Shown piece by piece: positions 1 to 64,000 of a DNA stretch of 64,000 nt. The notes under the pieces are model-generated. The model was given only the letters and a program-made list of their open reading frames with translations. It was not told where the DNA came from and ran no database searches. How positions within the stretch are numbered: the first letter of the stretch is position 1; each line of letters begins with the position of its first letter. Position numbers and translations under genes: made by a program. This DNA comes from Actinomycetota bacterium (GTDB lineage Bacteria > Actinomycetota > JAHEXW01), in contig JANXYU010000029.1 of assembly GCA_025355855.1 (NCBI GenBank), forward strand, positions 1 through 64,000. Direction: 5' to 3'.

Positions 1-318
1 ATAACTGTTATAAAAGAGGTAGCCAACACGTTGCGGGCGCCTAAGACCGAGCCCGTGAGCCGGGCCGGGGACGATCTCTATCTGACCACGGGCCGCGGCC
101 GGGGCAAGCTAAGCGTCTCGATAGCGACCGTTAGCCCCACGTCAGGGTTGATACACGCCGGAATCAACGTCAGCGAGGCTGGGACGCCTATTAACGCTGC
201 CGGCCTGGTCGATTTGGAGATAGATGAGCGAGAGTTCGCGGCTGAGGTAGTTGCCGCTTTTGCAGCTGAGGTAGAGGGAATCGACGAAGCGCGGTTCAAG
301 ACGCGTGCCGTACAGTAG
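1..318 (+). CDS. DUF366 family protein (C-terminal part, cut by window start)
   Basis: The reading frame is open back to base 1, so this is the 3' end of a longer gene and the TTG at 31 in the ORF track is not a real start. The visible 105 residues contain [29 protein letters not shown] and a [10 protein letters not shown] segment, which I recall as the conserved C-terminal part of DUF366, a family of about 190 residues with no assigned function. It ends 16 bases before queE on the same strand, and DUF366 genes often sit beside queuosine or deazapurine genes. Family assignment is from memory of motifs; a role in deazapurine metabolism is inference from the neighbour only. Confidence 0.6.
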
Positions 319-334
319 GGGGAGATTAAGCAAA

Positions 335-1045
335 ATGGCGATCACCGCGCCCATAATCGAAACGTTTTCCAGCCTGCAGGGCGAGGGCAAGTTCGCCGGC
401 AGTCTGCACATTTTTGTCCGCTTTGCCGGTTGCGACCTCAACTGTAAGTTTTGTGACACTCCGGACGCGCGCGATCCGGAGGCCGGCCGACCTGTGACGG
501 TTGAAGAGCTGATCGGAGAGGTCGAGGGCCTCGAGCCCATGTTTCATCGCATGGTTGCTCTGACCGGCGGCGAACCTCTGACACACGCTGAATTTATCGC
601 CCAGTTTCTGCGTACTTGCCGGCGCGAAGGACGAATCAATCTGCCATATCTTTTAGAAACCAATGGTTGTTTGCCTCAAGAACTGGAAAAGGTCATCGCT
701 TACGTAGATGGCGTCAGTATGGACATCAAGTTGCCGGGGGTTTATGGCGGTCCGGCGCAATGGTTCGAACACGCCGAGTTCTTAAAAATCGCGGCCTTGA
801 AAGACCTGTTCGTTAAGGTACCGGTCGATACCGGCATGCCGGCTGCGGAGTTTATGCAAGCCGTAGACCTAGTCAAATCCGTTAGCCGGGACATCCCGTT
901 CTTTATCCAGCCCGTTACACCCCGGGATACCCTCAAACCGCGCGTTTCAGGCGCGGAATTGATTGACTACGCTCGAGCCGCTTCGCACGAGCTGAAGCAG
1001 GTTTCGGTCATGCCGCAGCTGCATCGGATTTTGGGAATCAAGTAG
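335..1045 (+). CDS. queE: 7-carboxy-7-deazaguanine synthase QueE (radical SAM)
   Basis: Radical SAM enzyme that contracts 6-carboxytetrahydropterin to 7-carboxy-7-deazaguanine, an early step in queuosine synthesis. The protein (236 aa) opens with FSSLQGEGKFAG, then the iron-sulfur binding CDLNCKFC (CX3CX2C), the SAM-contacting GGEPL and an LLETNGCLP strand, all typical of QueE. I chose the ATG at 335, not the tracked start at 305, because GGGGGAG lies just upstream and the protein then begins at the usual family position. Its TAG stop overlaps the GTG start of the next gene by one base, so the two are probably co-transcribed. QueD and QueC are not in the window. Confidence 0.9.
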   Translation: MAITAPIIETFSSLQGEGKFAGSLHIFVRFAGCDLNCKFCDTPDARDPEAGRPVTVEELIGEVEGLEPMFHRMVALTGGEPLTHAEFIAQFLRTCRREGRINLPYLLETNGCLPQELEKVIAYVDGVSMDIKLPGVYGGPAQWFEHAEFLKIAALKDLFVKVPVDTGMPAAEFMQAVDLVKSVSRDIPFFIQPVTPRDTLKPRVSGAELIDYARAASHELKQVSVMPQLHRILGIK

Positions 1046-2070
1046 TGACGCCGCAAGCGTCGAAGACGCATCTGCTGCGCCGGCTGCGCAATGCCGGCTT
1101 CATCTTACTTGGGGTCATTATCGCCGGCACAGTCGGCTATATCTTAATCGAGGGCTGGTCATTTCTCGACGCTCTATACATGACGGTCATCACCATCGCT
1201 ACCGTCGGCTTCGGAGAAGTTCATCCGCTCAGCGTGCCCGGCCGTGTCTTTACAATACTTTTGATCGCGGGCGGCGTCGCCGGGGCCGGCTATACGTTGG
1301 GCCGAGTCGTAGAGTTTATGATTGAGGGCTATTTTAGCGATATTTGGGGAGGTCGCACGATGAGGAAGAAGATCGATCAACTGTCGGGCCATTACATAGT
1401 TTGCGGGTTCGGTCGCGTTGGTGAGCAGGTGGCACGCGAATTTACGCGTACCGGCGCTGAATTTGTCGTTTTGGACAACAATCCGGACGTGCAGAAGTTC
1501 TTAGACGCCGAAGGTGTTCTGTATATCCAAGGCGACGCCGCCGATGAGGAAATCCTGCGGGCCGCCGGCATTGAGCGAGCCAAAGGCCTGGTCAGCGTGG
1601 TGGATAGTGACGCCGACAATGTGTATGTGACACTCACTGCCCGCGCCTTGCGGCCGGATCTGTTCATAATTGCCCGTTCCAACTCCGAGAACTCCGCCTA
1701 CAAACTGAAGCGTGCCGGAGCAAACCGGGTGGTTAGCCCCTATAGCCTGGGCGGGCGGCGGATTGCTTCGATGGTCATCAAGCCTGTGGTCAGCGATTTT
1801 CTGGATACGGTCATGCACGGCGAAAACCTGGAGTTGCAACTGTCTGAGCTTAAGATAGGGCAGGGGAGTCCGCTGGGAAACCACACCGTGAAAGAGGCCG
1901 ATATCAGGCAGAAGAGCGGCGCGATGGTGTTAAGCATCTACCGTGAAGACGGCAAGTTCGAGAACGATCTGCACGGCGACACCCGCATCGGCGAAGGCGA
2001 CAGGTTGATCGTTATCGGAACGCGGGATCAGCTCGACAAACTGGAGGCCATAAACAAGCATGCCGGTTAG
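1045..2070 (+). CDS. Two-TM potassium channel with RCK (TrkA-N/TrkA-C) domains
   Basis: Predicted K+ channel of the MthK/YugO type, 341 aa. The first transmembrane helix is around residues 15-36, followed by a pore helix and a TVGFGEV selectivity filter (TVGYG variant), then a second helix rich in Gly/Ala/Val around 70-90. A TrkA-N (RCK) Rossmann domain follows, with YIVCGFGRVG as the nucleotide-binding loop, and a TrkA-C domain ends the protein (GEGDRLIVIG). The GTG start overlaps the queE stop by one base and the 3' end overlaps the archaemetzincin by 11 bases. The RCK domain should gate the channel in response to a nucleotide or cation; which one cannot be read from sequence. Confidence 0.88.
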   Translation: MTPQASKTHLLRRLRNAGFILLGVIIAGTVGYILIEGWSFLDALYMTVITIATVGFGEVHPLSVPGRVFTILLIAGGVAGAGYTLGRVVEFMIEGYFSDIWGGRTMRKKIDQLSGHYIVCGFGRVGEQVAREFTRTGAEFVVLDNNPDVQKFLDAEGVLYIQGDAADEEILRAAGIERAKGLVSVVDSDADNVYVTLTARALRPDLFIIARSNSENSAYKLKRAGANRVVSPYSLGGRRIASMVIKPVVSDFLDTVMHGENLELQLSELKIGQGSPLGNHTVKEADIRQKSGAMVLSIYREDGKFENDLHGDTRIGEGDRLIVIGTRDQLDKLEAINKHAG

Positions 2071-2587
2071 CGTTAGGATAATACCGCTGGGTAAAATCGA
2101 CTGCGACGTCCTAGAAGAAATCAGCGCCGCCTTGGCAGCCTCTTTCGGCGCCGACGTGACGATAGACGAGGCGCAACCGCACCCCAATTATGCCTTTGCG
2201 GCATGCTATCAACAGTTCAGCGCCCCCAAAGTAATCTACAGACTAGCCACAGACAGCGACGGTGCCTGCACTAAGACGCTCGGCGTAACCGATGTAGATT
2301 TGTTCGCGCCAGAAACCAACTATGTCTTTGGAGAAGCGCAGATGGACGGGGAAGTGGCGATAATCTCTCTCTACCGCTTACAGGAGCTTGATCGGGGGCT
2401 ATTCCTTGAACGGGCCGGGAAAGAAGCGATTCACGAGATCGGTCATACGCTCAATCTGGAACACTGCGACAACGATAGCTGCGTAATGCGTTTTTCCCAC
2501 ACCATAGAGGACACTGACGTGAAATCCGGGGAGTTCTGCGAGAAGTGCCGGGTGACACTCGGCAAGAGCCAGCTCGCCTTGACGTAA
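2060..2587 (+). CDS. amzA: Archaemetzincin-family zinc metalloprotease
   Basis: Zinc peptidase of the archaemetzincin family (175 aa). The signature is HEIGHTLNLEHC followed by DNDSCVM and, 17 residues later, CEKC, which closely follows the family pattern HEXXHXXGX3CX4CXMX17CXXC. The three His bind catalytic zinc, the four Cys a second structural zinc, and Met forms the Met-turn. One deviation: the conserved Gly after the second zinc His is Asn here (codon aat). Archaemetzincins are common in archaea and patchy in bacteria, and their substrates are unknown. The gene overlaps the K+ channel gene by 11 bases, so it is translationally linked to it, but no functional link is known. No signal peptide is visible. 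Confidence 0.9.
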   Translation: MPVSVRIIPLGKIDCDVLEEISAALAASFGADVTIDEAQPHPNYAFAACYQQFSAPKVIYRLATDSDGACTKTLGVTDVDLFAPETNYVFGEAQMDGEVAIISLYRLQELDRGLFLERAGKEAIHEIGHTLNLEHCDNDSCVMRFSHTIEDTDVKSGEFCEKCRVTLGKSQLALT

Positions 2588-2778
2588 AGCGTTTCAGGTG
2601 GAGATGTATGTAATTTAGCTCCTCGCGAACGTATCACCCTTGTTGCCCAAGCCGGTAATATGTAATGCAATCGCATTGGGCAGGGGGTGCTTTATATAAT
2701 GCGGGGAATGCTATGAAAAGTTGATAGACATCAAACACGCAACTTTACATAACATAGATTATGCGAACTACAACTTAC

Positions 2779-3219
2779 CTAGGCTTTTATCCCGGTAGAG
2801 CCAAAACCGCCGGCGCCGCGCGTCGTGTCCTCCAAATCTTCCGCAATCTCGAACTGAGCCGTTTCAACCGCTTGGATAACCAGCTGCGCGATCTTGTCGC
2901 CCCGTTCGATGTGAAACGCTTCCGTCGGGTCCAGATTGATTAGAATAACCTTTATCTCGCCTCTGTAACCGGAATCTATCAAGCCCGGTCCGTTAACCAC
3001 CCCGATGCCGTGTTTGGCGGCCAAGCCGCTGCGCGGCTGGACAAAGCCCGCGTAGCCGTCCGGTAAGGCGATGGCTAGGCCTGTGGGTACCATCGACCTT
3101 TGGCCTGGCTCCAGCGTCACGTCAGCGGCGCTGCGCAGGTCGCACCCGGCGTCTCCTTGATGCGCGTACACCGGCGCCGGCATCCCCGGGTCGATTAGTT
3201 TGATTTTGATGTCGATCAA
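2779..3219 (-). CDS. dut: dUTP diphosphatase (dUTPase)
   Basis: Trimeric dUTPase (146 aa) hydrolysing dUTP to dUMP and pyrophosphate, which keeps uracil out of DNA and feeds dTMP synthesis. Family motifs in order: HQGDAGCDL (motif 1), VQPRSGLA (motif 2, phosphate-binding Ser), GLIDSGYRGEI (motif 3 with catalytic Asp and uracil-pocket Tyr), RGDKIAQLV (motif 4) and the mobile C-terminal arm RGAGGFGSTG (motif 5). The start codon overlaps the end of the GGDEF gene (ATGA type), so it is the last gene of the nrdR-nrdD operon, a sensible place for a dNTP-pool enzyme. It converges on the archaemetzincin gene across 191 bases in which I see no clear terminator. Confidence 0.95.
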   Translation of the reverse strand: MIDIKIKLIDPGMPAPVYAHQGDAGCDLRSAADVTLEPGQRSMVPTGLAIALPDGYAGFVQPRSGLAAKHGIGVVNGPGLIDSGYRGEIKVILINLDPTEAFHIERGDKIAQLVIQAVETAQFEIAEDLEDTTRGAGGFGSTGIKA

Positions 3220-4262
3220 TTTATTGAATCCTCCTCGGGCAGAAAAGCCGAGGCGGCCACCTGATGTTGATTTTTACCGGCTGCTTTAGCGTGGTACAGA
3301 GCCTTATCGGCTTGTTTTAGCAGGTCGGCGCCATCTTCGGCGTGAAAGGGGTAGCTCGCGACGCCGATACTGACTGTGAGACTCGCTTTTTGGCTTGGGC
3401 CGGCCGAAAAGGCAAACTCGGCCGCCGTTTTTATTATGCGCTCGGCGGCGTTTGAACCTCCCGTCACGCCCGTTTCCGGCAGGAGCACCGTGAATTCTTC
3501 GCCTCCGAAGCGGGCCACGATGTCAATGTCTCGGCAGGTGCCGTTGATCAGCGAAGCTAGTTCGCTAAGCGCGTCGTCGCCAGCCAGGTGCCCGAATGAG
3601 TCATTGAATTCCTTGAAGTCATCGATATCGATCATTAAACAAGTAATCTGGTGACCGAATCTCTTAGCCCGTTTGATCTCTGAATCCAGTCGATTTATCA
3701 GGTACCGATGATTGAATATCATCGTCTTGTCGTCGGTCACGCACAGCTGGCGCGCGGTCTCATACAATACCGCGTTACCAAGCGCTTTAGTCAACTGGTT
3801 GACAGTGAGATCCAATACTTCCCCACCCCGGCTAGCCGCGTTTCGATAAGCCTGATTAGTTACGCAAAGGGCGCCATACACTGTCTGGCCGTTGCTTAAC
3901 GGCAGGTAAACGTGATCGTCCTCTTGCATCACGTGGTTTTCGGGCGGTTCAATGAGTGCGTCTAGAGCCGCGACCGCTTTGTTGCGCGTGTCTTGGCTCA
4001 TCCCCTTCGTGTCGGAAACGGCGAATCGCCTGTGATTGGCGTCCCAAACAATCAAGGCGTATTCGTCTAAGGCTAGCGAGTCCTCCATGATTGACTTGGC
4101 CTTACCTTTCAATTCTTCCATTACTACGGTTGAATGAACCTCGTTGACGATGTTCTTGAAGGCGTCGTGGGTGCGAAACTTACGATCAAGCTCTTCCCTT
4201 GTCATGATTAGCTCGTCCCGAAGAAGCTCAATATGAAGATCCTTGTTATGCTCTATAGCCAT
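3216..4262 (-). CDS. GGDEF diguanylate cyclase with N-terminal GAF-like region
   Basis: Probable c-di-GMP-synthesising enzyme, 348 aa. Residues about 1-40 look helical and 40-170 resemble a GAF-type sensor. The GGDEF domain covers roughly 175-335 and contains NHRYLINRLDSEI, the Mg-binding DIDDFKEFND and the active-site loop RFGGEEF. RDID lies five residues before GGEEF and matches the RxxD inhibitory site, so product feedback is expected. No transmembrane helices are seen, so it is cytoplasmic. It lies between nrdG and dut in the NrdR-controlled operon, overlapping dut by 4 bases. That setting ties c-di-GMP synthesis to nucleotide-reductase expression, which is unusual; the input signal is unknown. 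Confidence 0.88.
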   Translation of the reverse strand: MAIEHNKDLHIELLRDELIMTREELDRKFRTHDAFKNIVNEVHSTVVMEELKGKAKSIMEDSLALDEYALIVWDANHRRFAVSDTKGMSQDTRNKAVAALDALIEPPENHVMQEDDHVYLPLSNGQTVYGALCVTNQAYRNAASRGGEVLDLTVNQLTKALGNAVLYETARQLCVTDDKTMIFNHRYLINRLDSEIKRAKRFGHQITCLMIDIDDFKEFNDSFGHLAGDDALSELASLINGTCRDIDIVARFGGEEFTVLLPETGVTGGSNAAERIIKTAAEFAFSAGPSQKASLTVSIGVASYPFHAEDGADLLKQADKALYHAKAAGKNQHQVAASAFLPEEDSIN

Positions 4263-4284
4263 AATAACCTACCTTGGGAATACC

Positions 4285-4977
4285 TTAACGTAATTTGGTC
4301 GGCACGAACTTATTACATAAGCCGACGGCGTTTTCCAGGTCCTGAATGCGGTAAGGCTTGACCTCAGCCGCCTCCGGCGCTAGGCTCTTGGCCGGATTAA
4401 ATTGTTGCACAACATATTTTATCGCGCCTTCTTTTGCCAGCTCAGATGCTATACTGGGCAGTTGTTCCAGAGCTACGGCCGGCGGGTACGCGGTGGTGCG
4501 AAACTCGTGCTCGACACCAGACCTTAAGATAAGCTTGATGCTTTCCCAGATCGACTCTGGTGCTACGTCGCTTCCCGTTATCGTGCCGTAATCGTTTATG
4601 TGTCCTTTGATATCCATAGCGACTGACGCGATTAAGCCATCGTCAAGCAAAGATGAAAGTATATCAGGATTGCTCCCGTTGGTGTCGAGTTTAACCGGAT
4701 AGCCGAGGGAGCGGATCTCGTCTATCATGGGGCGCAGGGAGGCCGATAGCGTCGGCTCCCCTCCTGTAATCACCACACCGTCGATCCAGCCTTTCTTGCC
4801 GGCCAGGTAGGCGGTAACGTCCTCAAACGGCACCGTCGGCTGCTGGTCCGGACAAAGAACCAGTTCAGGGTTATGGCAAAAGGCGCAGCGGAAATTACAG
4901 CCGCCCAAGAATAGAACGGTTGCCACCTTCCCTTCCCAATCCAGGAGAGTGACCGGCAGATGTCCTTTGACGTTCAT
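4285..4977 (-). CDS. nrdG: Anaerobic ribonucleotide reductase activating enzyme (radical SAM)
   Basis: Radical SAM activase (230 aa) that installs the glycyl radical on NrdD. The cluster motif is CNFRCAFC (CX3CX2C) near residue 27, preceded by LLDWEGKVATVLFLGGC and followed by ITGGEPTL for SAM binding and LDTNGSNPD. It resembles the longer pyruvate-formate-lyase-activase-like NrdG proteins. It sits 7 bases downstream of the small redoxin gene and 22 bases before the GGDEF gene, in the same operon as its substrate NrdD. Function is well supported by family and context. Confidence 0.92.
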   Translation of the reverse strand: MNVKGHLPVTLLDWEGKVATVLFLGGCNFRCAFCHNPELVLCPDQQPTVPFEDVTAYLAGKKGWIDGVVITGGEPTLSASLRPMIDEIRSLGYPVKLDTNGSNPDILSSLLDDGLIASVAMDIKGHINDYGTITGSDVAPESIWESIKLILRSGVEHEFRTTAYPPAVALEQLPSIASELAKEGAIKYVVQQFNPAKSLAPEAAEVKPYRIQDLENAVGLCNKFVPTKLR

Positions 4978-4984
4978 GGCGAAA

Positions 4985-5230
4985 CTAGTGGATTATCCAC
5001 TCGGCCATCTGGCTGCGGCTGGGAACCTCGCCTCGAAAAGCTTTGATCTCTTTGCCTCCGTCGTCGCAAACGACGATCGACGGAGTCGCCATAATGCCGT
5101 AGAAAGCGCCCTCGCTTAAGCCGTCCAAATCGTTTAAGTTGTAGAGCTCGACATTAGGCGCGCCGTCCAGCAGGGCCTTGGCCTCGGGACATTTGGGACA
5201 ATCATCTTTCCAAAACAGTTTTATCTTCAC
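4985..5230 (-). CDS. NrdH/thioredoxin-like redoxin encoded between nrdD and nrdG
   Basis: Small thioredoxin-fold protein (81 aa). The redox motif CPKC occurs in WKDDCPKCPEAK near the N-terminus, then the cis-Pro loop ATPSIVV and a short C-terminal helix. It starts with GTG behind a GGAG site. Position between nrdD and nrdG suggests it is the dedicated electron donor for this class III reductase, as known for NrdD subgroups that use a glutaredoxin- or thioredoxin-like protein instead of formate. That role is inference; the motif and operon position are seen directly. Confidence 0.85.
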   Translation of the reverse strand: MKIKLFWKDDCPKCPEAKALLDGAPNVELYNLNDLDGLSEGAFYGIMATPSIVVCDDGGKEIKAFRGEVPSRSQMAEWIIH

Positions 5231-5262
5231 GCTTTCTCCTTTTAATAATTATATTGGCCGGT

Positions 5263-7422
5263 TTAGGCCAGACTTGTCCGCTGACGATCCTGCAGTTCCG
5301 CCGCTTTACCCTTATTCCAGGTCGGAACCTTGGAGTAATAGCCAACGATCCTGGTTATACCGTAAACGTTGTCGGAATCGCAGCGCGGGCAGACTTCCTT
5401 CAGGCCGCGGCTGCTCGTCCGGCAGTCCTCACACACCGTGAACTCAGGCGAAAAAGCGATCTGCTCAGCCTCGGTCTGGGTGAATGTCTTCATGACGAAA
5501 GCTTCAATCGCTTTGGGGTCGGGCTGATTCTCGCCTAGCCAGATGTGGATTATGGCGCCCGCCTCGATCAACGGGTGGAAAAGGCTCTGCTGGCGGACCC
5601 GCTCGATATAGTCTACCGGAGCGTCGGTCGCTAAGTGGACGGAGTTGGTATAGTAGTAGTTGTCGTCCAACAGCGAACCTTTCAACACCTTGGCCGTTTC
5701 CGCCGGAAAATATTTCATGTCCAGCTTAGCGAGCCTATAGGCTGATGACTCGGCTGGTGACTCCTCTAAAACCATCTTGAATCCGTACCGTTCGCTGAGC
5801 TTTTTGCATTCCAGATTCATATAAGCCGTCACTTTGAGACCGAATTTCAAGGCCGCTTCGCTTTCGTGCAGCTGGCTGCCGGTGTGCGATTCCACTAGTT
5901 CATTAAGGCCGATCAAGCCGCAGAGATAGGTCAACCTGTCCATCTTCAGATAAGGTGTACCATCCTGAGTAGCGCTGAACATATACAGCGGTCCTCGCTC
6001 CTTGAGGTCGATGAGCTGGGTAATGAATTCTTTCTTTTGAATGTGCGCCTTGGCCACCAAGTCCATGGCTTTCGATATCTCCTCGAACAGTCTGGCATCG
6101 TCACCACGGGCTTTATAAGCCATCCGCGGTAGGTTGAGAGTTACATTCTGCAAAGCTGAGAAACGCATTTTCTCCGGTGTCTTTGTTTCCCGGATGTCTT
6201 CTTCGCCAAGTTTGAGTTTTAGACGGCAACATTGCGACACGGTAACGCTGTCGCCCCGATCAAAGACAAAGTATGTAATCCCCTGTTTGGCCGCAACGGC
6301 GCAAGCTTGCTCCAGGAACGTCTCGTGGCCGGGTGTCTCGAACAGCTTGTCGTTGATGTGTAAGAGCGGCTTCGGAAAGACAAATGTCTTGCCGGTCACG
6401 TCGCCTTCCATATAGACGTCAAACAAGGCGCGCACAAAGTCGTTGGCTTCCTTTTCGAAATCCTTGTATGTAAGGCAATCCTCAGTCGGCTGATCCAAAT
6501 AAACTATTTCGCCGTCGACCCGGCGCATATAGCGGCCGCCCGGTCCGAGGGCCGGCGTTTCCTCGAAGTGCCGCGGCACGCCGTAGTACAGATTGAAGTC
6601 GGTAAACGTTACCTGGGCGCCGCGGCTGCCGGCTAACTGGTTGAACTCGAAGATCAACATCTGGGCGAGCTGGCGCAAGCGGTCGTATGACAATCCCATC
6701 AACAACGGCGCGAAGAAGACGTTTACAGCTTCCCAACCGACCGCTCCGGCGTAATGTGACTGCAGTGTTGACGCCATCTTAACCATGTGTCCTATAAGGA
6801 CCTCGGGATGCTTGGCGGGCTTAGATATCGAGGTAATGTTCGGCAGGCTCAAGCCGTACCTTTTTATGTATTCCAGAGAATGTCCGCCGCAGTACGGCCG
6901 AACGATAAAACCAAGGTCATGTAGATGAATATCGCCGATCATATGCGCTGAGCTGATGTCCTCGCTAAACACCTTCCGTAAGGCGAACTCTTTCAAGATG
7001 GTTTCGGCCAATGTCAGGTTGATCGATTCCGGGTTGTGCGTCGTGTTGCTGTTTTCCTTGTTGGCGTTGAAGATGATCTGCTCAACGTCGTACATCGGCA
7101 AACCTAGATGGCTGTGTTTTTTGTGCATCATGGGCAGATTGCGTTCTAAAAGCTCGATATCGATCAGCTCACGGATAATACTCGTGGTGACGCGGCGGAA
7201 ATTGCTCTCTAGGATCTTGGTCTCGACCGCCTCCGCCAGCTCTTCGGCCAGCTCGGCACTTGCCCCGGTTTCCAGGACCAAAGAATTGACTATCTTAGCG
7301 CGATCCCACCCGTTTATCTCGGCTTTGCTGGCTGTTGAGACCATCAAAGCGATGTCAGTGGCGTCACCTTCCCGAACCGCACTCTTTATTACGCTGATAC
7401 TGCTTGCCGCTGCACTAGTCAT
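5263..7422 (-). CDS. nrdD: Anaerobic (class III) ribonucleoside-triphosphate reductase
   Basis: Glycyl-radical enzyme reducing ribonucleoside triphosphates to deoxy forms (719 aa). A predicted ATP-cone allosteric region occupies about residues 5-100, then the barrel with HLHDLGFIVRPYCGGHSL and the active-site pair in VSQCCRLKLKL near residue 399. A C-terminal zinc site of two CXXC pairs (CEDC and CPRC) is followed by RIVGYYSKV, whose Gly should carry the radical. GGAGGCGAG lies ahead of the ATG. It follows nrdR by 17 bases and precedes the redoxin by 32. It is the only ribonucleotide reductase in the window, consistent with anaerobic life, although aerobic classes could be elsewhere in the genome. 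Confidence 0.95.
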   Translation of the reverse strand: MTSAAASSISVIKSAVREGDATDIALMVSTASKAEINGWDRAKIVNSLVLETGASAELAEELAEAVETKILESNFRRVTTSIIRELIDIELLERNLPMMHKKHSHLGLPMYDVEQIIFNANKENSNTTHNPESINLTLAETILKEFALRKVFSEDISSAHMIGDIHLHDLGFIVRPYCGGHSLEYIKRYGLSLPNITSISKPAKHPEVLIGHMVKMASTLQSHYAGAVGWEAVNVFFAPLLMGLSYDRLRQLAQMLIFEFNQLAGSRGAQVTFTDFNLYYGVPRHFEETPALGPGGRYMRRVDGEIVYLDQPTEDCLTYKDFEKEANDFVRALFDVYMEGDVTGKTFVFPKPLLHINDKLFETPGHETFLEQACAVAAKQGITYFVFDRGDSVTVSQCCRLKLKLGEEDIRETKTPEKMRFSALQNVTLNLPRMAYKARGDDARLFEEISKAMDLVAKAHIQKKEFITQLIDLKERGPLYMFSATQDGTPYLKMDRLTYLCGLIGLNELVESHTGSQLHESEAALKFGLKVTAYMNLECKKLSERYGFKMVLEESPAESSAYRLAKLDMKYFPAETAKVLKGSLLDDNYYYTNSVHLATDAPVDYIERVRQQSLFHPLIEAGAIIHIWLGENQPDPKAIEAFVMKTFTQTEAEQIAFSPEFTVCEDCRTSSRGLKEVCPRCDSDNVYGITRIVGYYSKVPTWNKGKAAELQDRQRTSLA

Positions 7423-7439
7423 CTTGTAAAACTCGCCTC

Positions 7440-7922
7440 CTAAAACGCGCCGGCTCTGCCCGAAGCCGAATGGTTATTCTGTACCCTTTCTATTTCCTGG
7501 ACGAATTCGTGCACGTCCTTAAAGTCTTTATAGACCGAAGCGAAGCGAACGTAAGCCACGGTGTCGATCTCCTGCAGGCGCCTCAGCACCATCTCGCCGA
7601 TCTCGTCTGACGGTATTTCTCGTTTAAACTGGTTTCGAATCTCGTTCTCGATATCGGCCACAACCCGTTCCAACACGTCACGCGGCACTTCCCTTTTTAT
7701 GGTGGCTCGCAACAATCCCGCTTGAATCTTGGACGGATTGAATGGTTCTCTCTCGTTGTTCCGCTTGACTACAGTGATCGGAATGTCGTCGATCTTCTCG
7801 AAGGTGGTAAACCGCTTCTCACACTGCAGGCATTCGCGTCGGCGGCGGATGGAATCTCCCTCCTCCGTCGGCCGGGAGTCGATTACTTTACTGTCTGCGT
7901 CACCGCAAAAAGGACATTTCAT
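7440..7922 (-). CDS. nrdR: Transcriptional repressor NrdR
   Basis: Zinc-ribbon/ATP-cone repressor of ribonucleotide reductase genes (160 aa). It starts MKCPFCGDADSKVIDSR with two CXXC pairs (CPFC and CLQC), then SIRRRRECLQCEKRFTTFE, and an ATP-cone domain from ITVVKRNN to VYKDF that senses ATP/dATP. I chose the ATG at 7922 rather than the longer tracked ORF because GGGAGAAACC precedes it and family members start with MKCPFC. The longer ORF would run into the operator region. First gene of the operon and therefore autoregulated if the two NrdR boxes upstream function. Confidence 0.95.
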   Translation of the reverse strand: MKCPFCGDADSKVIDSRPTEEGDSIRRRRECLQCEKRFTTFEKIDDIPITVVKRNNEREPFNPSKIQAGLLRATIKREVPRDVLERVVADIENEIRNQFKREIPSDEIGEMVLRRLQEIDTVAYVRFASVYKDFKDVHEFVQEIERVQNNHSASGRAGAF

Positions 7923-7945
7923 GGTTTCTCCCGCCTGACCTGCAA

Positions 7946-8001
7946 TCACAATATTTAGTGACCGCTTAACTATGATAACCACTAGATATTGTGGTTGTCA
8001 A
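7946..8001 (-). promoter_or_regulatory. nrd operon promoter with two tandem NrdR boxes
   Basis: Two 16-base palindromes fit the NrdR consensus ACACWATATWTWGTGT: TCACAATATTTAGTGA (7946-7961) and CCACTAGATATTGTGG (7979-7994). Their starts are 33 bases apart, the roughly three-turn spacing known for functional NrdR box pairs. On the minus strand a perfect -35 TTGACA (7996-8001) and -10 TATCAT (7972-7977) are separated by 18 bases. One box fills the spacer and the other lies just downstream of the -10, so bound NrdR would block polymerase. Boxes are seen directly; repression is inference. Confidence 0.85.
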
Positions 8002-8043
8002 CAGGTTTGTGAATATTTTATCGCGGCCGTTCAGAGGCGTTAG

Positions 8044-8084
8044 CGAACATGTGTTTGCTTATCTAGTTTACCATGTGCTACAGT
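8044..8084 (+). promoter_or_regulatory. lexA promoter with SOS (LexA) box
   Basis: CGAACATGTGTTTG at 8044-8057 matches the Gram-positive/actinobacterial LexA operator CGAAC-N4-GTTCG in 9 of 10 defined bases. It overlaps a candidate -35 TTGCTT (8055-8060), followed after 18 bases by TACAGT (8079-8084). The lexA GTG lies 45 bases further on. Arrangement indicates LexA autorepression. Confidence 0.75.
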
Positions 8085-8128
8085 AATGGCAACATTTATC
8101 TGTCAAGCTCCAATCGGGAGGTCAAGCA

Positions 8129-8755
8129 GTGGAACAAGATAAACTTACCAAACGGCAGAAGGAAATCCTGAAGTTTATAATCGGTGAGGTCAGGTTGCAC
8201 GGTTACCCCCCTTCCGTCCGCGAGATCGGTAGCGCGGTCGGCTTGTCTTCTTCCTCTACGGTTCATGCGCACTTAACAAACCTCGAGCGCAAGGGCTATC
8301 TGAAACGCGGCCAGGCACTCCCTCGCGCTATCGGCGTTCTAAAGGATCAAGGTGGCGGTGTCGCGCACGATAGCGGCCGAGTCCGAGATATCCCTTTATT
8401 GGGCCGGATCGCGGCCGGACAGCCGCTGCTGGCCGAGGAGAACATTGAAGAGTACATCCCTCTGCCGGCTGATTTCGCTGGTGATAGCGAGAGCTTTCTG
8501 CTACAGGTGCAAGGCGAGAGTATGATCGAGGCGGGTATCATGGACGGTGATTATGTTGTCGTCCGCCGGCAAGACGTTGTTGAAAACGGTGAGATCGCCG
8601 CGGTTCTGATGGATGATTCCGCTACCGTCAAGCGTTTCTACAAAGAACGAAATCAGTACCGACTGATGCCTGAGAATCGCACGATGAGTCCGATCATAAC
8701 CAAGGAAGCGGCGGTATTGGGAAAGGTTATCGCGGTCTTAAGACACGTCAACTAG
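8129..8755 (+). CDS. lexA: SOS repressor LexA
   Basis: LexA (208 aa), repressor of DNA-damage genes that self-cleaves with RecA. N-terminal winged-helix segment (KRQKEILKFI, YPPSVREIG, SSSTVHAHL) covers residues 1-70. The S24 peptidase part has the Ala96-Gly97 cleavage bond in RIAAGQP, nucleophile Ser131 in VQGESM and base Lys168 in ATVKRF. The GTG start has GGGAGGTC upstream. It is divergent from nrdR, with its own SOS box between. Its 3' end overlaps the end of convergent hflX by 8 bases. A second SOS box in the window precedes the dinB operon. Confidence 0.95.
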   Translation: MEQDKLTKRQKEILKFIIGEVRLHGYPPSVREIGSAVGLSSSSTVHAHLTNLERKGYLKRGQALPRAIGVLKDQGGGVAHDSGRVRDIPLLGRIAAGQPLLAEENIEEYIPLPADFAGDSESFLLQVQGESMIEAGIMDGDYVVVRRQDVVENGEIAAVLMDDSATVKRFYKERNQYRLMPENRTMSPIITKEAAVLGKVIAVLRHVN

Positions 8756-9869
8756 CGCGGCCCGCTAGAAGCAAAACCAAACTTTCTAACCCTTCTCCCG
8801 TCTTCGCGGAGACAAAAGCGGCGTCAGGATATGCCAGCCTAAGCCGGTCGATTACGTTTTTGTCGGCGCGGTCTACCTGATTGAAGACTGTCAAGACAGG
8901 TCTATCGGCCGCTCCGATCTCCGCCAGCACCTGTTCTACCGCCTCTATCCGGCTGGGCCAGTCTTGGTCGGCCACGTCAACGATGTTGAGCAGAAGATCG
9001 GCGTCGCGGACGCCGTCAAGTGTCGAGCGAAACGCGGCCACCAACTCGTGCGGCAAGTTCTTTATGAAACCGACCGTGTCACTGAGGACGACATCGTGTC
9101 TAGCCGTAGGTAATGACAGTTTACGCGTCGTGCTGTCGAGAGTCGCAAACAGCTTATCCTCAACGAGCGCGTTGGCTCCAGTCAATTCGTTTAATAGGCT
9201 TGATTTGCCGGCGTTAGTGTATCCTACCAGACAGATCTCGAATATACCCTGGCGCCGTCGGCGTTTGGATTGAGTTTGCCGCACGCGGGCTAGGTGCTCC
9301 AGTTCTTTCTTTAAGTGCCTAATGCGGGCTTGAATGCGGCGCCTGTCAATCTCCAGCTTTTGTTCTCCCTTGCCCCGCCTGGTGCCTATGCCGCCGCCGA
9401 TGCGGGACATTTCGATGCCTCGGCCGCGCAAGCGAGGCAGTCGATACTGGCTTTGGGCGAGCTCGACCTGGATGACGCCTTCGTTGGAGACGGCGTGGCG
9501 CGAGAAGATGTCCAGGATCAGCCCGGTCCGATCGATGACGCGCACGTCAGTGGCGTCCTCCAGGTTCCCCTGCTGGCCTGGCGTGAGACTATCGTTGAAG
9601 ATAATCAGGTCAGCGTTCAAAGACTTAGCTAAGTGGCCCAGTTCCTCGGCTTGACCCGACCCGATAAAGGTTTTCGGGTGAATGGCGTCCCGCCGCTCTA
9701 TCACGGATTCTACGACGATTCCCCCGGCAGTTTCGGCCAAGCGGGCCAACTCGGCCAGCGTAGCGGCGGTTTCCTCTTCACCCGTCCGAGGCAAGCGCAT
9801 GACTACCAGAACGGTTCTTTCTTTAGAGGTGTTGTTTGATTCGATCAAGAGCTTCCTCAAGGCGGTCAT
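8748..9869 (-). CDS. hflX: GTPase HflX
   Basis: Ribosome-associated GTPase (373 aa) that splits stalled 70S ribosomes in other bacteria. It has the N-terminal HflX domain (HPKTFIGSGQAEEL, NDSLTPGQQGNLED, DRTGLILDIF), a basic coiled linker (GGIGTRRGKGE), then the G domain with G1 GYTNAGKSS, G3 DTVGF and G4 NQVD. The assigned ATG places its first 47 bases inside the 3' end of dapL. A later GTG or ATG could be the real start, but residues before KERTVLVV are few either way. Adjacent lexA is convergent and overlaps at the stop codons. Confidence 0.92.
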   Translation of the reverse strand: MTALRKLLIESNNTSKERTVLVVMRLPRTGEEETAATLAELARLAETAGGIVVESVIERRDAIHPKTFIGSGQAEELGHLAKSLNADLIIFNDSLTPGQQGNLEDATDVRVIDRTGLILDIFSRHAVSNEGVIQVELAQSQYRLPRLRGRGIEMSRIGGGIGTRRGKGEQKLEIDRRRIQARIRHLKKELEHLARVRQTQSKRRRRQGIFEICLVGYTNAGKSSLLNELTGANALVEDKLFATLDSTTRKLSLPTARHDVVLSDTVGFIKNLPHELVAAFRSTLDGVRDADLLLNIVDVADQDWPSRIEAVEQVLAEIGAADRPVLTVFNQVDRADKNVIDRLRLAYPDAAFVSAKTGEGLESLVLLLAGRAS

Positions 9870-10977
9870 CCTTAACCGTCAGCGAGATACGTATGTAGCC
9901 CTCACCCTGCGGACCGTAAGCGCTTCCGGGAGGCACAACTACCCCGGCCTCTTCTAACACCATAGTCGCGAACGATTCGGATGTGTGACCATTCGGCACA
10001 GGTACCCACACGAATACCGTACCCTTGGGACGATCTACAGCCAGGCCGATACCGTTTAGCGTGTCAACCACTATGTCTCGGCGACGACGGTATATCTCAA
10101 CCATGTCGGCCACGCAATCCTGCGGCCCGTCCAAAGCCGCGATGCCCGCGTATTGAACGGCGTTGAATATCCCAGAGTCCACATTTGTTTTAACCCGGCT
10201 CATCGCTTCGATCACCTTGGCGTTGCCCGCTACCCAGCCGATGCGCCAACCGGTCATGTTATAGGTCTTACTCAGGCTGTTGAACTCGATAGCGACGTCC
10301 TTGGCGCCCGGCACTTCGAGGATACTGGGAGCCCGATAGCCGTCAAAAGTGATTTCTGAATAGGCGAAGTCGTTGGCGATGACAATGTTGTTGTCTCGTC
10401 CGAAATCGACTGCCTCCTCATATAGACCGGGTTTGGCGATTGCCGCGGTCGGATTGTTGGGATAATTAATAAGAGCCAGGCGAGCGCGATCCAACTCAAT
10501 GGAACTGATCGTCGAGAAGTCCGGATTGAACTCGTTGTCCGCTGTCAGCGGCATAAATCGCGCTTGTCCGCCGGCTAGAATCGCGCCTGTTTGATAGACG
10601 GGATACCCGGGGTCGGGAATCAAAGCCGCGTCACCCTCGTCGAGCAAGGCTAGGAACATATGCGCCAGCCCCTCTTTACTACCGATCAAGGGCAGGATCT
10701 CGGTCTCGGGATCAAGCTCGACGCCGCGCAACTTATAGGACCGGGCGATGGCCTCGCGAAAAGCCGGCATGCCGTAATAAGACGGGTATCGATGATTGGT
10801 CGGATCCTGGGCCGCGACGCATAGCGCGTCGATAACATGTTGGGGCGTGGCCTCGACCGGGTCGCCAATCCCTAAGCTGATGACATCGACTCCAGCCGCT
10901 TTCTTGGCGGCTATCTTGCGGTCTATCTCGGCAAATAGATACGGCGGCAGTTGTTCTATTCTCCGCGTGAATTCCAT
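9823..10977 (-). CDS. dapL: LL-diaminopimelate aminotransferase (DapL type)
   Basis: PLP-dependent class I aminotransferase, 384 aa. Motifs: SLGIGDP near the start, NHRYPSYYGMPAFREAI, IPDPGYPVY, NYPNNPTAA, and PLP-lysine in SLSKTYNMTGWRIG. The family overlaps other aminotransferases, but this motif set plus proximity to dapF supports direct conversion of tetrahydrodipicolinate to LL-diaminopimelate, bypassing the succinylase/acetylase branches. DapF then makes the meso form for lysine and peptidoglycan. Upstream it overlaps the HIT gene by 22 bases. Aspartate or other aminotransferase activity remains an alternative. Confidence 0.8.
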   Translation of the reverse strand: MEFTRRIEQLPPYLFAEIDRKIAAKKAAGVDVISLGIGDPVEATPQHVIDALCVAAQDPTNHRYPSYYGMPAFREAIARSYKLRGVELDPETEILPLIGSKEGLAHMFLALLDEGDAALIPDPGYPVYQTGAILAGGQARFMPLTADNEFNPDFSTISSIELDRARLALINYPNNPTAAIAKPGLYEEAVDFGRDNNIVIANDFAYSEITFDGYRAPSILEVPGAKDVAIEFNSLSKTYNMTGWRIGWVAGNAKVIEAMSRVKTNVDSGIFNAVQYAGIAALDGPQDCVADMVEIYRRRRDIVVDTLNGIGLAVDRPKGTVFVWVPVPNGHTSESFATMVLEEAGVVVPPGSAYGPQGEGYIRISLTVKDDRLEEALDRIKQHL

Positions 10978-11444
10978 ACTTTCACCAACCTTTCATATGT
11001 CTCGTCGAGCGCTTCCGATATAACCCTGGTGTTGTTGAGAACCGGCATAAAATTGGTATCCTGTCGCCAGCGCGGCACAACGTGAACGTGGACGTGATCT
11101 CCGAAGCCGGCACCGGCCGCTTCGCCGATATTCAGGCCGACATTATAGCCGTCCGGCTGGAACGCCAACCGCAGCGCCCTTGTCGCTTGCGTAGTGAGGT
11201 CGATCAACTCGTAAGCTTCATCCCCATTCAAAGCCTCCAGTGAGCCGACGTGCCTGTAAGGCGCAATCAATAGGTGGCCTCCCTGATAGGGATAAAGATT
11301 TAGCATAACAAAAGCCAAGCGGCCGCGCTGAATAATATAGTTCTCTCGGTCATTATCGCTAGCCGGTTTAACGCAAAATATGCAGCCGTCTGTATTGCCG
11401 GCGGCAATATATTTCATTCTCCAGGGAGCCCAAAGAGGTTTCAT
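10956..11444 (-). CDS. HIT family hydrolase/phosphorylase (Ap4A phosphorylase-like)
   Basis: Histidine-triad protein (162 aa). It begins LWAPWRMKYI and carries CIFC, a zinc ligand pair of actinobacterial-type HIT proteins, LIAPYRHVGSL, and the catalytic triad HVHVHVV near residue 119. This subfamily includes AP-4-A phosphorylases and nucleotide-phosphate hydrolases; the exact substrate is not readable. It overlaps dapF by 4 bases and dapL by 22, so it belongs to the same operon. Confidence 0.88.
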   Translation of the reverse strand: MKPLWAPWRMKYIAAGNTDGCIFCVKPASDNDRENYIIQRGRLAFVMLNLYPYQGGHLLIAPYRHVGSLEALNGDEAYELIDLTTQATRALRLAFQPDGYNVGLNIGEAAGAGFGDHVHVHVVPRWRQDTNFMPVLNNTRVISEALDETYERLVKVWNSRGE

Positions 11445-12292
11445 GTGACGTTCCCTACTGTTCCCGTAAAGACGAGCTGAGCGTCACCCGTAATAAAAAC
11501 ACGTCCGTTCGCGGCCCATTCTACCGCCAAGTCGCCACCCGGCAGGCTGACCTGTACAATACGATCCGTCAGTCCTATGCGACTGGATGCCGCCACGGCC
11601 GCGGCGGCGCCGGTCCCGCAGGCGGAAGTCTCGCCCGCACCCCTTTCCCACACTCTCAGATTCAAGCTGGAGCGGGATGTGACTTCGGCAAACTCTACAT
11701 TGGTGCGGGCCGGAAAATCTGAGTGGTTTTCAATAAGCGGACCGAAGCGCGCTACCTCGGCTTTGGAAATATTGTCTATAAACGTAACGACGTGCGGATT
11801 ACCCATCGACAAAGCGGTTATATTCAGGGTTGAGCCGTTAACATCGAAAGATTCAAGCACAACCTCGCCGGCCGCTCCGGCCATCGGGACCGCGGCCCGT
11901 TCGAAGTTTGGCGCTCCCAAATCGACTCGGATGGTCTGCGCCACCCCTTCTTTTTCAGTGATTATCTCAACCTTCTTCAGGCCCGCTTTTGTCTCGATCA
12001 TCATCTCCGGCAGGTGAGCCAATCCCTGGTCGAAAGCATACTTGGCGGCACAACGGATGCCGTTACCGCACATCTCGGCTTCAGTTCCGTCGGAATTCAG
12101 AGTGCGCATCCTAAACGCTGCGGTCGCGCTAGGCTGCAGCAACAGAATCCCGTCCGCTCCGACGCCTCGATGTCTATCGCAAATATAGCTGATCTCAGCC
12201 GAGGATAAACTGATTTGGCCGGTCCGGTCATCAATTATGACAAAGTCGTTGCCCAAGGCCTGAGCTTTGGTAAAAGTCAGCGTGGGATTCAT
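11441..12292 (-). CDS. dapF: Diaminopimelate epimerase
   Basis: Cofactor-independent racemase (283 aa) converting LL- to meso-diaminopimelate. The two half-domains each contribute a catalytic Cys: MCGNGIRCAAKYA and ACGTGAAAA. Other marks are KAQALGNDFVIID at the start, DGTEAEM, MGNPHVV and RVWERGAGET. With dapL it gives the end of the lysine/peptidoglycan pathway. It follows miaA with 5 bases between. Confidence 0.95.
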   Translation of the reverse strand: MNPTLTFTKAQALGNDFVIIDDRTGQISLSSAEISYICDRHRGVGADGILLLQPSATAAFRMRTLNSDGTEAEMCGNGIRCAAKYAFDQGLAHLPEMMIETKAGLKKVEIITEKEGVAQTIRVDLGAPNFERAAVPMAGAAGEVVLESFDVNGSTLNITALSMGNPHVVTFIDNISKAEVARFGPLIENHSDFPARTNVEFAEVTSRSSLNLRVWERGAGETSACGTGAAAAVAASSRIGLTDRIVQVSLPGGDLAVEWAANGRVFITGDAQLVFTGTVGNVT

Positions 12293-12297
12293 AATAA

Positions 12298-13257
12298 TCA
12301 GGTAAACGCCTTTCTATAGCGATCGCGGATGATTAATTCTACCTTATCCGCCAGTTCCGCCGCACCTTCACCCGCCCGGCCTTCGACCCATTCTATGCGT
12401 AAATCGGCTTTAAACCAGGTCATCTGGCGCTTGGCATAGTGCCTGGTGGCTAGCCTGATGCGCTCGACAGTTTGCTCTAGGGAAGCCAGTCCCATCAGGT
12501 GGTCTCGTAGCTCGCGGTAGCCTAAGGCCTGCCCCGCGGTCCGGCTGATCGAGCGCCCGCCGTAGAACAAGGTTTCGGCTTCTTTGACCCAGCCCCGCTC
12601 TATCATTTTGATAGTCCGGACATCGATCCGCCGCATTAATTCGTCTTTTGGGTAGGCAATCCCAATCGTGACTGTGTCGTTCACATACCGGCGTTTCTTA
12701 AATGAACCAGCCGCCTCGCTGAACTTGCGCCCGGTAAGTTCATATACTTCCAATGCGCGAATCGTCCGGCGGACATTGTTGGGGTGTATCGACATGGCGG
12801 CTGAGGGATCAACCTCCGCGAGCCTTTTGTGCATTTGATAGGCGCCAAGCTCGTCGGCGTCCATCTGTAGTTTTTGGCGCGTCGCGTTAGTCGCGTCGGT
12901 CGCCGGGAAGGACATATCATCAAGCGCGGCGCTGACATAGAGACCGGTGCCGCCGGTAATCAGCGGTAGGCGGCCGCGGGCCGTAATATCATAGATGGCG
13001 GCCCTCGCCAGCGGCTGGTATTGCGCGGCGCTGAAATCTTCTGTCGGCTCGACGATATTGATCATGTGGTGCGGCACTTGGCGGCGCAGGGCTTCCGGGG
13101 GTTTGGCCGTACCGATATCGAGTCCGCGGTAGACCATCATACTATCCGCCGAGACGATCTCACCATCGAGACGGCGGGCAATGTCTATCGCCACGGCACT
13201 TTTACCGGACGCGGTTGGGCCGACGATGGCGGCGATAATCTGAGCCGGCCTATTCAT
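12298..13257 (-). CDS. miaA: tRNA dimethylallyltransferase MiaA
   Basis: Adds a dimethylallyl group to A37 of tRNAs reading U-starting codons (319 aa). P-loop GPTASGKSAVA, DSMMVYRGLDIGTAKP substrate segment, GGTGLYV, RRTIRALEVYELTG and RHYAKRQMTWFK are all canonical. The partner methylthiolase MiaB is not in the window. Co-directional with dapF and AMMECR1 at 5-6 base spacing. Confidence 0.95.
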   Translation of the reverse strand: MNRPAQIIAAIVGPTASGKSAVAIDIARRLDGEIVSADSMMVYRGLDIGTAKPPEALRRQVPHHMINIVEPTEDFSAAQYQPLARAAIYDITARGRLPLITGGTGLYVSAALDDMSFPATDATNATRQKLQMDADELGAYQMHKRLAEVDPSAAMSIHPNNVRRTIRALEVYELTGRKFSEAAGSFKKRRYVNDTVTIGIAYPKDELMRRIDVRTIKMIERGWVKEAETLFYGGRSISRTAGQALGYRELRDHLMGLASLEQTVERIRLATRHYAKRQMTWFKADLRIEWVEGRAGEGAAELADKVELIIRDRYRKAFT

Positions 13258-13263
13258 ATGCGT

Positions 13264-13770
13264 TTAGAGTCGCCGCTTGACGGTGAAGCGGTATAGGTTG
13301 ACCGGCTCGTCTGGCCCGATCCCGCCTTTTTGCCGGCAAACTGCTATCTGTTCGGCCGGCGTGTCGATTCCCTCAATATCTGGTAGCAACAAACCGCGGC
13401 GTCCGTCGCACTCGACGATGCACCCATAACGTTTCGGATCGAGAGACTCAGGACCCGTGGCCGCCTCAGGCTTGCCCAAAACGTCAACCGAGTATGACAA
13501 TTCGGACAGTTCGGTCGGCTCGACCGGTGAAAAACGAGGATCTTGGGAGGCAGCCAGTATCGCGCTGCTGATTATCTCGGCCGCGGCGCTGGGTTCCGTC
13601 GCACCGATCGTACCGATGCAGCCCCTTAACCGGCCAGCCTCTTTAAGAGAAACAAATACACCGGCCGGCTCCAAAAGCCGCTGGGGAACGTCGGCGGGCA
13701 TCTCGATGCGTTTGCCAGATTGGACGAACGCTTCAACGGCTTGGCGGGCTAGGTCTGCCTCATATTCCAT
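13264..13770 (-). CDS. AMMECR1 domain protein (AmmeMemoRadiSam protein A type)
   Basis: A stand-alone AMMECR1 domain (168 aa). Diagnostic features are FVSLKEAGRLRGCIGTIGA, SAILAASQDPRFSPV, LSYSVDVLG and RRGLLLPDIEGID. The family has no proven biochemical role; in many anaerobes it accompanies a MEMO protein and a radical SAM protein, neither of which is adjacent here. It follows the MerR-type gene with one base between, so the two are transcriptionally coupled. Confidence 0.85.
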   Translation of the reverse strand: MEYEADLARQAVEAFVQSGKRIEMPADVPQRLLEPAGVFVSLKEAGRLRGCIGTIGATEPSAAAEIISSAILAASQDPRFSPVEPTELSELSYSVDVLGKPEAATGPESLDPKRYGCIVECDGRRGLLLPDIEGIDTPAEQIAVCRQKGGIGPDEPVNLYRFTVKRRL

Positions 13771-13771
13771 G

Positions 13772-14485
13772 TCAGTCGAGCGCGTCGCGCAGCTTATTTG
13801 TCAGCAGAGTCTCGCGAAGCTCTTTTGATAATGCGGCTAGATCTTCGAGCGTGTCGACAGCGTGAGCGCGAGCGTCCTCACTGCGCTGCAGCAGTATCGG
13901 CGCGACTATTTGCGTCAAGAAAGAGCTTTCACGCTGCGCGAAGTTTTCGTACATCCTCAGGTGACGGGGTTCCACGCCATGGCGCGCCAGGCTTTTGACA
14001 AGGTGCATGACGCGGACATTACCAGCGTCGAACAGTTTGCCTTTCGGTCCATCGACCGGCTCGACCAGACCGTACGTTACCAATTCGCTAATCTCTCGCG
14101 CGCTTAAGCCGGCGGCTTCTGAGGCCTCATCGGCTGTCATCGTCTTACTTCTATCGGTCAGGTCGTGGGAGACCTCGTTTTTGTCAGAGTGACCGCTGAC
14201 CAGTTCGCTGGCGTTTAGACGTCCACGCGCTACTTCCCGGACCTTCTCGCGGATAACCTTCAGTGGCAGGTACTGTTCCTTTTGCATCGTTAGAATAAGA
14301 CGTAGCGTCTCCGCGTCTGACTCCGTATAGCGCCGGTAACCGCCCTTACTGCGCTTCGGGTTGAGTAAGCCCTCATCCTCCAGATACCTGACCTTGCTTA
14401 TGCTAAGGTCGGGAAATTCTTTGCTCAAGCCGTCTACAACTGCGCCGATACTGAGATAGTCTTTCTTTAGAGTGCGGCTGCCCAC
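13772..14485 (-). CDS. MerR-family regulator resembling actinobacterial FtsR
   Basis: DNA-binding protein (237 aa), GTG start behind GGGGGAG. A MerR winged helix spans about residues 10-80, with ISKVRYLEDEGLL, PKRSKGGYRRYT and DAETLRLILTMQ. A second MerR-like wing segment appears in the middle (AREISELVTYGLVEP, FDAGNVRVMHLVKSL), and a helical C-terminal region follows. FtsR, a MerR-type activator of ftsZ in corynebacteria, has this architecture and lies beside an FHA gene (garA/odhI), exactly as here. The FtsR identity is by synteny and architecture; target genes are not shown. Confidence 0.7.
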   Translation of the reverse strand: MGSRTLKKDYLSIGAVVDGLSKEFPDLSISKVRYLEDEGLLNPKRSKGGYRRYTESDAETLRLILTMQKEQYLPLKVIREKVREVARGRLNASELVSGHSDKNEVSHDLTDRSKTMTADEASEAAGLSAREISELVTYGLVEPVDGPKGKLFDAGNVRVMHLVKSLARHGVEPRHLRMYENFAQRESSFLTQIVAPILLQRSEDARAHAVDTLEDLAALSKELRETLLTNKLRDALD

Positions 14486-14507
14486 CGTCTCCCCCTTCGC
14501 TTCTAGT

Positions 14508-14987
14508 TTACCGTCGCGCCGCGGCGGTCAAGAATATCATTTTGAACTTACCGATCTGAATCTCGTCTTGATCGTGCAGGTCAGCGCGTTCAACCTCTTG
14601 CCGGTTAACATAGGTGCCGTTCAAGCTGCCGTTATCTTGCAGAATAAAACCTGAATCACCCCGTAAAATGCGAGCGTGTTCCCGGGACACAGTAATGTCC
14701 GATAGAAATATGTCAGCTTCCGGGTGACGGCCGAGCAAGATGCCGTCGCCCTCTATCCGCCGGGTCTCTCCCCTATTTGGACCGTTCTCAATCATTAACA
14801 CGGGAACATCTTCACGGAGGTCATCAAGGCTGAGCGCGACCGTATCGTCTGATTTTTCAACCTCTATCTCGGTCGGCGAATAGATGATCGTCGTGTCCGC
14901 CGGAGAATCTCCCCCTAGCATTGATCCGCAAGAAGCGCAAAATCGCGCCTCGTTTTCGTTGACATGACCGCAGGCTGAACATTTCAT
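14508..14987 (-). CDS. Zinc-ribbon plus FHA domain protein (GarA-like)
   Basis: 159 aa. N-terminal zinc ribbon with CSAC and CASC pairs (residues 3-20), a linker containing DTTIIYSP, then an FHA domain (about 75-150) with ILLGRHPEADI, SREHARI and NGSLNGTYVN, the phosphothreonine-binding loops. In mycobacterial GarA and corynebacterial OdhI a Thr in an ETTS-type N-terminal motif is phosphorylated and bound by the protein's own FHA domain, controlling 2-oxoglutarate metabolism. DTT in the linker is a comparable site here, but that is inference. The zinc ribbon is an extra module not present in GarA. Confidence 0.8.
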   Translation of the reverse strand: MKCSACGHVNENEARFCASCGSMLGGDSPADTTIIYSPTEIEVEKSDDTVALSLDDLREDVPVLMIENGPNRGETRRIEGDGILLGRHPEADIFLSDITVSREHARILRGDSGFILQDNGSLNGTYVNRQEVERADLHDQDEIQIGKFKMIFLTAAARR

Positions 14988-14990
14988 AGT

Positions 14991-15260
14991 CTATTCCTCA
15001 AATTTAAAGTCCCAGGCCGCGAACGCCTTGCGCATTTCCTCATCAATGGCCTTAAGGACCGTCTCGTCTTCCATCACTTTTTCCAGCTGAGTCTCGTTTA
15101 CCCTGTTACGAACGAACGGGTCGTTGAGAATGGCGCTCACTTGTCGCCCCTGATGGAGTTCCCTGATTATGTAGTGGACGACCCGATCCTCAGCTACGTC
15201 GATCGAAGCGTCAGTAAGAATCTTGGCGATCGCCGCTCTTAACCCATGGTCTTTTTCCAT
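14991..15260 (-). CDS. Small uncharacterised protein upstream of the FHA gene
   Basis: 89 aa, mostly helical and acidic by composition, not recognised. It has a strong start (GGAGG six to seven bases before the ATG), lies 3 bases from the FHA gene, and is co-directional, so it is very likely real. The sequence contains IAKILTDASIDVAEDRV and a second half rich in Glu/Asp/Lys (KVMEDETVLKAIDEE). No cysteine, signal peptide or membrane segment. Co-transcription with FHA and FtsR-like genes suggests a regulatory or cell-division context, which is inference. Confidence 0.65.
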   Translation of the reverse strand: MEKDHGLRAAIAKILTDASIDVAEDRVVHYIIRELHQGRQVSAILNDPFVRNRVNETQLEKVMEDETVLKAIDEEMRKAFAAWDFKFEE

Positions 15261-15355
15261 CAGCGCCTCCGTTACGCATAGACAAAGTTATAGTAAAGGT
15301 TGAGATAATGTCTTCATTATACTCACCCGCACTAATGTCAGGCAAGGGTTTAAGG

Positions 15356-16129
15356 TTAGTGACTATCAACCAGTTCGCCCGCTGTGACCAGCGTATATCC
15401 CTTTGCGTGCAAATAGTCGATCAGACCGGAAAGAACGGCGACGGTTTTATCTCTTTTTCCGCCAGCGTTATTGACCAAGGCTCCACCGTCGTGAAATAAG
15501 ATAACCGCGCCGGGGCGAACGAAATGCCGGACCCGCCAGGCGATCATCGGTGCGCTCAAGACACTCCAATCGGCGGCGCTGACCGACCATAAGACTATGC
15601 GGTAGCCCCGTGCCAGCAGGGCCTGCCGGACGGTGTTATTAAAGAGGCCCCGCGGCGGTCTAAACAGAACCGGCTTTATGCCTGTCGCGTCAAGGACGGC
15701 TTGATGTCCGCGGTCTATCTCGTCGGCCAATGCCGCCGCTTTTAGAAATATCATATTGACGTGGCTATACGTGTGATTGCCGACCTCGTGTCCTTCGGCC
15801 GTGACGCGGCGCGCTATATCGGTATGCTTGGCGGCCATCTGCCCTGTTAAAAAGAAAGTGGCTTTGACGTTCTTAGCGGCCAGAATGTCCAGTATCGCGG
15901 GGGTGTAGGCGGCGCTTGGTCCGTCGTCGAAAGTTAGAGCGGCTAGCCGCCTTTTTTGCCCGGCGCCGTGACGGAAAACGCCTACCTGCAAGCCGAAGCC
16001 ATGGTATTCATAGTAGCTGGATATGGCTACAATTATAGCGATGACCAGGAGGCTGGAAATGGCTGCGAGAGTAAATACCATATGTGGCGCAAATGTCCTA
16101 GAAAAGTTCTTCGTCCGTTGTCGTGTCAC
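15356..16129 (-). CDS. Membrane-anchored polysaccharide deacetylase (CE4)
   Basis: 257 aa. A transmembrane segment at about residues 17-38 (VFTLAAISSLLVIAIIVAIS) anchors an extracellular NodB-type domain. CE4 motifs are TFDDGPS (metal and catalytic Asp), GNHTYSH (metal His pair), RPPRG, and LFHDGG near the C-terminus. Such enzymes remove acetyl groups from peptidoglycan or other N-acetylglucosamine polymers; the substrate cannot be told. The start lies inside the end of the RsiG-like gene (32-base overlap), so the two share an mRNA. Confidence 0.88.
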   Translation of the reverse strand: MTRQRTKNFSRTFAPHMVFTLAAISSLLVIAIIVAISSYYEYHGFGLQVGVFRHGAGQKRRLAALTFDDGPSAAYTPAILDILAAKNVKATFFLTGQMAAKHTDIARRVTAEGHEVGNHTYSHVNMIFLKAAALADEIDRGHQAVLDATGIKPVLFRPPRGLFNNTVRQALLARGYRIVLWSVSAADWSVLSAPMIAWRVRHFVRPGAVILFHDGGALVNNAGGKRDKTVAVLSGLIDYLHAKGYTLVTAGELVDSH

Positions 16130-16394
16130 CTAAGGACGACTCTTTAGTCAATATCTCGCCCAAGCGCACAATATCTTCCTTGCTGAATAGGCGCTCACCG
16201 CGTTGTTGCTTTCCTTTAAGTCGGTCGACAAGCTCGGCGCGCAGAACATCGATCTTTCCGTGCAGAATACGGCGCCGATAGGAGACCCGTTCCTCTTCAG
16301 CTCTCAGCTTTTCCAGTGTTTGTTTTAATTCCGCGTCCGGCATACCGGATAGCTCTTTAGCCAGATCGGCGCGTTGCTTCTCGTCATTGTCCAT
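16098..16394 (-). CDS. RsiG-like single-motif c-di-GMP-binding anti-sigma candidate
   Basis: 98 aa, predicted helical hairpin/coiled coil. Residues 34-49 read E..ERVSYRRRILHGKID, fitting the Streptomyces RsiG c-di-GMP motif E(X)3S(X)2R(X)3Q(X)3D with one change, His45 for Gln. The following VLRAEL also resembles RsiG. Streptomyces RsiG carries two copies of the motif in one chain; early-branching relatives carry one and act as homodimers, which matches this short protein. RsiG holds sigma factor WhiG inactive when c-di-GMP is bound. No sigma gene is in the window. Identification is by motif, not by alignment; generic coiled coil is the alternative. Confidence 0.65.
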   Translation of the reverse strand: MDNDEKQRADLAKELSGMPDAELKQTLEKLRAEEERVSYRRRILHGKIDVLRAELVDRLKGKQQRGERLFSKEDIVRLGEILTKESSLGDTTTDEELF

Positions 16395-16465
16395 GCTTTT
16401 TTACGCCTTTCCCTTTAGATTCGTGCTAATCGCTCTTTTCGGCTCCCTGTCTGTTGTATTGTATC

Positions 16466-16957
16466 CTACGACGAAAAGCGCTGTAAACCAAGAGCCACGG
16501 CGGTTTCGACAACCGAAAGCGCGGTTTCGGCGCCTTTGTTCCCCTTATCGCCGCCGGCTCGCGCTTCAGCCTGGGCGTAGGTATCGGTCGTCAATACTCC
16601 GAATCCGACCGGCACCCCGGTATCCAGGCTGACGCGCAGTAACCCTTGCGCAGCCGCGGCGGATACGTAGTCAAAATGCGGCGTCTCTCCCCTAATGACC
16701 GCACCCAGCGCGATTATTCCATCGTATTGCCCGGTGTCGGCCAACGATTTTGCCAGAAGCGGCAACTCGAAACACCCGGGAACCCGGTAGACTTCCGTAG
16801 CTCGCGCGGCTGCCCCGGCGCGACTCAGCGCTTTCAGCGCCCCGGCCAGCAGTTGGTCTGTAATAGTAGCATTAAAGCGGGCGGCGACCACGGCCAAACG
16901 CATGCCGGAAGCGTCCGGCAACCCATCATCGCGAAATAGCTCTTTGTCTTCGGCCAT
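16466..16957 (-). CDS. ribH: 6,7-dimethyl-8-ribityllumazine synthase
   Basis: Lumazine synthase (163 aa) joining the pyrimidine from RibD with the butanone phosphate from RibBA. Recognisable segments are VAARFNATITDQL, VPGCFELPL, DGIIALGAVIRGETPHFDYV, GVPVGFGVLTTDT and the RAGGDKGNKG loop. Last gene of the riboflavin operon, 14 bases after ribBA, with GGAGG ahead of the ATG. Expression should follow the FMN riboswitch at the operon head. Confidence 0.95.
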   Translation of the reverse strand: MAEDKELFRDDGLPDASGMRLAVVAARFNATITDQLLAGALKALSRAGAAARATEVYRVPGCFELPLLAKSLADTGQYDGIIALGAVIRGETPHFDYVSAAAAQGLLRVSLDTGVPVGFGVLTTDTYAQAEARAGGDKGNKGAETALSVVETAVALGLQRFSS

Positions 16958-16971
16958 CTTTATCCCGCCTC

Positions 16972-18186
16972 CTATATGGTCAAGTCGTCGTCAAGCAGGT
17001 CATGACCAAGTTTAATTTTCTTTGTCTTCAGGTATTGGACGTTACCCGCTTGCGCTTTGACGCGCAGAGGTATCCGCTTTGTAACCTTTAGCCCGTATCC
17101 CTCCAGCCCGACTATTTTTCGCGGGTTGTTGGTCATCAAATGGATTGTGGTCAATCCCAGGTCGGCCAGTATCTGGGCACCGATGCCGTACGTTCTGAGG
17201 TCGGGCGCAAAACCTAGATCAAGGTTCGCCTCAACGGTATCGCGGCCTTGTTCCTGCAGTTCATAGGCCTTAAGTTTGTTTAGCAGACCAATTCCTCTGC
17301 CCTCTTCGGCCATATATAGAAGAACCCCGGAGCCTTCACGTTCGATCATTGCCAGTGCCGTTTCCAATTGCTCACCGCAATCACAGCGCAATGATTTCAT
17401 AACGTCCCCGGTCAAGCATTCGGAATGAACGCGCACCAGTACGTCTTTTCGGCCGGCTACGTCGCCTTTTACCAGGGCAACGTGCGCTTTATCATCCGGC
17501 AGAGAACGGTAAGCGACCGCCCTGAAATGGCCAAAGCGGGTCGGCATGTCGACCTCGGCTTCCCGTTCGATCAATCGCTCTGTCCGGCGTCTGTATTCTA
17601 TTAGATCCGCGACCGTTATCATTTTTAGACCATGTTCAGTCGCGACTTTCTGCAATTCCGGCACCCGTGCCATAGTGCCGTCTTCCTGCATAATCTCGCA
17701 AATAACACCCGCCGGATACAACCCGGCCAGTCTGGCCAGGTCAACCGCGGCTTCCGTATGTCCGGCCCGGGCCAGCACGCCTCCTTCGCGGGCGCGCAAC
17801 GGAAATACATGGCCGGGGCGGCTGATGTCTTCAGGTTTTGTCGCCTGTTCAACTACCGTTTTGACGGTCACGGCGCGGTCACGGGCCGAGATCCCGGTTG
17901 TTATCTTGCCTTTGGCTCCGATGCTAACGTGGAAGGCTGTTTGCTGCTCACTTGTATTGTCCGCGACCATAACGGGGATCTTCAGCTCGTCCAAACGCGC
18001 CCCTGTCATGGGCAGACAGATCAGCCCGCGACCGTAGCGCGCCATGAAATTAATCGCCGCGGCTGTTATCTTGGCCGCCGCCATAACGAAATCTCCTTCG
18101 TTCTCGCGATCCTCATCATCTGTGACTATAACCATGCGCCCGTGTTTTATATCGTCGAGCGCCGCTTCGATTGTCGCGAAACTCAC
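16972..18186 (-). CDS. ribBA: Bifunctional 3,4-dihydroxy-2-butanone 4-phosphate synthase / GTP cyclohydrolase II
   Basis: 404 aa fusion supplying both precursors of riboflavin. The RibB half (1-200) has [12 protein letters not shown], the [10 protein letters not shown] loop and [25 protein letters not shown]. The RibA half (205-404) has [24 protein letters not shown], with the zinc cysteines, [15 protein letters not shown] and [12 protein letters not shown]. The start overlaps ribE by 4 bases. Both active centres look intact. Confidence 0.96.
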
Positions 18187-18761
18187 GGATTCCTCCTTAT
18201 GTACCTGGCTAGCATATCGACCTCTATGTTCACGGGAGAGCCCTCGCTTTTGGCCCCAAGTGTCGTCACGGCCAAAGTATGCGGAATCAACGAAACCGTA
18301 AAACCGGTCTCGTTAACGTCGACGACGGTCAGGCTGATGCCGTCTATCGCGACGCTGCCTTTAGGCGCGATAAATTCTAACAACGCCGGCTCCATCGCAA
18401 AACCCAAAATCACGGCGTTCTGTTCAGACACGCTGGACACGATTCGGCCGGCGCAATCGACATGGCCGCTGACGAAATGTCCGCCTAGACGGTCGCCAAC
18501 CCGCAACGCCATCTCCAGATTGACCGGGTCGCCAGGTTGCAGGTCGCCCAGATCGGTTTTACGCAGCGTCTCGGGCATGACATCGGCTGTGAATGTGTCC
18601 GGGGCGTCGCCGGTCACTGTGAGACAAACGCCGTTCACCGCAATGCTGTCGCCGATCTTTACGTCATTGAGCCAGTCCTCGGCTCTAATCACGAGACGCG
18701 GCGAGGCGCCTACATCTATTTCTACAACGCGCCCTAGTTTCTCTATGATTCCAGAAAACAT
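18183..18761 (-). CDS. ribE: Riboflavin synthase alpha chain
   Basis: Riboflavin synthase (192 aa) dismutating two lumazines to riboflavin. Two homologous lumazine-binding barrels are seen: the first begins [12 protein letters not shown] and contains [11 protein letters not shown], the second contains [15 protein letters not shown], plus [11 protein letters not shown] start at the second ATG of the tracked ORF because GGGAGG sits 7 bases before it and MFSGI is the family start. Overlaps ribBA by 4 bases. Confidence 0.95.
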
Positions 18762-18788
18762 GTCCATTCCTCCCGATGACGCGTTCCC

Positions 18789-19889
18789 TTAGGTTTGTGG
18801 GTACGCTTCGATCATGATGTCTTCGCCAACGGTTTGGCATGTTTCAAAGCGCAGTCCGCGAGCGTCTTTAATGTCTTCGACGCCGACTCCGCCGTAAAAG
18901 CCAAGTGCCGCCGTGCCGCCAATGAGCTTAGGCGCAATGAAGAATACGTACTTGTCGACTAAGCCTTCGGTGATGAAGGCCGTTGTCAACGCGGCTCCGC
19001 CCTCGACCATTATCGAGACCATACCGCGTTGCCCCAATTCGCGCAGAAGCCGCTGCAGGTCGATGCGCTCACCGTGACGCGGCACAACCATGATCTCAGC
19101 TCCCGCCGCGCTCAGTTTCTGAGACGCGTCCAGACTCATCAAATCGGTCGTGGCGATAATCGTCGTCTGCTCAGGCGCTCCCTGAATGACTAAAGCGCTT
19201 GCCGGTATCCTGCCTTTTCCATCAACAACGACGCGAACAGGCTGGTGTCCATTGTAGCCGTCCAGGCGAACGTCAAGCCGCGGATCGTCTGCCAGCACCG
19301 TGCCGATTCCGGTTAAAACGACATCGTTAACGCTTCTTAAGGTATGGACCCGGTTCCTCGCCGGCTCTCCGGTAATCCAGCGCGAGCTGCCTGTTTTAGT
19401 GGCGATGCGGCCGTCTAGGCTCATCGCTGTCTTAAGGGTCACAAAAGGCAAACCGCTGGTAATATACTTGTTATACGCCTCGTTCAACCTCTTGGCCTCA
19501 TCCGTCAGCGGGCCTTCCTCAACGGTCACTCCAGCGGCCCGCAAGGCCAGCACCCCTCGTCCGCTCACCGCCGGATTCGGGTCGAGAGTGCCGAAGATAA
19601 CGCGGTTGATCCCGGCTTTAACAATTGCGTCCGTGCAAGGCGGTGTTCTTCCGTGAGTATTGCAGGGTTCTAAACTGACGTACATCGTGCCGCCGTAAGC
19701 CGCTTGTCCCGCCGCCTGCAAGGCATTAACCTCGGCATGCGGTCCGCCCGCATACTGATGCCAACCCTCGCCCACGATACCGCCCGATTGAACGATAACG
19801 GCCCCGACCGCCGGATTCGGGCTTGTTTGCCCTAGTCCGCGGCCGCCAAGTTCGATCGCGCGCTGCATGAATCGATCGTGTTCTGCCAA
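18789..19889 (-). CDS. ribD: Bifunctional riboflavin deaminase/reductase RibD
   Basis: Deaminase (N-terminal, 1-150) and reductase (C-terminal) acting on the GTP cyclohydrolase II product. Deaminase zinc site: HAEVNAL and PCNTHGRTPPC; reductase: KTAMSLDGRIAT, SSRWITGEPARNRVH, MVEGGAALTTAFI. The tracked TTG at 19907 lies only 2 bases from the terminator T-run and has no ribosome site; the TTG at 19889 has GGGAGAG just upstream and gives a normal N-terminus, so I use it. First gene of the FMN-controlled operon. Confidence 0.92.
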   Translation of the reverse strand: MAEHDRFMQRAIELGGRGLGQTSPNPAVGAVIVQSGGIVGEGWHQYAGGPHAEVNALQAAGQAAYGGTMYVSLEPCNTHGRTPPCTDAIVKAGINRVIFGTLDPNPAVSGRGVLALRAAGVTVEEGPLTDEAKRLNEAYNKYITSGLPFVTLKTAMSLDGRIATKTGSSRWITGEPARNRVHTLRSVNDVVLTGIGTVLADDPRLDVRLDGYNGHQPVRVVVDGKGRIPASALVIQGAPEQTTIIATTDLMSLDASQKLSAAGAEIMVVPRHGERIDLQRLLRELGQRGMVSIMVEGGAALTTAFITEGLVDKYVFFIAPKLIGGTAALGFYGGVGVEDIKDARGLRFETCQTVGEDIMIEAYPQT

Positions 19890-19909
19890 GACTCTCTCCC
19901 TATTCAAAC

Positions 19910-19939
19910 AAAAAACGCCCGATGCCAGTGCATCAAGCG
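19910..19939 (-). terminator. FMN riboswitch expression-platform terminator
   Basis: On the minus strand CGCTTGATGC, a 4-base ACTG loop, then GCATCGGGCG form a 10-pair stem (two G-U pairs) followed by TTTTTT. It lies between the FMN aptamer and ribD, so high FMN should end transcription before the operon. Confidence 0.9.
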
Positions 19940-19983
19940 CCGCGTCCCAAACGTTCGTGTTCGCTAAATAGTTATTAGACGGC

Positions 19984-20110
19984 GCCCTCTTTCATCCGGA
20001 CTATACCGTCGGCTCCGGCTTATATCGGAATCTACTCCGATCTAAGAATCGGAGCTCGCGGGCTGTCCACCGTTGTGGGTTACCGCCGGTCGGGAATCTC
20101 ACCCTGCCCT
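19984..20110 (-). promoter_or_regulatory. FMN riboswitch (RFN element)
   Basis: On the minus strand the aptamer opens AGGGCAGGGTGAGATTCCC, continues with ACCGGCGGTAACCC and AGCCCGCGAGC, and closes with GGTATAGTCCGGATGAAAGA and GGCG. These are the invariant blocks of the RFN element. The variable arm is the CTCCGATTCTT/AGATCGGAG hairpin. It precedes the ribD-ribE-ribBA-ribH operon and is followed by an intrinsic terminator, so control is by transcription attenuation. Confidence 0.97.
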
Positions 20111-20125
20111 GAAGGCTGTGTGTGA

Positions 20126-20154
20126 ATTATATCATCAATCGTCGCGACTGCGAA
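20126..20154 (-). promoter_or_regulatory. Promoter of the riboflavin operon
   Basis: Consensus -10 TATAAT (20126-20131) with TTCGCA as -35 (20149-20154) and a 17-base spacer, on the minus strand. The predicted start is about 8 bases before the RFN aptamer. The -35 lies within the last codons of the YugP-type gene. Confidence 0.7.
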
Positions 20155-20836
20155 GAATCAGGTATAGGAGCGTGACCACAGCGGACGCGGCGGCCGCCAC
20201 ATATGTTAGCGCCGCGGCGCTCAATACCCGGCGCGTGGGCTGGTATTCGTCGCCGGTGATGATACCGCTGTCGGCCAGTTGGGCCATCGCTCGGCGGCTG
20301 GCGTTGAACTCAACAGGCAATGTGACAATTTGAAACAAGACCGCTATGGCAAAAATGACTATCCCGATATTCATGATCAGATAACCTACCGAGGAATGAA
20401 ACCAACCCACGACCAGCAGGCCGACGAAAAACATCGGAATCGCCATCTGGCTGCCGAAATTTGCGGCCGGTACTAGGCCGGCTCGCAGGCGCATCGGCCA
20501 GTAGCCGCGGGCGTCCTGCATCGCGTGGCCCGCTTCATGGGCCGCGACACCCAGCGCCGCTAACGACAAGCCATCATATACATCGGGTGACAAGTGGAGA
20601 ATGCGCGCCCGGGGATCGTAGTTGTCGCTCAAATTACCTTGGACCTTATCAATCGCGACATCTTGAAGGTTATTGCTGTCCAACAACCGGCGGCTCGCTT
20701 GCGCGCCTGTCAGACCGGAAAGGGGCGCCACCTGGGAATACTTACGAAACGCTGACTTCACCCTGTACTGCGCAAAGAGGGTAAAGATTAAAACTGGCGC
20801 CATTAGTATCAGGTAAAGAGGGTCAAAGAAAAACAT
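20135..20836 (-). CDS. Membrane zinc metallopeptidase, YugP-like
   Basis: 233 aa. N-terminal membrane helix (YLILMAPVLIFTLFAQY), a cytoplasmic or membrane-embedded zinc site GVAAHEAGHAMQDA (HEXXH) near residue 100, two central hydrophobic helices (about 130-175), then EFNASRRA with the third zinc ligand region, and a C-terminal helix. This is the pattern of the YugP/neutral zinc metallopeptidase 2 family, of unknown substrate. Its end overlaps the rib promoter, while it begins 4 bases after fmt. Confidence 0.88.
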   Translation of the reverse strand: MFFFDPLYLILMAPVLIFTLFAQYRVKSAFRKYSQVAPLSGLTGAQASRRLLDSNNLQDVAIDKVQGNLSDNYDPRARILHLSPDVYDGLSLAALGVAAHEAGHAMQDARGYWPMRLRAGLVPAANFGSQMAIPMFFVGLLVVGWFHSSVGYLIMNIGIVIFAIAVLFQIVTLPVEFNASRRAMAQLADSGIITGDEYQPTRRVLSAAALTYVAAAASAVVTLLYLILRSRDD

Positions 20837-20840
20837 AGGT

Positions 20841-21752
20841 TTATTCTACCACTGCTCCCGGCCGAGGCCGGTAGCCTCGATTGAACTCCGCCCCTGTTAA
20901 TCGGGCACGGCCCGCCGGCTGCAATTCGAGTAATAGTAAAGCGCCTGAACCGCAAGCAATCACGGGTCCGGCTGCGGTTAGTTCAACAATCGTGCCGGGG
21001 GTTGCCGGCTCCGCCAGCGGCCGAGCGGCCGCGCGCCAGACTTTGATCCGACCGCCTGCGAACATGAAATATGCTCCCGGATTCGGATTAAGACCGCGCA
21101 CGAGGTTCTTAAGATTAATGGCGTCACCCGCCCAGTTTAACTTGGCTTCGGCTTTGTCGATTTTGGACGCGTACGTCGCGCCGTCCGATTGGGGCCGCCA
21201 AACCGCTTGGCCGCTTTCAATCAGGTCAAGTGCATCCAATAGCAATTCCGCTCCTACCAGGCTGAGTTTGCCGAACATGTCGCCGGCCGTGTCATCCGCC
21301 TCGATTGGTAGCGTAGCCGTTAGCAGGGTTTCACCGGTATCAACCTCCGGTGCGACCTTAACAATCGTCACTCCGGTTTCGGTGTCGCCGTTGATCACCG
21401 CTCTTTGAATGGGCGCCGCCCCGCGATAGCGAGGCAAAATCGAGCCGTGAATGTTTATCGCTCCGAACCGCGGTTCTGTCCATGCCCAAGACGGCAGTAT
21501 GCGCCCATAGGCGGCGACTACCACCAATTCCGGTTGATAGGACATAAATCTGTCTTGGGCCGCCTGATCGCGTAGGGATTCCGGCTGCCAGACCGTCACG
21601 CCGCCAGCCGCGGCAGCAGTATGCACCGGGGTAGGAATCATCTTAAGACCACGTCCGCTTGGCCGGTCGGGCTGGCTGATTGCGACCACGAGTTCGTGGC
21701 GGCTCTCCAGGAGAGCCAGTAACGGCGGGACGGCGAAAGCGCCCGTACCCAT
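20841..21752 (-). CDS. fmt: Methionyl-tRNA formyltransferase
   Basis: Formylates initiator Met-tRNA (303 aa from the first ATG). Motifs: MGTGAFAVPPL, AAYGRILP, NIHGSILPRYRGAAPIQRAVI with the formyl-folate site, and the C-terminal OB-fold domain. Family proteins usually start five or six residues earlier (as in MRIVFMGTPEFAVP); here the equivalent codons ATA ATC CGG CTC GCC TAT precede the ATG in frame with no ATG/GTG/TTG. An ATA or ATC start overlapping the def stop is therefore possible. Paired with def next door, as usual. Confidence 0.92.
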   Translation of the reverse strand: MGTGAFAVPPLLALLESRHELVVAISQPDRPSGRGLKMIPTPVHTAAAAGGVTVWQPESLRDQAAQDRFMSYQPELVVVAAYGRILPSWAWTEPRFGAINIHGSILPRYRGAAPIQRAVINGDTETGVTIVKVAPEVDTGETLLTATLPIEADDTAGDMFGKLSLVGAELLLDALDLIESGQAVWRPQSDGATYASKIDKAEAKLNWAGDAINLKNLVRGLNPNPGAYFMFAGGRIKVWRAAARPLAEPATPGTIVELTAAGPVIACGSGALLLLELQPAGRARLTGAEFNRGYRPRPGAVVE

Positions 21753-21766
21753 ATAGGCGAGCCGGA

Positions 21767-22255
21767 TTATCCTCTGTCCTCTCGAATCATTTCGTGGATA
21801 AGGCGGCGCCGTTCTTCTTCGGTTGTGCGGTCAACAATCATCACGCCGTTCAAGTGATCAATCTCATGTTGAAAAAGCCTAGCCAACAAGCCTTCGGCAT
21901 CTATCTCTTGGATTGCGCCAAGCTCGTCGAACGCCTTGATCTTTACGGCCGCGCGACGACGTACAGTTACCTCGCCGCCGGGGATACTTAAACAGCCTTC
22001 CGTATCTTCCTCCATTTCAGGGCTTTCCCACACTACTTGCGGATTGAGCATGACGCGCAGGCCCTCGCCCATATCGTAAACAAAGATACGCTTTAGGATG
22101 CCGACCTGGGGCGCGGCTAAGCCTAAGCCCTTCGCCTCGCGCAAGGTATCGGTCATATCGTTGATTATCGTCTTCAGCTCAGCCGAATCGATATCCCCTT
22201 CCGGAACCGGATATCTTAACACCGGATCGCCCAATTTATGAATCGACAGAACCAT
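21767..22255 (-). CDS. def: Peptide deformylase
   Basis: Removes the N-formyl group from new proteins (162 aa). All three metal/active-site motifs are intact: GLAAPQVG, EGCLSIPG and HEIDHLNG. The ATG at 22255 is preferred over the GTG before it because AGGAGG is 6 bases ahead. That ribosome site lies in the 3' arm of a 10-pair hairpin spanning the priA stop codon, suggesting coupling to priA translation. Confidence 0.95.
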   Translation of the reverse strand: MVLSIHKLGDPVLRYPVPEGDIDSAELKTIINDMTDTLREAKGLGLAAPQVGILKRIFVYDMGEGLRVMLNPQVVWESPEMEEDTEGCLSIPGGEVTVRRRAAVKIKAFDELGAIQEIDAEGLLARLFQHEIDHLNGVMIVDRTTEEERRRLIHEMIREDRG

Positions 22256-22263
22256 CACTAACC

Positions 22264-22287
22264 TCCTCTGATAAGCATATCAGAGGA
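22264..22287 (-). promoter_or_regulatory. Hairpin spanning priA stop and def ribosome site
   Basis: Perfect 10-pair inverted repeat (TCCTCTGATA, 4-base loop, TATCAGAGGA). The priA TGA is in the 5' arm and most of the def Shine-Dalgarno AGGAGG is in the 3' arm. No T-run follows, so a terminator is unlikely. A ribosome ending priA would melt it. Confidence 0.6.
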
Positions 22288-24571
22288 GACTCATCGGGTC
22301 GACGTCATAGGTCAGGGCAGGCCCGTCGCGGCCGTCGCGCGGCACTAGGCTCCCATAAACGTCGCGTAAGAAGCGTTTGACCGCCGGGTCTCCGTCGGTC
22401 TTCAGCAAGATGTGCCAACGGTAACGGTTTTTCAGCCGGCTCAGCGGTGCCGGAGCCGGTCCCAGCAGTTCTTTAACGCTGGGCAGCAGGCCGTCCCCCA
22501 TCTTGTCTCGCACCAGGTCGGCAGCCCTGTTTGCCAGCGCAATAGCCGCGTCTTCGTCAGTGGCTGATATCCCGATATTGATCAGTTCAGAGAATGGAGG
22601 ATAATCCAACGCGTCTCGCAGCGTCACTTCGTGTTCATAGAAGGTGTCGTAGTCGCCGGTCAGTAGGGCTTGAATCGCATAGTTGTCTGGGTTATACGTT
22701 TGAACTAATACTTTGCCCGACGACGCCCCTCGCCCGGCCCTACCTCCCACCTGCATCATCAATTGAAAAGTTCGCTCGCCAGCTCGAAAATCAGGCAGGT
22801 TCAAAGCTGTATCAGCGTTTATTATGCCCACGAGCGTAACGTCTGGGAAGTCAAGGCCTTTTGCAATCATTTGCGTGCCTAATAGAATTCCCCCCGTCTG
22901 GGCTCGAAAGGCGACCAGCTTTGTTCGGTGCGCGTCTTTGGCGGTTGTTGTGTCTGAATCCATCCGTGTTAGCGGCGTGTCCGGGTAGAGTTCTTTGAGT
23001 TCGGATTCGACACGTTCCGTGCCCGCGCCGAAAAAGCCGATCCCGCGTCCCCCGCACTCCGGACAGACCGATGGAGCCGGTTCGGTGAAGCCGCAATGAT
23101 GACACATCAGGGCTCTCTCGCGGCTGTGATAGGTCAAAGACACGTTGCAGCGAACGCAATTTATGACATGACCGCAATCACGGCAGATAATAAAATTGGC
23201 GAAACCGCGACGATTAAGAAACAAGATAGCTTTGTCGCCGCGCCTTATCGTCTCACTCAGTTCGTCCAGTAAACGCGTGCTGAAAAAACCAGACTCACCG
23301 ACGCGCTCGGCGGACTTCATGTCCACTATCTCCACAGTGGGCATCGGCCGGTCTTCAATGCGCTTTGTCAGTTTGACCAGGCGGTACTCGGACTTGTCCG
23401 CATGGTAGCGGCTCTCGACAGAGGGGGTGGCGCTCCCCATTATGACGCCGGCCCTAGACAATTCCGCTCGCTTTATCGCGACCTCGCGAGCGTGATAGCG
23501 TGGCGTGCGGTCTTGTTTGTAGCTAGGCTCGTGCTCCTCATCAATGACGATCAGACCAAGGTTTTCGACCGGCGCCCAGACAGCCGAGCGCGCCCCCACG
23601 ACAACCGAGTAGCTGCCGTCGCGAATACGCCGCCACTGGTCGTACCGCTCGCCCAGACCTAGCCCGCTATGGAGAACGGCAACTTTTCCCCCGAACCGTG
23701 TTCGGAAGCGGCTAACCGTTTGCGGTGTCAGCGCGATTTCGGGAACGAGAGCGATGGCCGTCTGACCCCGTTCCAGAACACGTTCAATGGCGCGCAGATA
23801 GATCTCTGTTTTGCCACTGCCGGTCACACCTTGCAAGAGAAACGGACGGCCACCCGAGTCGGACCCGGTTATGGCCGTCAAGGCCTGCTGTTGTTCCGCA
23901 GTAAGCTGCAGATCTAGCGGCAGCTCTTCGGGATATGTAAAGTCCGGTTCGCGGTAGGTGTCTTCCATATATAAAGCCACCAGTCCCTTGGCGGCGAGAG
24001 CCCGCAGCGTAGCTGACGAGGCTCCGGTGAATGCCGCTACCCGATGAGCCGGCAACGGGCCGTCGGCCAGAGCTCGCAACGCTGCCGCCTGCCGCGGCGC
24101 GCGGCTTAATTCTAAAGCCGCTTGCAGCGCTTCGTCCGCCGTTATCATAAGCCTGGCATATCTCTCTTTTTTAATGTTTACTTGAGGTTGAGATATTGAG
24201 TACCGGGGTTCTTTGTCGGCAGCCGACGTCTCCTGCCGCAACCGGCGACTTCGGCCGGGCGGCAACATCAGTCGGATTACATCAGACACCGAGCAGATAT
24301 ATTTTTCGGCGGTCCAGATGGCCAGGGAAGCCATGGTTTCGTCAAAAGCGCGCGGTTCGGCCAAAACTGCCTTGATCAATTGATGTTTAGATCGGGACGG
24401 TTGGGCTAGAACTTCGATCACGTAGCCGAGCCGAGGCGTTTTTCCGAAAGGCACGACGACCGTGGCGCCGACTTGGGCGCTTTCGATCAATGTCTCTGGA
24501 ATCTCATACTCAAAAGGCCGGTCGATACCTTTGGCCGAAATATCTATGATTACTGACGCGTAGCCAGACAT
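22280..24571 (-). CDS. priA: Primosomal protein N' (replication restart helicase PriA)
   Basis: 763 aa. The N-terminal 3'-DNA-binding domain (FEYEIPE, GKTPRLGYVIEV) is followed by the helicase core with GVTGSGKTE (Walker A, about residue 245), IVIDEEHEPSYKQD (DEEH) and GSATPSVES. A zinc-binding insert of paired Cys follows (CRDC, CVRC, CHHC, CPEC), then QMIAKGLDFPDVTLVG and GGRAGRG. It reloads the replisome at stalled forks. First gene of the priA-def-fmt-YugP group and fits the repair theme with lexA and dinB. Confidence 0.96.
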   Translation of the reverse strand: MSGYASVIIDISAKGIDRPFEYEIPETLIESAQVGATVVVPFGKTPRLGYVIEVLAQPSRSKHQLIKAVLAEPRAFDETMASLAIWTAEKYICSVSDVIRLMLPPGRSRRLRQETSAADKEPRYSISQPQVNIKKERYARLMITADEALQAALELSRAPRQAAALRALADGPLPAHRVAAFTGASSATLRALAAKGLVALYMEDTYREPDFTYPEELPLDLQLTAEQQQALTAITGSDSGGRPFLLQGVTGSGKTEIYLRAIERVLERGQTAIALVPEIALTPQTVSRFRTRFGGKVAVLHSGLGLGERYDQWRRIRDGSYSVVVGARSAVWAPVENLGLIVIDEEHEPSYKQDRTPRYHAREVAIKRAELSRAGVIMGSATPSVESRYHADKSEYRLVKLTKRIEDRPMPTVEIVDMKSAERVGESGFFSTRLLDELSETIRRGDKAILFLNRRGFANFIICRDCGHVINCVRCNVSLTYHSRERALMCHHCGFTEPAPSVCPECGGRGIGFFGAGTERVESELKELYPDTPLTRMDSDTTTAKDAHRTKLVAFRAQTGGILLGTQMIAKGLDFPDVTLVGIINADTALNLPDFRAGERTFQLMMQVGGRAGRGASSGKVLVQTYNPDNYAIQALLTGDYDTFYEHEVTLRDALDYPPFSELINIGISATDEDAAIALANRAADLVRDKMGDGLLPSVKELLGPAPAPLSRLKNRYRWHILLKTDGDPAVKRFLRDVYGSLVPRDGRDGPALTYDVDPMSLL

Positions 24572-24621
24572 TTAGGCCCTTTCGACCTTAAAGATTCAAG
24601 GATTGACTCCGTCTAACGAAG

Positions 24622-24699
24622 TGGTCGGGCGGGCGGGATTCGAACCCGCGGCCTCTAGACCCCCAGTCTAGTGCGCTAACCAAGCTGCGCTACCGCCCG
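24622..24699 (-). tRNA. tRNA-Pro (anticodon GGG)
   Basis: On the minus strand a full cloverleaf can be drawn: acceptor CGGGCGG/CCGCCCG, D-arm GCGC/GCGC, anticodon stem CTAGA/TCTAG with loop CTGGGGG (anticodon GGG), T-arm GCGGG-TTCGAAT-CCCGC, discriminator A and encoded CCA. C1-G72 and A73 are tRNA-Pro identity marks. Confidence 0.95.
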
Positions 24700-24753
24700 A
24701 CGCTTAAGTTTTACATTATAGCTATCGGGGCGATGAAACGCCAAAATGAGCGG

Positions 24754-26367
24754 TCAATCGAATTTGTAGCCCTCTCTAAATATTTGTACGCAAGCGTCAA
24801 CGACGGTCTCGTCATACAGGCTTCCCCGCCCCGCTTTGATTTCGGTTATCGCTTCATCGCAGCCAAGCATAGCCCGGTAGGGCCGGTTACTGCACATCGA
24901 CTCGACGACATCGGCCACGGCCAATATCCTTGCCTCCAGGCAGATTTCGCCGTTCTTCAGACCTTGGGGGTAACCGCTGCCGTCGATTCTTTCGTGATGT
25001 TGCAGTACGGCCTTGGCGATCGGCCACGGAAAATCGATCTTCTCCAAAATGTCCGCCCCAAACCGGGAGTGGGTTTGCACCATCCCGAACTCTATGTCGG
25101 TGAGTCCCGTCGGCTTTACCAGTATCTCGGACGGGACGTATATCTTGCCGATGTCATGCACCATGGCCGCGATCCGGACCCCCTCTATCCGCTCCTCGCT
25201 AAAACCCAGTAACCGCGAGATGGCTGTAGCTAACGTGACCACACGTTCTTGATGACCTGCCGTGTAGGGGTCCTTTTTCTCCGCAGTCACGGCCAAAGCG
25301 CTAACTGTCTCTTGAACCATGCGGCGCAGTTGAAGCAGACTTTCGCGCAACGCCGCATCGGCGATATCACGGGCCCGCGCTATGTCTAGCTTCTGAATCG
25401 CCAATGTTATCTGTTTGGCGACGGACCCGGTGAACTCCAATTCATCCTTTGTCCAGTCGCGCCGTTGTGTTACTTGGTTAAAAACCAGCGAATAAAATTT
25501 CTGGTCTTCATAAAAGAACGGATACCAAAGCAGACTTTTGATGCCCATGCTGCCGTGCAACAGTTCCGAAGAACTGTCTCCTACCAGTACCGAGTTGACT
25601 TCGTTATAATGGCTGACCAAAGGCTGCCGTTTCTTCCAAAGACTGACAGCGCCGCGCAAAAAGACATCAAGCGGAAAATCGTTCCTGGTTGATTTAGCGG
25701 TCTTGGATTTAGGATTTAGCCACTCACTTAGGCCCTCGATTATTTCCTTGTTGAAATCGACCCGGTAAATCAACACGCGATCGATTCCGAGAGTTTCACC
25801 GACAGTCTCGACCATCTGCTGCAACAATCCCTGCCGGTCCTCGGTAGCGATGATAGCCTCAGCTAGAGCGCTGACGCTTTTTGCGTACCCGAGACGTTGT
25901 TTCAGCTCCGCCTCGCTTCTCGCAATGGCGATCTCGGCGACCTTGCGGTCGGTTATATCGCGCGAGAAACCAATAACGCCTCGGACCTTTCCCGCGCCAT
26001 CTTTTACCGGAACCAAGCGCGTACTCAGCCAGATATTCTGCGCTCCGAAAGCGGACCAGTCTTCACACAACACTGTTTCGCCATTACCAAAAACACGTTG
26101 CAAGCTCTTAAGCTGATGTTCGGCCGCTTGCGGCGGGAATAGGTCGGAAATGGATTGACCCATGATCATCTCCGGACTGCCGCCCAGCTGGCTGGCGCCA
26201 TAGGTGTTGACGTAAACAACACGCATATCTGTATCAATAATGTAGATACTATCCTCGGCCGCCTCGGCTATCAAACGATAGTCGGCCTGAATATCGCGCG
26301 TGGCTCTTTCCTTTTTTGTTTTGGTTCCGGCCATCTTAAGAGTCAGCTCCCACGAACAATTGAGCAT
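24754..26367 (-). CDS. PAS-GAF-HD-GYP signalling protein
   Basis: Predicted c-di-GMP phosphodiesterase (537 aa), cytoplasmic. PAS domain about residues 28-150 (IIDTDMRVVYVN, VIGFSRDITDRK), GAF domain about 165-330, then HD-GYP about 355-537 with DPYTAGHQERV, MVHDIGK, LQHHERIDGSGYPQGL and ILAVADVVESM. The GYP triad is intact, so activity is plausible. The start could instead be the ATG at 26334 (MAGTKTKKER), which leaves the domains unchanged. Not in an operon; tRNA-Pro lies downstream. Confidence 0.9.
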   Translation of the reverse strand: MLNCSWELTLKMAGTKTKKERATRDIQADYRLIAEAAEDSIYIIDTDMRVVYVNTYGASQLGGSPEMIMGQSISDLFPPQAAEHQLKSLQRVFGNGETVLCEDWSAFGAQNIWLSTRLVPVKDGAGKVRGVIGFSRDITDRKVAEIAIARSEAELKQRLGYAKSVSALAEAIIATEDRQGLLQQMVETVGETLGIDRVLIYRVDFNKEIIEGLSEWLNPKSKTAKSTRNDFPLDVFLRGAVSLWKKRQPLVSHYNEVNSVLVGDSSSELLHGSMGIKSLLWYPFFYEDQKFYSLVFNQVTQRRDWTKDELEFTGSVAKQITLAIQKLDIARARDIADAALRESLLQLRRMVQETVSALAVTAEKKDPYTAGHQERVVTLATAISRLLGFSEERIEGVRIAAMVHDIGKIYVPSEILVKPTGLTDIEFGMVQTHSRFGADILEKIDFPWPIAKAVLQHHERIDGSGYPQGLKNGEICLEARILAVADVVESMCSNRPYRAMLGCDEAITEIKAGRGSLYDETVVDACVQIFREGYKFD

Positions 26368-26637
26368 TGGTTCTCGCTAACAAGTCTACACCAATGCCGC
26401 TTACTCTTTAAGCCGTAAATGTATTAGCATTGCCTTATGACTAGCAATCGGTCATCTTGGAACCCACCAAAACGCCGAACGGTCATCCTGGGATTCGACC
26501 ATTAAGTTGAATCGCAGGAACTGAGACGAATCCCACTATCCAGCTAAAATCGTGCGTGGTAGGTCAGTAAACGATAACGCTCTACGTCATTGCGAGGCGC
26601 TCACGAAGTGAGCAACGAAGCAAACTCCGAAAAAACC
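26368..26637. other. Gene-free stretch with a dispersed-repeat-like element
   Basis: About 340 bases separate the HD-GYP gene from the DUF6504 gene, including the promoter described separately. No supported ORF. The stretch around 26576-26627 contains GTCATTGCGAG, an inverted repeat GCTCAC-GAA-GTGAGC, and AACGAAGCAA, a layout common among dispersed palindromic elements in bacterial genomes. The 19-base AACGCTCTACGTCATTGCG recurs identically inside rplS at 36281-36299. Earlier bases (26450-26500) have two GGTCATC(C/T)TGG copies. Confidence 0.55.
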
Positions 26638-26693
26638 TTGAAACCTCTCCTCTCCTCGTGCTACACTATCCTTCCAATACGAACACATGTTCG
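26638..26693 (+). promoter_or_regulatory. SOS-regulated promoter of DUF6504-dinB
   Basis: -35 TTGAAA (26638-26643) and -10 TACACT (26662-26667) with an 18-base spacer. Immediately after the predicted start lies CGAACACATGTTCG (26680-26693), a perfect CGAAC-N4-GTTCG LexA operator. Fits repression of the downstream pair until DNA damage. Confidence 0.85.
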
Positions 26694-26711
26694 CTACTTA
26701 CGAGGCACTTT

Positions 26712-26963
26712 ATGATCGAGGAAATCAAAGAAACCATACGGGTTAAAGCCATCTTCACCGACGGCCGCCTGCGGCCTGAGGCCTTCGTTTGGCGGCGGCG
26801 CGTCTATGGGGTCAAAGATATTCACGGCGCCTACGACAACCGTCTGGGCCGGGCTAAACAACTGCACTATGCGGTCGGTTGCGGCAACGATGACGTCTAT
26901 GAGATCGCCCTGGACACGGATAAAATGGAGTGGCGTCTTGACAGGATTCATACCCCGGGATAG
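26712..26963 (+). CDS. DUF6504-like protein upstream of dinB
   Basis: 83 aa, starting at the ATG behind GAGG, just after the SOS box. It has IRVKAIFTDGRLRPEAFVWRR, then VYGVKDIHGAY and VYEIALDTDKMEWRLDRI, resembling the short DUF6504 proteins found near Y-family polymerase or imuB/dnaE2 genes in actinobacteria. The family has no known activity. It overlaps dinB by 26 bases, so the two are translated from one SOS-controlled message. Family match is from memory; the operon is plain. Confidence 0.7.
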   Translation: MIEEIKETIRVKAIFTDGRLRPEAFVWRRRVYGVKDIHGAYDNRLGRAKQLHYAVGCGNDDVYEIALDTDKMEWRLDRIHTPG

Positions 26964-28221
26964 CGCGGCCGTCGACTCTCCCCCGCTCGCGACCGCTTCT
27001 GATATTATTCACTTGGATATGGACGCCTATTTCGCGTCTGTCGAGCAACGCGACATGCCTCTTTATCGCGGCCGCCCCCTGGTCGTCTGCCACACGGACG
27101 ACCCGAACTCTCTCCGCGGCGTGGTTTCTGCGGCCTCTTACGAGGCCCGGACCTATGGGGTCAAGGCCGGCGTTTCCGTACTGGAGGCGAAAAAGGTGCT
27201 CAAAAACGCCATCTTCATCGCCGGCAACTACGACAAATATCTCCACACCACCCGCCAGATCAAGGATATCTGCCGGCGCTACTCCGATGTCGTCGAGGTT
27301 TATTCCGTCGACGAGCTGTTTATCGACGCGTCCAAAGTCAAACATCTTTTCGGCGGGACCGCTCGCGTCGCTCTGGAAATCAAACGAGCCATTCAAAACG
27401 AGCTCAACCTGACAGCGTCCGTTGGTGTCGGCCCCAACAAACTGGTGGCCAAAATGGCGTCGGAACTCAACAAACCCGACGGCTTCACCGTCATCGAACC
27501 GCAGGATCTGCCCGACGTATTCGCGTCTTTGCCCGTCGGAGACATCGTCGGCGTCGGCCGGCGGATGAAACGTCATTTCGACGCCATCGGGGTCAAAACG
27601 ATCGGCGATCTGTCGCGCGTCCCGGTATCTTATCTGACGGCCAAATTCGGCGTAGTGGGAGCGGCCCTGCACAACGCGTCGCTGGGCATAGACGGTTCAG
27701 TCGTAGCGGGACGCCAGGCCAGGGAGATAGTCAAATCCTTTGGCCACACCAATGCTCTCAGCGGGGGCTTATCAGACAAGCGCGAACTAAAAAGGTTGCT
27801 TCTGGGGCTTACGGAAGGCGTAGCGCGACGGATGCGCCGAGAGGGCTATTACGGCCGAGCCATAACGCTTCGCCTATCGCTAGCCCGCATGTTCTCAATT
27901 TCCCGTTCTAAAACCACCGCATATTTCACCCAGGAAGCTAAGGATATTTACCCCATCGCCGTCGCCCTGTTCGACCGGGAAAGCGAGCTTGTCGAGCAAT
28001 ATCCGCCGTCTTTGATCGGCGTCTCAGTCAGCCGTCTGATAAGAACGGAAGACGGCATCCAGCTGTCGGTTTTCGACCTAATCGAAAGAAAGAACAAGGA
28101 GCTTACCGGTGCAGTTGACGCCGTCCGGGATAAATTCGGGGAAAGAGCAGTTTTCCGGGCCTCGCTCGACACCTGGAAACGGCAACACCATACCGTCCCC
28201 CGGCTGGAGGTTGCTAAGTAA
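26938..28221 (+). CDS. dinB: Y-family DNA polymerase IV (DinB)
   Basis: Translesion polymerase (427 aa). Palm/fingers: IIHLDMDAYFASVEQRD, SAASYEAR, YSVDELFID (catalytic Asp/Glu pair), ASVGVGPNKLVAKMAS; then the helix-hairpin-helix GVGRRMKRHF, little-finger domain, and near the C-terminus QLSVFD, a beta-clamp-binding peptide. The tracked ORF starts far upstream inside the DUF6504 gene; I chose the TTG at 26938 with GGAG 8 bases before it. Ends 8 bases into the convergent HD-GYP gene. Damage-inducible via the SOS box at 26680. Confidence 0.92.
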   Translation: MTGFIPRDSAAVDSPPLATASDIIHLDMDAYFASVEQRDMPLYRGRPLVVCHTDDPNSLRGVVSAASYEARTYGVKAGVSVLEAKKVLKNAIFIAGNYDKYLHTTRQIKDICRRYSDVVEVYSVDELFIDASKVKHLFGGTARVALEIKRAIQNELNLTASVGVGPNKLVAKMASELNKPDGFTVIEPQDLPDVFASLPVGDIVGVGRRMKRHFDAIGVKTIGDLSRVPVSYLTAKFGVVGAALHNASLGIDGSVVAGRQAREIVKSFGHTNALSGGLSDKRELKRLLLGLTEGVARRMRREGYYGRAITLRLSLARMFSISRSKTTAYFTQEAKDIYPIAVALFDRESELVEQYPPSLIGVSVSRLIRTEDGIQLSVFDLIERKNKELTGAVDAVRDKFGERAVFRASLDTWKRQHHTVPRLEVAK

Positions 28222-28873
28222 CTAGTTTGAACCCTTTCTTAAATATCGTAGCGGCCGCATCGGCCACAACGGGGTCGTAGAGCCGTCCTCGATTCTTCTT
28301 GATCTCAGCCAGCGCGTCCTCTACCGTAAGAGCGGGACGGTAAGGTCGGTGGCTCGCCATTGCTTCTATCACGTCGGCGACGGCGAGAATGCGCGCTTCC
28401 AGCCGGATGTCGTCGCCTTTTAGACCTTGCGGATAACCTGACCCGTCCATTCGTTCGTGATGCTGCAGCGCGATGTCGGCGACCGGCCAGGGGAAGTCTA
28501 TCTCGTTTAACACTTCGTAACTATAGCGCGGGTGAACCTTGATCATCCGGAATTCCAGGTCGGTCAACGCGCCCGGTTTGCTTAGTATCTCCGCCGGCAC
28601 ATATATCTTACCGACGTCATGCAATGTCGCAGCTATACGCAGGCCCTGTCGCGTATCCTCACTCAATTTCATCTCCTCGGCGATAGCCAAGGCTATTTGA
28701 ACTACTTGACGCTCGTGGCCGACTGTATACGGATCTTTATGCTCGGCCAAGGTGGCAATCGCCTTAACCGAGTCCTCCATTGCTTTGTTTATCTGCCGGT
28801 AGCTTTGTTTAAGTTCTTTTTGACGTTCCATTCCGCCTAAAGCGAACGAGATGTTGCCTGCGACTCTATCCAA
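28214..28873 (-). CDS. HD-GYP domain, 3' part of an interrupted sensor gene
   Basis: 219 aa from a TTG preceded by AGAGG. It starts with the last helix of a GAF domain (LLDRVAGNISFAL) and continues with a full HD-GYP domain: DPYTVGHERQV, TLHDVGK, LQHHERMDGSGYPQGL, ILAVADVIEAM. It is in the same frame as the upstream ORF 28895-30619; only one TGA and eight codons (DEEEVRLL) separate them. Either one gene broken by a nonsense change, or two chains made by re-initiation at this TTG. The phosphodiesterase residues are intact. Confidence 0.75.
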   Translation of the reverse strand: MDRVAGNISFALGGMERQKELKQSYRQINKAMEDSVKAIATLAEHKDPYTVGHERQVVQIALAIAEEMKLSEDTRQGLRIAATLHDVGKIYVPAEILSKPGALTDLEFRMIKVHPRYSYEVLNEIDFPWPVADIALQHHERMDGSGYPQGLKGDDIRLEARILAVADVIEAMASHRPYRPALTVEDALAEIKKNRGRLYDPVVADAAATIFKKGFKLVT

Positions 28874-28894
28874 GAGTCGTACCTCTTCCTCGTC

Positions 28895-30619
28895 TCACAA
28901 ACCCGGGTCGCCGCTAAAAGCGATAAGCGCCCCCACCGCCGCTCCGTTGATAACCAGCGGAAAGGCTCCGGATATCGCGAAACCGGCTCGCGCGTTCATC
29001 TCTCGCCAGGCCGGGGTAACCTTAGAATCACGCATGTCTATGCAAATCACGTTCTTAGCCTTCTCCATAAGGTCACCTAGCATCGGGTTGTCCGGGGTCA
29101 AATGCTCTAGATACTTATCTAGCGATTGCTTGAAATCCGCCGGTTTGCCAAGCCAGGTGTATGTTTTTAGCTTGTCTTTGTCTTTCATCAGTATAGCGGC
29201 CCAGGAATAGTCGGCGTTTTCAACCAATATTCTGCAGACGGCTTGACTCAATCTTTTGCGATCATGTATGCGCAACGTGTTCTCACTGATCTCGCCCAGA
29301 ACCGTATACATCGTCAAGGAACGATCAAGTTTTTTATAGCTGTCTATAAGTTCTTCTTGCCGCTTGACTAGATCGTTCTCATATTGTTTCTTGTCAGTGA
29401 TCTCGATTGTATAGACGCGCATGCCGCCGGGCTCATCAGATGGAACGATTGATTCCGCGAAGAAACTCTCGCCCACCTTAACCTCCCGGTAGAGGGCGGC
29501 CCTAGTGCGGTTGCTGGCCATTGAAGTCATTAAGGTTCTATAGTCCGCGGGTTTAAACAGATCGTATTTGCCGTCCTGTCCAGCCTGTTGCAGTTTTTGT
29601 GTAGCGGCGCTGTTGTTGAATATGAGCGCACCCGTTTGATCGAATTCAACTATCGGGCTGGGGTTCTGGCGCGGGAAGGACGCCGCATGCTCCAGCTCCA
29701 TTGTCCGGTAGGCGACAGCCTGAGTCAGATAGCGCTGCCTGTCCAACACCCCGGTCACGATAATAGACAGCAGCAGTACGATTATCGTGCCCCCAGCCAA
29801 CATGCTTATCTGACGGTTGGCGACAGACGCGGCCCAACCGCCCTTCGGAACGGCCGCGACCTCCCAATAACCGCCTGGCACATATACCTTATAGACGACC
29901 GGGTCAGCCCCGAACACATCGGCTTTTTGATAAAGAACATCTCCGCTCTTGGTGCGTAAGGCGACGTTAAGCGACGTCGATTTGTTATCCAGACCTGTCT
30001 CTTTAATCAATTGGGATACGTTAAAGACGATCTGGGTGGTGGCGTAGAAACTGCCGTCCGGGTTAAATAGCGGTTCTCTGGCGACAAAACCGCTGCCGCC
30101 TTGCAATAACTCATAAGGACCGCCGACAATCGTCTTTTTAGTTGCGATACCTCTCTTGATGTCGTTTTGGACCGCGACCCTTTTGTCATGCAAGAGGTCG
30201 GCTCCGATTGCCGCTTCGTTGCCTTCACGCGGATAAACGTAGGTAATTATGGCGTTCGGTGCAATCTCAACCGCGCGAATCCCCGGATCGCGCGACACCA
30301 ACCCTCGGGCAAACGAATCAAACTCGTTTGTCAGCTCGCTCGGAGTGTGGCTAATAAGGAGAAACGCCGTAAGACCGTTCAGTTGCCCTAAACGCTCGCT
30401 GAGCTGCAACTCGAGAACGTCCTTATATGACGCCAAATCCTGGGCGACATGTTGCCTTGATTCCTCCAGCAGACGCGCTTGGTATTCACGGTATGCTATG
30501 AGCGAGGGTACGGCGAGAACGAGAAAGACAATTGAGAATATTACCAATAGCCGCGCCGCGTACGCCGGCTTCGGGACCCGATACTTAGAGGTTGTTTTCG
30601 GAGCGGTTGTCCGCGTCAC
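28895..30619 (-). CDS. CHASE-PAS-GAF membrane sensor, 5' part ending at in-frame TGA
   Basis: 574 aa. TM helix at about 25-45, an extracytoplasmic CHASE-type domain (SRDPGIRAVEIAP, YPREGNEAAIG), a second TM at about 275-297, a PAS domain (NPSPIVEFDQTGALIF), a coiled segment, then a GAF domain that stops at SGDPGL, short of its final helix. The next codon is TGA and translation beyond it in the same frame gives DEEEVRLLDRVAG, the expected GAF ending, then HD-GYP. So the intended product is a CHASE-PAS-GAF-HD-GYP protein of about 800 residues. Confidence 0.8.
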   Translation of the reverse strand: MTRTTAPKTTSKYRVPKPAYAARLLVIFSIVFLVLAVPSLIAYREYQARLLEESRQHVAQDLASYKDVLELQLSERLGQLNGLTAFLLISHTPSELTNEFDSFARGLVSRDPGIRAVEIAPNAIITYVYPREGNEAAIGADLLHDKRVAVQNDIKRGIATKKTIVGGPYELLQGGSGFVAREPLFNPDGSFYATTQIVFNVSQLIKETGLDNKSTSLNVALRTKSGDVLYQKADVFGADPVVYKVYVPGGYWEVAAVPKGGWAASVANRQISMLAGGTIIVLLLSIIVTGVLDRQRYLTQAVAYRTMELEHAASFPRQNPSPIVEFDQTGALIFNNSAATQKLQQAGQDGKYDLFKPADYRTLMTSMASNRTRAALYREVKVGESFFAESIVPSDEPGGMRVYTIEITDKKQYENDLVKRQEELIDSYKKLDRSLTMYTVLGEISENTLRIHDRKRLSQAVCRILVENADYSWAAILMKDKDKLKTYTWLGKPADFKQSLDKYLEHLTPDNPMLGDLMEKAKNVICIDMRDSKVTPAWREMNARAGFAISGAFPLVINGAAVGALIAFSGDPGL

Positions 30620-30635
30620 GTGCGCCTTCCTTAGA

Positions 30636-31148
30636 TCAGTAAGGCTTGCCCTCTAGAATACGTTTGCCCAGGCGTTCGGCCCAAGCTTTTATGGCGGCCG
30701 GATCGCGATAGTCGCCTAGCGGCGCCTTGCTTTGCTTGACTGACCAGCGCAGCACCATGCTCAGCTTGTCGGGATCGCGCACCCCGCCAAAGATTCCTAG
30801 GTCCCACGGGCGTTGCTCAAAGCGCAGTTTATTCAAAACGGCCGCGACATGTTTGCGGTTCTCATCGGTAGGCTCGGCCATCAGCATGCTCAGCGCGAAG
30901 AACGCGGCCGGTTTGCCGCGCATGTCGTCTCGCCACTTCTCCATAAATTCGGCGGCTTCGGGCAAAACGTCCTCTCCCTTGACGGCTGTCCCCAGCACTA
31001 CGAAGTCATAATTGCTTAAATTGTCTACATCCCCGGCCGCCTTGGTGTCAACCTTCAAGCCGAGACCCTTAAGACCTTCGGCCACTGTCTCAGCGGCTTC
31101 CTTTGTATACCCGTGCCTGCTGGCGTACGCGACTAACACGTTTTCCAT
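30636..31148 (-). CDS. Flavodoxin-domain protein (HemG-like family)
   Basis: 170 aa. FMN-binding N-terminus VLVAYASRHGYTKEAAE, then VVLGTAVKGEDVLPEAAEF and GGVRDPDKLSMVLRW. This is the flavodoxin_5 family that includes menaquinone-dependent protoporphyrinogen oxidase (HemG), but there are no haem genes nearby and many members have other or unknown roles. It lies 16 bases upstream of the sensor gene on the same strand. Soluble; no membrane segment. Confidence 0.8.
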   Translation of the reverse strand: MENVLVAYASRHGYTKEAAETVAEGLKGLGLKVDTKAAGDVDNLSNYDFVVLGTAVKGEDVLPEAAEFMEKWRDDMRGKPAAFFALSMLMAEPTDENRKHVAAVLNKLRFEQRPWDLGIFGGVRDPDKLSMVLRWSVKQSKAPLGDYRDPAAIKAWAERLGKRILEGKPY

Positions 31149-31177
31149 AGAGTTCCCTTTCCTTAGTCTATGCCGGA

Positions 31178-32155
31178 TTAATTGACATTCTTGTTGTACA
31201 GGTCACGCGCTTCTTTCTCCAACTTATCCGCTTCGGCAAATTTTGCTTTGAACTCATCTTCATATTTCTTAATCGACTTTTCGAACCAAGTACTAAAGTC
31301 GCCTGTCGCTCCGACAGAATCCGCCGCTGACGACGCGTCTTGCAGCTTCGTCGTCAACTCGTTTTGCAGGGTGGTCATCGTGGCCAGATCTTGCGCCTGC
31401 GCGGCTTGCAGGAAACTGCGCATGACCGGCATTACCGCTCGGAATTTCTCGCTAACAGTAATCATGTCGGCGATATCCTGAGAATCTATCGATTCGTTAG
31501 CAGTCTTGAGCGCCGTTTCCGCGGCCGCGAGGGACGCGTCCGCTTCGTCCACCTTGGCTAGCGCGCCGGCATAATCAGCGGAGCCCATTGAGGCCGTAAC
31601 CTCATCAATGACGGCAAACCCCGTCGTCATTCGGTCTACTCCGTCGATGACGTAGGCCAGCGAACCGACCATTTTTCGACTCTCGGAGAACGCTTTCATT
31701 AGCGATTCTAAGCCGGCGCGCGCGGCCGCGTCACGGCGTGTAAGTGTATCTATGTAAGACTTCTCCCAATCCGGCAGCCTGAGTCTAGCTGCGCTGGCCA
31801 GATCTTTATCCGCCGCGTCTAACAAGTCGATGTCTTCTTGGGCTGTGCTTTCCAGTTTTGTAACCTCGTCTTTGAAGTTTTGCATAGACGCGGTCGAGGT
31901 GTCTTTGTTTAGTGCTGCCCCTAAAGTCGAAGCGGAAGTGTTCATTCCTGTACCGGAATCGACAACGGTCGCGTAGTTTTTATTGGCCGCGTCAATTAGT
32001 TTTTTGGCCGCCGCTGTCTGATATGAGCCAGGCCCCAGGCCGAAATACCAGCCAAGTCCACCGGTTGCGCAGCAGCACAACAATAGGACTAGCAATACGC
32101 CGACAGTTATCCCGATTTTCGTGCCCGTTTTCACTTCGCCCTCCTTGTCTTCCAC
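31178..32155 (-). CDS. Membrane-anchored helical protein of unknown function
   Basis: 325 aa, not recognised. A short charged N-terminus (MEDKEGEVKTGTK) is followed by one hydrophobic segment at about 13-37 with three consecutive Cys (LLLCCCATGG), then about 280 residues rich in Ala/Asp/Glu/Lys/Thr that look almost entirely helical and exported. No catalytic motif. The Cys cluster could be a lipidation-like site but it is not a clean lipobox because the charged lead lacks the usual Arg/Lys cap. Between PIG-L and flavodoxin genes, same strand. Confidence 0.65.
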   Translation of the reverse strand: MEDKEGEVKTGTKIGITVGVLLVLLLCCCATGGLGWYFGLGPGSYQTAAAKKLIDAANKNYATVVDSGTGMNTSASTLGAALNKDTSTASMQNFKDEVTKLESTAQEDIDLLDAADKDLASAARLRLPDWEKSYIDTLTRRDAAARAGLESLMKAFSESRKMVGSLAYVIDGVDRMTTGFAVIDEVTASMGSADYAGALAKVDEADASLAAAETALKTANESIDSQDIADMITVSEKFRAVMPVMRSFLQAAQAQDLATMTTLQNELTTKLQDASSAADSVGATGDFSTWFEKSIKKYEDEFKAKFAEADKLEKEARDLYNKNVN

Positions 32156-32169
32156 CTCTGATTTGTCGC

Positions 32170-33108
32170 CTACATTTTAGCATAGAAGACCTCGTTTACC
32201 CGCACGAACGCGTTAATTGACGGAGCCAGTAAACCGCCTTGCGACCGGTAGCGAGAGAGCGCGGCTATTTTTCGCGCCTCATCTGCCCAAGGCAGATCAA
32301 GGGTGAACGCGCGGCATTTTATTAAGCCGTGCTCCAGCGGCGATATTGAGCCCGCCGGGTCAAGCCAAGGAGGCCAAGGCCACAAGCAACCGTGATGGGT
32401 AATGTAGGTAAAAGCGGCTCCCCTGTAGCGCAGACTACGCAGAACTCGGCCCGTAAAGAGCGCTGTGGCCCAATGGTCATGATGTTGATCGGCTAGGTCG
32501 GGATAAATCACTACCGTGGGTTGAAAGGCCTTGACTGCGGCAGTCAAGTCGCTCTCCAGTGACCGGCCGGTGTACGGCGCGCCGGGGCGCCAGGCATAGC
32601 CGTTATTCTCAACCGCTACCCTGCCGTTAGCGCCCACATGGGTCGCATACCGATTGCGGTCCCATAGGGAATTCGTGGCGCCGTCCGGATAGCATAAAAA
32701 TACCATTGAGGTCAATGGCAATCCTAGGTCGCCCGCGGCTTGCAGCGCCTCGCGATGACGCAGTTTACCTAGGCTTAGGTAGGCGGCGGCGTCCGGTCGC
32801 CGCCCCCGATTCAAGAAACGCGCCGCCGAGGGATTGGCATCCCCATCGTTTATCCAAAGTACCTCGACGGCGTCAGCGACTCGCCCGGCGCGCAGGATGA
32901 CGCCCGCGCACGCCAATGATTCGTCATCGGGATGAGGCGAAATGACCATAACGCGCTGGCCGCGCAGATTCGGAAAGGGAGTTGTGGCGGTTGGTGCGAG
33001 ATTAGCATCTATGGCTTGACGCGCTGCAAGAATTACGATTGCGGCAGTAATGACAGACAGATAGACGACTAGCCCTCTTTTGGCGGCCTGGCGGTTGGAC
33101 GCGGTCAT
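32170..33108 (-). CDS. PIG-L family deacetylase, membrane-anchored
   Basis: 312 aa. An N-terminal TM segment (GLVVYLSVITAAIVILAA, residues 13-30) precedes a LmbE/PIG-L domain with zinc site VISPHPDDESLACAG, NDGDANPSA and DQHHDHWATALF. Such enzymes remove acetyl groups from N-acetylglucosamine-linked small molecules or lipids. In actinobacteria MshB and Mca are relatives, but the membrane anchor and genome context give no evidence for mycothiol here. Follows the PAS-GGDEF gene by 6 bases. Confidence 0.85.
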   Translation of the reverse strand: MTASNRQAAKRGLVVYLSVITAAIVILAARQAIDANLAPTATTPFPNLRGQRVMVISPHPDDESLACAGVILRAGRVADAVEVLWINDGDANPSAARFLNRGRRPDAAAYLSLGKLRHREALQAAGDLGLPLTSMVFLCYPDGATNSLWDRNRYATHVGANGRVAVENNGYAWRPGAPYTGRSLESDLTAAVKAFQPTVVIYPDLADQHHDHWATALFTGRVLRSLRYRGAAFTYITHHGCLWPWPPWLDPAGSISPLEHGLIKCRAFTLDLPWADEARKIAALSRYRSQGGLLAPSINAFVRVNEVFYAKM

Positions 33109-33114
33109 CGCTGA

Positions 33115-34017
33115 TTATGGGGTAAAGACGACTACCCGGTTACGTCCGCTCTCCTTGGCTTGATACATGGCTTTGTCACCCTGTCCCAGCACTGTGTCGG
33201 GCACCGCGCTCCCGTCAATAGGGGCAACACCGATGCTTAAGGTAAGATTGAAATCCCAATCCCCGTCTCGATAACCGTCCACCTCTTGACGCATCCGTTC
33301 CGCTACCAGCAATGCCTCATCTATGCCCTGGCCCTCCAGCAGCGCGGCAAACTCGTCTCCGCCGACGCGGCCCAGCATGTCCTCTTTCCTAATCCAGCGC
33401 GTAAGCGCGACTGTTAGATCACAGAGGGTATTGTCACCAACTTCATGCCCGAATGTGTCGTTGACCTTCTTGAAATAATCAACGTCAATAAATAGCAGGG
33501 AGCTTACTCGTCCGCGCGCCGCGCGCGCCACCGCTCGCTCCAGCGCTTCCTGCAAAGCACGCCGGTTGGCGACGCCGGTCAAGGGATCGTGGGCCGCCAT
33601 GAACGCCATACTCTCGGTGTATTCTTTGGTCTCAGTAACGTCATAACATGACCCAACGTACCCGCCAAACGACCCGTTCAGCGCTTCGTAAGGCCGCCCG
33701 AAATCCTTTATCCAGCGATAAACGCCGTCATACCTGCGCAACCTATACTCCATGTCGAAAGGTTCACGCTTTGCAAAAGCATCCACATAAGTCTGAAAAC
33801 ACCTATCCAGATCATCCGAATGGACTCCCTCGGCCCAGCCGTCACCTAGCTCTCGTTCTAATGTTCGGCCGGTAAACTCTAGCCAGGCCTTGTTAAAATA
33901 GTCACACTTGCCGTCAAGTCCGCTGCGCCATATCAAAGCCGGAAAATCGTCAAACATCTTTAGCGCGAGCTCACACTCGTCGTTATTGACCGGTCGTTTG
34001 TCGCTCGCGTCAGTCAT
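33115..34017 (-). CDS. PAS-GGDEF diguanylate cyclase
   Basis: 300 aa, soluble. PAS domain about 20-135 (FPALIWRSGLDGKCDYFN, YRLRRYDGVYRWIKDFG, GSCYDVTETK), then GGDEF domain with HDPLTGVANRRAL, FIDVDYFKKVND and VGGDEFA. RKED five residues ahead of GGDEF is an inhibitory RxxD site. Should make c-di-GMP under PAS control. It overlaps rmuC by 8 bases, so it is co-expressed with that gene and possibly the ribosome/secretion block. Confidence 0.92.
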   Translation of the reverse strand: MTDASDKRPVNNDECELALKMFDDFPALIWRSGLDGKCDYFNKAWLEFTGRTLERELGDGWAEGVHSDDLDRCFQTYVDAFAKREPFDMEYRLRRYDGVYRWIKDFGRPYEALNGSFGGYVGSCYDVTETKEYTESMAFMAAHDPLTGVANRRALQEALERAVARAARGRVSSLLFIDVDYFKKVNDTFGHEVGDNTLCDLTVALTRWIRKEDMLGRVGGDEFAALLEGQGIDEALLVAERMRQEVDGYRDGDWDFNLTLSIGVAPIDGSAVPDTVLGQGDKAMYQAKESGRNRVVVFTP

Positions 34018-34969
34018 CTATCGTCTCCACCTTGTCGAGCTTTAGGCTTATCTTGTTTAACCTTCGGTCGGCTTCGTCGTATTTGCCCGCGGCGTTCTTT
34101 AAATGAGTTCCCAAGGTTTCGAAGTCGCCAGCGAACCGTCCGACGTCGCCCCTGACGCGGCTGATAAGATCGACGATCTCAGCGGCTCGTTCTTCGACTT
34201 TCAAACCCCTCAGACCTAACATAACGGTCTGCAGGTAAGCGAAGGTCGTGCTGGGCGAAACGGGGATCACTTTGCGACCGACGGCGTAATCAGCCGCATT
34301 ACTGCCGGTGGCGTCGTCGCGTGCGATAACCTCATAATAGATGCTCTCTGTCGGTAGATACATTAAAGCGAAATCATATGTGTTTTCGTCAGGCAGGATG
34401 TATTTTTCGGCTATAGCATCGGCGTGTTTTTTCACGTCCGACGCGAACTGGCGGCGCCATTTAGCTTTCTGGTCATCCCCCGCCGCGTCCACCATCTTGC
34501 GAAAACTCTCCAGCGGAAACTTGGCATCGACTGGCACCAAACGGTCGCCCAGGCGAATAACGGCGTCAACCGTCGCGCCGGATTTAAAACTGTACTGGAA
34601 TGAGCAGTTCCCGGGCAAGATCTGAGTCAGCACTTCTTGCAAGAGAACTTCACCAAGGATGCCGCGCATCTTCGGCGGTTTTAGAACATCCTGCAAAGCG
34701 GAAATGTCTTGACCTACCTCCAGAATGCGTCGGCTGGCTGCTCCCAATTCGCCTAAATGAAGCTGGACTCCGGACAGCGTCTGATTGGCGCCGTCCAGTC
34801 TGGTGTCTATGCGCCCTGTCGTCTCCATAAGCTGCTTGTTCATTGCGTTCAATCGGTCGGCTATTTCGAGCCGGAGCTTTTGACTCTGTCGCCCCACGGC
34901 ACCTATGGCGACGACCAGCCCAACCACCACGATGACCAGCAAAACAGTAATTAACGTTTCCATGGGCAT
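34010..34969 (-). CDS. rmuC: RmuC-family DNA recombination protein
   Basis: 319 aa. N-terminal membrane helix (LITVLLVIVVVGLVVAIGA), a coiled-coil stretch (about 25-95), then the RmuC domain with PKMRGILGEVLLQEVL, VDAVIRLGDRLVPVDAKFPLESF and SPSTTFAYLQTVMLGL. The fold is nuclease-like (restriction-endonuclease superfamily); RmuC limits inversions at short repeats in E. coli, mechanism unsettled. Shorter than E. coli RmuC, mostly in the coil. Confidence 0.88.
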   Translation of the reverse strand: MPMETLITVLLVIVVVGLVVAIGAVGRQSQKLRLEIADRLNAMNKQLMETTGRIDTRLDGANQTLSGVQLHLGELGAASRRILEVGQDISALQDVLKPPKMRGILGEVLLQEVLTQILPGNCSFQYSFKSGATVDAVIRLGDRLVPVDAKFPLESFRKMVDAAGDDQKAKWRRQFASDVKKHADAIAEKYILPDENTYDFALMYLPTESIYYEVIARDDATGSNAADYAVGRKVIPVSPSTTFAYLQTVMLGLRGLKVEERAAEIVDLISRVRGDVGRFAGDFETLGTHLKNAAGKYDEADRRLNKISLKLDKVETIDD

Positions 34970-34975
34970 AGTATA

Positions 34976-35599
34976 CTATGCGCTTTCCCGGCACGGCGCG
35001 AAAGATAAACGGTGTACCGGAGACGGACCATGAGTTCGTAAGGCTTTGAGATGTCCCGCGCTGCCGTAGCCCTTGTGCCCCGCAAACCCGTATTCCGGGT
35101 ACGTTCCCGCCAATTCAATCATTATGCGGTCGCGGCTGACCTTCGCGATGATAGACGCCGCTGCAATGGATGGGTGCGTTTCTTCACCGTTTGCTACGCC
35201 ATGCCAGGGCAGGCCGAATGCGGGATTTTCGTACCAGTCGGCAAGCACACAATCAGGCTGATCAGCCAGCGCCGTCACGGCTTGCTCGAGCGCGTTGATA
35301 TTGGCTTGCTGGATACCGACCCGATCAATATCGGCCGGGCTAATGGCGGCGACAGCCAGGGCCACCGCTTTTTCGGCAATCAATATATACCAAGTGTCGC
35401 GTTGCGCGGGAGTGAGTTTCTTACTGTCCTTTACGCCCTTAAGAGCTTTGTTTACAGGTAGAATCACCGCCGCGGCGACGATAGGTCCAGCCAAAGCGCC
35501 ACGTCCCGCTTCATCGGTTCCGGCCACCAGATGATAACCCCGAGCGACTAGCCAGCGTTTTAGTTCAGAGGGAGCAGCCTTAATACGGGACGCGGGCAT
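34976..35599 (-). CDS. rnhB: Ribonuclease HII
   Basis: Removes ribonucleotides and RNA-DNA hybrids (207 aa). Active-site motifs: GTDEAGRGALAGPIVAAAV, KDSKKL, ADWYENPAFGLP region, AASIIAKVSRDR and the GYAGHKGYGS-type substrate loop (GFAGHKGYGSAGH). About 20 extra residues at the N-terminus (ELKRWLVARGYHLVAG). The start lies 20 bases inside lepB, a normal rnhB-lepB neighbour arrangement. Confidence 0.95.
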   Translation of the reverse strand: MPASRIKAAPSELKRWLVARGYHLVAGTDEAGRGALAGPIVAAAVILPVNKALKGVKDSKKLTPAQRDTWYILIAEKAVALAVAAISPADIDRVGIQQANINALEQAVTALADQPDCVLADWYENPAFGLPWHGVANGEETHPSIAAASIIAKVSRDRIMIELAGTYPEYGFAGHKGYGSAGHLKALRTHGPSPVHRLSFAPCRESA

Positions 35600-36116
35600 G
35601 GCTGAGGGGCCACCATATGACCATAACCTTGCCTAGAATATCCGACTTCTCAACCGGCCCGAACCTCCGGCTGTCTTGGCTAACCGTTCGATTGTCACCC
35701 ATGACAAAATATTCTCCCGCGCCGATGCGGATGGGACCGATCGTATCAACCGACCTGTCTCTGGCGATATAGGGTTCGGAAATCTTTTTGTCGTTAACAT
35801 AGACTACGCCGTTGCGCATCTCAAACGTGTCGTTAGGACCCGCGATTATGCGCTTTATAAAATCATCCTGGCTTCCCATTGGGTCGATGAGGATCACGAT
35901 GTCGCCGCGCTTGGGGTCGGTGACTTTATAAACAAGGCGGTTTATGAATACCCTGTCATTCTCGAAAAAGTTAGGCTCCATAGAATGTTGCCTGATGACA
36001 AAGTTACCGAAGACAAAATTCTGTAGCAGATACGCTAGCGCGAAAGCGACAACGAAAATAATCGCGTATTCGATTACAACGGAAATTAAACTGCGCTCGG
36101 ATCCGCCTTCAGCCAT
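35580..36116 (-). CDS. lepB: Signal peptidase I
   Basis: Membrane serine protease cleaving Sec signal peptides (178 aa). One TM helix at about 12-32, catalytic Ser in VIRQHSMEPN, GDIVILIDP, catalytic Lys in DDFIKRIIAGP, and VMGDNRTVSQDSR. Standard position between rplS and rnhB; only 3 bases separate it from rplS. It would process, for example, the two small secreted proteins at 47.8-48.5 kb. Confidence 0.95.
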   Translation of the reverse strand: MAEGGSERSLISVVIEYAIIFVVAFALAYLLQNFVFGNFVIRQHSMEPNFFENDRVFINRLVYKVTDPKRGDIVILIDPMGSQDDFIKRIIAGPNDTFEMRNGVVYVNDKKISEPYIARDRSVDTIGPIRIGAGEYFVMGDNRTVSQDSRRFGPVEKSDILGKVMVIWWPLSHARVPY

Positions 36117-36119
36117 TAT

Positions 36120-36800
36120 TTAAGCGGGCTTCTCGTCTTCGGGCTTTGCTTCGGCGACACTTGCGTCTTCGGCGACCGGAGCGTCATCGGCCACGCTCGC
36201 GTCATCGGAGCCAACGTCCGCAACCGTTTCTTCAGCGGCAGGCGCTTCTTCATTGGCCACCGCCGGCGTCGTTTCCTCGGAACGCTCTACGTCATTGCGC
36301 GGAGTCTCCTTTTCAGAAACGCTCACGTCAGCACGAGGAGTCTGTTCTTCAGACTCAGTGGTGATCTCCGCCTCCGTCTCGACAACCTCGTCTAAGCCTA
36401 AGCGTTTGCGCTCGCTGTCGGAATGTGCGATCTCCTCGCTAACTGGAATGCCGCCATCGACAAACATCTCTTTGACGCGGGCTTTCTTACCAACCCGTTC
36501 GCGCAGGTAGTAGAGCTTGGCGCGTCGCACCGTGCCGCGCGCTTTAATCTCGATCTTGGCCAGCATCGGGCTATGCGTCGGAAATGTACGCTCGGTGCCT
36601 ACGCCGAAACTTATCTTGCGGACAGTGAACGTTTCTTGCAGGCCGCTGCCCTGTCTTTTGATCACCGTACCCTGAAATACCTGGATGCGTTCACGCTCTC
36701 CCTCAACCACCCGGACGTGCACCTTTACGGTATCGCCCGCCTTGAAATCGGGAATGTTCTTGCGCAGATACTCACTTTCAAACGCTTCGATCTTGCCCAT
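36120..36800 (-). CDS. rplS: Ribosomal protein L19 with long acidic C-terminal tail
   Basis: 226 aa against the usual 115. Residues 1-113 are normal L19 ([57 protein letters not shown]). The remaining 113 are mostly Glu, Asp, Ala, Ser and Thr with a 12-residue tandem repeat, [12 protein letters not shown] then [13 protein letters not shown] start at the ATG at 36800, overlapping the trmD stop by one base, not the longer tracked ORF. DNA coding the second repeat contains a 19-base match to the element at 26576. Confidence 0.95.
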
Positions 36801-37594
36801 TAATCCTTCTCTCCCCTTCGCTCTTTCTCGCATTCTTGCAACAGCCTCTCGGCCAGCTGTGTTTCTTCTTTGGTCAGGTTCGCCCGCCGCAACAGATCGG
36901 GCCGGCGCCGCGCGGTAGCGATTATCGCTTGGTCGCGACGCCATCTAGAGATTTTACCATGATTCCCGCTTAAAAGAACATCCGGAACCGACCGCTCGTT
37001 AAATATCTGCGGCCGAGTATACTGCGGGTATTCCAGCAGACCGTCTTCAAAAGATTCTTCGACTAACGAGGCCGAATCGCCCAAGACGCCCGGCAGCAGC
37101 CGGGTTACCGCGTCCGCAATAACGGCGGCCGCGGGCTCTCCGCCGCTCAAAACGTAATCGCCGATCGATATCTCATCCGTGGCCAGCTCGTGTATCCGCT
37201 CGTCCAAGCCCTCATAGTGACCGCAAACCAAAACCAACCGCTTGGCTTGGGCCAGGTCGCCAGCCAACGATTGGTCAAAGACGCGGCCGCGGGGCGTAAG
37301 AATCACCAATCTGCTATCACGCGGTCCTGTAGCCGCGCCGGCCATGGCTTTGGCGATCGCCAATGAGACTGGCTCCGGCTTCATCACCATCCCCGGACCG
37401 CCCCCGAAAGGACAATCGTCCACCGTGCGATGCGCGTCGTTCGTAAAGTCACGGATATCGGTGACAATAAAATCGAGCAAACCCTTATCCGCCGCGACAC
37501 GCCCAACGCCCTCAGCGCAAAAATCAGCAAAATAGCCGGGAAATATTGTTAGGACTTCAATCCGGTAGGGCGAACTCCCGTGCTGCTGCTTCAT
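36800..37594 (-). CDS. trmD: tRNA (guanine37-N1) methyltransferase
   Basis: SPOUT-class knotted methyltransferase (264 aa). Motifs: [56 protein letters not shown] (SAM knot) and the C-terminal EYPQYTRP. Forms m1G37 in tRNAs reading CNN/GGG-type codons, which includes the tRNA-Pro(GGG) in this window. Overlaps rimM by 4 bases and rplS by 1. Confidence 0.96.
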
Positions 37595-37836
37595 AATTCA
37601 AGCAACCCCGGCAGCGGCTCAATAACCATCTTGCCTGCTTCCAAGTCTATATCCTTTACGACCTGGTGAATCGCGGGCAACAGAAACTCGGCGCCGTTTT
37701 CGCCACGGACGGAATAGACATCATTGGCGCCGGTAAACATGACCCTGGCAATCCGACCAAGCAATCGGCCGTCTGTCGTTTCCACGGTCAAACCTATAAT
37801 CTCGTCGCAATCGTATTCAGATACGCCCGCGCCCAT
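37591..37836 (-). CDS. rimM: RimM reduced to the PRC-barrel domain
   Basis: 81 aa; typical RimM has about 170. What is present matches the C-terminal PRC barrel only: [47 protein letters not shown] and EPLPGLLEL. The N-terminal RimM domain, which contacts S19, is absent: the ATG follows the khpA TAA directly, so no room remains for a frameshifted remnant. Position between khpA and trmD is the normal rimM slot. Whether the half-protein still aids 30S maturation is unknown. Confidence 0.85.
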
Positions 37837-38085
37837 TTACTTATCGTCGATTTCAATATTGATATCGACATCTCCGCCGGCGGCGGCCCGCAGTATGGTG
37901 CGCAGAGCCGAAGCGACTCTGCCTTTCTTCCCGATCACGCGGCCCATATCGTCAGTCGCGACCTGAACGTGGAGGGTTAATCCTTGCCCCTGCTCGCTCG
38001 TTGTTACTTGAACCTCTTCCTTAGCATTAGCAACGGCCGTGACTAGCGTTTGCGCCAGCTGCTGCAGCCTGTCTTGATTCTCCAT
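37837..38085 (-). CDS. khpA: KH-domain RNA-binding protein KhpA
   Basis: 82 aa, a single KH domain with DDMGRVIGKKGRVASALRTI (GXXG loop GKKG) and a Lys-ending VDINIEIDD strand. KhpA binds RNA, usually with KhpB/EloR, and affects cell length and division in Gram-positives. The N-terminal strand is more divergent than usual. It sits directly between rpsP and rimM with zero spacing on both sides, the standard place. Confidence 0.92.
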   Translation of the reverse strand: MENQDRLQQLAQTLVTAVANAKEEVQVTTSEQGQGLTLHVQVATDDMGRVIGKKGRVASALRTILRAAAGGDVDINIEIDDK

Positions 38086-38376
38086 CTAGACTGCCTTTTT
38101 CGCGATTTTGATAGCGGCCTTCTTTGGTGTGTCTTCGATCGCGCCTGCTATCGTCAGTAGTTTCTTGACTGTGTTCGTTGGTTGCGCTCCCTGGCCAAGC
38201 CAGGCCTTCGCTTTGGCCACGTCTATCTCGACAACCGAAGGTTCGGTCTTCGGATCGTAAAACCCTATGCTTTCGATAAAGCGCCCGTCGCGCGGCATCC
38301 TGGAATCGGCGACGACGACGCGATATGATGGAAGTTTTTTTCTCCCTGTCCTGGTCAACCTAATTTTTACTGCCAA
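38086..38376 (-). CDS. rpsP: Ribosomal protein S16
   Basis: 96 aa. Begins [26 protein letters not shown], then [18 protein letters not shown] and [13 protein letters not shown], all typical S16. I use the TTG at 38376, 8 bases after AAAGGAGG; the tracked GTG three codons earlier overlaps that site. Its C-terminus is Lys/Ala-rich. khpA follows with no gap. Confidence 0.95.
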
Positions 38377-38415
38377 ACTGTGCACCTCCTTTGTGGTCTC
38401 TTTAGTAACCTGAAT

Positions 38416-39744
38416 TTATCCTGGAAAACCAGCCGGCCAACCTCGTTTCTTCGATTTACCCTGGGCTGATTTGACCATCTTGCGCATGGCTTCAAATTGT
38501 TTAAGCAGGCCGTTGACCTCTGTAACCGTCGTTCCGCTCCCGCGGGCTATGCGAGCCCGCCGGCTACCGTCGATCAATCGCGGCGTTTGACGCTCTTGGC
38601 TGGTCATAGACTGAATTATCGCTTTTGTCCGGCCCAACCCCGATTCTTCCACTTCCGCCCCGCGCAACTCCTTGGGCAGCATGTGGCTTGGCAGCATGCT
38701 AATCATATCATTGAGCCCGCCCATCTTGCTTATCTGTTCCAATTGCGACAAGAAATCATCCAGGGTGAAGGCCTCCCGTTCCAGCTTCTCAGCTAAGGCC
38801 CGCGCCTCGGATTCGTCAACGGCTGACTCGGCTCGTTCGATCAGGCTAATAACGTCGCCCATTCCAAGTATTCGGGCAGCCATCCTGTCGGGATGAAAAA
38901 CCTCGAAGTCTTGCGGTTTTTCACCGGTTGAAACAAACATGATCGGCTTACCCGTGACCTGTTTAATCGATAACGCCGCGCCGCCGCGAGCGTCGCCGTC
39001 GAGTTTCGTCAAGATGACGCCATCAAAGTCCAGAGCGTCGTCGAACGCGCTCGCTTGATTAACCGCGTCCTGTCCGATCATGGCGTCCGCCACGAACAAG
39101 ATGTGCCCGGGCGTGACCGCCGTCTTTAGAGCGACTATTTCTCGCATAAGCTCATCGTCTATATGCAAACGGCCGGCCGTGTCGACTATAACAACGTCGT
39201 GCGGCGTCGCGGATTCGGCTTGGACTGCCGCTGACGCGATGTCTACGGCCGTTTGGCCAGGTTCGCCTCGCCAAACATCTACCCCCAACTCAGCGCCGAG
39301 ACTAACCAATTGATCTTGCGCCGCCGGACGATAGGTGTCGGCCGCCACAAGCAAAGTCTTCTTGCCTTCCCGCCTAAGATAGAGCGCCAGCTTGGCGGCC
39401 GCTGTTGTCTTACCACAGCCCTGCAATCCGGCCAATATGATGACATCCGGCCTCTTGCCGATCCTGAGAGGCACGGCTGATTCTCCCATTACGCGAGCCA
39501 GTTCGTCACGCAACACCTTGACAACCTGTTGACCTGGCGTAAGACTCTTCAAAACCGACTCGCCCAGCGCGAGACTTTTGACGTCGGCCACAATTTCCTT
39601 GACGACCTTGAAGTTGACGTCGGCTTCCAACAGCGCTAAACGAATCTGTCGGCTCGCTTCCGCGACATCCTTTTCATCGATGCGGCCCCGGCCGCGAATT
39701 CCGGCCAATATATCAGTGAATCGTCCGGCTAATGTGTCAAACAT
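38416..39744 (-). CDS. ffh: Signal recognition particle protein Ffh
   Basis: SRP54 GTPase (442 aa) carrying nascent membrane proteins to FtsY. N domain (LAGRFTDILAGIRGRGRI), G domain with GLQGCGKTTAAAKLA, DTAGRLHID, TKLDGDARGG and a C-terminal M domain with the SRP-RNA-binding RIARGSGTTVTEVNGLLKQF. Full length. It lies downstream of ftsY with a terminator-like hairpin between, so it probably has its own promoter or readthrough control. Confidence 0.96.
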   Translation of the reverse strand: MFDTLAGRFTDILAGIRGRGRIDEKDVAEASRQIRLALLEADVNFKVVKEIVADVKSLALGESVLKSLTPGQQVVKVLRDELARVMGESAVPLRIGKRPDVIILAGLQGCGKTTAAAKLALYLRREGKKTLLVAADTYRPAAQDQLVSLGAELGVDVWRGEPGQTAVDIASAAVQAESATPHDVVIVDTAGRLHIDDELMREIVALKTAVTPGHILFVADAMIGQDAVNQASAFDDALDFDGVILTKLDGDARGGAALSIKQVTGKPIMFVSTGEKPQDFEVFHPDRMAARILGMGDVISLIERAESAVDESEARALAEKLEREAFTLDDFLSQLEQISKMGGLNDMISMLPSHMLPKELRGAEVEESGLGRTKAIIQSMTSQERQTPRLIDGSRRARIARGSGTTVTEVNGLLKQFEAMRKMVKSAQGKSKKRGWPAGFPG

Positions 39745-39766
39745 GAGCCTGCTCCCCTATACCCAT

Positions 39767-39805
39767 AAAAAAAGACCCCGCTAAGAGTCTTTTGCGCAGG
39801 TCTTT
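39767..39805 (-). terminator. Intrinsic terminator between ftsY and ffh
   Basis: On the minus strand AAAGACC pairs with GGTCTTT, with an inner CGC/GCG possibility, and the 3' arm runs into TTTTTTT. Located 23 bases before ffh, it would end or attenuate smc-ftsY transcripts. Confidence 0.7.
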
Positions 39806-39840
39806 AAGTGTTTCTATTCTAAAGAGTTTCTCGACGCGTG

Positions 39841-40767
39841 TCAATCCAGCAAGGCCGCCGCGAAATCGTCAGAATCGAAGTCGACCAGGTCCGTTTCAGT
39901 CTCGCCGGTACCCAACATGACTACCGGCAAGCCGGTCGCGCGCGCTACCGCAACCACGATTCCGCCCTTCGCAGTGCCGTCCAGTTTAGTAAGAATCAAT
40001 CCGTCCAAGCCAATCCTATCAGCAAAGGCGCTCGCTTGCGCCACGCCGTTTTGTCCAGTCGTGGCGTCCATTACCAACCACGAAAGCAAGCGAGCTTCCG
40101 GCAGCTCTCTTTCGATTACCCCCTTGACCTTTTTCAGTTCTTCCATTAGAGGCGTCTTTGTCTGCAGACGGCCCGCAGTATCGATGATAAGATAATCGGC
40201 TCCCCTGGCCGTAGCGGCTGCGGCAGCGTCATAGGCGACCGCGGCGCTATCACCGCCGCGCGTATGCTTGACGAGATAAGCGCCGGTTCTGGCGGCCCAA
40301 ACCGCAACTTGTTCGATGGCGGCCGCTCGGAAGGTGTCGGCCGCCGCGATAATCACGGTACCCCCCGCGTCGGCAAACCGGCGGGCGAGTTTTCCGGCCG
40401 TAGTCGTCTTGCCCGTTCCATTAACACCGACCAGGAGGATTACGGTCAGCGAGGAGTTGCCGTCATCAGATAAAGTCTGTGCGGGGACCAATTCGGCAGC
40501 AATGGCGGCTTGCAGCATTGTCTTAAGCTCAGCGGAATCAGCGGGTGGATGTCGAAGCGACTCGCGTCGGAGATGTTCGATTATCTCCAACGCGGCCGGT
40601 AGGCCCATGTCCGCGCTGATCAACACCTCTTCCAGCTCGTCCCACGTGCTTTCGTCAAAGACTCCTCGGCCAAGGACCTTGTTTACCGGTGCCGCGATAG
40701 ATGCGCGGGTCTTGGCCATCGCGCCTCTGACCCGGTTCAACCAACCGCCGGCCGGCACGACGCTCAT
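39841..40767 (-). CDS. ftsY: SRP receptor FtsY
   Basis: 308 aa, the SRP receptor GTPase. NG domain only: FDESTWDELEEVLISADMG (N), LVGVNGTGKTTTAGKLA (G1), DTFRAAAIEQ, DTAGRLQTK, TKLDGTAKGGI. It lacks the long acidic A domain of E. coli FtsY, like many Gram-positive and actinobacterial forms. The ATG overlaps the smc stop by one base, the conserved smc-ftsY pairing. Confidence 0.95.
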   Translation of the reverse strand: MSVVPAGGWLNRVRGAMAKTRASIAAPVNKVLGRGVFDESTWDELEEVLISADMGLPAALEIIEHLRRESLRHPPADSAELKTMLQAAIAAELVPAQTLSDDGNSSLTVILLVGVNGTGKTTTAGKLARRFADAGGTVIIAAADTFRAAAIEQVAVWAARTGAYLVKHTRGGDSAAVAYDAAAAATARGADYLIIDTAGRLQTKTPLMEELKKVKGVIERELPEARLLSWLVMDATTGQNGVAQASAFADRIGLDGLILTKLDGTAKGGIVVAVARATGLPVVMLGTGETETDLVDFDSDDFAAALLD

Positions 40768-43673
40768 TAGACCGTTGCTTCTTCCAATTTCTGCGACAGA
40801 ACCTTGGACACTCCGTCCTTTTGCATGGTCACGCCGTATAAGATATCAGCTACTTCCATCGTACGTCTCTGATGGGTAACGATCAGGAATTGGGCCTGAT
40901 TTTTGAATCTCTTAATCAGAGCGACAAATCGCTGCAGGTTGACATCGTCCAAGGCCACGTCGGCTTCATCTAAAAGGTAGAATGGGGCCGGGTTTATCTG
41001 GAACAAACCGAAGAGCAATGCCAATGCAGTCATAGCGCTTTCTCCCCCGCTCAGAAGCGACACTTTCTTCAGACGCCGCCCGCTTGGTTGGGCTTCGATC
41101 TCAATACCTGTGGCCATTATGTCATCCGGGTCGGTCAAAATAAGCTGGGCTTTGCCGTCGGGGAACATGTTTTTAAACACTTCTTGAAACGATTCGTTAA
41201 CCCGGTTGAATATCTCCAGGAACTTCTCGCTCATCTGCGTGTCCATTAGCCCGATGACCTTATGCAAACTGCGCTCACTGCGCCGTAGGTCTTGTGTTTG
41301 TGTTTCCAGATGTTCCTGCCGTTCCTGTACTTCCGCAAATTCCTCCGCCGCGATCGGGTTGATCGGCCCCATATAGTCGATTTTCGCTCGCGCGTCGCGC
41401 ATCACGCTTAACAGTTCTTCTTTCACTCGCGGCTCTGGATAAGCCTTAACGGCCGCGGCCGGGGTCAAAGAGAACTCAGCCTCCAGTTGGTCGATTAAAG
41501 CGCTGATCTTAGGTTCAAGCTGTGCCTCGGAAATCTCTTCCCGGTGACGGTCGTTTTCAATCAAGGCTATCTGCTTGTCGACCTCGGCCAACTGACGTCT
41601 GGTGCCCGAAAGTTCCTCGCGCGTTTGCCGTTCGGTCGTCCTAGACCGGGCAATCTCCTCTTCCGTCATTGTTTCGTAACGGTTGATCACTGTCGTCAGG
41701 CGCTGGATGAGCTGGCGGACATTCGCTAGCGTCTCCGCTTCAGCGCGCATCATCGCCCCGTCCACAGGCGCCTCTTCCGACCGCGCGGCCACTCTCACGC
41801 CGGCCGCTTGGCTGCGTTGACGCAAAACACGTTCGCGCTCTTCCATGACCTGAAGTTGTATCTTCCTGGCAGCGACTTCTTTTACCCAAGGCGCCAATGC
41901 ATAGTCTCGCTTTGCTTGAGCCGCCATCGCGGTGCCTTGCGCTTTTTCGGCTGCCGCGCGTTGCTTGTCGAGGGCGACGATTTCAGTCCGTAGGTCTTCC
42001 AGGCGGCGCTGCCTCACCAAAATGTCTTCCGTGCCGCGCGCGCGCGGCGTCGCCAGACCACCGTTTATTGTTTCTCCGGCCGCGGTGAGAAACACCGCGC
42101 CGTCAAACTCTGCCTTGGCGGCGTGTTTCAAAGCGACATCGAGGTCTTCTGCCAGAAAAGCGGCGCCAAAGAGCGCCTCATAGATGCGTTCATCCAGCCC
42201 TTTCGCCTTAACGAAAACGGTAAAACACGTTAATCCCGGGACGCTCTCGGCGCCGCTAACTGGCGCCGGCGCTAAAGCGCCGATATATATAGCCGGCCAT
42301 TCGCCGCCTGATTCTATAATGCGGCGCGCCGAGGCAACGTCTCGCCCCACCAAGGCAGAAAGACGGCGGCCGAGCAGTTTCTCAACGGCAGCTTCCTGCC
42401 CGCTTTCTATTTCAATAAGATCCCACAAATAGCCGCTTATGCCAGCCGGCCATGCTTTCTTCGCCGGGGTGCTCTCGTCGGCCAGCTGCGCCAAAAAGGC
42501 TTCCTCGGCCTGAACTTTAGCCGTAACAATCCGAGCTGCCGCTTCCAGCCTGGCGCTATCTTCCTGAGCCGCTGCGGTAGTCAAGGTGATCGGGTTCTGC
42601 TCATCCGCGCGGGCCAAGGCTTTCTCCGCGTCCGCCAAAAGGGTCGCTAGATTGTTTTTCTCCTCTAATAAGGCGGTCAGCTCGGCCGCCAGCCCCGCCG
42701 CCTCGTCAACAAAACGCTCACCAACCAGGCGCAAATTATTTTCTTTCTCGCGCAAAACGCCGACGCGTCCGCGCAATCGCTCGGCGTTAGTAGCTAATGA
42801 AAAGCGTCTGTCTTTCAATGACTCAAGCCGAGCCAGCGTTTCCGTTAACAGGGTTTCCAACCGAGCAATTTGTTCCCGGCCTGCTGCGGCAGTTGCGGCA
42901 GTAGTCACGAGGCGCTTGTCGGCCGCTTCGGCTTCCATTTTTTGCCGGTCCCGAATCTTAGTTAAATCGGCTAGTTCCCGGACAATATACTCAGCTTCGG
43001 CAGTGCGCAGCGTGTCGACCAGACTTTTGTGATCCTTGGCGACTTTCGCCTGTGTTTCCAGTGGCTTCAGCTGCCTTCTGATCTCGGCCAATATGTCTCT
43101 AACCCGAACGAGGTTTCTCTCTGTCGCGGCCAGCTTTCTTAACGCCTTTTCTTTTCGTCTTTTGTATTTGGCCAGGCCAGCCGCTTCTTCGATCAATACG
43201 CGGCGTTCATCGGGACGGCTGTTCAGGATAGAGTCAAGGCGACCTTGTCCGATAATGCTGTACATCTCGCGGCCCATATTTGTATGGACGAGTAGTTCGT
43301 TGATGTCAGCCAGACGGCACGCCGAGCCATTAAGAAGGTACTCGCTCTCGCCAGATTTATATAGACGCCGGGTAAACGCGACTTCGCCGTAATCAATCGG
43401 AAAAACACGGCTGCCGTTGTCGAAAGTGAGAGTCACTTCGGATACACCCATCGGTGATTTCTGGGCACTGCCGGCGAAGATCACATCTTGCATTTTTGTC
43501 GAGCGTAAAGAACGAGCGCTTTGTTCGCCCGTGACCCAGAGGAAGGCGTCCACGATGTTGCTTTTACCGCTGCCGTTCGGCCCGACGATTACTGTTGTTC
43601 CGGGTTCAAAGTTCAGATCGCTTTTGGCGGCGAACGACTTGAACCCTTTCATTGTGAGTGATTTTAGATACAT
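40767..43673 (-). CDS. smc: Chromosome segregation ATPase SMC, short-armed
   Basis: 968 aa, about 200 fewer than typical bacterial SMC. N-terminal head with IVGPNGSGKSNIVDAF (Walker A), a first coil from about 170 to 400, hinge about 405-545 (AGISGYLWDLIEIES, ETINGGLATPRARG), a second coil to about 790, and C-terminal head with LLSGGESAMTALALLF signature and DEADVALDD Walker B. Heads and hinge are complete, so the loss is in the coiled-coil arms. Condenses and segregates chromosomes with ScpAB, which are not in the window. Confidence 0.95.
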   Translation of the reverse strand: MYLKSLTMKGFKSFAAKSDLNFEPGTTVIVGPNGSGKSNIVDAFLWVTGEQSARSLRSTKMQDVIFAGSAQKSPMGVSEVTLTFDNGSRVFPIDYGEVAFTRRLYKSGESEYLLNGSACRLADINELLVHTNMGREMYSIIGQGRLDSILNSRPDERRVLIEEAAGLAKYKRRKEKALRKLAATERNLVRVRDILAEIRRQLKPLETQAKVAKDHKSLVDTLRTAEAEYIVRELADLTKIRDRQKMEAEAADKRLVTTAATAAAGREQIARLETLLTETLARLESLKDRRFSLATNAERLRGRVGVLREKENNLRLVGERFVDEAAGLAAELTALLEEKNNLATLLADAEKALARADEQNPITLTTAAAQEDSARLEAAARIVTAKVQAEEAFLAQLADESTPAKKAWPAGISGYLWDLIEIESGQEAAVEKLLGRRLSALVGRDVASARRIIESGGEWPAIYIGALAPAPVSGAESVPGLTCFTVFVKAKGLDERIYEALFGAAFLAEDLDVALKHAAKAEFDGAVFLTAAGETINGGLATPRARGTEDILVRQRRLEDLRTEIVALDKQRAAAEKAQGTAMAAQAKRDYALAPWVKEVAARKIQLQVMEERERVLRQRSQAAGVRVAARSEEAPVDGAMMRAEAETLANVRQLIQRLTTVINRYETMTEEEIARSRTTERQTREELSGTRRQLAEVDKQIALIENDRHREEISEAQLEPKISALIDQLEAEFSLTPAAAVKAYPEPRVKEELLSVMRDARAKIDYMGPINPIAAEEFAEVQERQEHLETQTQDLRRSERSLHKVIGLMDTQMSEKFLEIFNRVNESFQEVFKNMFPDGKAQLILTDPDDIMATGIEIEAQPSGRRLKKVSLLSGGESAMTALALLFGLFQINPAPFYLLDEADVALDDVNLQRFVALIKRFKNQAQFLIVTHQRRTMEVADILYGVTMQKDGVSKVLSQKLEEATV

Positions 43674-43679
43674 TTCTGT

Positions 43680-44456
43680 TTACTTCGCAATTCTGTAACT
43701 CTGCAGCCGCCAGACGTACGCTGCCTGGGTAAAAAGCATCTTCGTTTCACCGGCTTGGCTGCCTACAGCCGCTACGGGGCCGATTCCCGGCGCCCACCAA
43801 ACGTACATCACGGTGCGCTCTGTTTGCTTGCCCGCTCCTACCGGCTCACGAATGGCTCGCACCATAAAACAGTCAAAAAAAGCGCCGGCCGGCGTCAGAA
43901 TCTCGCCTCGCGCTACAACGCTTCTCGTTATCACGTATTTGATGGTTGGTGTATTCTTGGCCGCAATCGTGTCTTTCCAACTATTCCCTATCGTCAAAGG
44001 AAAGACCAGCAATCGCTCGGGATTTGTATATCTTTTGTAGGTCGCCGCGCCCGTTGAGTCCTCAGAACTCTGACCATAGACACTAATTGCCTTGGTCGAC
44101 CGGCCGACAAAATTAAATAGCGGCACCTCGCCTGACTGGACTGAAGGAAATACCTCTTCCGCGTATGCGGCCTCGGGAAATTGCTCGCGGGCCGGTGATT
44201 GGCTTAGCTTCACTAGACGACTCCGAAAGATGGCGTCTCCGCTTTTTTGGGTAAAGTCCCATGGGCCTTGTAAATCAAACGATACCGTCCGAGTCGCTTC
44301 AAGACCGCTGTTTTGATACGCGGCGAATGTCGTTCCTGTAGTAGCTGGGATATCCTCGGCCACCATGACGGTCTTGGGTGACAAAGCACAACCGCCGATT
44401 AAGAGGGAAAGAATAATCAGGCACGGTGCCAATCTGCGCGTAAAAAAGAGTCTCAT
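43680..44456 (-). CDS. Secreted lipoprotein of unknown function
   Basis: 258 aa. Charged N-terminus (FFTRRLAP), hydrophobic core and lipobox LLIGGCA give a type II signal peptide with lipidation at about Cys23. The mature part is beta-rich by composition, with repeated YVWW-type aromatics near the end (MYVWWAPGIGPVAAV). Such C-termini occur in uncharacterised extracellular lipoproteins of anaerobes. Co-directional with smc, 6 bases upstream of it. No function assigned. Confidence 0.75.
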   Translation of the reverse strand: MRLFFTRRLAPCLIILSLLIGGCALSPKTVMVAEDIPATTGTTFAAYQNSGLEATRTVSFDLQGPWDFTQKSGDAIFRSRLVKLSQSPAREQFPEAAYAEEVFPSVQSGEVPLFNFVGRSTKAISVYGQSSEDSTGAATYKRYTNPERLLVFPLTIGNSWKDTIAAKNTPTIKYVITRSVVARGEILTPAGAFFDCFMVRAIREPVGAGKQTERTVMYVWWAPGIGPVAAVGSQAGETKMLFTQAAYVWRLQSYRIAK

Positions 44457-44463
44457 GACAGCT

Positions 44464-44979
44464 CTAAAGCTCGGCCAGAACTAGCGTACGACGGGCGGGC
44501 GTTTCGGCGCAGCGGGTGCAATCGATCTGCCAAAAATATATGGCCTTAGGGTGCTTGCCAGACTTAGTTCTGACGTAGCTCAATAGACTCGAGACGGCCG
44601 CCATAACATCGCGGCGGGAACCTGACGATACCTTTGCGATAACGTTCGCACCTGCCAGGCTTGACATCCGCGAACCCATATCCAGGGCTGGTTTATCAAC
44701 CGCAATCCATAAGGAACCCCTAAACAGTGAATCGCGCAACAGGACGACGTTGGGGGTAGCCTCAATCAGACCGGCTGCCGCCAGCTCCCGGCGGGCCTTT
44801 TCTTCCCTTCTTCCCCGTCCGATGGGCAGGTGAAAAAACATCGGCATCTTGGTCGTAAAGAAAGGGGTGTCGTCCCATTGTCTTTCGACGAGATCCCATT
44901 CAACATCGTCGATTACCGGGCAACCGCAAGCAGAAATAGGCAGATCCAAGTTCTCTCCTCTGTCAAATGAGCGCGCCAA
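44464..44979 (-). CDS. Uncharacterised protein with CGC and CTRC motifs
   Basis: 171 aa, not recognised. CGCPVIDD near the N-terminus and IDCTRCA near the C-terminus could together bind a metal. The middle has FFTTKMPMFFHLPIGRGRREEKARRELAAAGL and SLWIAVDKPALD. It is soluble. It precedes the lipoprotein gene by 7 bases on the same strand and is divergent from the HTH gene. Real-gene status rests on length, codon pattern like its neighbours and tight spacing. Confidence 0.6.
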   Translation of the reverse strand: MARSFDRGENLDLPISACGCPVIDDVEWDLVERQWDDTPFFTTKMPMFFHLPIGRGRREEKARRELAAAGLIEATPNVVLLRDSLFRGSLWIAVDKPALDMGSRMSSLAGANVIAKVSSGSRRDVMAAVSSLLSYVRTKSGKHPKAIYFWQIDCTRCAETPARRTLVLAEL

Positions 44980-45137
44980 TTTAACCAGATTATCATACCA
45001 TAAACCGAAATTCTCGCTCCTCGCTGGCAGCTATATCTATATCGTTCCATAACTCCTGGTTATTTACATATAGGCTGATAAAGATTAGAATATTAATAGG
45101 ATTTAATCACTCGGACTTAGCATCAGGACGTGAACCA

Positions 45138-45365
45138 TTGTCAAGCATGCCGCAGACAACCATCATGACCGTCGGAGAACTCGCCCTCTATTTGCGCCTG
45201 CATGAACAAACGGTTTATAAGATGGCCAAAGAGGGTCGCGTTCCCGCTTTTAAAGTCGGTAACCGATGGCGCTTCCGCCAGACTGATATCAACGAATGGC
45301 TCCAGTCGCAGCAATTCGGTCAGAAAGACGACCCGACGAACGACGTCCGAGGACTCACCCAATGA
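45138..45365 (+). CDS. Excisionase-type HTH DNA-binding protein
   Basis: 75 aa. A single winged-helix of the excisionase/BldC type: TVGELALYLRLHEQTVYKMAKEGRVPAFKVG then NRWRFRQTDINEWL. TTG start with AGGA 9 bases ahead; the ATG at 45147 is an alternative. Its TGA overlaps the ATG of the HD-GYP gene (ATGA), so the pair are translationally coupled. Nothing phage-like surrounds it, so a role as a local regulator is more likely than as a recombination directionality factor. Confidence 0.8.
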   Translation: MSSMPQTTIMTVGELALYLRLHEQTVYKMAKEGRVPAFKVGNRWRFRQTDINEWLQSQQFGQKDDPTNDVRGLTQ

Positions 45366-47653
45366 CGCCTCTGCGCGCCCCGCTCAATGACCTAAGACAA
45401 CGGGCCTACAATGTCGGCATCGCCAGTAAGATCATTGTCCCTTTCATAGGGCTGGCGCTACTCCTTTCCATAGCAGGCGGCTACGGGACGGCTTTGTGGA
45501 CAACGAAAATAATGGACGACGCAGCCGCGCAGACGTTGACCGCGGCGACGCTGGCCACGGCGCACGCTTTCAAGGACTACGACGATAAGGTTAGAGTATT
45601 TGCCCGTTCGCTGGCCGATACCGACAAGTTGGGCGAAGCCATCACGGCCGGCCAGGTAGACAGTTTCCGGCCTATTTTGCTGACAGGCTCTAATCATTTC
45701 GGTTTGGACTATTTCGAGGTCCTGGATGCCGGAGGCTCAGTTATTCTGGAAAACAACGGTCCTTACGCGAAAGGGACGGCTCTGCAGAGCCATCCTTTGG
45801 TCCAGGCAACGGCTTTGACCGACAACCGGCCAACAGCGATGGTCAAGTACCCGACAGGATACGCGCTTAGCAGTATCGCCATTATAACGAATCACGGACA
45901 GCCTGCCGGGTATATTATCACCGGATTCTTGGTTAACAGTAAACTATTGACCAAGATAAAGCCGGATAGCTTATCACAGGTCGCTGTCTTCAACCACACG
46001 GAACTCGTCGCCGCCAGCAGCACCGGGCCATCACATCAATTATGTTCCAGCAGCGGTTGCCATGACGTCGGATTCGGTAGCTCTCTGGCGGACATCGTGT
46101 CGGTCGCCAGCGTCCGGCCGATCTCGACTCGAATGGACGGACATACATTTTTGATCCGGCATGATGATCTGCCGGTTTTCGGCTCGACAGCCGCCCACCT
46201 GGTCGTGATGATGCCCATGGACGGCGTAGTCGCTACACAGACAACGATCCGGGTGACCATCTTCTTGAGCGCCGCGTTATTGATGGTCTTAGTCACACTC
46301 CTTGGTTTTTTTATCAGTCGAGGCATAGCGCGGCCTGTCCGAGAGCTGTCGATCATTGCCAGGAAAGTCGCGCGCGGCGACTTGACTCCGCGCGCGATCT
46401 ACCCCGGCACCGACGATGAGATCGGTGAGCTAGCGTCGTCTTTCAACAAGATGACCGAGAGCCTGCAGAGATACACGGCTAACCTGCGAAAGCGCCTCTT
46501 GGAACTGTCTGTCCTATATGAATCGGCCATGAGCTCCCGCAGTATCTATAATCTTGAGGAGCTCTTGGACGTTCTCTTGCAGAACGCCGCCAAAGCCATC
46601 AACGCCGACTGCGGCAGTCTTCTGCTCTACGATGACGCCGCCGGCCGGTATGTCGTGCGCGGGGTGTACAAGATTCCCGATACGCTCAAGAATAACGTCT
46701 GTCTTGATCGCTTGACAGGCAATCCGACCTGGATGACCGGCCGTCACACTAACAGCGACCAAGAAGCCGGCACGCTCGCCAAAATATGCCTTTTGGTTAA
46801 CGCGAGAGCCGGCGACGAAGCGCTGCTGGTGACTCCCGACAACGCCGACCCGGCTACCCGTGAGAAATTGCTCAAAACCGGAACCGTCGCTTTAATGAGC
46901 GTTCCAATGGTCATAGGCGGCAAGGTTATCGGCTTGTTAAATCTAGCGCGCAACGGCGACAGCCGGCCCTTTACAGAAGAGGATAAGACGTTCCTAGTCA
47001 CGCTGACTAACCAGGCAGCTGTCAGCCTTAACAACCAGCAACTGATTGCTAACCTGCGCGAATCTTATATTTCGACCGTGCGCGCGTTGGCGGAAGCCAT
47101 CGACGCCAAGGACCACTATACTCAAGGTCATTCTACCCGGGTCGCGCGTTACTCGGTCGCAATTGCTCGTGAGCTTGGCTTGCCGGAAGAAGACATAGAG
47201 GGCATTGAAACCGCGTCCTACCTGCACGATGTGGGCAAGATCGGCATTTCCAACGAAATACTTATGAAGCCGGGCAAGCTGAGCCCGATCGAAATGGACA
47301 TGGTGCGCAATCACCCCCTGATCGGCGCCAAGATCTTGTCACCGATCAAATTCCCCTGGGAGATCGTTCCGATCGTCATTCAGCATCACGAACGTTACAG
47401 CGGAGGCGGTTATCCAAACCAGCTGGCCTATGACGACATCCATATCGGCGCTCGAGTTCTTATCGTTGCCGATTCCTACGAGGCCATGATCAGCGAGCGG
47501 CCCTACCGAGCCGCTTTGAGCCAAGATAAAGCGATTGCTGAATTACGAGCCGGCGCCGGTACCCAATTCGATCCCAAAGTCGTCAAGGCTTTCGTTGATG
47601 TCCTTGAGGCCGGCTTCGACGACAAGACCGAAGCCGAAGACCCCGCCGTTTAA
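45362..47653 (+). CDS. Membrane sensor with HAMP, GAF and HD-GYP domains
   Basis: 763 aa from the ATG at 45362, not the tracked 45296. TM1 about 22-42; a periplasmic sensor region about 45-285 containing CSSSGCHDVGF; TM2 about 300-322; HAMP (RPVRELSIIARKVARGDL); GAF about 385-570 (VPMVIGGKVIGLLNLARN); then HD-GYP with TQGHSTRVARYS, YLHDVGKIGI, IQHHERYSGGGYP and VADSYEAMISERPY. Likely c-di-GMP hydrolysis controlled by an extracytoplasmic signal. CX4CH could bind haem or form a disulfide. A strong bidirectional terminator follows. Confidence 0.9.
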   Translation: MTPLRAPLNDLRQRAYNVGIASKIIVPFIGLALLLSIAGGYGTALWTTKIMDDAAAQTLTAATLATAHAFKDYDDKVRVFARSLADTDKLGEAITAGQVDSFRPILLTGSNHFGLDYFEVLDAGGSVILENNGPYAKGTALQSHPLVQATALTDNRPTAMVKYPTGYALSSIAIITNHGQPAGYIITGFLVNSKLLTKIKPDSLSQVAVFNHTELVAASSTGPSHQLCSSSGCHDVGFGSSLADIVSVASVRPISTRMDGHTFLIRHDDLPVFGSTAAHLVVMMPMDGVVATQTTIRVTIFLSAALLMVLVTLLGFFISRGIARPVRELSIIARKVARGDLTPRAIYPGTDDEIGELASSFNKMTESLQRYTANLRKRLLELSVLYESAMSSRSIYNLEELLDVLLQNAAKAINADCGSLLLYDDAAGRYVVRGVYKIPDTLKNNVCLDRLTGNPTWMTGRHTNSDQEAGTLAKICLLVNARAGDEALLVTPDNADPATREKLLKTGTVALMSVPMVIGGKVIGLLNLARNGDSRPFTEEDKTFLVTLTNQAAVSLNNQQLIANLRESYISTVRALAEAIDAKDHYTQGHSTRVARYSVAIARELGLPEEDIEGIETASYLHDVGKIGISNEILMKPGKLSPIEMDMVRNHPLIGAKILSPIKFPWEIVPIVIQHHERYSGGGYPNQLAYDDIHIGARVLIVADSYEAMISERPYRAALSQDKAIAELRAGAGTQFDPKVVKAFVDVLEAGFDDKTEAEDPAV

Positions 47654-47680
47654 CAACAAACTACCAACGACTAATAATAT

Positions 47681-47710
47681 AAAGGCCCCGACCGTTTGGT
47701 CGGGGCCTTT
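47681..47710. terminator. Bidirectional terminator
   Basis: AAAGGCCCCGACC-GTTT-GGTCGGGGCCTTT, a perfect 13-pair stem, A-rich before and T-rich after on both strands. Ends the HD-GYP message on the plus strand and can end the secreted-protein transcript from the minus strand. Confidence 0.92.
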
Positions 47711-47777
47711 ATATATACTTACAACCTTACTACCTCTTACGCAGACAACCTCGTCATCAGGTTATCAATCAAAATAA

Positions 47778-48113
47778 CTATGACGATGGAACTGTTACCA
47801 TGCTGCTGCCGTTCCACTTGAAAGGCCCATACCATTTCCAATGGCCATCGCGGTAATGGAGATGTATTTTGCAGTTAATCCCCGCGACGCTACCGTCATA
47901 GTTGCCGTAGTTCCAGCCAAGCGCCGGGCTCCACGAGTAGATACATTGACCCAATTGATAGTACGATCCGCACATGTAGAAGTAGGCAAAACCGGTCGAG
48001 AGATTGTTCTGGCTGCCCGCCATTCTTGTATGCATCGTCGCACCGAATGCAGGCGCCACAAACAGCATCATGATCACGGCGCAAAGACATAGTACGAGTA
48101 AGATTCGTTTCAT
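47778..48113 (-). CDS. Small secreted protein, paralogue A
   Basis: 111 aa, starting at the ATG at 48113 with AGAAGGAG 7 bases before it. Signal peptide MKRILLVLCLCAVIMMLFVAPAFGA is followed by a mature chain of about 86 residues rich in Tyr, Trp, Asn and Gly with three Cys (MCGSYYQLGQC, GINC). It ends with KIHLHYRDGHWKWYGPFKWNG. The neighbour downstream of the shared promoter (48157-48492) has the same length, ribosome site and C-terminal motif. No family recognised. Confidence 0.75.
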   Translation of the reverse strand: MKRILLVLCLCAVIMMLFVAPAFGATMHTRMAGSQNNLSTGFAYFYMCGSYYQLGQCIYSWSPALGWNYGNYDGSVAGINCKIHLHYRDGHWKWYGPFKWNGSSMVTVPSS

Positions 48114-48156
48114 AGCATAGCTCCTTCTAGGGATACCCAAAATAGGCTTCTATAGA

Positions 48157-48492
48157 CTATGACCCGGGTACGTTAATAACCTGGCCGTCAAACATGAATG
48201 GGCCGAACCATTTTGTATGGCCATCCTTGTAGTGCAGGTAAATCTTGTACATGAAACCGTGGTTCTGGCTGGCCCAACTTGCTGTACACTTCTTAAGGTA
48301 TTCATCCCAGTGATACGTGCGAGTTCCTTCATTAATCCATTTGTTCGTCTCATTGATGTAGAGTGTTCCCGTCGAACCGCTATTGCTCATATAGGGCATC
48401 CTGGTGGACATAGTTGATGTGGCAAGCGCAGGCGCGGCCAGCAACGCAACAAACATGATGAAAAGTGATACCGTCAGTAACATTCGTCTCAT
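48157..48492 (-). CDS. Small secreted protein, paralogue B
   Basis: 111 aa. Signal peptide MRRMLLTVSLFIMFVALLAAPALA, mature part with TYHWDEYLKKC and the ending KIYLHYKDGHTKWFGPFMFDG. Aligns with paralogue A over the C-terminal 35 residues (LHY[KR]DGHxKW[FY]GPF) and in overall layout, but the N-terminal mature part has diverged and Cys number differs (one against three). First of the two genes; 43 bases separate them. Function unknown. Confidence 0.75.
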   Translation of the reverse strand: MRRMLLTVSLFIMFVALLAAPALATSTMSTRMPYMSNSGSTGTLYINETNKWINEGTRTYHWDEYLKKCTASWASQNHGFMYKIYLHYKDGHTKWFGPFMFDGQVINVPGS

Positions 48493-48569
48493 TGGTTAAC
48501 TCCTTCTAAGAATGGCCAAATATGACTATAGTAGACAGATTCACCCCCTCACAGAAATAGACTGGCTCA

Positions 48570-48598
48570 TTCATAGCATTGTGAGATATTTTGGTCAA
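48570..48598 (-). promoter_or_regulatory. Promoter of the two secreted-protein genes
   Basis: Minus strand: -35 TTGACC (48593-48598), 17-base spacer, -10 TATGAA (48570-48575). It leaves about 70 bases of 5' leader before paralogue B, and no other candidate nearby is as good. Confidence 0.55.
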
Positions 48599-48682
48599 TA
48601 GAAACTTTATTAATATCTGCGCGTCTCTATGTTCTATTGATACAGCGATAAGAGGAGGTGTTCAAATTAAGAGAAGTAGGCA

Positions 48683-48726
48683 AAATATAAGAGGACCGCA
48701 GTTTGAACTGCAGTCCTCTTATATTT
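48683..48726 (-). terminator. rRNA operon terminator
   Basis: Long hairpin just after 5S: AAATATAAGAGGACTGCAGTT and its complement on the minus strand, about 20 pairs with a single U-G wobble. The same position is a C-A mismatch on the plus strand, so the hairpin is oriented for minus-strand transcripts. Confidence 0.9.
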
Positions 48727-48844
<118 letters not shown>

Positions 48845-48914
48845 AATCTTTGGTTTTCAAATGTGCGCCTTCAAAGCCGCATAGCGGTATTCCATGAATG
48901 TGTCGAAAGAACTC

Positions 48915-51916
<3,002 letters not shown>

Positions 51917-52180
51917 ACGAGAGTTCTTAATTTCGGCTATTCATTTCTTACCGCTATGCAGTTTTCAAGGTGCAACGCGGCCTTGCGGCCGCAGCCGTTA
52001 GTAGTGTTCACAACCGCTAACAACTGAAGTTGCGGTTAAGCAACTCGCTTGAGGGCGCTCCCTCAAAACTGAATAGCGCGCTTGAAGAGTCTATGAGTAA
52101 GGGCTCAGTACTGTTGGTGTGCGTCCCTAACACTTACATGTTCGAGACGGTTGACTAGGAGTTATCTTAAATATCTCCCT
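51917..52180 (-). other. 16S-23S spacer
   Basis: 264 bases with no tRNA gene. AAAACTGAATAGCGCGC (plus strand, 52065-52081) is the exact reverse complement of 53816-53832 ahead of 16S, forming a 17-pair 16S processing stalk. TACCGCTATGC near 51952 forms the 23S stalk with the 3' side of 23S. Otherwise nothing recognised. Confidence 0.85.
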
Positions 52181-53743
<1,563 letters not shown>

Positions 53744-53815
53744 GTTACAGGTCTTCGATTCATAACCTTACTCATCTAAACTTCGACATATCCCATGTTA
53801 ATAAGATACATCGTG

Positions 53816-54082
53816 GCGCGCTATTCAGTTTTCAAGGAACAGTCCCGTTCTTAGGGCATAAAAAAACCGCCCCTCAAACTTCTTGAGGCGGTAACCTCCG
53901 TTTCTCCTGCCGCAGCTTTAATCAGCGACCCGAGCAACGCAGACTACATCGCCTCCGTTCTTGCATTTTCAAAATGATAAAAATCGCACCCGGCAAGTCT
54001 TATTAACAAGCCTGTGACTCCTTAATCTGCCATTTTAGTTACTGCCTTAAGACATACTAACAATCCCGCCGCACTGTGTCAA
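53816..54082 (-). promoter_or_regulatory. rRNA operon promoter and attenuator-like leader
   Basis: -35 TTGACA (54077-54082) and -10 TAGTAT (54054-54059), 17-base spacer. The predicted start is at about 54047. The RNA begins GGCAGTAAC (54038-54046), which can pair with GTTACCGCC (53887-53895) in 8 of 9 positions, closing a structure of about 160 bases. GTTACCGCC also supplies ACCGCCTCAA, the 5' arm of a terminator with TTGAGGGGCGGT and seven T (ending 53860). The pairings exclude each other. A TTCCTTGAAAAC boxA-like sequence and the 16S stalk follow. Riboswitch or attenuator is inference. Confidence 0.6.
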
Positions 54083-54149
54083 CTAGGAAGATTCGATCGC
54101 CAGACTTGCCGACGCTTTTGTCTTAAAACCAGTTCAGTAGGGACATTGC

Positions 54150-55385
54150 CTAACTAAGTATAACACGTCCGACGCGCCGTTTGCCGACGGTTAGCAACAT
54201 ACCGTTGACTAGCGCTATCTCGGCATCCTCGGCATCGACCGCTACGCCATCGATCCGTACAGCTCCTTGGCGGACCAAACGCCGCGCTTCGCCTTTACTA
54301 GACGCGAAACCCGCGCTTTCTATTAGGTCGATGATTCTGATGAGGCCGGCCGTTATCAGAGCTTTATCCGGGGTGATTTCTTCCGCCAGCTTAGCCAAAT
54401 CATCGCTGCCGGCGTGACCGACCTTGTGTTTGACGTTGAACGCTTCCTCGGCGGCCAGCGCGGTCGGCCCGTCATAATAGAGAGCGACTATCGTCCTCGC
54501 TAAGCGTCGTTTGGTTTCACCCGGATGCAAGCCGCCGTCCTCCAGCCCCGCCTCGATAAAGGCAATCTCTTTGTCAGAGATATCTGTGACCAGCCGAAAG
54601 TATCTAACTATCAGTTCGTCCGGCAGCGACATAGATTTGCCAAACATATCCTCCGGTGCATCCGTCACCCCGATGTAGTTGCCCAGGCTCTTGCTCATCT
54701 TGTTTAGGCCATCGGTACCTTCCAATAGCGGCATCGTCATAACTACCTGTGCTTCCTGGCCATACTCGCGTTGCATGTCGCGTCCAACGAGAAGATTGAA
54801 CTTTTGATCTGTGCCGCCCAACTCGATATCCGCTTTGACCGCCACCGAATCATACCCTTGGAGCAGCGGGTACATGAACTCTCGCAGGCTGATGGGTTGA
54901 TTGTTTTGATAACGTTGGCAGAAGTCATCGCGTTCCAGCATCCTGGCGACGGTATACGCGCCGGTCAGACGTAACGTGTCAGCCATCGTCATTTTCCCCA
55001 GCCAAAAACTGTTGAATACCACCTCGGTTTGCGCCGGGTTCAAGATCCGCATCAGTTGGTCTACATACGTCGCCGCGTTGTCCTTGACCTCTGATTCCGT
55101 AAGCTGAGGCCGCATCGCCGTACGGCCTGTCGGATCGCCGATCATACCGGTGAAATCGCCTACGATCAAAACAGCCGTATGGCCGAGATCCTGAAACTGA
55201 CGTAACTTGCGCAGAACAACGGTGTGACCTAAATGGATGTCGGGGGCGCTAGGGTCAAGGCCTAGTTTGACGCGTAAAGGCCGGCGGTCTTTGGCGGCGG
55301 CCTTCAATTTGGCCTCTAAGCCGTCCGCGGGGATTATTTCGTCGGCGCCTCGATATATGATGGCAAGTTGTTTAGTGATATCCAC
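54150..55385 (-). CDS. tyrS: Tyrosyl-tRNA synthetase
   Basis: Class I synthetase (411 aa from the GTG at 55385). LGLDPSAPDIHLGHTVVL contains the HIGH-type motif, GGTDQKFNLL the tyrosine pocket, LNKMSKSLGNYI the KMSKS loop, and the C-terminus is an S4-type RNA-binding domain (GEARRLVRQGAVRIDG). TAAAAT at 55394-55399 is a possible -10 placed so that the mRNA would start at the GTG (leaderless). The ATG at 55418 (MIRVFVLKSS), with AGGA upstream, is the alternative. Divergent from the PBP gene. No T-box is visible before it. Confidence 0.93.
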   Translation of the reverse strand: MDITKQLAIIYRGADEIIPADGLEAKLKAAAKDRRPLRVKLGLDPSAPDIHLGHTVVLRKLRQFQDLGHTAVLIVGDFTGMIGDPTGRTAMRPQLTESEVKDNAATYVDQLMRILNPAQTEVVFNSFWLGKMTMADTLRLTGAYTVARMLERDDFCQRYQNNQPISLREFMYPLLQGYDSVAVKADIELGGTDQKFNLLVGRDMQREYGQEAQVVMTMPLLEGTDGLNKMSKSLGNYIGVTDAPEDMFGKSMSLPDELIVRYFRLVTDISDKEIAFIEAGLEDGGLHPGETKRRLARTIVALYYDGPTALAAEEAFNVKHKVGHAGSDDLAKLAEEITPDKALITAGLIRIIDLIESAGFASSKGEARRLVRQGAVRIDGVAVDAEDAEIALVNGMLLTVGKRRVGRVILS

Positions 55386-55444
55386 GATGCTTGATTTTAA
55401 CACGAACACGCGAATCATAACTATCCTGATATACTTATGTAGAT

Positions 55445-57517
55445 ATGGCAAAACGCAAACTGACGCATAAATCAGCCAAAGTAAAACGAGTGCTCAAGCG
55501 GGTCGGCATCGGCATCCTTGTCTTTTCTGTCATTGTGGGAGGAGGTTTGGCCGGCATCGCGACGGGATATATGGGCGGGTTGCCCAAACTGAGCGCCTAT
55601 AAAGATCTCGGACGCGACCAGACTTCCAAAATGTACGCAGCCGACGGTACCCTTTTGGCCACCTTGCATGCCGAACAGGATCGCGAGGTCATACCGAGCA
55701 CGGATATCCCAAAATCTTTGCAACAGGCAATTGTTGCCATTGAGGACTCGCGTTTCTATCAGCACAATGGGGTCGACCTGCGCGGTATCTTGCGAGCGAT
55801 CTACGTGAACTGGCGTTATGGTTCCGGTGAAGGCGGTTCTACCCTGACTCAGCAGTACGTCCGTAACAGCTTTATCAAGCCCGAACCGACGATATCTCGC
55901 AAAATAAAGGAAGCGGCTCTCGCCTACCAGCTTGAGCAGCGTTATGCAAAAGACAAAATCCTGGAAATGTACTTGAACACCGTTTACTTTGGTGAGGGCT
56001 GCTATGGAATCGAAGCGGCCGCCCAAACATACTTCGGTAAACACGCCAAAGAACTTACTTTGCCGGAATCGGCTTTGATCGCCGGACTGCCGGGGGCGCC
56101 TAACCTGTTCGATCCTTATGTCAACGCTAAGCTCTGCAAAACGCGGCGTGACCGGGTCTTAACCAAAATGGTCGAACAACACTTTGTGAGTGCCAAAGAC
56201 GCGGCTGCTGCCAAGCAGACACCTATAACGGTAAAGCCGGCCAAACTGCCGACCGAAGCCGCACCTTCAATAGCCCCCTATTTTGTCGAGCACGTTAAGC
56301 TGGCATTGATTGAAAAATATGGGGCCAATATGGTCTACCGCGGCGGCTTGCGTATCTACACGACTCTGGACATGAATATGCAGAAATCGGCTGAGGCGTC
56401 TGTTTTTGGCACGCTCAATGAACCAGGGGACCCCGAGGCGGCCCTGGTTGCGATCGACCCCAAGACAGGGTCCATCAAAGCTCTTGTGGGCGGCCGTGAC
56501 TTTAACACAAACAAATACAACCTGGCGACGCAGGCGCTGCGCAGTCCTGGCTCCGCATTCAAAGTAATGGGCCTAGCCGCGGCTTTGGAAAGCAACATCA
56601 GCCCCAGCCGGACGTATGACGCGTCGGCCCCCAAAACAATTAAGAACGGCGACGAGACTTGGCGGGTTGAGAACTACGAGGGCGGGAGTTTTAGCGGCCA
56701 GATGAGTGTGGCCGAAGCGACCGTCTGGTCGGTTAACGCGGTTTACGCGCAGCTGGCCATGGACGTAAAGGCTAGTAAAATCGCCGAAACCGCCCAGAAG
56801 CTGGGTATCGTGACTCCGGTCCCCAGCTACCCTTCCATTATCTTGGGGGCTTTGCCTGATGGAGCAACGGTTTTGGAAATGGCCAGCGCTTACGCGACGC
56901 TGGCCGACGACGGCGTTTATAACCGCCCCTCAGGCATAGCGAAGTTGACGGATTCGGAAGGCACGGTCATCGAGATGGCCAAGATTCAAGGAAAACAAGC
57001 TGTCAGTCAGAACACAGCCCGGACGGTCAGCAAAATACTCGAACAAGTTATCAGTCGTGGGACCGGGTTTAGGGCCAATATCGGCCGGCCGGCCGCCGGC
57101 AAGACCGGTACCGCAGAATACAAGCAAGACGCGTGGTTCTGCGGCTATACCCCTGATCTAGCCTGCGCCGTTTGGATGGGTTATCCGGAAGGTTCGGTTG
57201 ATATGGGTTATGTTCACGGCTATCCGCCTTACGGCGGCAGCCTGCCGGCTCTCATGTGGCGACAATTCATGAGCGCGGCGCTCACCGACGTAGCGGTTTC
57301 TGATTTTCCGGACGCTGGGAACGTGACTTACATCAACGAGGGAGTAAAAGTTAAAGTCTGCGCTGTCAGCGGACTGCTGGCTACGCCGTACTGCCCAGAC
57401 ACGGTTGATAAATATTTCAGTCCTGGTGACGTACCCAAAGACTACTGTAAAATCCACACTGGTCCGCCCGCTCCGCCTCCCCCGCCCAGCAGCGGCTCAA
57501 CAACCTCTCTGCATTAA
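55445..57517 (+). CDS. Class A penicillin-binding protein (transglycosylase/transpeptidase)
   Basis: 690 aa. TM anchor about 20-42 (GIGILVFSVIVGGGLAGIA); GT51 domain with AIEDSRFYQHNGVDLRGI, GGSTLTQQYVRN, KIKEAALAYQLEQRYAKDKILEMYLN; transpeptidase with SPGSAFK (SXXK serine), SVN (SXN) and AGKTGTAE (KTG). The C-terminus ends in a Pro-rich tail. Builds and cross-links peptidoglycan outside the membrane. Plus-strand orphan facing tyrS, with alr and a FemAB protein nearby. Confidence 0.95.
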   Translation: MAKRKLTHKSAKVKRVLKRVGIGILVFSVIVGGGLAGIATGYMGGLPKLSAYKDLGRDQTSKMYAADGTLLATLHAEQDREVIPSTDIPKSLQQAIVAIEDSRFYQHNGVDLRGILRAIYVNWRYGSGEGGSTLTQQYVRNSFIKPEPTISRKIKEAALAYQLEQRYAKDKILEMYLNTVYFGEGCYGIEAAAQTYFGKHAKELTLPESALIAGLPGAPNLFDPYVNAKLCKTRRDRVLTKMVEQHFVSAKDAAAAKQTPITVKPAKLPTEAAPSIAPYFVEHVKLALIEKYGANMVYRGGLRIYTTLDMNMQKSAEASVFGTLNEPGDPEAALVAIDPKTGSIKALVGGRDFNTNKYNLATQALRSPGSAFKVMGLAAALESNISPSRTYDASAPKTIKNGDETWRVENYEGGSFSGQMSVAEATVWSVNAVYAQLAMDVKASKIAETAQKLGIVTPVPSYPSIILGALPDGATVLEMASAYATLADDGVYNRPSGIAKLTDSEGTVIEMAKIQGKQAVSQNTARTVSKILEQVISRGTGFRANIGRPAAGKTGTAEYKQDAWFCGYTPDLACAVWMGYPEGSVDMGYVHGYPPYGGSLPALMWRQFMSAALTDVAVSDFPDAGNVTYINEGVKVKVCAVSGLLATPYCPDTVDKYFSPGDVPKDYCKIHTGPPAPPPPPSSGSTTSLH

Positions 57518-58470
57518 GTCCTTTTTACCCTGATCAAGCCGGAGAAGGCCGCGACGTCGATACCTTTTTTCTCCAACGCGTCCAAGATGAGGTTTAAGCC
57601 GATGCTGTCGCTGGCGATATGGCCGGCTATCACGACATTCAGATGATGTTTGACGGCCTCGTCCCTGGTCTTCTCGCTCATATGCATGCCGACAATGGTT
57701 CCTACTCCGGCATTGACGAGTTTCTCGATTGCTTTTGGCGGTCCGCCGGTGCCCCCGGTCATATCGATAAAGATGGTTCCGGCCCGGCTGTCCGGCCCGC
57801 CAACTACAATCGTGGGCCCTGAACCGGCTTTTGCGGCCGCCTTGTATTCCGGATATGTCTTAAGCCAGTCAACGACGTCCTGCAGTGTGTCAGGTGCTGC
57901 CGCCGCGACGTCCTTCGTCAATAGCGATGTCACCATATTGTCAGCCGGCGTGTGGCAACACATAAAGGGCAAATCGAGCAGCCGCGCCGCGTCAAGGGGA
58001 CGGTCTTTGTTGACCGGCATTATGCCGCGCGCGACTTCTCTCATTCTTTCATCGAGCAGGGCGTCCCCCACGTTGACCGGCACGCCGAAGCCCTGCCACA
58101 AATCGCTTTGCATCGGCATCACGTCCGCTAAACCGGCATACGCCGACGCCTCCGGATGGTGTCCAATCACAAGGTCGATCGTCTGGCCTTTGGCGCGCAA
58201 TCTATCGACGAGCAGCAGTTCCGGCGTTTCAACATCGATTCCGGCGATTACTGAACGCACTTCCAGCTTTTCGTCACCGTACAAAACCCTGGTGTCGGCG
58301 AAGGGATTCGTCAACCGTTCTTTGTCGAACTCATCTTTCAAAGGGGCGGGTAGTTTCTCGAAAGTCTTCTTGGCTTTTGCCAGTTGGCGCTGCGCTGGCA
58401 CCGGGCCGCGCGGATCGTTGTCCAGGCCCATTTGAACGGCTAGCTTGTAAATATCCTTAAGCTTCATCAT
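57514..58470 (-). CDS. NIF3-family (DUF34) protein
   Basis: 318 aa. LVIGHHPEASAYAGLADVM carries the HHP metal-site, and near the C-terminus VVIAGHIASDSIGLNLILDAL has the second conserved His segment of NIF3-like proteins. Members are hexameric with a dinuclear metal site and are annotated as GTP cyclohydrolase I type 2-like, without proven activity. About 60 extra N-terminal residues precede the usual domain. It ends 4 bases into the convergent PBP gene, and alr precedes it directly. Confidence 0.75.
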   Translation of the reverse strand: MMKLKDIYKLAVQMGLDNDPRGPVPAQRQLAKAKKTFEKLPAPLKDEFDKERLTNPFADTRVLYGDEKLEVRSVIAGIDVETPELLLVDRLRAKGQTIDLVIGHHPEASAYAGLADVMPMQSDLWQGFGVPVNVGDALLDERMREVARGIMPVNKDRPLDAARLLDLPFMCCHTPADNMVTSLLTKDVAAAAPDTLQDVVDWLKTYPEYKAAAKAGSGPTIVVGGPDSRAGTIFIDMTGGTGGPPKAIEKLVNAGVGTIVGMHMSEKTRDEAVKHHLNVVIAGHIASDSIGLNLILDALEKKGIDVAAFSGLIRVKRT

Positions 58471-59658
58471 CTAAACGGCTCCTCCTTTATACAGCTTGAC
58501 GCCGTTGTAAGTGACCGCCTTATAGGGATGCCCGTCTTGCACATATACCTTCGGAACGCGCGAGTTTATGCTTGTCCGACGAGCGGCGATCGTCGCGACA
58601 TCACCAGCGACGATATTGAATAGCTGAGTTACGTCAACATTCGTATGCTGCATCGAAACGCGGCCGACAATCGGTGTAACCTGGCCTTTTATCTCTATCG
58701 GTCCAACGGCTCGGCTGGCCTTCATCCCTAAGCGCGTGAGAAATCGTTTGAGGAAAAACCGCGGTTTGATGGCGATGCTTTCCGGCAGGAGCGTGAAACC
58801 GTCCGAGAAGCCGATTGGCAATGTCGCCAGCACCATGCCCTTTTTGGTTCTCGCTTCAGCCCCGTAACCCACGACTTGAGAACTCTGGTACTCGCGCACA
58901 AACATTACTGTCGATTTAAGCTGCCAAGTTGTTTTAAGGTCAAGCTTCTTTTCCACTGCGGCGGAAGGATACTGGCCATAGATGAGATTGCCGATTCGCA
59001 CCATGTCCATATGCGCCTCCGGCATGTCAAGCGTCGCGGCGCTATTGCAAACGTGTTTAAGTGGAGGGGAATAACCGGCCGCTGCCAGCGCGTCGACCGC
59101 TTTCTGAAACTTGCCAAGCTGTTCGTAACTGTGACGTTTGTCTTTCTCATCGGCCGTCGCAAAGTGGGTATAGACGCCTTCTATCTCAAAATTTCCCATT
59201 TCCTCGATCTTCTTCATAAAAGCGACAGCTTCCTCGGGAAATGCCCCGCCGCGCCCAAAACCCGTCTCGATTTTCAGATGGGCTTTTATATCCTCGCCTA
59301 ACGCATAGGCGCGATGCGACAACATTTCCGCAGTCTTCATTGAGGCCAACGTGACGCTGAGGTCATATTTTATCAATAAGTCGGCTTCTTCTCCGATGCC
59401 GGGGTTGTAGACGAGAATGGGCGCGTCCACACCGCTGCGCCGCAGCTCAACGCCTTCTTCAAGGGTGCTGACACCTAACCATGTAGCGCCGGCCTCGACC
59501 GCCGCTTCAGCGACCTCTACGGCTCCGTGCCCGTAGCCGTCCGCTTTAACCACGGCCATCAGTTTTGTTTCTTCTTTAAGAAGTGACAGAACCTGCCGCA
59601 CGTTGTACTTGATTGCGTCGATGTCAACCTCTACCCAGGTGAGTCCGATATTTCTCAT
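58471..59658 (-). CDS. alr: Alanine racemase
   Basis: PLP enzyme making D-alanine for peptidoglycan (395 aa). TWVEVDIDAIKYNVRQV, PLP lysine in AVVKADGYGHGAVEVA, IETGFGRGG, IRIGNLIYG-type loop (VRIGNLIYGQYP) and GRVSMQHTNVDVT with the catalytic-region Met-Asp. The ATG at 59658 with GGGAGG 4 bases ahead fits the family start; the tracked ORF is 78 bases longer. Follows the FemAB gene by 25 bases; NIF3 gene abuts it. Confidence 0.93.
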   Translation of the reverse strand: MRNIGLTWVEVDIDAIKYNVRQVLSLLKEETKLMAVVKADGYGHGAVEVAEAAVEAGATWLGVSTLEEGVELRRSGVDAPILVYNPGIGEEADLLIKYDLSVTLASMKTAEMLSHRAYALGEDIKAHLKIETGFGRGGAFPEEAVAFMKKIEEMGNFEIEGVYTHFATADEKDKRHSYEQLGKFQKAVDALAAAGYSPPLKHVCNSAATLDMPEAHMDMVRIGNLIYGQYPSAAVEKKLDLKTTWQLKSTVMFVREYQSSQVVGYGAEARTKKGMVLATLPIGFSDGFTLLPESIAIKPRFFLKRFLTRLGMKASRAVGPIEIKGQVTPIVGRVSMQHTNVDVTQLFNIVAGDVATIAARRTSINSRVPKVYVQDGHPYKAVTYNGVKLYKGGAV

Positions 59659-59683
59659 GGTACCTCCCGCGCGCTCGCTGTGT

Positions 59684-60745
59684 TTAGCGGCGCAGCATCT
59701 TTCTGAGTCTGGTATAGACCGGCATTCCATAGTCATGCAGCCAGGCGAACAACGGCTGATATACCGTTTGGTATTCGCCGATGTATTTGACGGGATAGGC
59801 CCCGAATCCGGTCTTAAATCTGACTAAGCCGTGCAACGGATGGTCTGGCGACAGGTCGCAAGGCACGCCGCGAAAATCGTAGATCGGGCAGTCCCGTTCT
59901 TTGGCCCATTTTATCATAGCCCATTGGAGGGCATGGTTCGGCATCACATTGCGGTGCTCGTTGCCGGAAGCGCCGTAAACGTACCAGCATTTGTTCGAAA
60001 ACGCCAAAGCAATCGTTCCCGAGATCGGTTTCCCTTCGTAATCGGCGATAAAAAGCCGCAGCATGTCCCTGGCCGCCATGGCTTCATACATCTTTCTAAA
60101 ATATCCGATGTTTCGTATCAAGAAGTCGTCGCGCTTGCCGGTTACCTCGAGCAGTCGGTAAAAATCGTCGATGTCGGCCACGGTCTTGCCCACCCGTATC
60201 TCGACGCCTTTGCGTCCGGCTAAGCGGATATTGTAACGCCATTTCTCAGTCATTCGTCCCAGAACATCGTCGTCCGAACCCGTAACGTCGAGATGCATAA
60301 CGCAGCGAGGTTGAATGCCTTCAAAACCGCCGTCGCCTTCTGCTGTCGACTTGAAGCCGGCCCCTGCCAGGGCTGATTTTAAGTCGTCTCGAGAGTCATC
60401 CCAGGAAGGATCAAGCTTCACAAATATGGCTCGCCGTACCCTCGCCAACTCACGAATCTTCTCCGCAATTTCTTTTACGAGAGCGGCGTTGGCCAAATCG
60501 GCCGCGGGACCGCATGGTATATAGAATATGCAGCGGCCTAAAGCTTTTATCGGCCTCTCTAGCAACTGGAAACCGCCGACTGTTTTGCCGTCCGCCTTAA
60601 TCAAATAGCGATAGGGAATCCAACCACTCCAGGCCTTGACCTCGCCCCACGCATACGACTGAAAGACGTGCGCTTCAAGCTGGGCGGCGACGGCGGCATC
60701 ATATTCCTCTCGCTGGGATTCATTGATTTCTACAAATTCGTACAT
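59684..60745 (-). CDS. FemAB-family peptidoglycan bridge aminoacyltransferase
   Basis: 353 aa with two GNAT folds. HVFQSYAWGEVKAWSGW near the start, YIPCGP, the coiled-coil region MTEKWRYNIRLAGRKGVEI, and the second GNAT segment YVYGASGNEHRNVMPNHALQWAMIKWA. FemX/MurM relatives add an amino acid from aminoacyl-tRNA to lipid II. The order polX-femAB-alr (with PBP beyond) supports an envelope role; the amino acid is unknown. Confidence 0.88.
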   Translation of the reverse strand: MYEFVEINESQREEYDAAVAAQLEAHVFQSYAWGEVKAWSGWIPYRYLIKADGKTVGGFQLLERPIKALGRCIFYIPCGPAADLANAALVKEIAEKIRELARVRRAIFVKLDPSWDDSRDDLKSALAGAGFKSTAEGDGGFEGIQPRCVMHLDVTGSDDDVLGRMTEKWRYNIRLAGRKGVEIRVGKTVADIDDFYRLLEVTGKRDDFLIRNIGYFRKMYEAMAARDMLRLFIADYEGKPISGTIALAFSNKCWYVYGASGNEHRNVMPNHALQWAMIKWAKERDCPIYDFRGVPCDLSPDHPLHGLVRFKTGFGAYPVKYIGEYQTVYQPLFAWLHDYGMPVYTRLRKMLRR

Positions 60746-60810
60746 TGTGTCCTTTCGTTACGTCATTTGCCAACGAACAAAGTCAGTGAAAGCAAACTCC
60801 CAGTTCCTTC

Positions 60811-62526
60811 TTACTTCAGCATCTTAAGCATCTCGGCAAGCGGCCGAGTATTGATTATATCTCGGGCTTCTAGCCAAGCGCGCCGCCCGACGGCTACGCC
60901 ATACATCATAAAGGAAAGCTGAGCCGCCATATGCGAGTCTGTTCCCAAAGATAGCACTACGCCGCGCTTCCTAGCTTCCCGCGCGTGATCATCTTTCAAA
61001 TCGAGACGATCAGGAAAAGCATTCACTTCTAGAACAGTTCCTGTCGCGGCAGCTCCGTCCATAAGAGCCTCGATATCGACGTTATATGGATTACGCTTAC
61101 CGATAATGCGCCCCGTCGGGTGTGCGATTATTTGAATATATTTGTTTTCCATTGCCCGCCGAAGGCGGAGCATTATCTTCTCGCGCGGCTGCGCGAAACC
61201 ACCATGGATAGCACCGAGCCTGATATCAAATTCTCGCAATAGTTCCGGGCCGTAGTCGACATCTCCATTGTTGTCGATATTCAGTTCTACACCGTTGAGC
61301 ACAGTAATCCCCGCCACCTCTTTGTTCACCTCGTCGATCACGCGGCGGCGAGCGGCGATGTCGGCGCGGGTCATTCCGCCGGCGATCTTCAGTTTCTCCG
61401 CGTGATCCGTCAAGGCGAGATACTCATAACCGATCTCGCGCGCGGCCTCCGCCATCTCTTTCACGCCGTTTAGACCGTCGCTCCAGTTAGAATGGGCGTG
61501 CAACTCGCCTTGTACGTCATCCAGCGTGACCACAACCGGCAGGGTGCGGGCCGCCGCCGCGTCTATCTCGCCGTGATCCTCTCTTAGTTCGGGATCTATA
61601 TAATCAAGGCCCATCGCTGCGTAGATCTCGTGCTCAGTAGCACCGCCGATACGGTTGCCGGTTTTGACGTCGAATATCCCGTATTCGCTGATCTTGAGAC
61701 CCTGTCGTTTGGCCAAATCACGCAAACGGATATTATGATCTTTGGAACCGGTAAAATACTGCAACGCGCTGCCGTATTCGGCAGGTGAGACGACGCGCAG
61801 ATCAACCTGCAGGCCGACGGGCGTTAAGATACTAGCTTTCGTGTCACCCGCCGCCAGCACGCGTGCCACGCCAGGGCCCGCGATGAATTTTGAGGTCACG
61901 GCCGACGGATCCGCAGCGGCCGCGATAATGTCTATGTCCCCTATCGTTTCTTTCATACGGCGCAGTGAGCCGGCAAAATCCGCTGTCTCTACGCCGGCCT
62001 CTGCCCGCAGGGTTTCCACAAGACGCGAAGCCAGCGGATAAGCCTCGTGCAACAGCATCCGACCCTGGCCGGCGCGAACAAGTTCAATGCCGTTTATTAT
62101 GTTTGCTTCGGTTTTAGCGCTCATCCCCGGCAGGGTACGAATTCGCTGAGCTCGAGCCGCCTCCAGCAGTTCGTCGATAGTTGTAACGTGGAGCTCGTCA
62201 AAGAGAAGTTTTGCTTTCCGGGGACCTAGCCCAGGAACGCGCATCAGTTCAAGAACGCGTGGTGAAACTTGCTCTTTAAGCTCGTCATAATACGCCATCT
62301 TGCCCGTGTCGACGAGCTCGGTAATGCGTTCGGCTAGGCTTGCTCCAACCCCAGACAGTTCTGTAAGACGGCCCGCGCGCGCCAGAGCGTTAACGTCCTT
62401 CGTAGAAGTTCGGACGCTTTCCGCCGCACGGTGATGCGCGCGCACCCGAAATAGATTCTCGCCGATTATCTCGAGCGTGTCGCCGATATCGTCCAGCACC
62501 TGCGCGACGTCTTTGTTACTAAGCAT
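60811..62526 (-). CDS. polX: DNA polymerase/3'-5' exonuclease PolX
   Basis: 571 aa. Helix-hairpin-helix region at the start (VPGLGPRKAKLLFDEL), polymerase domain with AGSLRRMKETIGDIDIIAA (metal Asps) and VDLRVVSP, then a C-terminal PHP domain: GELHAHSNWSDG, ALTDHAEKL, GVELNID, ILAVADVxx-free AIHGGFAQP and IAHPTGR. Fills short gaps in base-excision repair. No SOS box was noticed upstream. argH precedes it by 5 bases. Confidence 0.95.
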   Translation of the reverse strand: MLSNKDVAQVLDDIGDTLEIIGENLFRVRAHHRAAESVRTSTKDVNALARAGRLTELSGVGASLAERITELVDTGKMAYYDELKEQVSPRVLELMRVPGLGPRKAKLLFDELHVTTIDELLEAARAQRIRTLPGMSAKTEANIINGIELVRAGQGRMLLHEAYPLASRLVETLRAEAGVETADFAGSLRRMKETIGDIDIIAAAADPSAVTSKFIAGPGVARVLAAGDTKASILTPVGLQVDLRVVSPAEYGSALQYFTGSKDHNIRLRDLAKRQGLKISEYGIFDVKTGNRIGGATEHEIYAAMGLDYIDPELREDHGEIDAAAARTLPVVVTLDDVQGELHAHSNWSDGLNGVKEMAEAAREIGYEYLALTDHAEKLKIAGGMTRADIAARRRVIDEVNKEVAGITVLNGVELNIDNNGDVDYGPELLREFDIRLGAIHGGFAQPREKIMLRLRRAMENKYIQIIAHPTGRIIGKRNPYNVDIEALMDGAAATGTVLEVNAFPDRLDLKDDHAREARKRGVVLSLGTDSHMAAQLSFMMYGVAVGRRAWLEARDIINTRPLAEMLKMLK

Positions 62527-62531
62527 GTTTA

Positions 62532-63932
62532 TCAGGCGCCGGGTGACGGGTCGTTCCCGCGCGCTGCGATAAGTCCTCGGGCAGCGGTAATCTGCGATTT
62601 AAGTTGCTTAGGCGCCACTCCGCCCGCGCTTTCGCGGCGTTCAACGCTCCGCTTCACTCTGATCACATCCAGTACGTCGCGTTCGAACAGCGGTGAGAAA
62701 TCTTTATATTCTTCTAAGGTCACGTCGGTTAGACGTTTATTCTTCCGCACGCATATTTTGACGATGTTGCCCACGATCGTGTGCGCGGCGCTAAACGGTA
62801 TACCTTTGACGGCCAAATAGTCCGCGAGGTCAGTCGCGGTAATAAAATCATCATCGGCTGCTTTGCTCATGCGAGCGGCGTCAAACGTCAGCGTCCGCAC
62901 GACGCCGGCCATGATGCGTAAACATTTTTTCAAAGTGTCGGCGGCGTCAAACAGGGCCTCTTTGTCTTCCTGAAGATCCTTGTTATAGGCCAGCGGCAGG
63001 CCTTTCATTACGGTCAGCATGGCCATCAGGTCGCCTGTCACCCGTCCCGTCTTACCGCGCACGAGTTCAGCCGCATCGGGGTTCTTTTTTTGAGGCATAA
63101 TGCTTGACCCCGTCGAAAATGATTCCGACATTCGAGCGAAACCGAACTCGCGCGAGGTCCACAAGATAAGCTCCTCGGCAAAGCGGCTCAGATGAGTCAT
63201 TGTAATCGCCGCATCCGCCATAAATTCTAGAACGAAATCCCTGTCCGCGACGCCATCCAGGCTGTTGGCAGAGACTTTTGAGAAACCAAGCTCCTTGGCT
63301 ACCAGGTCGCGGTCAATAGGAAATGTCGTGCCCGCCAAAGCGCCCGATCCTAGACTTAGAATGTCAACACGCGTTCGACAATCGATAAAGCGCGCCGCGT
63401 CCCGGTCCAACATAAAGACATACGACATCAAGTGATGCCCGAGCGTGATTGGTTGCGCCTTTTGCATATGTGTATAACCGGGCATGATCGCTCCGCCCTC
63501 GCTCTCCGCTCGGTCGGTCAAGGCCGCCATAAGATCAGCGATAAGCATGGCAACTTGATCGATATCGCTCATGACATAGAGCCGCAAATCGGTAACAGCC
63601 TGGTCGTTACGGCTGCGCCCAGTGCGCAGTTTTCCCGCCGTCTCACCGATCTTTTCTCCCAGGCCGCGCTCAACCGCTGTATGAATATCTTCGTCACTTG
63701 GCGAAAAGGTGAACTTACCCTTATCCATATCGGTTAATATCTCTTTTAGCCCCTTGGTTATCGCCTTGGCGTCCTCCGCTGAAATGATCCCGGTCTTGCC
63801 CAGCATCATTGCGTGGGCCCGGCTAACGGCAATGTCTTCGCGATATAGTCGTCGGTCGAACGAGAGCGACGCGTTGAACTCCTCCATTATCTCAACCGGT
63901 TCAGTTTCGAAACGTCCGCCCCATAACTTCAA
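62532..63932 (-). CDS. argH: Argininosuccinate lyase
   Basis: 466 aa, last step of arginine synthesis. LKLWGGRFETEP start, SRAHAMML, TGRSRNDQ, GYTHMQKAQP, and GSSIMPQKKNPDAAEL (signature) are present. I start at the TTG at 63932 (GGGGAG 8 bases upstream), which overlaps the stop of argG by 4 bases; the tracked ATG 36 bases earlier is inside argG. The pair forms an argGH operon. Confidence 0.96.
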   Translation of the reverse strand: MKLWGGRFETEPVEIMEEFNASLSFDRRLYREDIAVSRAHAMMLGKTGIISAEDAKAITKGLKEILTDMDKGKFTFSPSDEDIHTAVERGLGEKIGETAGKLRTGRSRNDQAVTDLRLYVMSDIDQVAMLIADLMAALTDRAESEGGAIMPGYTHMQKAQPITLGHHLMSYVFMLDRDAARFIDCRTRVDILSLGSGALAGTTFPIDRDLVAKELGFSKVSANSLDGVADRDFVLEFMADAAITMTHLSRFAEELILWTSREFGFARMSESFSTGSSIMPQKKNPDAAELVRGKTGRVTGDLMAMLTVMKGLPLAYNKDLQEDKEALFDAADTLKKCLRIMAGVVRTLTFDAARMSKAADDDFITATDLADYLAVKGIPFSAAHTIVGNIVKICVRKNKRLTDVTLEEYKDFSPLFERDVLDVIRVKRSVERRESAGGVAPKQLKSQITAARGLIAARGNDPSPGA

Positions 63933-64000
63933 ATCATTCGCTCCCCTCGTTTGTGCTTTTTGGCCCATTCAGTTAACGGCAATCCCCAAAGCTCGATAAA
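63929..64000 (-). CDS. argG: Argininosuccinate synthase, last 23 codons (cut by window end)
   Basis: The minus strand reads FIELWGLPLTEWAKKHKRGE before a TGA at 63929-63931. FI(K/R)L(F/W)GLPL near the C-terminus is characteristic of ArgG, and argH follows immediately. Too short for more. Confidence 0.7.
   Translation of the reverse strand, partial: FIELWGLPLTEWAKKHKRGERMI

What the first reader, a model, noticed from the sequence alone, without database searches (positions are those of the whole stretch)
53860..54082. Riboswitch- or attenuator-like leader ahead of the rRNA operon
Seen: a good promoter (TTGACA-17-TAGTAT), an RNA predicted to begin at GGCAGTAAC, and 150 bases later GTTACCGCC, complementary in 8 of 9 positions. 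The same GTTACCGCC overlaps the 5' arm of an intrinsic terminator with a T7 run, placed upstream of the boxA-like sequence and 16S processing stalk. Mutually exclusive pairing plus terminator is the textbook layout of a riboswitch or attenuator. Known aptamers (FMN, TPP, SAM, c-di-GMP, c-di-AMP, lysine, glycine, T-box) did not fit by eye. A metabolite- or tRNA-controlled rRNA operon would be new. Whether polymerase normally reads through, or this is a separate stable RNA of about 190 bases, is inference.
Basis: partly seen in the sequence, partly recalled or inferred. Interest (0 to 1): 0.7.

Follow-up and report, generated by a model that had tools for sequence, protein, structure and literature searches.

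The report
Conditional terminator guarding rRNA operon
The RNA leader in front of this bacterium's ribosomal RNA genes carries an on/off switch, a stop signal competing with a folded alternative, and the same switch turns up in front of the rRNA genes of several families of the same phylum, which would be an unusual way to control how many ribosomes a cell makes.

Summary
The leader (minus strand, 54047-53860) is a transcription attenuator of the rRNA operon. Promoter, terminator with seven T and downstream boxA are real. Support: transcripts cut before the terminator's 3' arm fold into the antiterminator; own pairs beat pairs swapped between families, -19.6 vs -13.4 kcal/mol, 0 of 20000 permutations; 134 of 138 shared-arm letters pair in one fold and 137 of 138 in the other. 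A covariance model hit 28 of 396 Actinomycetota genomes: all 23 hits at E<=1e-4 are single-copy and lie before a 16S gene, 11 of them not in the training set; the 5 weaker hits do not. No Rfam family matches. The signal sensed is not shown. The antiterminator's 5' strand is Shine-Dalgarno-like and, in this class, overlaps the end of a possible leader ORF, so ribosome-sensing feedback is my preferred but unproven reading.

The parts
54054..54082 (-). promoter TTGACA-17-TAGTAT of the rrn operon; RNA start predicted near 54047
   Evidence: both hexamers kept in same-genus G002; G001 has TTTACA...TATGCT in the same place (read)
54018..54023 (-). Shine-Dalgarno-like AAGGAG, 8 nt before TTG at 54009; inside a 33-nt block identical in G000 and G002
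53944..54009 (-). possible leader ORF, TTG start, 21 codons LLIRLAGCDFYHFENARTEAM, stop TAG at 53946-53944 inside the antiterminator 5' strand (inferred, not shown to be translated)
   Evidence: start at -53 with SD in G000, G002 and G001; shuffled leaders give such an ORF in 8-13 of 100; not found in most f16 leaders
53939..53956 (-). conserved 18-mer GGAGGCGATGTAGTCTGC, 5' strand of the antiterminator, Shine-Dalgarno-like
   Evidence: identical but for one base in G000, G002, G001; best anti-SD match of its leader
53885..53955 (-). antiterminator hairpin: GAGGCG 53955-53950 pairs with CGCCTC 53890-53885, long imperfect hairpin between
53866..53892 (-). intrinsic terminator hairpin ACCGCCTC-(11)-GGGGCGGT
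53860..53866 (-). U7 tract of the terminator
53821..53839 (-). boxA-like TTCCTTGAAAACTGAATAG, downstream of the terminator
   Evidence: boxA label by resemblance to known rrn leaders (recalled; CL2/BoxA in PMC10218544, passages seen)
52183..53740 (-). 16S rRNA
   Evidence: Rfam RF00177
48914..51918 (-). 23S rRNA
   Evidence: Rfam RF02541
48728..48844 (-). 5S rRNA
   Evidence: Rfam RF00001

Best explanation
The leader is a transcription attenuator. As RNA polymerase leaves the promoter, the leader folds first into a long antiterminator hairpin whose base is GAGGCG:CGCCTC. This hides the terminator's 5' arm, so polymerase reads on through boxA into 16S. If the hairpin's 5' strand is occupied, the arm is freed, the terminator forms and transcription stops after about 190 nt. 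The two exclusive folds are supported by comparison; that they switch transcription is inferred. Which occupant does it is inferred only: the 5' strand is Shine-Dalgarno-like and, in this class, lies at the end of a possible short ORF, so I think a ribosome or 30S subunit is the likeliest occupant (about 0.3 by itself). Plentiful ribosomes would then shut off rRNA synthesis and scarce ones would let it run. The confidence given is for the attenuator, not for the sensor.
For: Two exclusive partners: in 23 aligned leaders the six terminator-arm positions pair with the antiterminator strand in 134 of 138 cells and with the terminator 3' arm in 137 of 138; G-C to A-U exchange at one antiterminator pair in 8 leaders. 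Alignment-free swap test: own -19.6, swapped -13.4 kcal/mol, 0 of 20000 permutations, also 0 of 20000 with one leader per family; the control window at -187..-140 shows nothing. Folding up to the terminator arm gives an antiterminator in all 17 non-f3 leaders folded. In G000 the states are balanced, -54.6 and -55.5 kcal/mol. Genomic fit: 23 of 23 model hits at E<=1e-4 lie before 16S, one per genome, 11 not used for training; a further hit in G239 also. No second promoter is found between terminator and boxA in the window. Sensor: the element is the best anti-SD match of the leader in 18 of 25 leaders (14 of 17 without f3); leader ORF with SD in 3 of 3 genomes of this class.
Against: No RNA data. 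The core helix is conserved, so classical covariation inside it is thin: only one column pair with two-sided change in the 23-row alignment, no more pair types than shuffles, and that alignment was fitted to the structure. The anti-SD match is confounded, since the strand must be G-rich to pair with the C-rich arm. Leader ORFs with SD exist in 13 of 34 leaders, about 5 expected from shuffles, and not in most f16 leaders, so translation of an ORF cannot be the common sensor. No usable start codon follows the GGAGG in most leaders (read). In G147 the folded hairpin uses another 5' strand. In G001 the pairing register that I first forced is 8.6 kcal/mol worse than the MFE; its best fold uses the GAGGCG/CGCCTT register. 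The folding test with shuffles is modest: 27 of 35 leaders against 16.1 expected.
Confidence: 0.75

Rival explanations
1. The same attenuator, but the antiterminator strand is bound by a protein (a ribosomal protein, NusA or another factor) or a small ligand, as in r-protein leaders and riboswitches.
For: The 5' flank GAACnGGAGG is kept although it is often outside the helix. 23S rRNA holds AACGGAGGCG (23S position about 2378), a possible mimic. Leaders of family f22 use a different conserved strand, GATCTCAAGAGCTAGCG, which is not SD-like.
Against: No Rfam r-protein leader or riboswitch matches. The region between the arms varies strongly in length and sequence, with no conserved aptamer-like core beyond the arms. 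The 23S resemblance is not kept in f16 or f32 leaders.
Confidence: 0.35
2. No trans-acting sensor: the outcome depends on polymerase speed and pausing (NTP or ppGpp level, NusA, NusG), the two folds being nearly equal in energy.
For: Antiterminator and terminator states of G000 differ by about 1 kcal/mol. rRNA synthesis is known to follow NTP and ppGpp levels (recalled).
Against: It does not explain the conserved purine-rich strand outside the helix. In G002 the antiterminator state is 6.4 kcal/mol better.
Confidence: 0.2
3. A plain terminator: it ends an upstream transcript or yields a stable RNA of about 190 nt, and rRNA is made by leaky read-through or from another promoter.
For: Families f16, f6, f32 and f33 have a TTGACA promoter between terminator and boxA (by eye), so there the terminator could insulate it.
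Against: No such promoter in the window. A plain terminator needs no second partner for its 5' arm, yet that pairing is maintained. The upstream gene differs between G000 (tyrS) and G001 while the element stays.
Confidence: 0.1

Closest known systems
Terminator/antiterminator attenuators (trp, rplJL, vmlR leaders and the like)
   Same: Exclusive antiterminator and intrinsic terminator sharing one arm in a leader RNA
   Different: The regulated unit is the rRNA operon, not an mRNA; no family in Rfam; sensor unknown
rRNA leader boxA / Nus-factor antitermination (E. coli, mycobacterial CL2)
   Same: A boxA-like element lies between leader and 16S
   Different: boxA lies downstream of this intrinsic terminator, so an element read after the terminator cannot protect against it; the switch here is an RNA refolding
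Ribosomal protein leaders (e.g. L10(L12)4 leader of B. subtilis rplJL)
   Same: Feedback logic on ribosome parts by attenuation
   Different: Acts on r-protein mRNA; no r-protein leader family matches here
Leader-peptide attenuators
   Same: In this class a short ORF with SD ends inside the antiterminator strand
   Different: No run of regulatory codons; ORF absent from most f16 leaders

Membership tests
Intrinsic transcription attenuator | Intrinsic terminator between promoter and first gene of the operon | tested here: met
Intrinsic transcription attenuator | Antiterminator exclusive with the terminator, kept in relatives | tested here: met
   strong for f1, f2, f6, f16, f32, f33; weaker for f3, where the helix overlaps the terminator arm less
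Intrinsic transcription attenuator | Read-through changes with a signal | not testable with these tools
   needs transcription assays
Known riboswitch or other Rfam family | Match to a covariance model | tested here: not met
   none up to E=5 on 53740-54160; none for the leader elements of 20 related loci up to E=0.5, the one weak ALIL hit lying outside the element
T-box | Stem I specifier loop and UGGN bulge (recalled); Rfam T-box match | tested here: not met
   no match to any Rfam family, the T-box among them
6S RNA | Rfam 6S match; stand-alone RNA | tested here: not met
Amino-acid leader-peptide attenuator | Short ORF with SD before the switch | tested here: inconclusive
   present in 3 of 3 genomes of this class, 13 of 34 leaders overall
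Amino-acid leader-peptide attenuator | Run of codons for one amino acid | tested here: not met
   peptides show no such run in this class in the frame with SD
boxA/NusB antitermination of rrn | boxA upstream of the terminator it overrides | tested here: not met
   boxA-like site at 53839-53821 lies after the terminator

The most novel reading that the evidence does not exclude
A ribosome-counting switch. The rRNA leader offers a Shine-Dalgarno-like strand, in some lineages at the end of a tiny ORF; ribosomes or 30S subunits that occupy it free the terminator and stop rRNA synthesis, so the amount of ribosomes directly sets rRNA transcription through a cis RNA switch across several classes of Actinomycetota.
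Probability: 0.3. Interest if true: 0.92.

Novelty: new variant of a known kind. Interest (0 to 1): 0.74.

Why it matters
As far as I recall, bacterial rRNA synthesis is thought to be set mainly at initiation (ppGpp, NTPs, activators) and protected later by Nus factors. A conserved intrinsic-terminator switch inside the rRNA leader adds a control point that is not in Rfam and that my searches of open-access papers did not find described. If ribosomes themselves throw the switch, the old question of direct ribosome feedback on rRNA synthesis could be tested on a roughly 190-nt RNA.

Tried and rejected
Known RNA families were tested. The 18-mer was searched as a pattern: 37 of 396 genomes have it with up to one mismatch; of the 30 loci fetched, only those of G000, G001 and G002 hold a 16S start; matches without a fetched locus were not examined. 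They are probably coding sequence with GAG GCG-type codons (inference).

A leader peptide as the common sensor was examined and kept only as possible for this class. Mimicry of 16S was not found; one 10-base match to 23S is noted. MAFFT alignment A4 misplaced the f16 element by three bases and was not used; A5 misplaces G006 by one base. My first triple table used wrong columns and is replaced. The forced antiterminator register for G001 was not its best one. L153 (E 0.78) was left out of alignment A7.

Family f3 (8 leaders) has a terminator before boxA in 7 of 8, but its arms overlap less with the upstream helix; I count it as doubtful. The duplex test was no better than shuffles for f22, f42 (two of three), f46, f38 and the f25 hit, and weak for G125, G033 and several f3 leaders. 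In the folding test 27 of 35 leaders had at least 60% of the terminator arm paired upstream, against 16.1 expected from shuffles, so that test alone is modest; it left out the f25 leaders.

Literature: searches (open PubMed Central library only). Passages seen: PMC2965389, PMC10218544, PMC13236596; otherwise listings and abstract starts only. None described an rRNA operon attenuator; subscription papers are not covered.

Full report
What is there. The feature lies on the minus strand, between tyrS (55451-54150) and the 16S gene (53740-52183) of an rrn operon whose leader is single-copy in the held genome. One promoter-like site (54082-54054) is found in 53000-55000. Some 155 nt downstream of the predicted start an intrinsic terminator begins (53892-53866), ending in seven T (53866-53860), so a terminated RNA would be about 190 nt. 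Twenty nucleotides further a boxA-like sequence begins, and the 16S gene starts at 53740. No promoter is found after the terminator, so in this genome the rRNA transcript must pass through it.

The phylum. One phylum member (G023) has a 16S 96.6% identical to that of a Streptomyces plasmid record, so I take the phylum to be Actinomycetota. The class of the window holds only three genomes: G000 (own), G002 (same genus) and G001 (another family).

First comparison. G000 and G002 share two long identical blocks in the leader: 33 nt around AAGGAGTCACAGGCTTG, and 39 nt around GAACGGAGGCGATGTAGTCTGC. G001 is largely diverged but keeps GGAGGCGATGCAGTCTGC and a terminator in the same order before boxA.

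Wider comparison. A 16S 5'-end query matched 120 of 149 relatives. I looked at 110 loci in all: 3 of this class, 27 and 80 stretches. Eight of the 110 had no 16S motif and were dropped. Of 83 leaders with a boxA-like site and at least 500 nt upstream, 29 have a sense-strand terminator in the 150 nt before boxA. The other strand gives 0 of 83, shuffles 3 of 415. Families f8, f18, f10, f23, f5, f7, f11, f20 and the Streptomyces-like f19 show none.

The second fold. In f1, f2, f6, f16, f32 and f33 a GGAGG-type element lies about 45-65 nt before the terminator and pairs with its 5' arm (G147 of f6 less clearly). Transcripts cut before the 3' arm fold into a long hairpin that uses this arm in all 17 leaders of f1, f2, f6, f16, f21, f24, f32 and f33 folded. 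In one of them, G147, the 5' strand is a later segment.

Is the pairing maintained? Swap test on 25 leaders of nine families: each element with its own arm averages -19.6 kcal/mol, with arms of other families -13.4, 0 of 20000 permutations. With one leader per family it is again 0 of 20000. The window at -187..-140 shows no difference; the window at -140..-93 shows a small one (193 of 20000) that fades without the GC-rich f3 (2961 of 20000). In 23 leaders aligned by the model, the six shared positions pair in 134 of 138 cells with the antiterminator strand and in 137 of 138 with the terminator 3' arm. At two positions all three bases change together: G-C-G against A-T-A, and T-A-T against C-G-C (antiterminator strand, shared arm, terminator 3' arm). 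The standard counts are mixed: cells changed on both sides 8 (1 of 500 shuffles reach it), covariation score 0.362 (0 of 500; slid versions at most 0.153), but pairs with two-sided change 1 and pair types 5, no better than shuffles. In the 12-row MAFFT alignment, not fitted to a structure, two antiterminator pairs and three terminator pairs have two-sided change.

Independent finding. A covariance model from 12 leaders hit 28 of 396 phylum genomes at E<=0.1. All 23 at E<=1e-4 are single hits before a 16S gene; 12 are the training set and 11 are not (G147 and ten new genomes, 16S 250-322 nt downstream in those ten). The five hits above E=0.005 have no 16S start in their locus. In the class of G016, 13 of 31 genomes match, among them G239 before its 16S. 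No genome has a second copy at these thresholds, so the element is tied to rrn. The families with strong hits fall into at least three classes: f1/f2; f16/f32; and f6/f33, which are in neither of these lists.

Energy. For G000 the two states are within 1 kcal/mol (-54.6 and -55.5); for G002 the antiterminator is favoured (-62.3 against -55.9). In both, chains of 164-172 nt show the antiterminator formed before the terminator can form. So read-through looks like the default (inference).

What could flip it. The antiterminator 5' strand is the best match to the 16S 3' tail in 18 of 25 leaders, 14 of 17 without f3. Because that strand must pair with a C-rich arm, this is suggestive only. In f1 and f2 a TTG with a good SD lies 53 nt before the element in all three genomes, and the ORF ends inside the element. 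Two f6 leaders have a comparable short ORF, but most f16 leaders have none; overall 13 of 34 against about 5 expected (sum of the shuffle rates). I therefore prefer ribosome or 30S occupancy as the signal, at about 0.3, with protein or ligand binding and a kinetic sensor as rivals.

Novelty. No Rfam family covers it, and nine literature searches in open-access full text found no rRNA attenuator of this kind. Attenuation itself is well known; its use on an rRNA operon, conserved across families, is what is new here. I call it a new variant of a known kind.

Noticed in passing
window 19980-20120 (-): FMN riboswitch (RF00050, 99.7 bits).
   Followed up: no
window 47778-48492 (-): Two tandem, similar small secreted-looking proteins (120 and 111 aa) directly downstream of the 5S gene, no Pfam match.
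   Followed up: partly
window 54150-55451 (-): tyrS directly upstream of rrn, the same neighbourhood as mycobacterial rrnB (PMC10218544, passages) and as several tyrS loci of other phyla.
   Followed up: partly
window 51919-52182 (-): 16S-23S spacer without any tRNA gene.
   Followed up: no
L131, L142, L153 (family f22): rrn leaders share GATCTCAAGAGCTAGCG before a CCGCTGG terminator and can form another antiterminator hairpin; perhaps a second variant of the switch.
   Followed up: partly
L151, L154, L160, L161, L165, L168, L188, L220 (family f3): rrn leaders, most of them with a GGCACCUGA...CCAGGU-type hairpin and a terminator right before boxA; overlap of the two folds is weaker.
   Followed up: partly
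23S rRNA of the window, 23S position about 2378: AGTAACGGAGGCG in 23S resembles the leader's GAACGGAGGCG; possibly chance.
   Followed up: no
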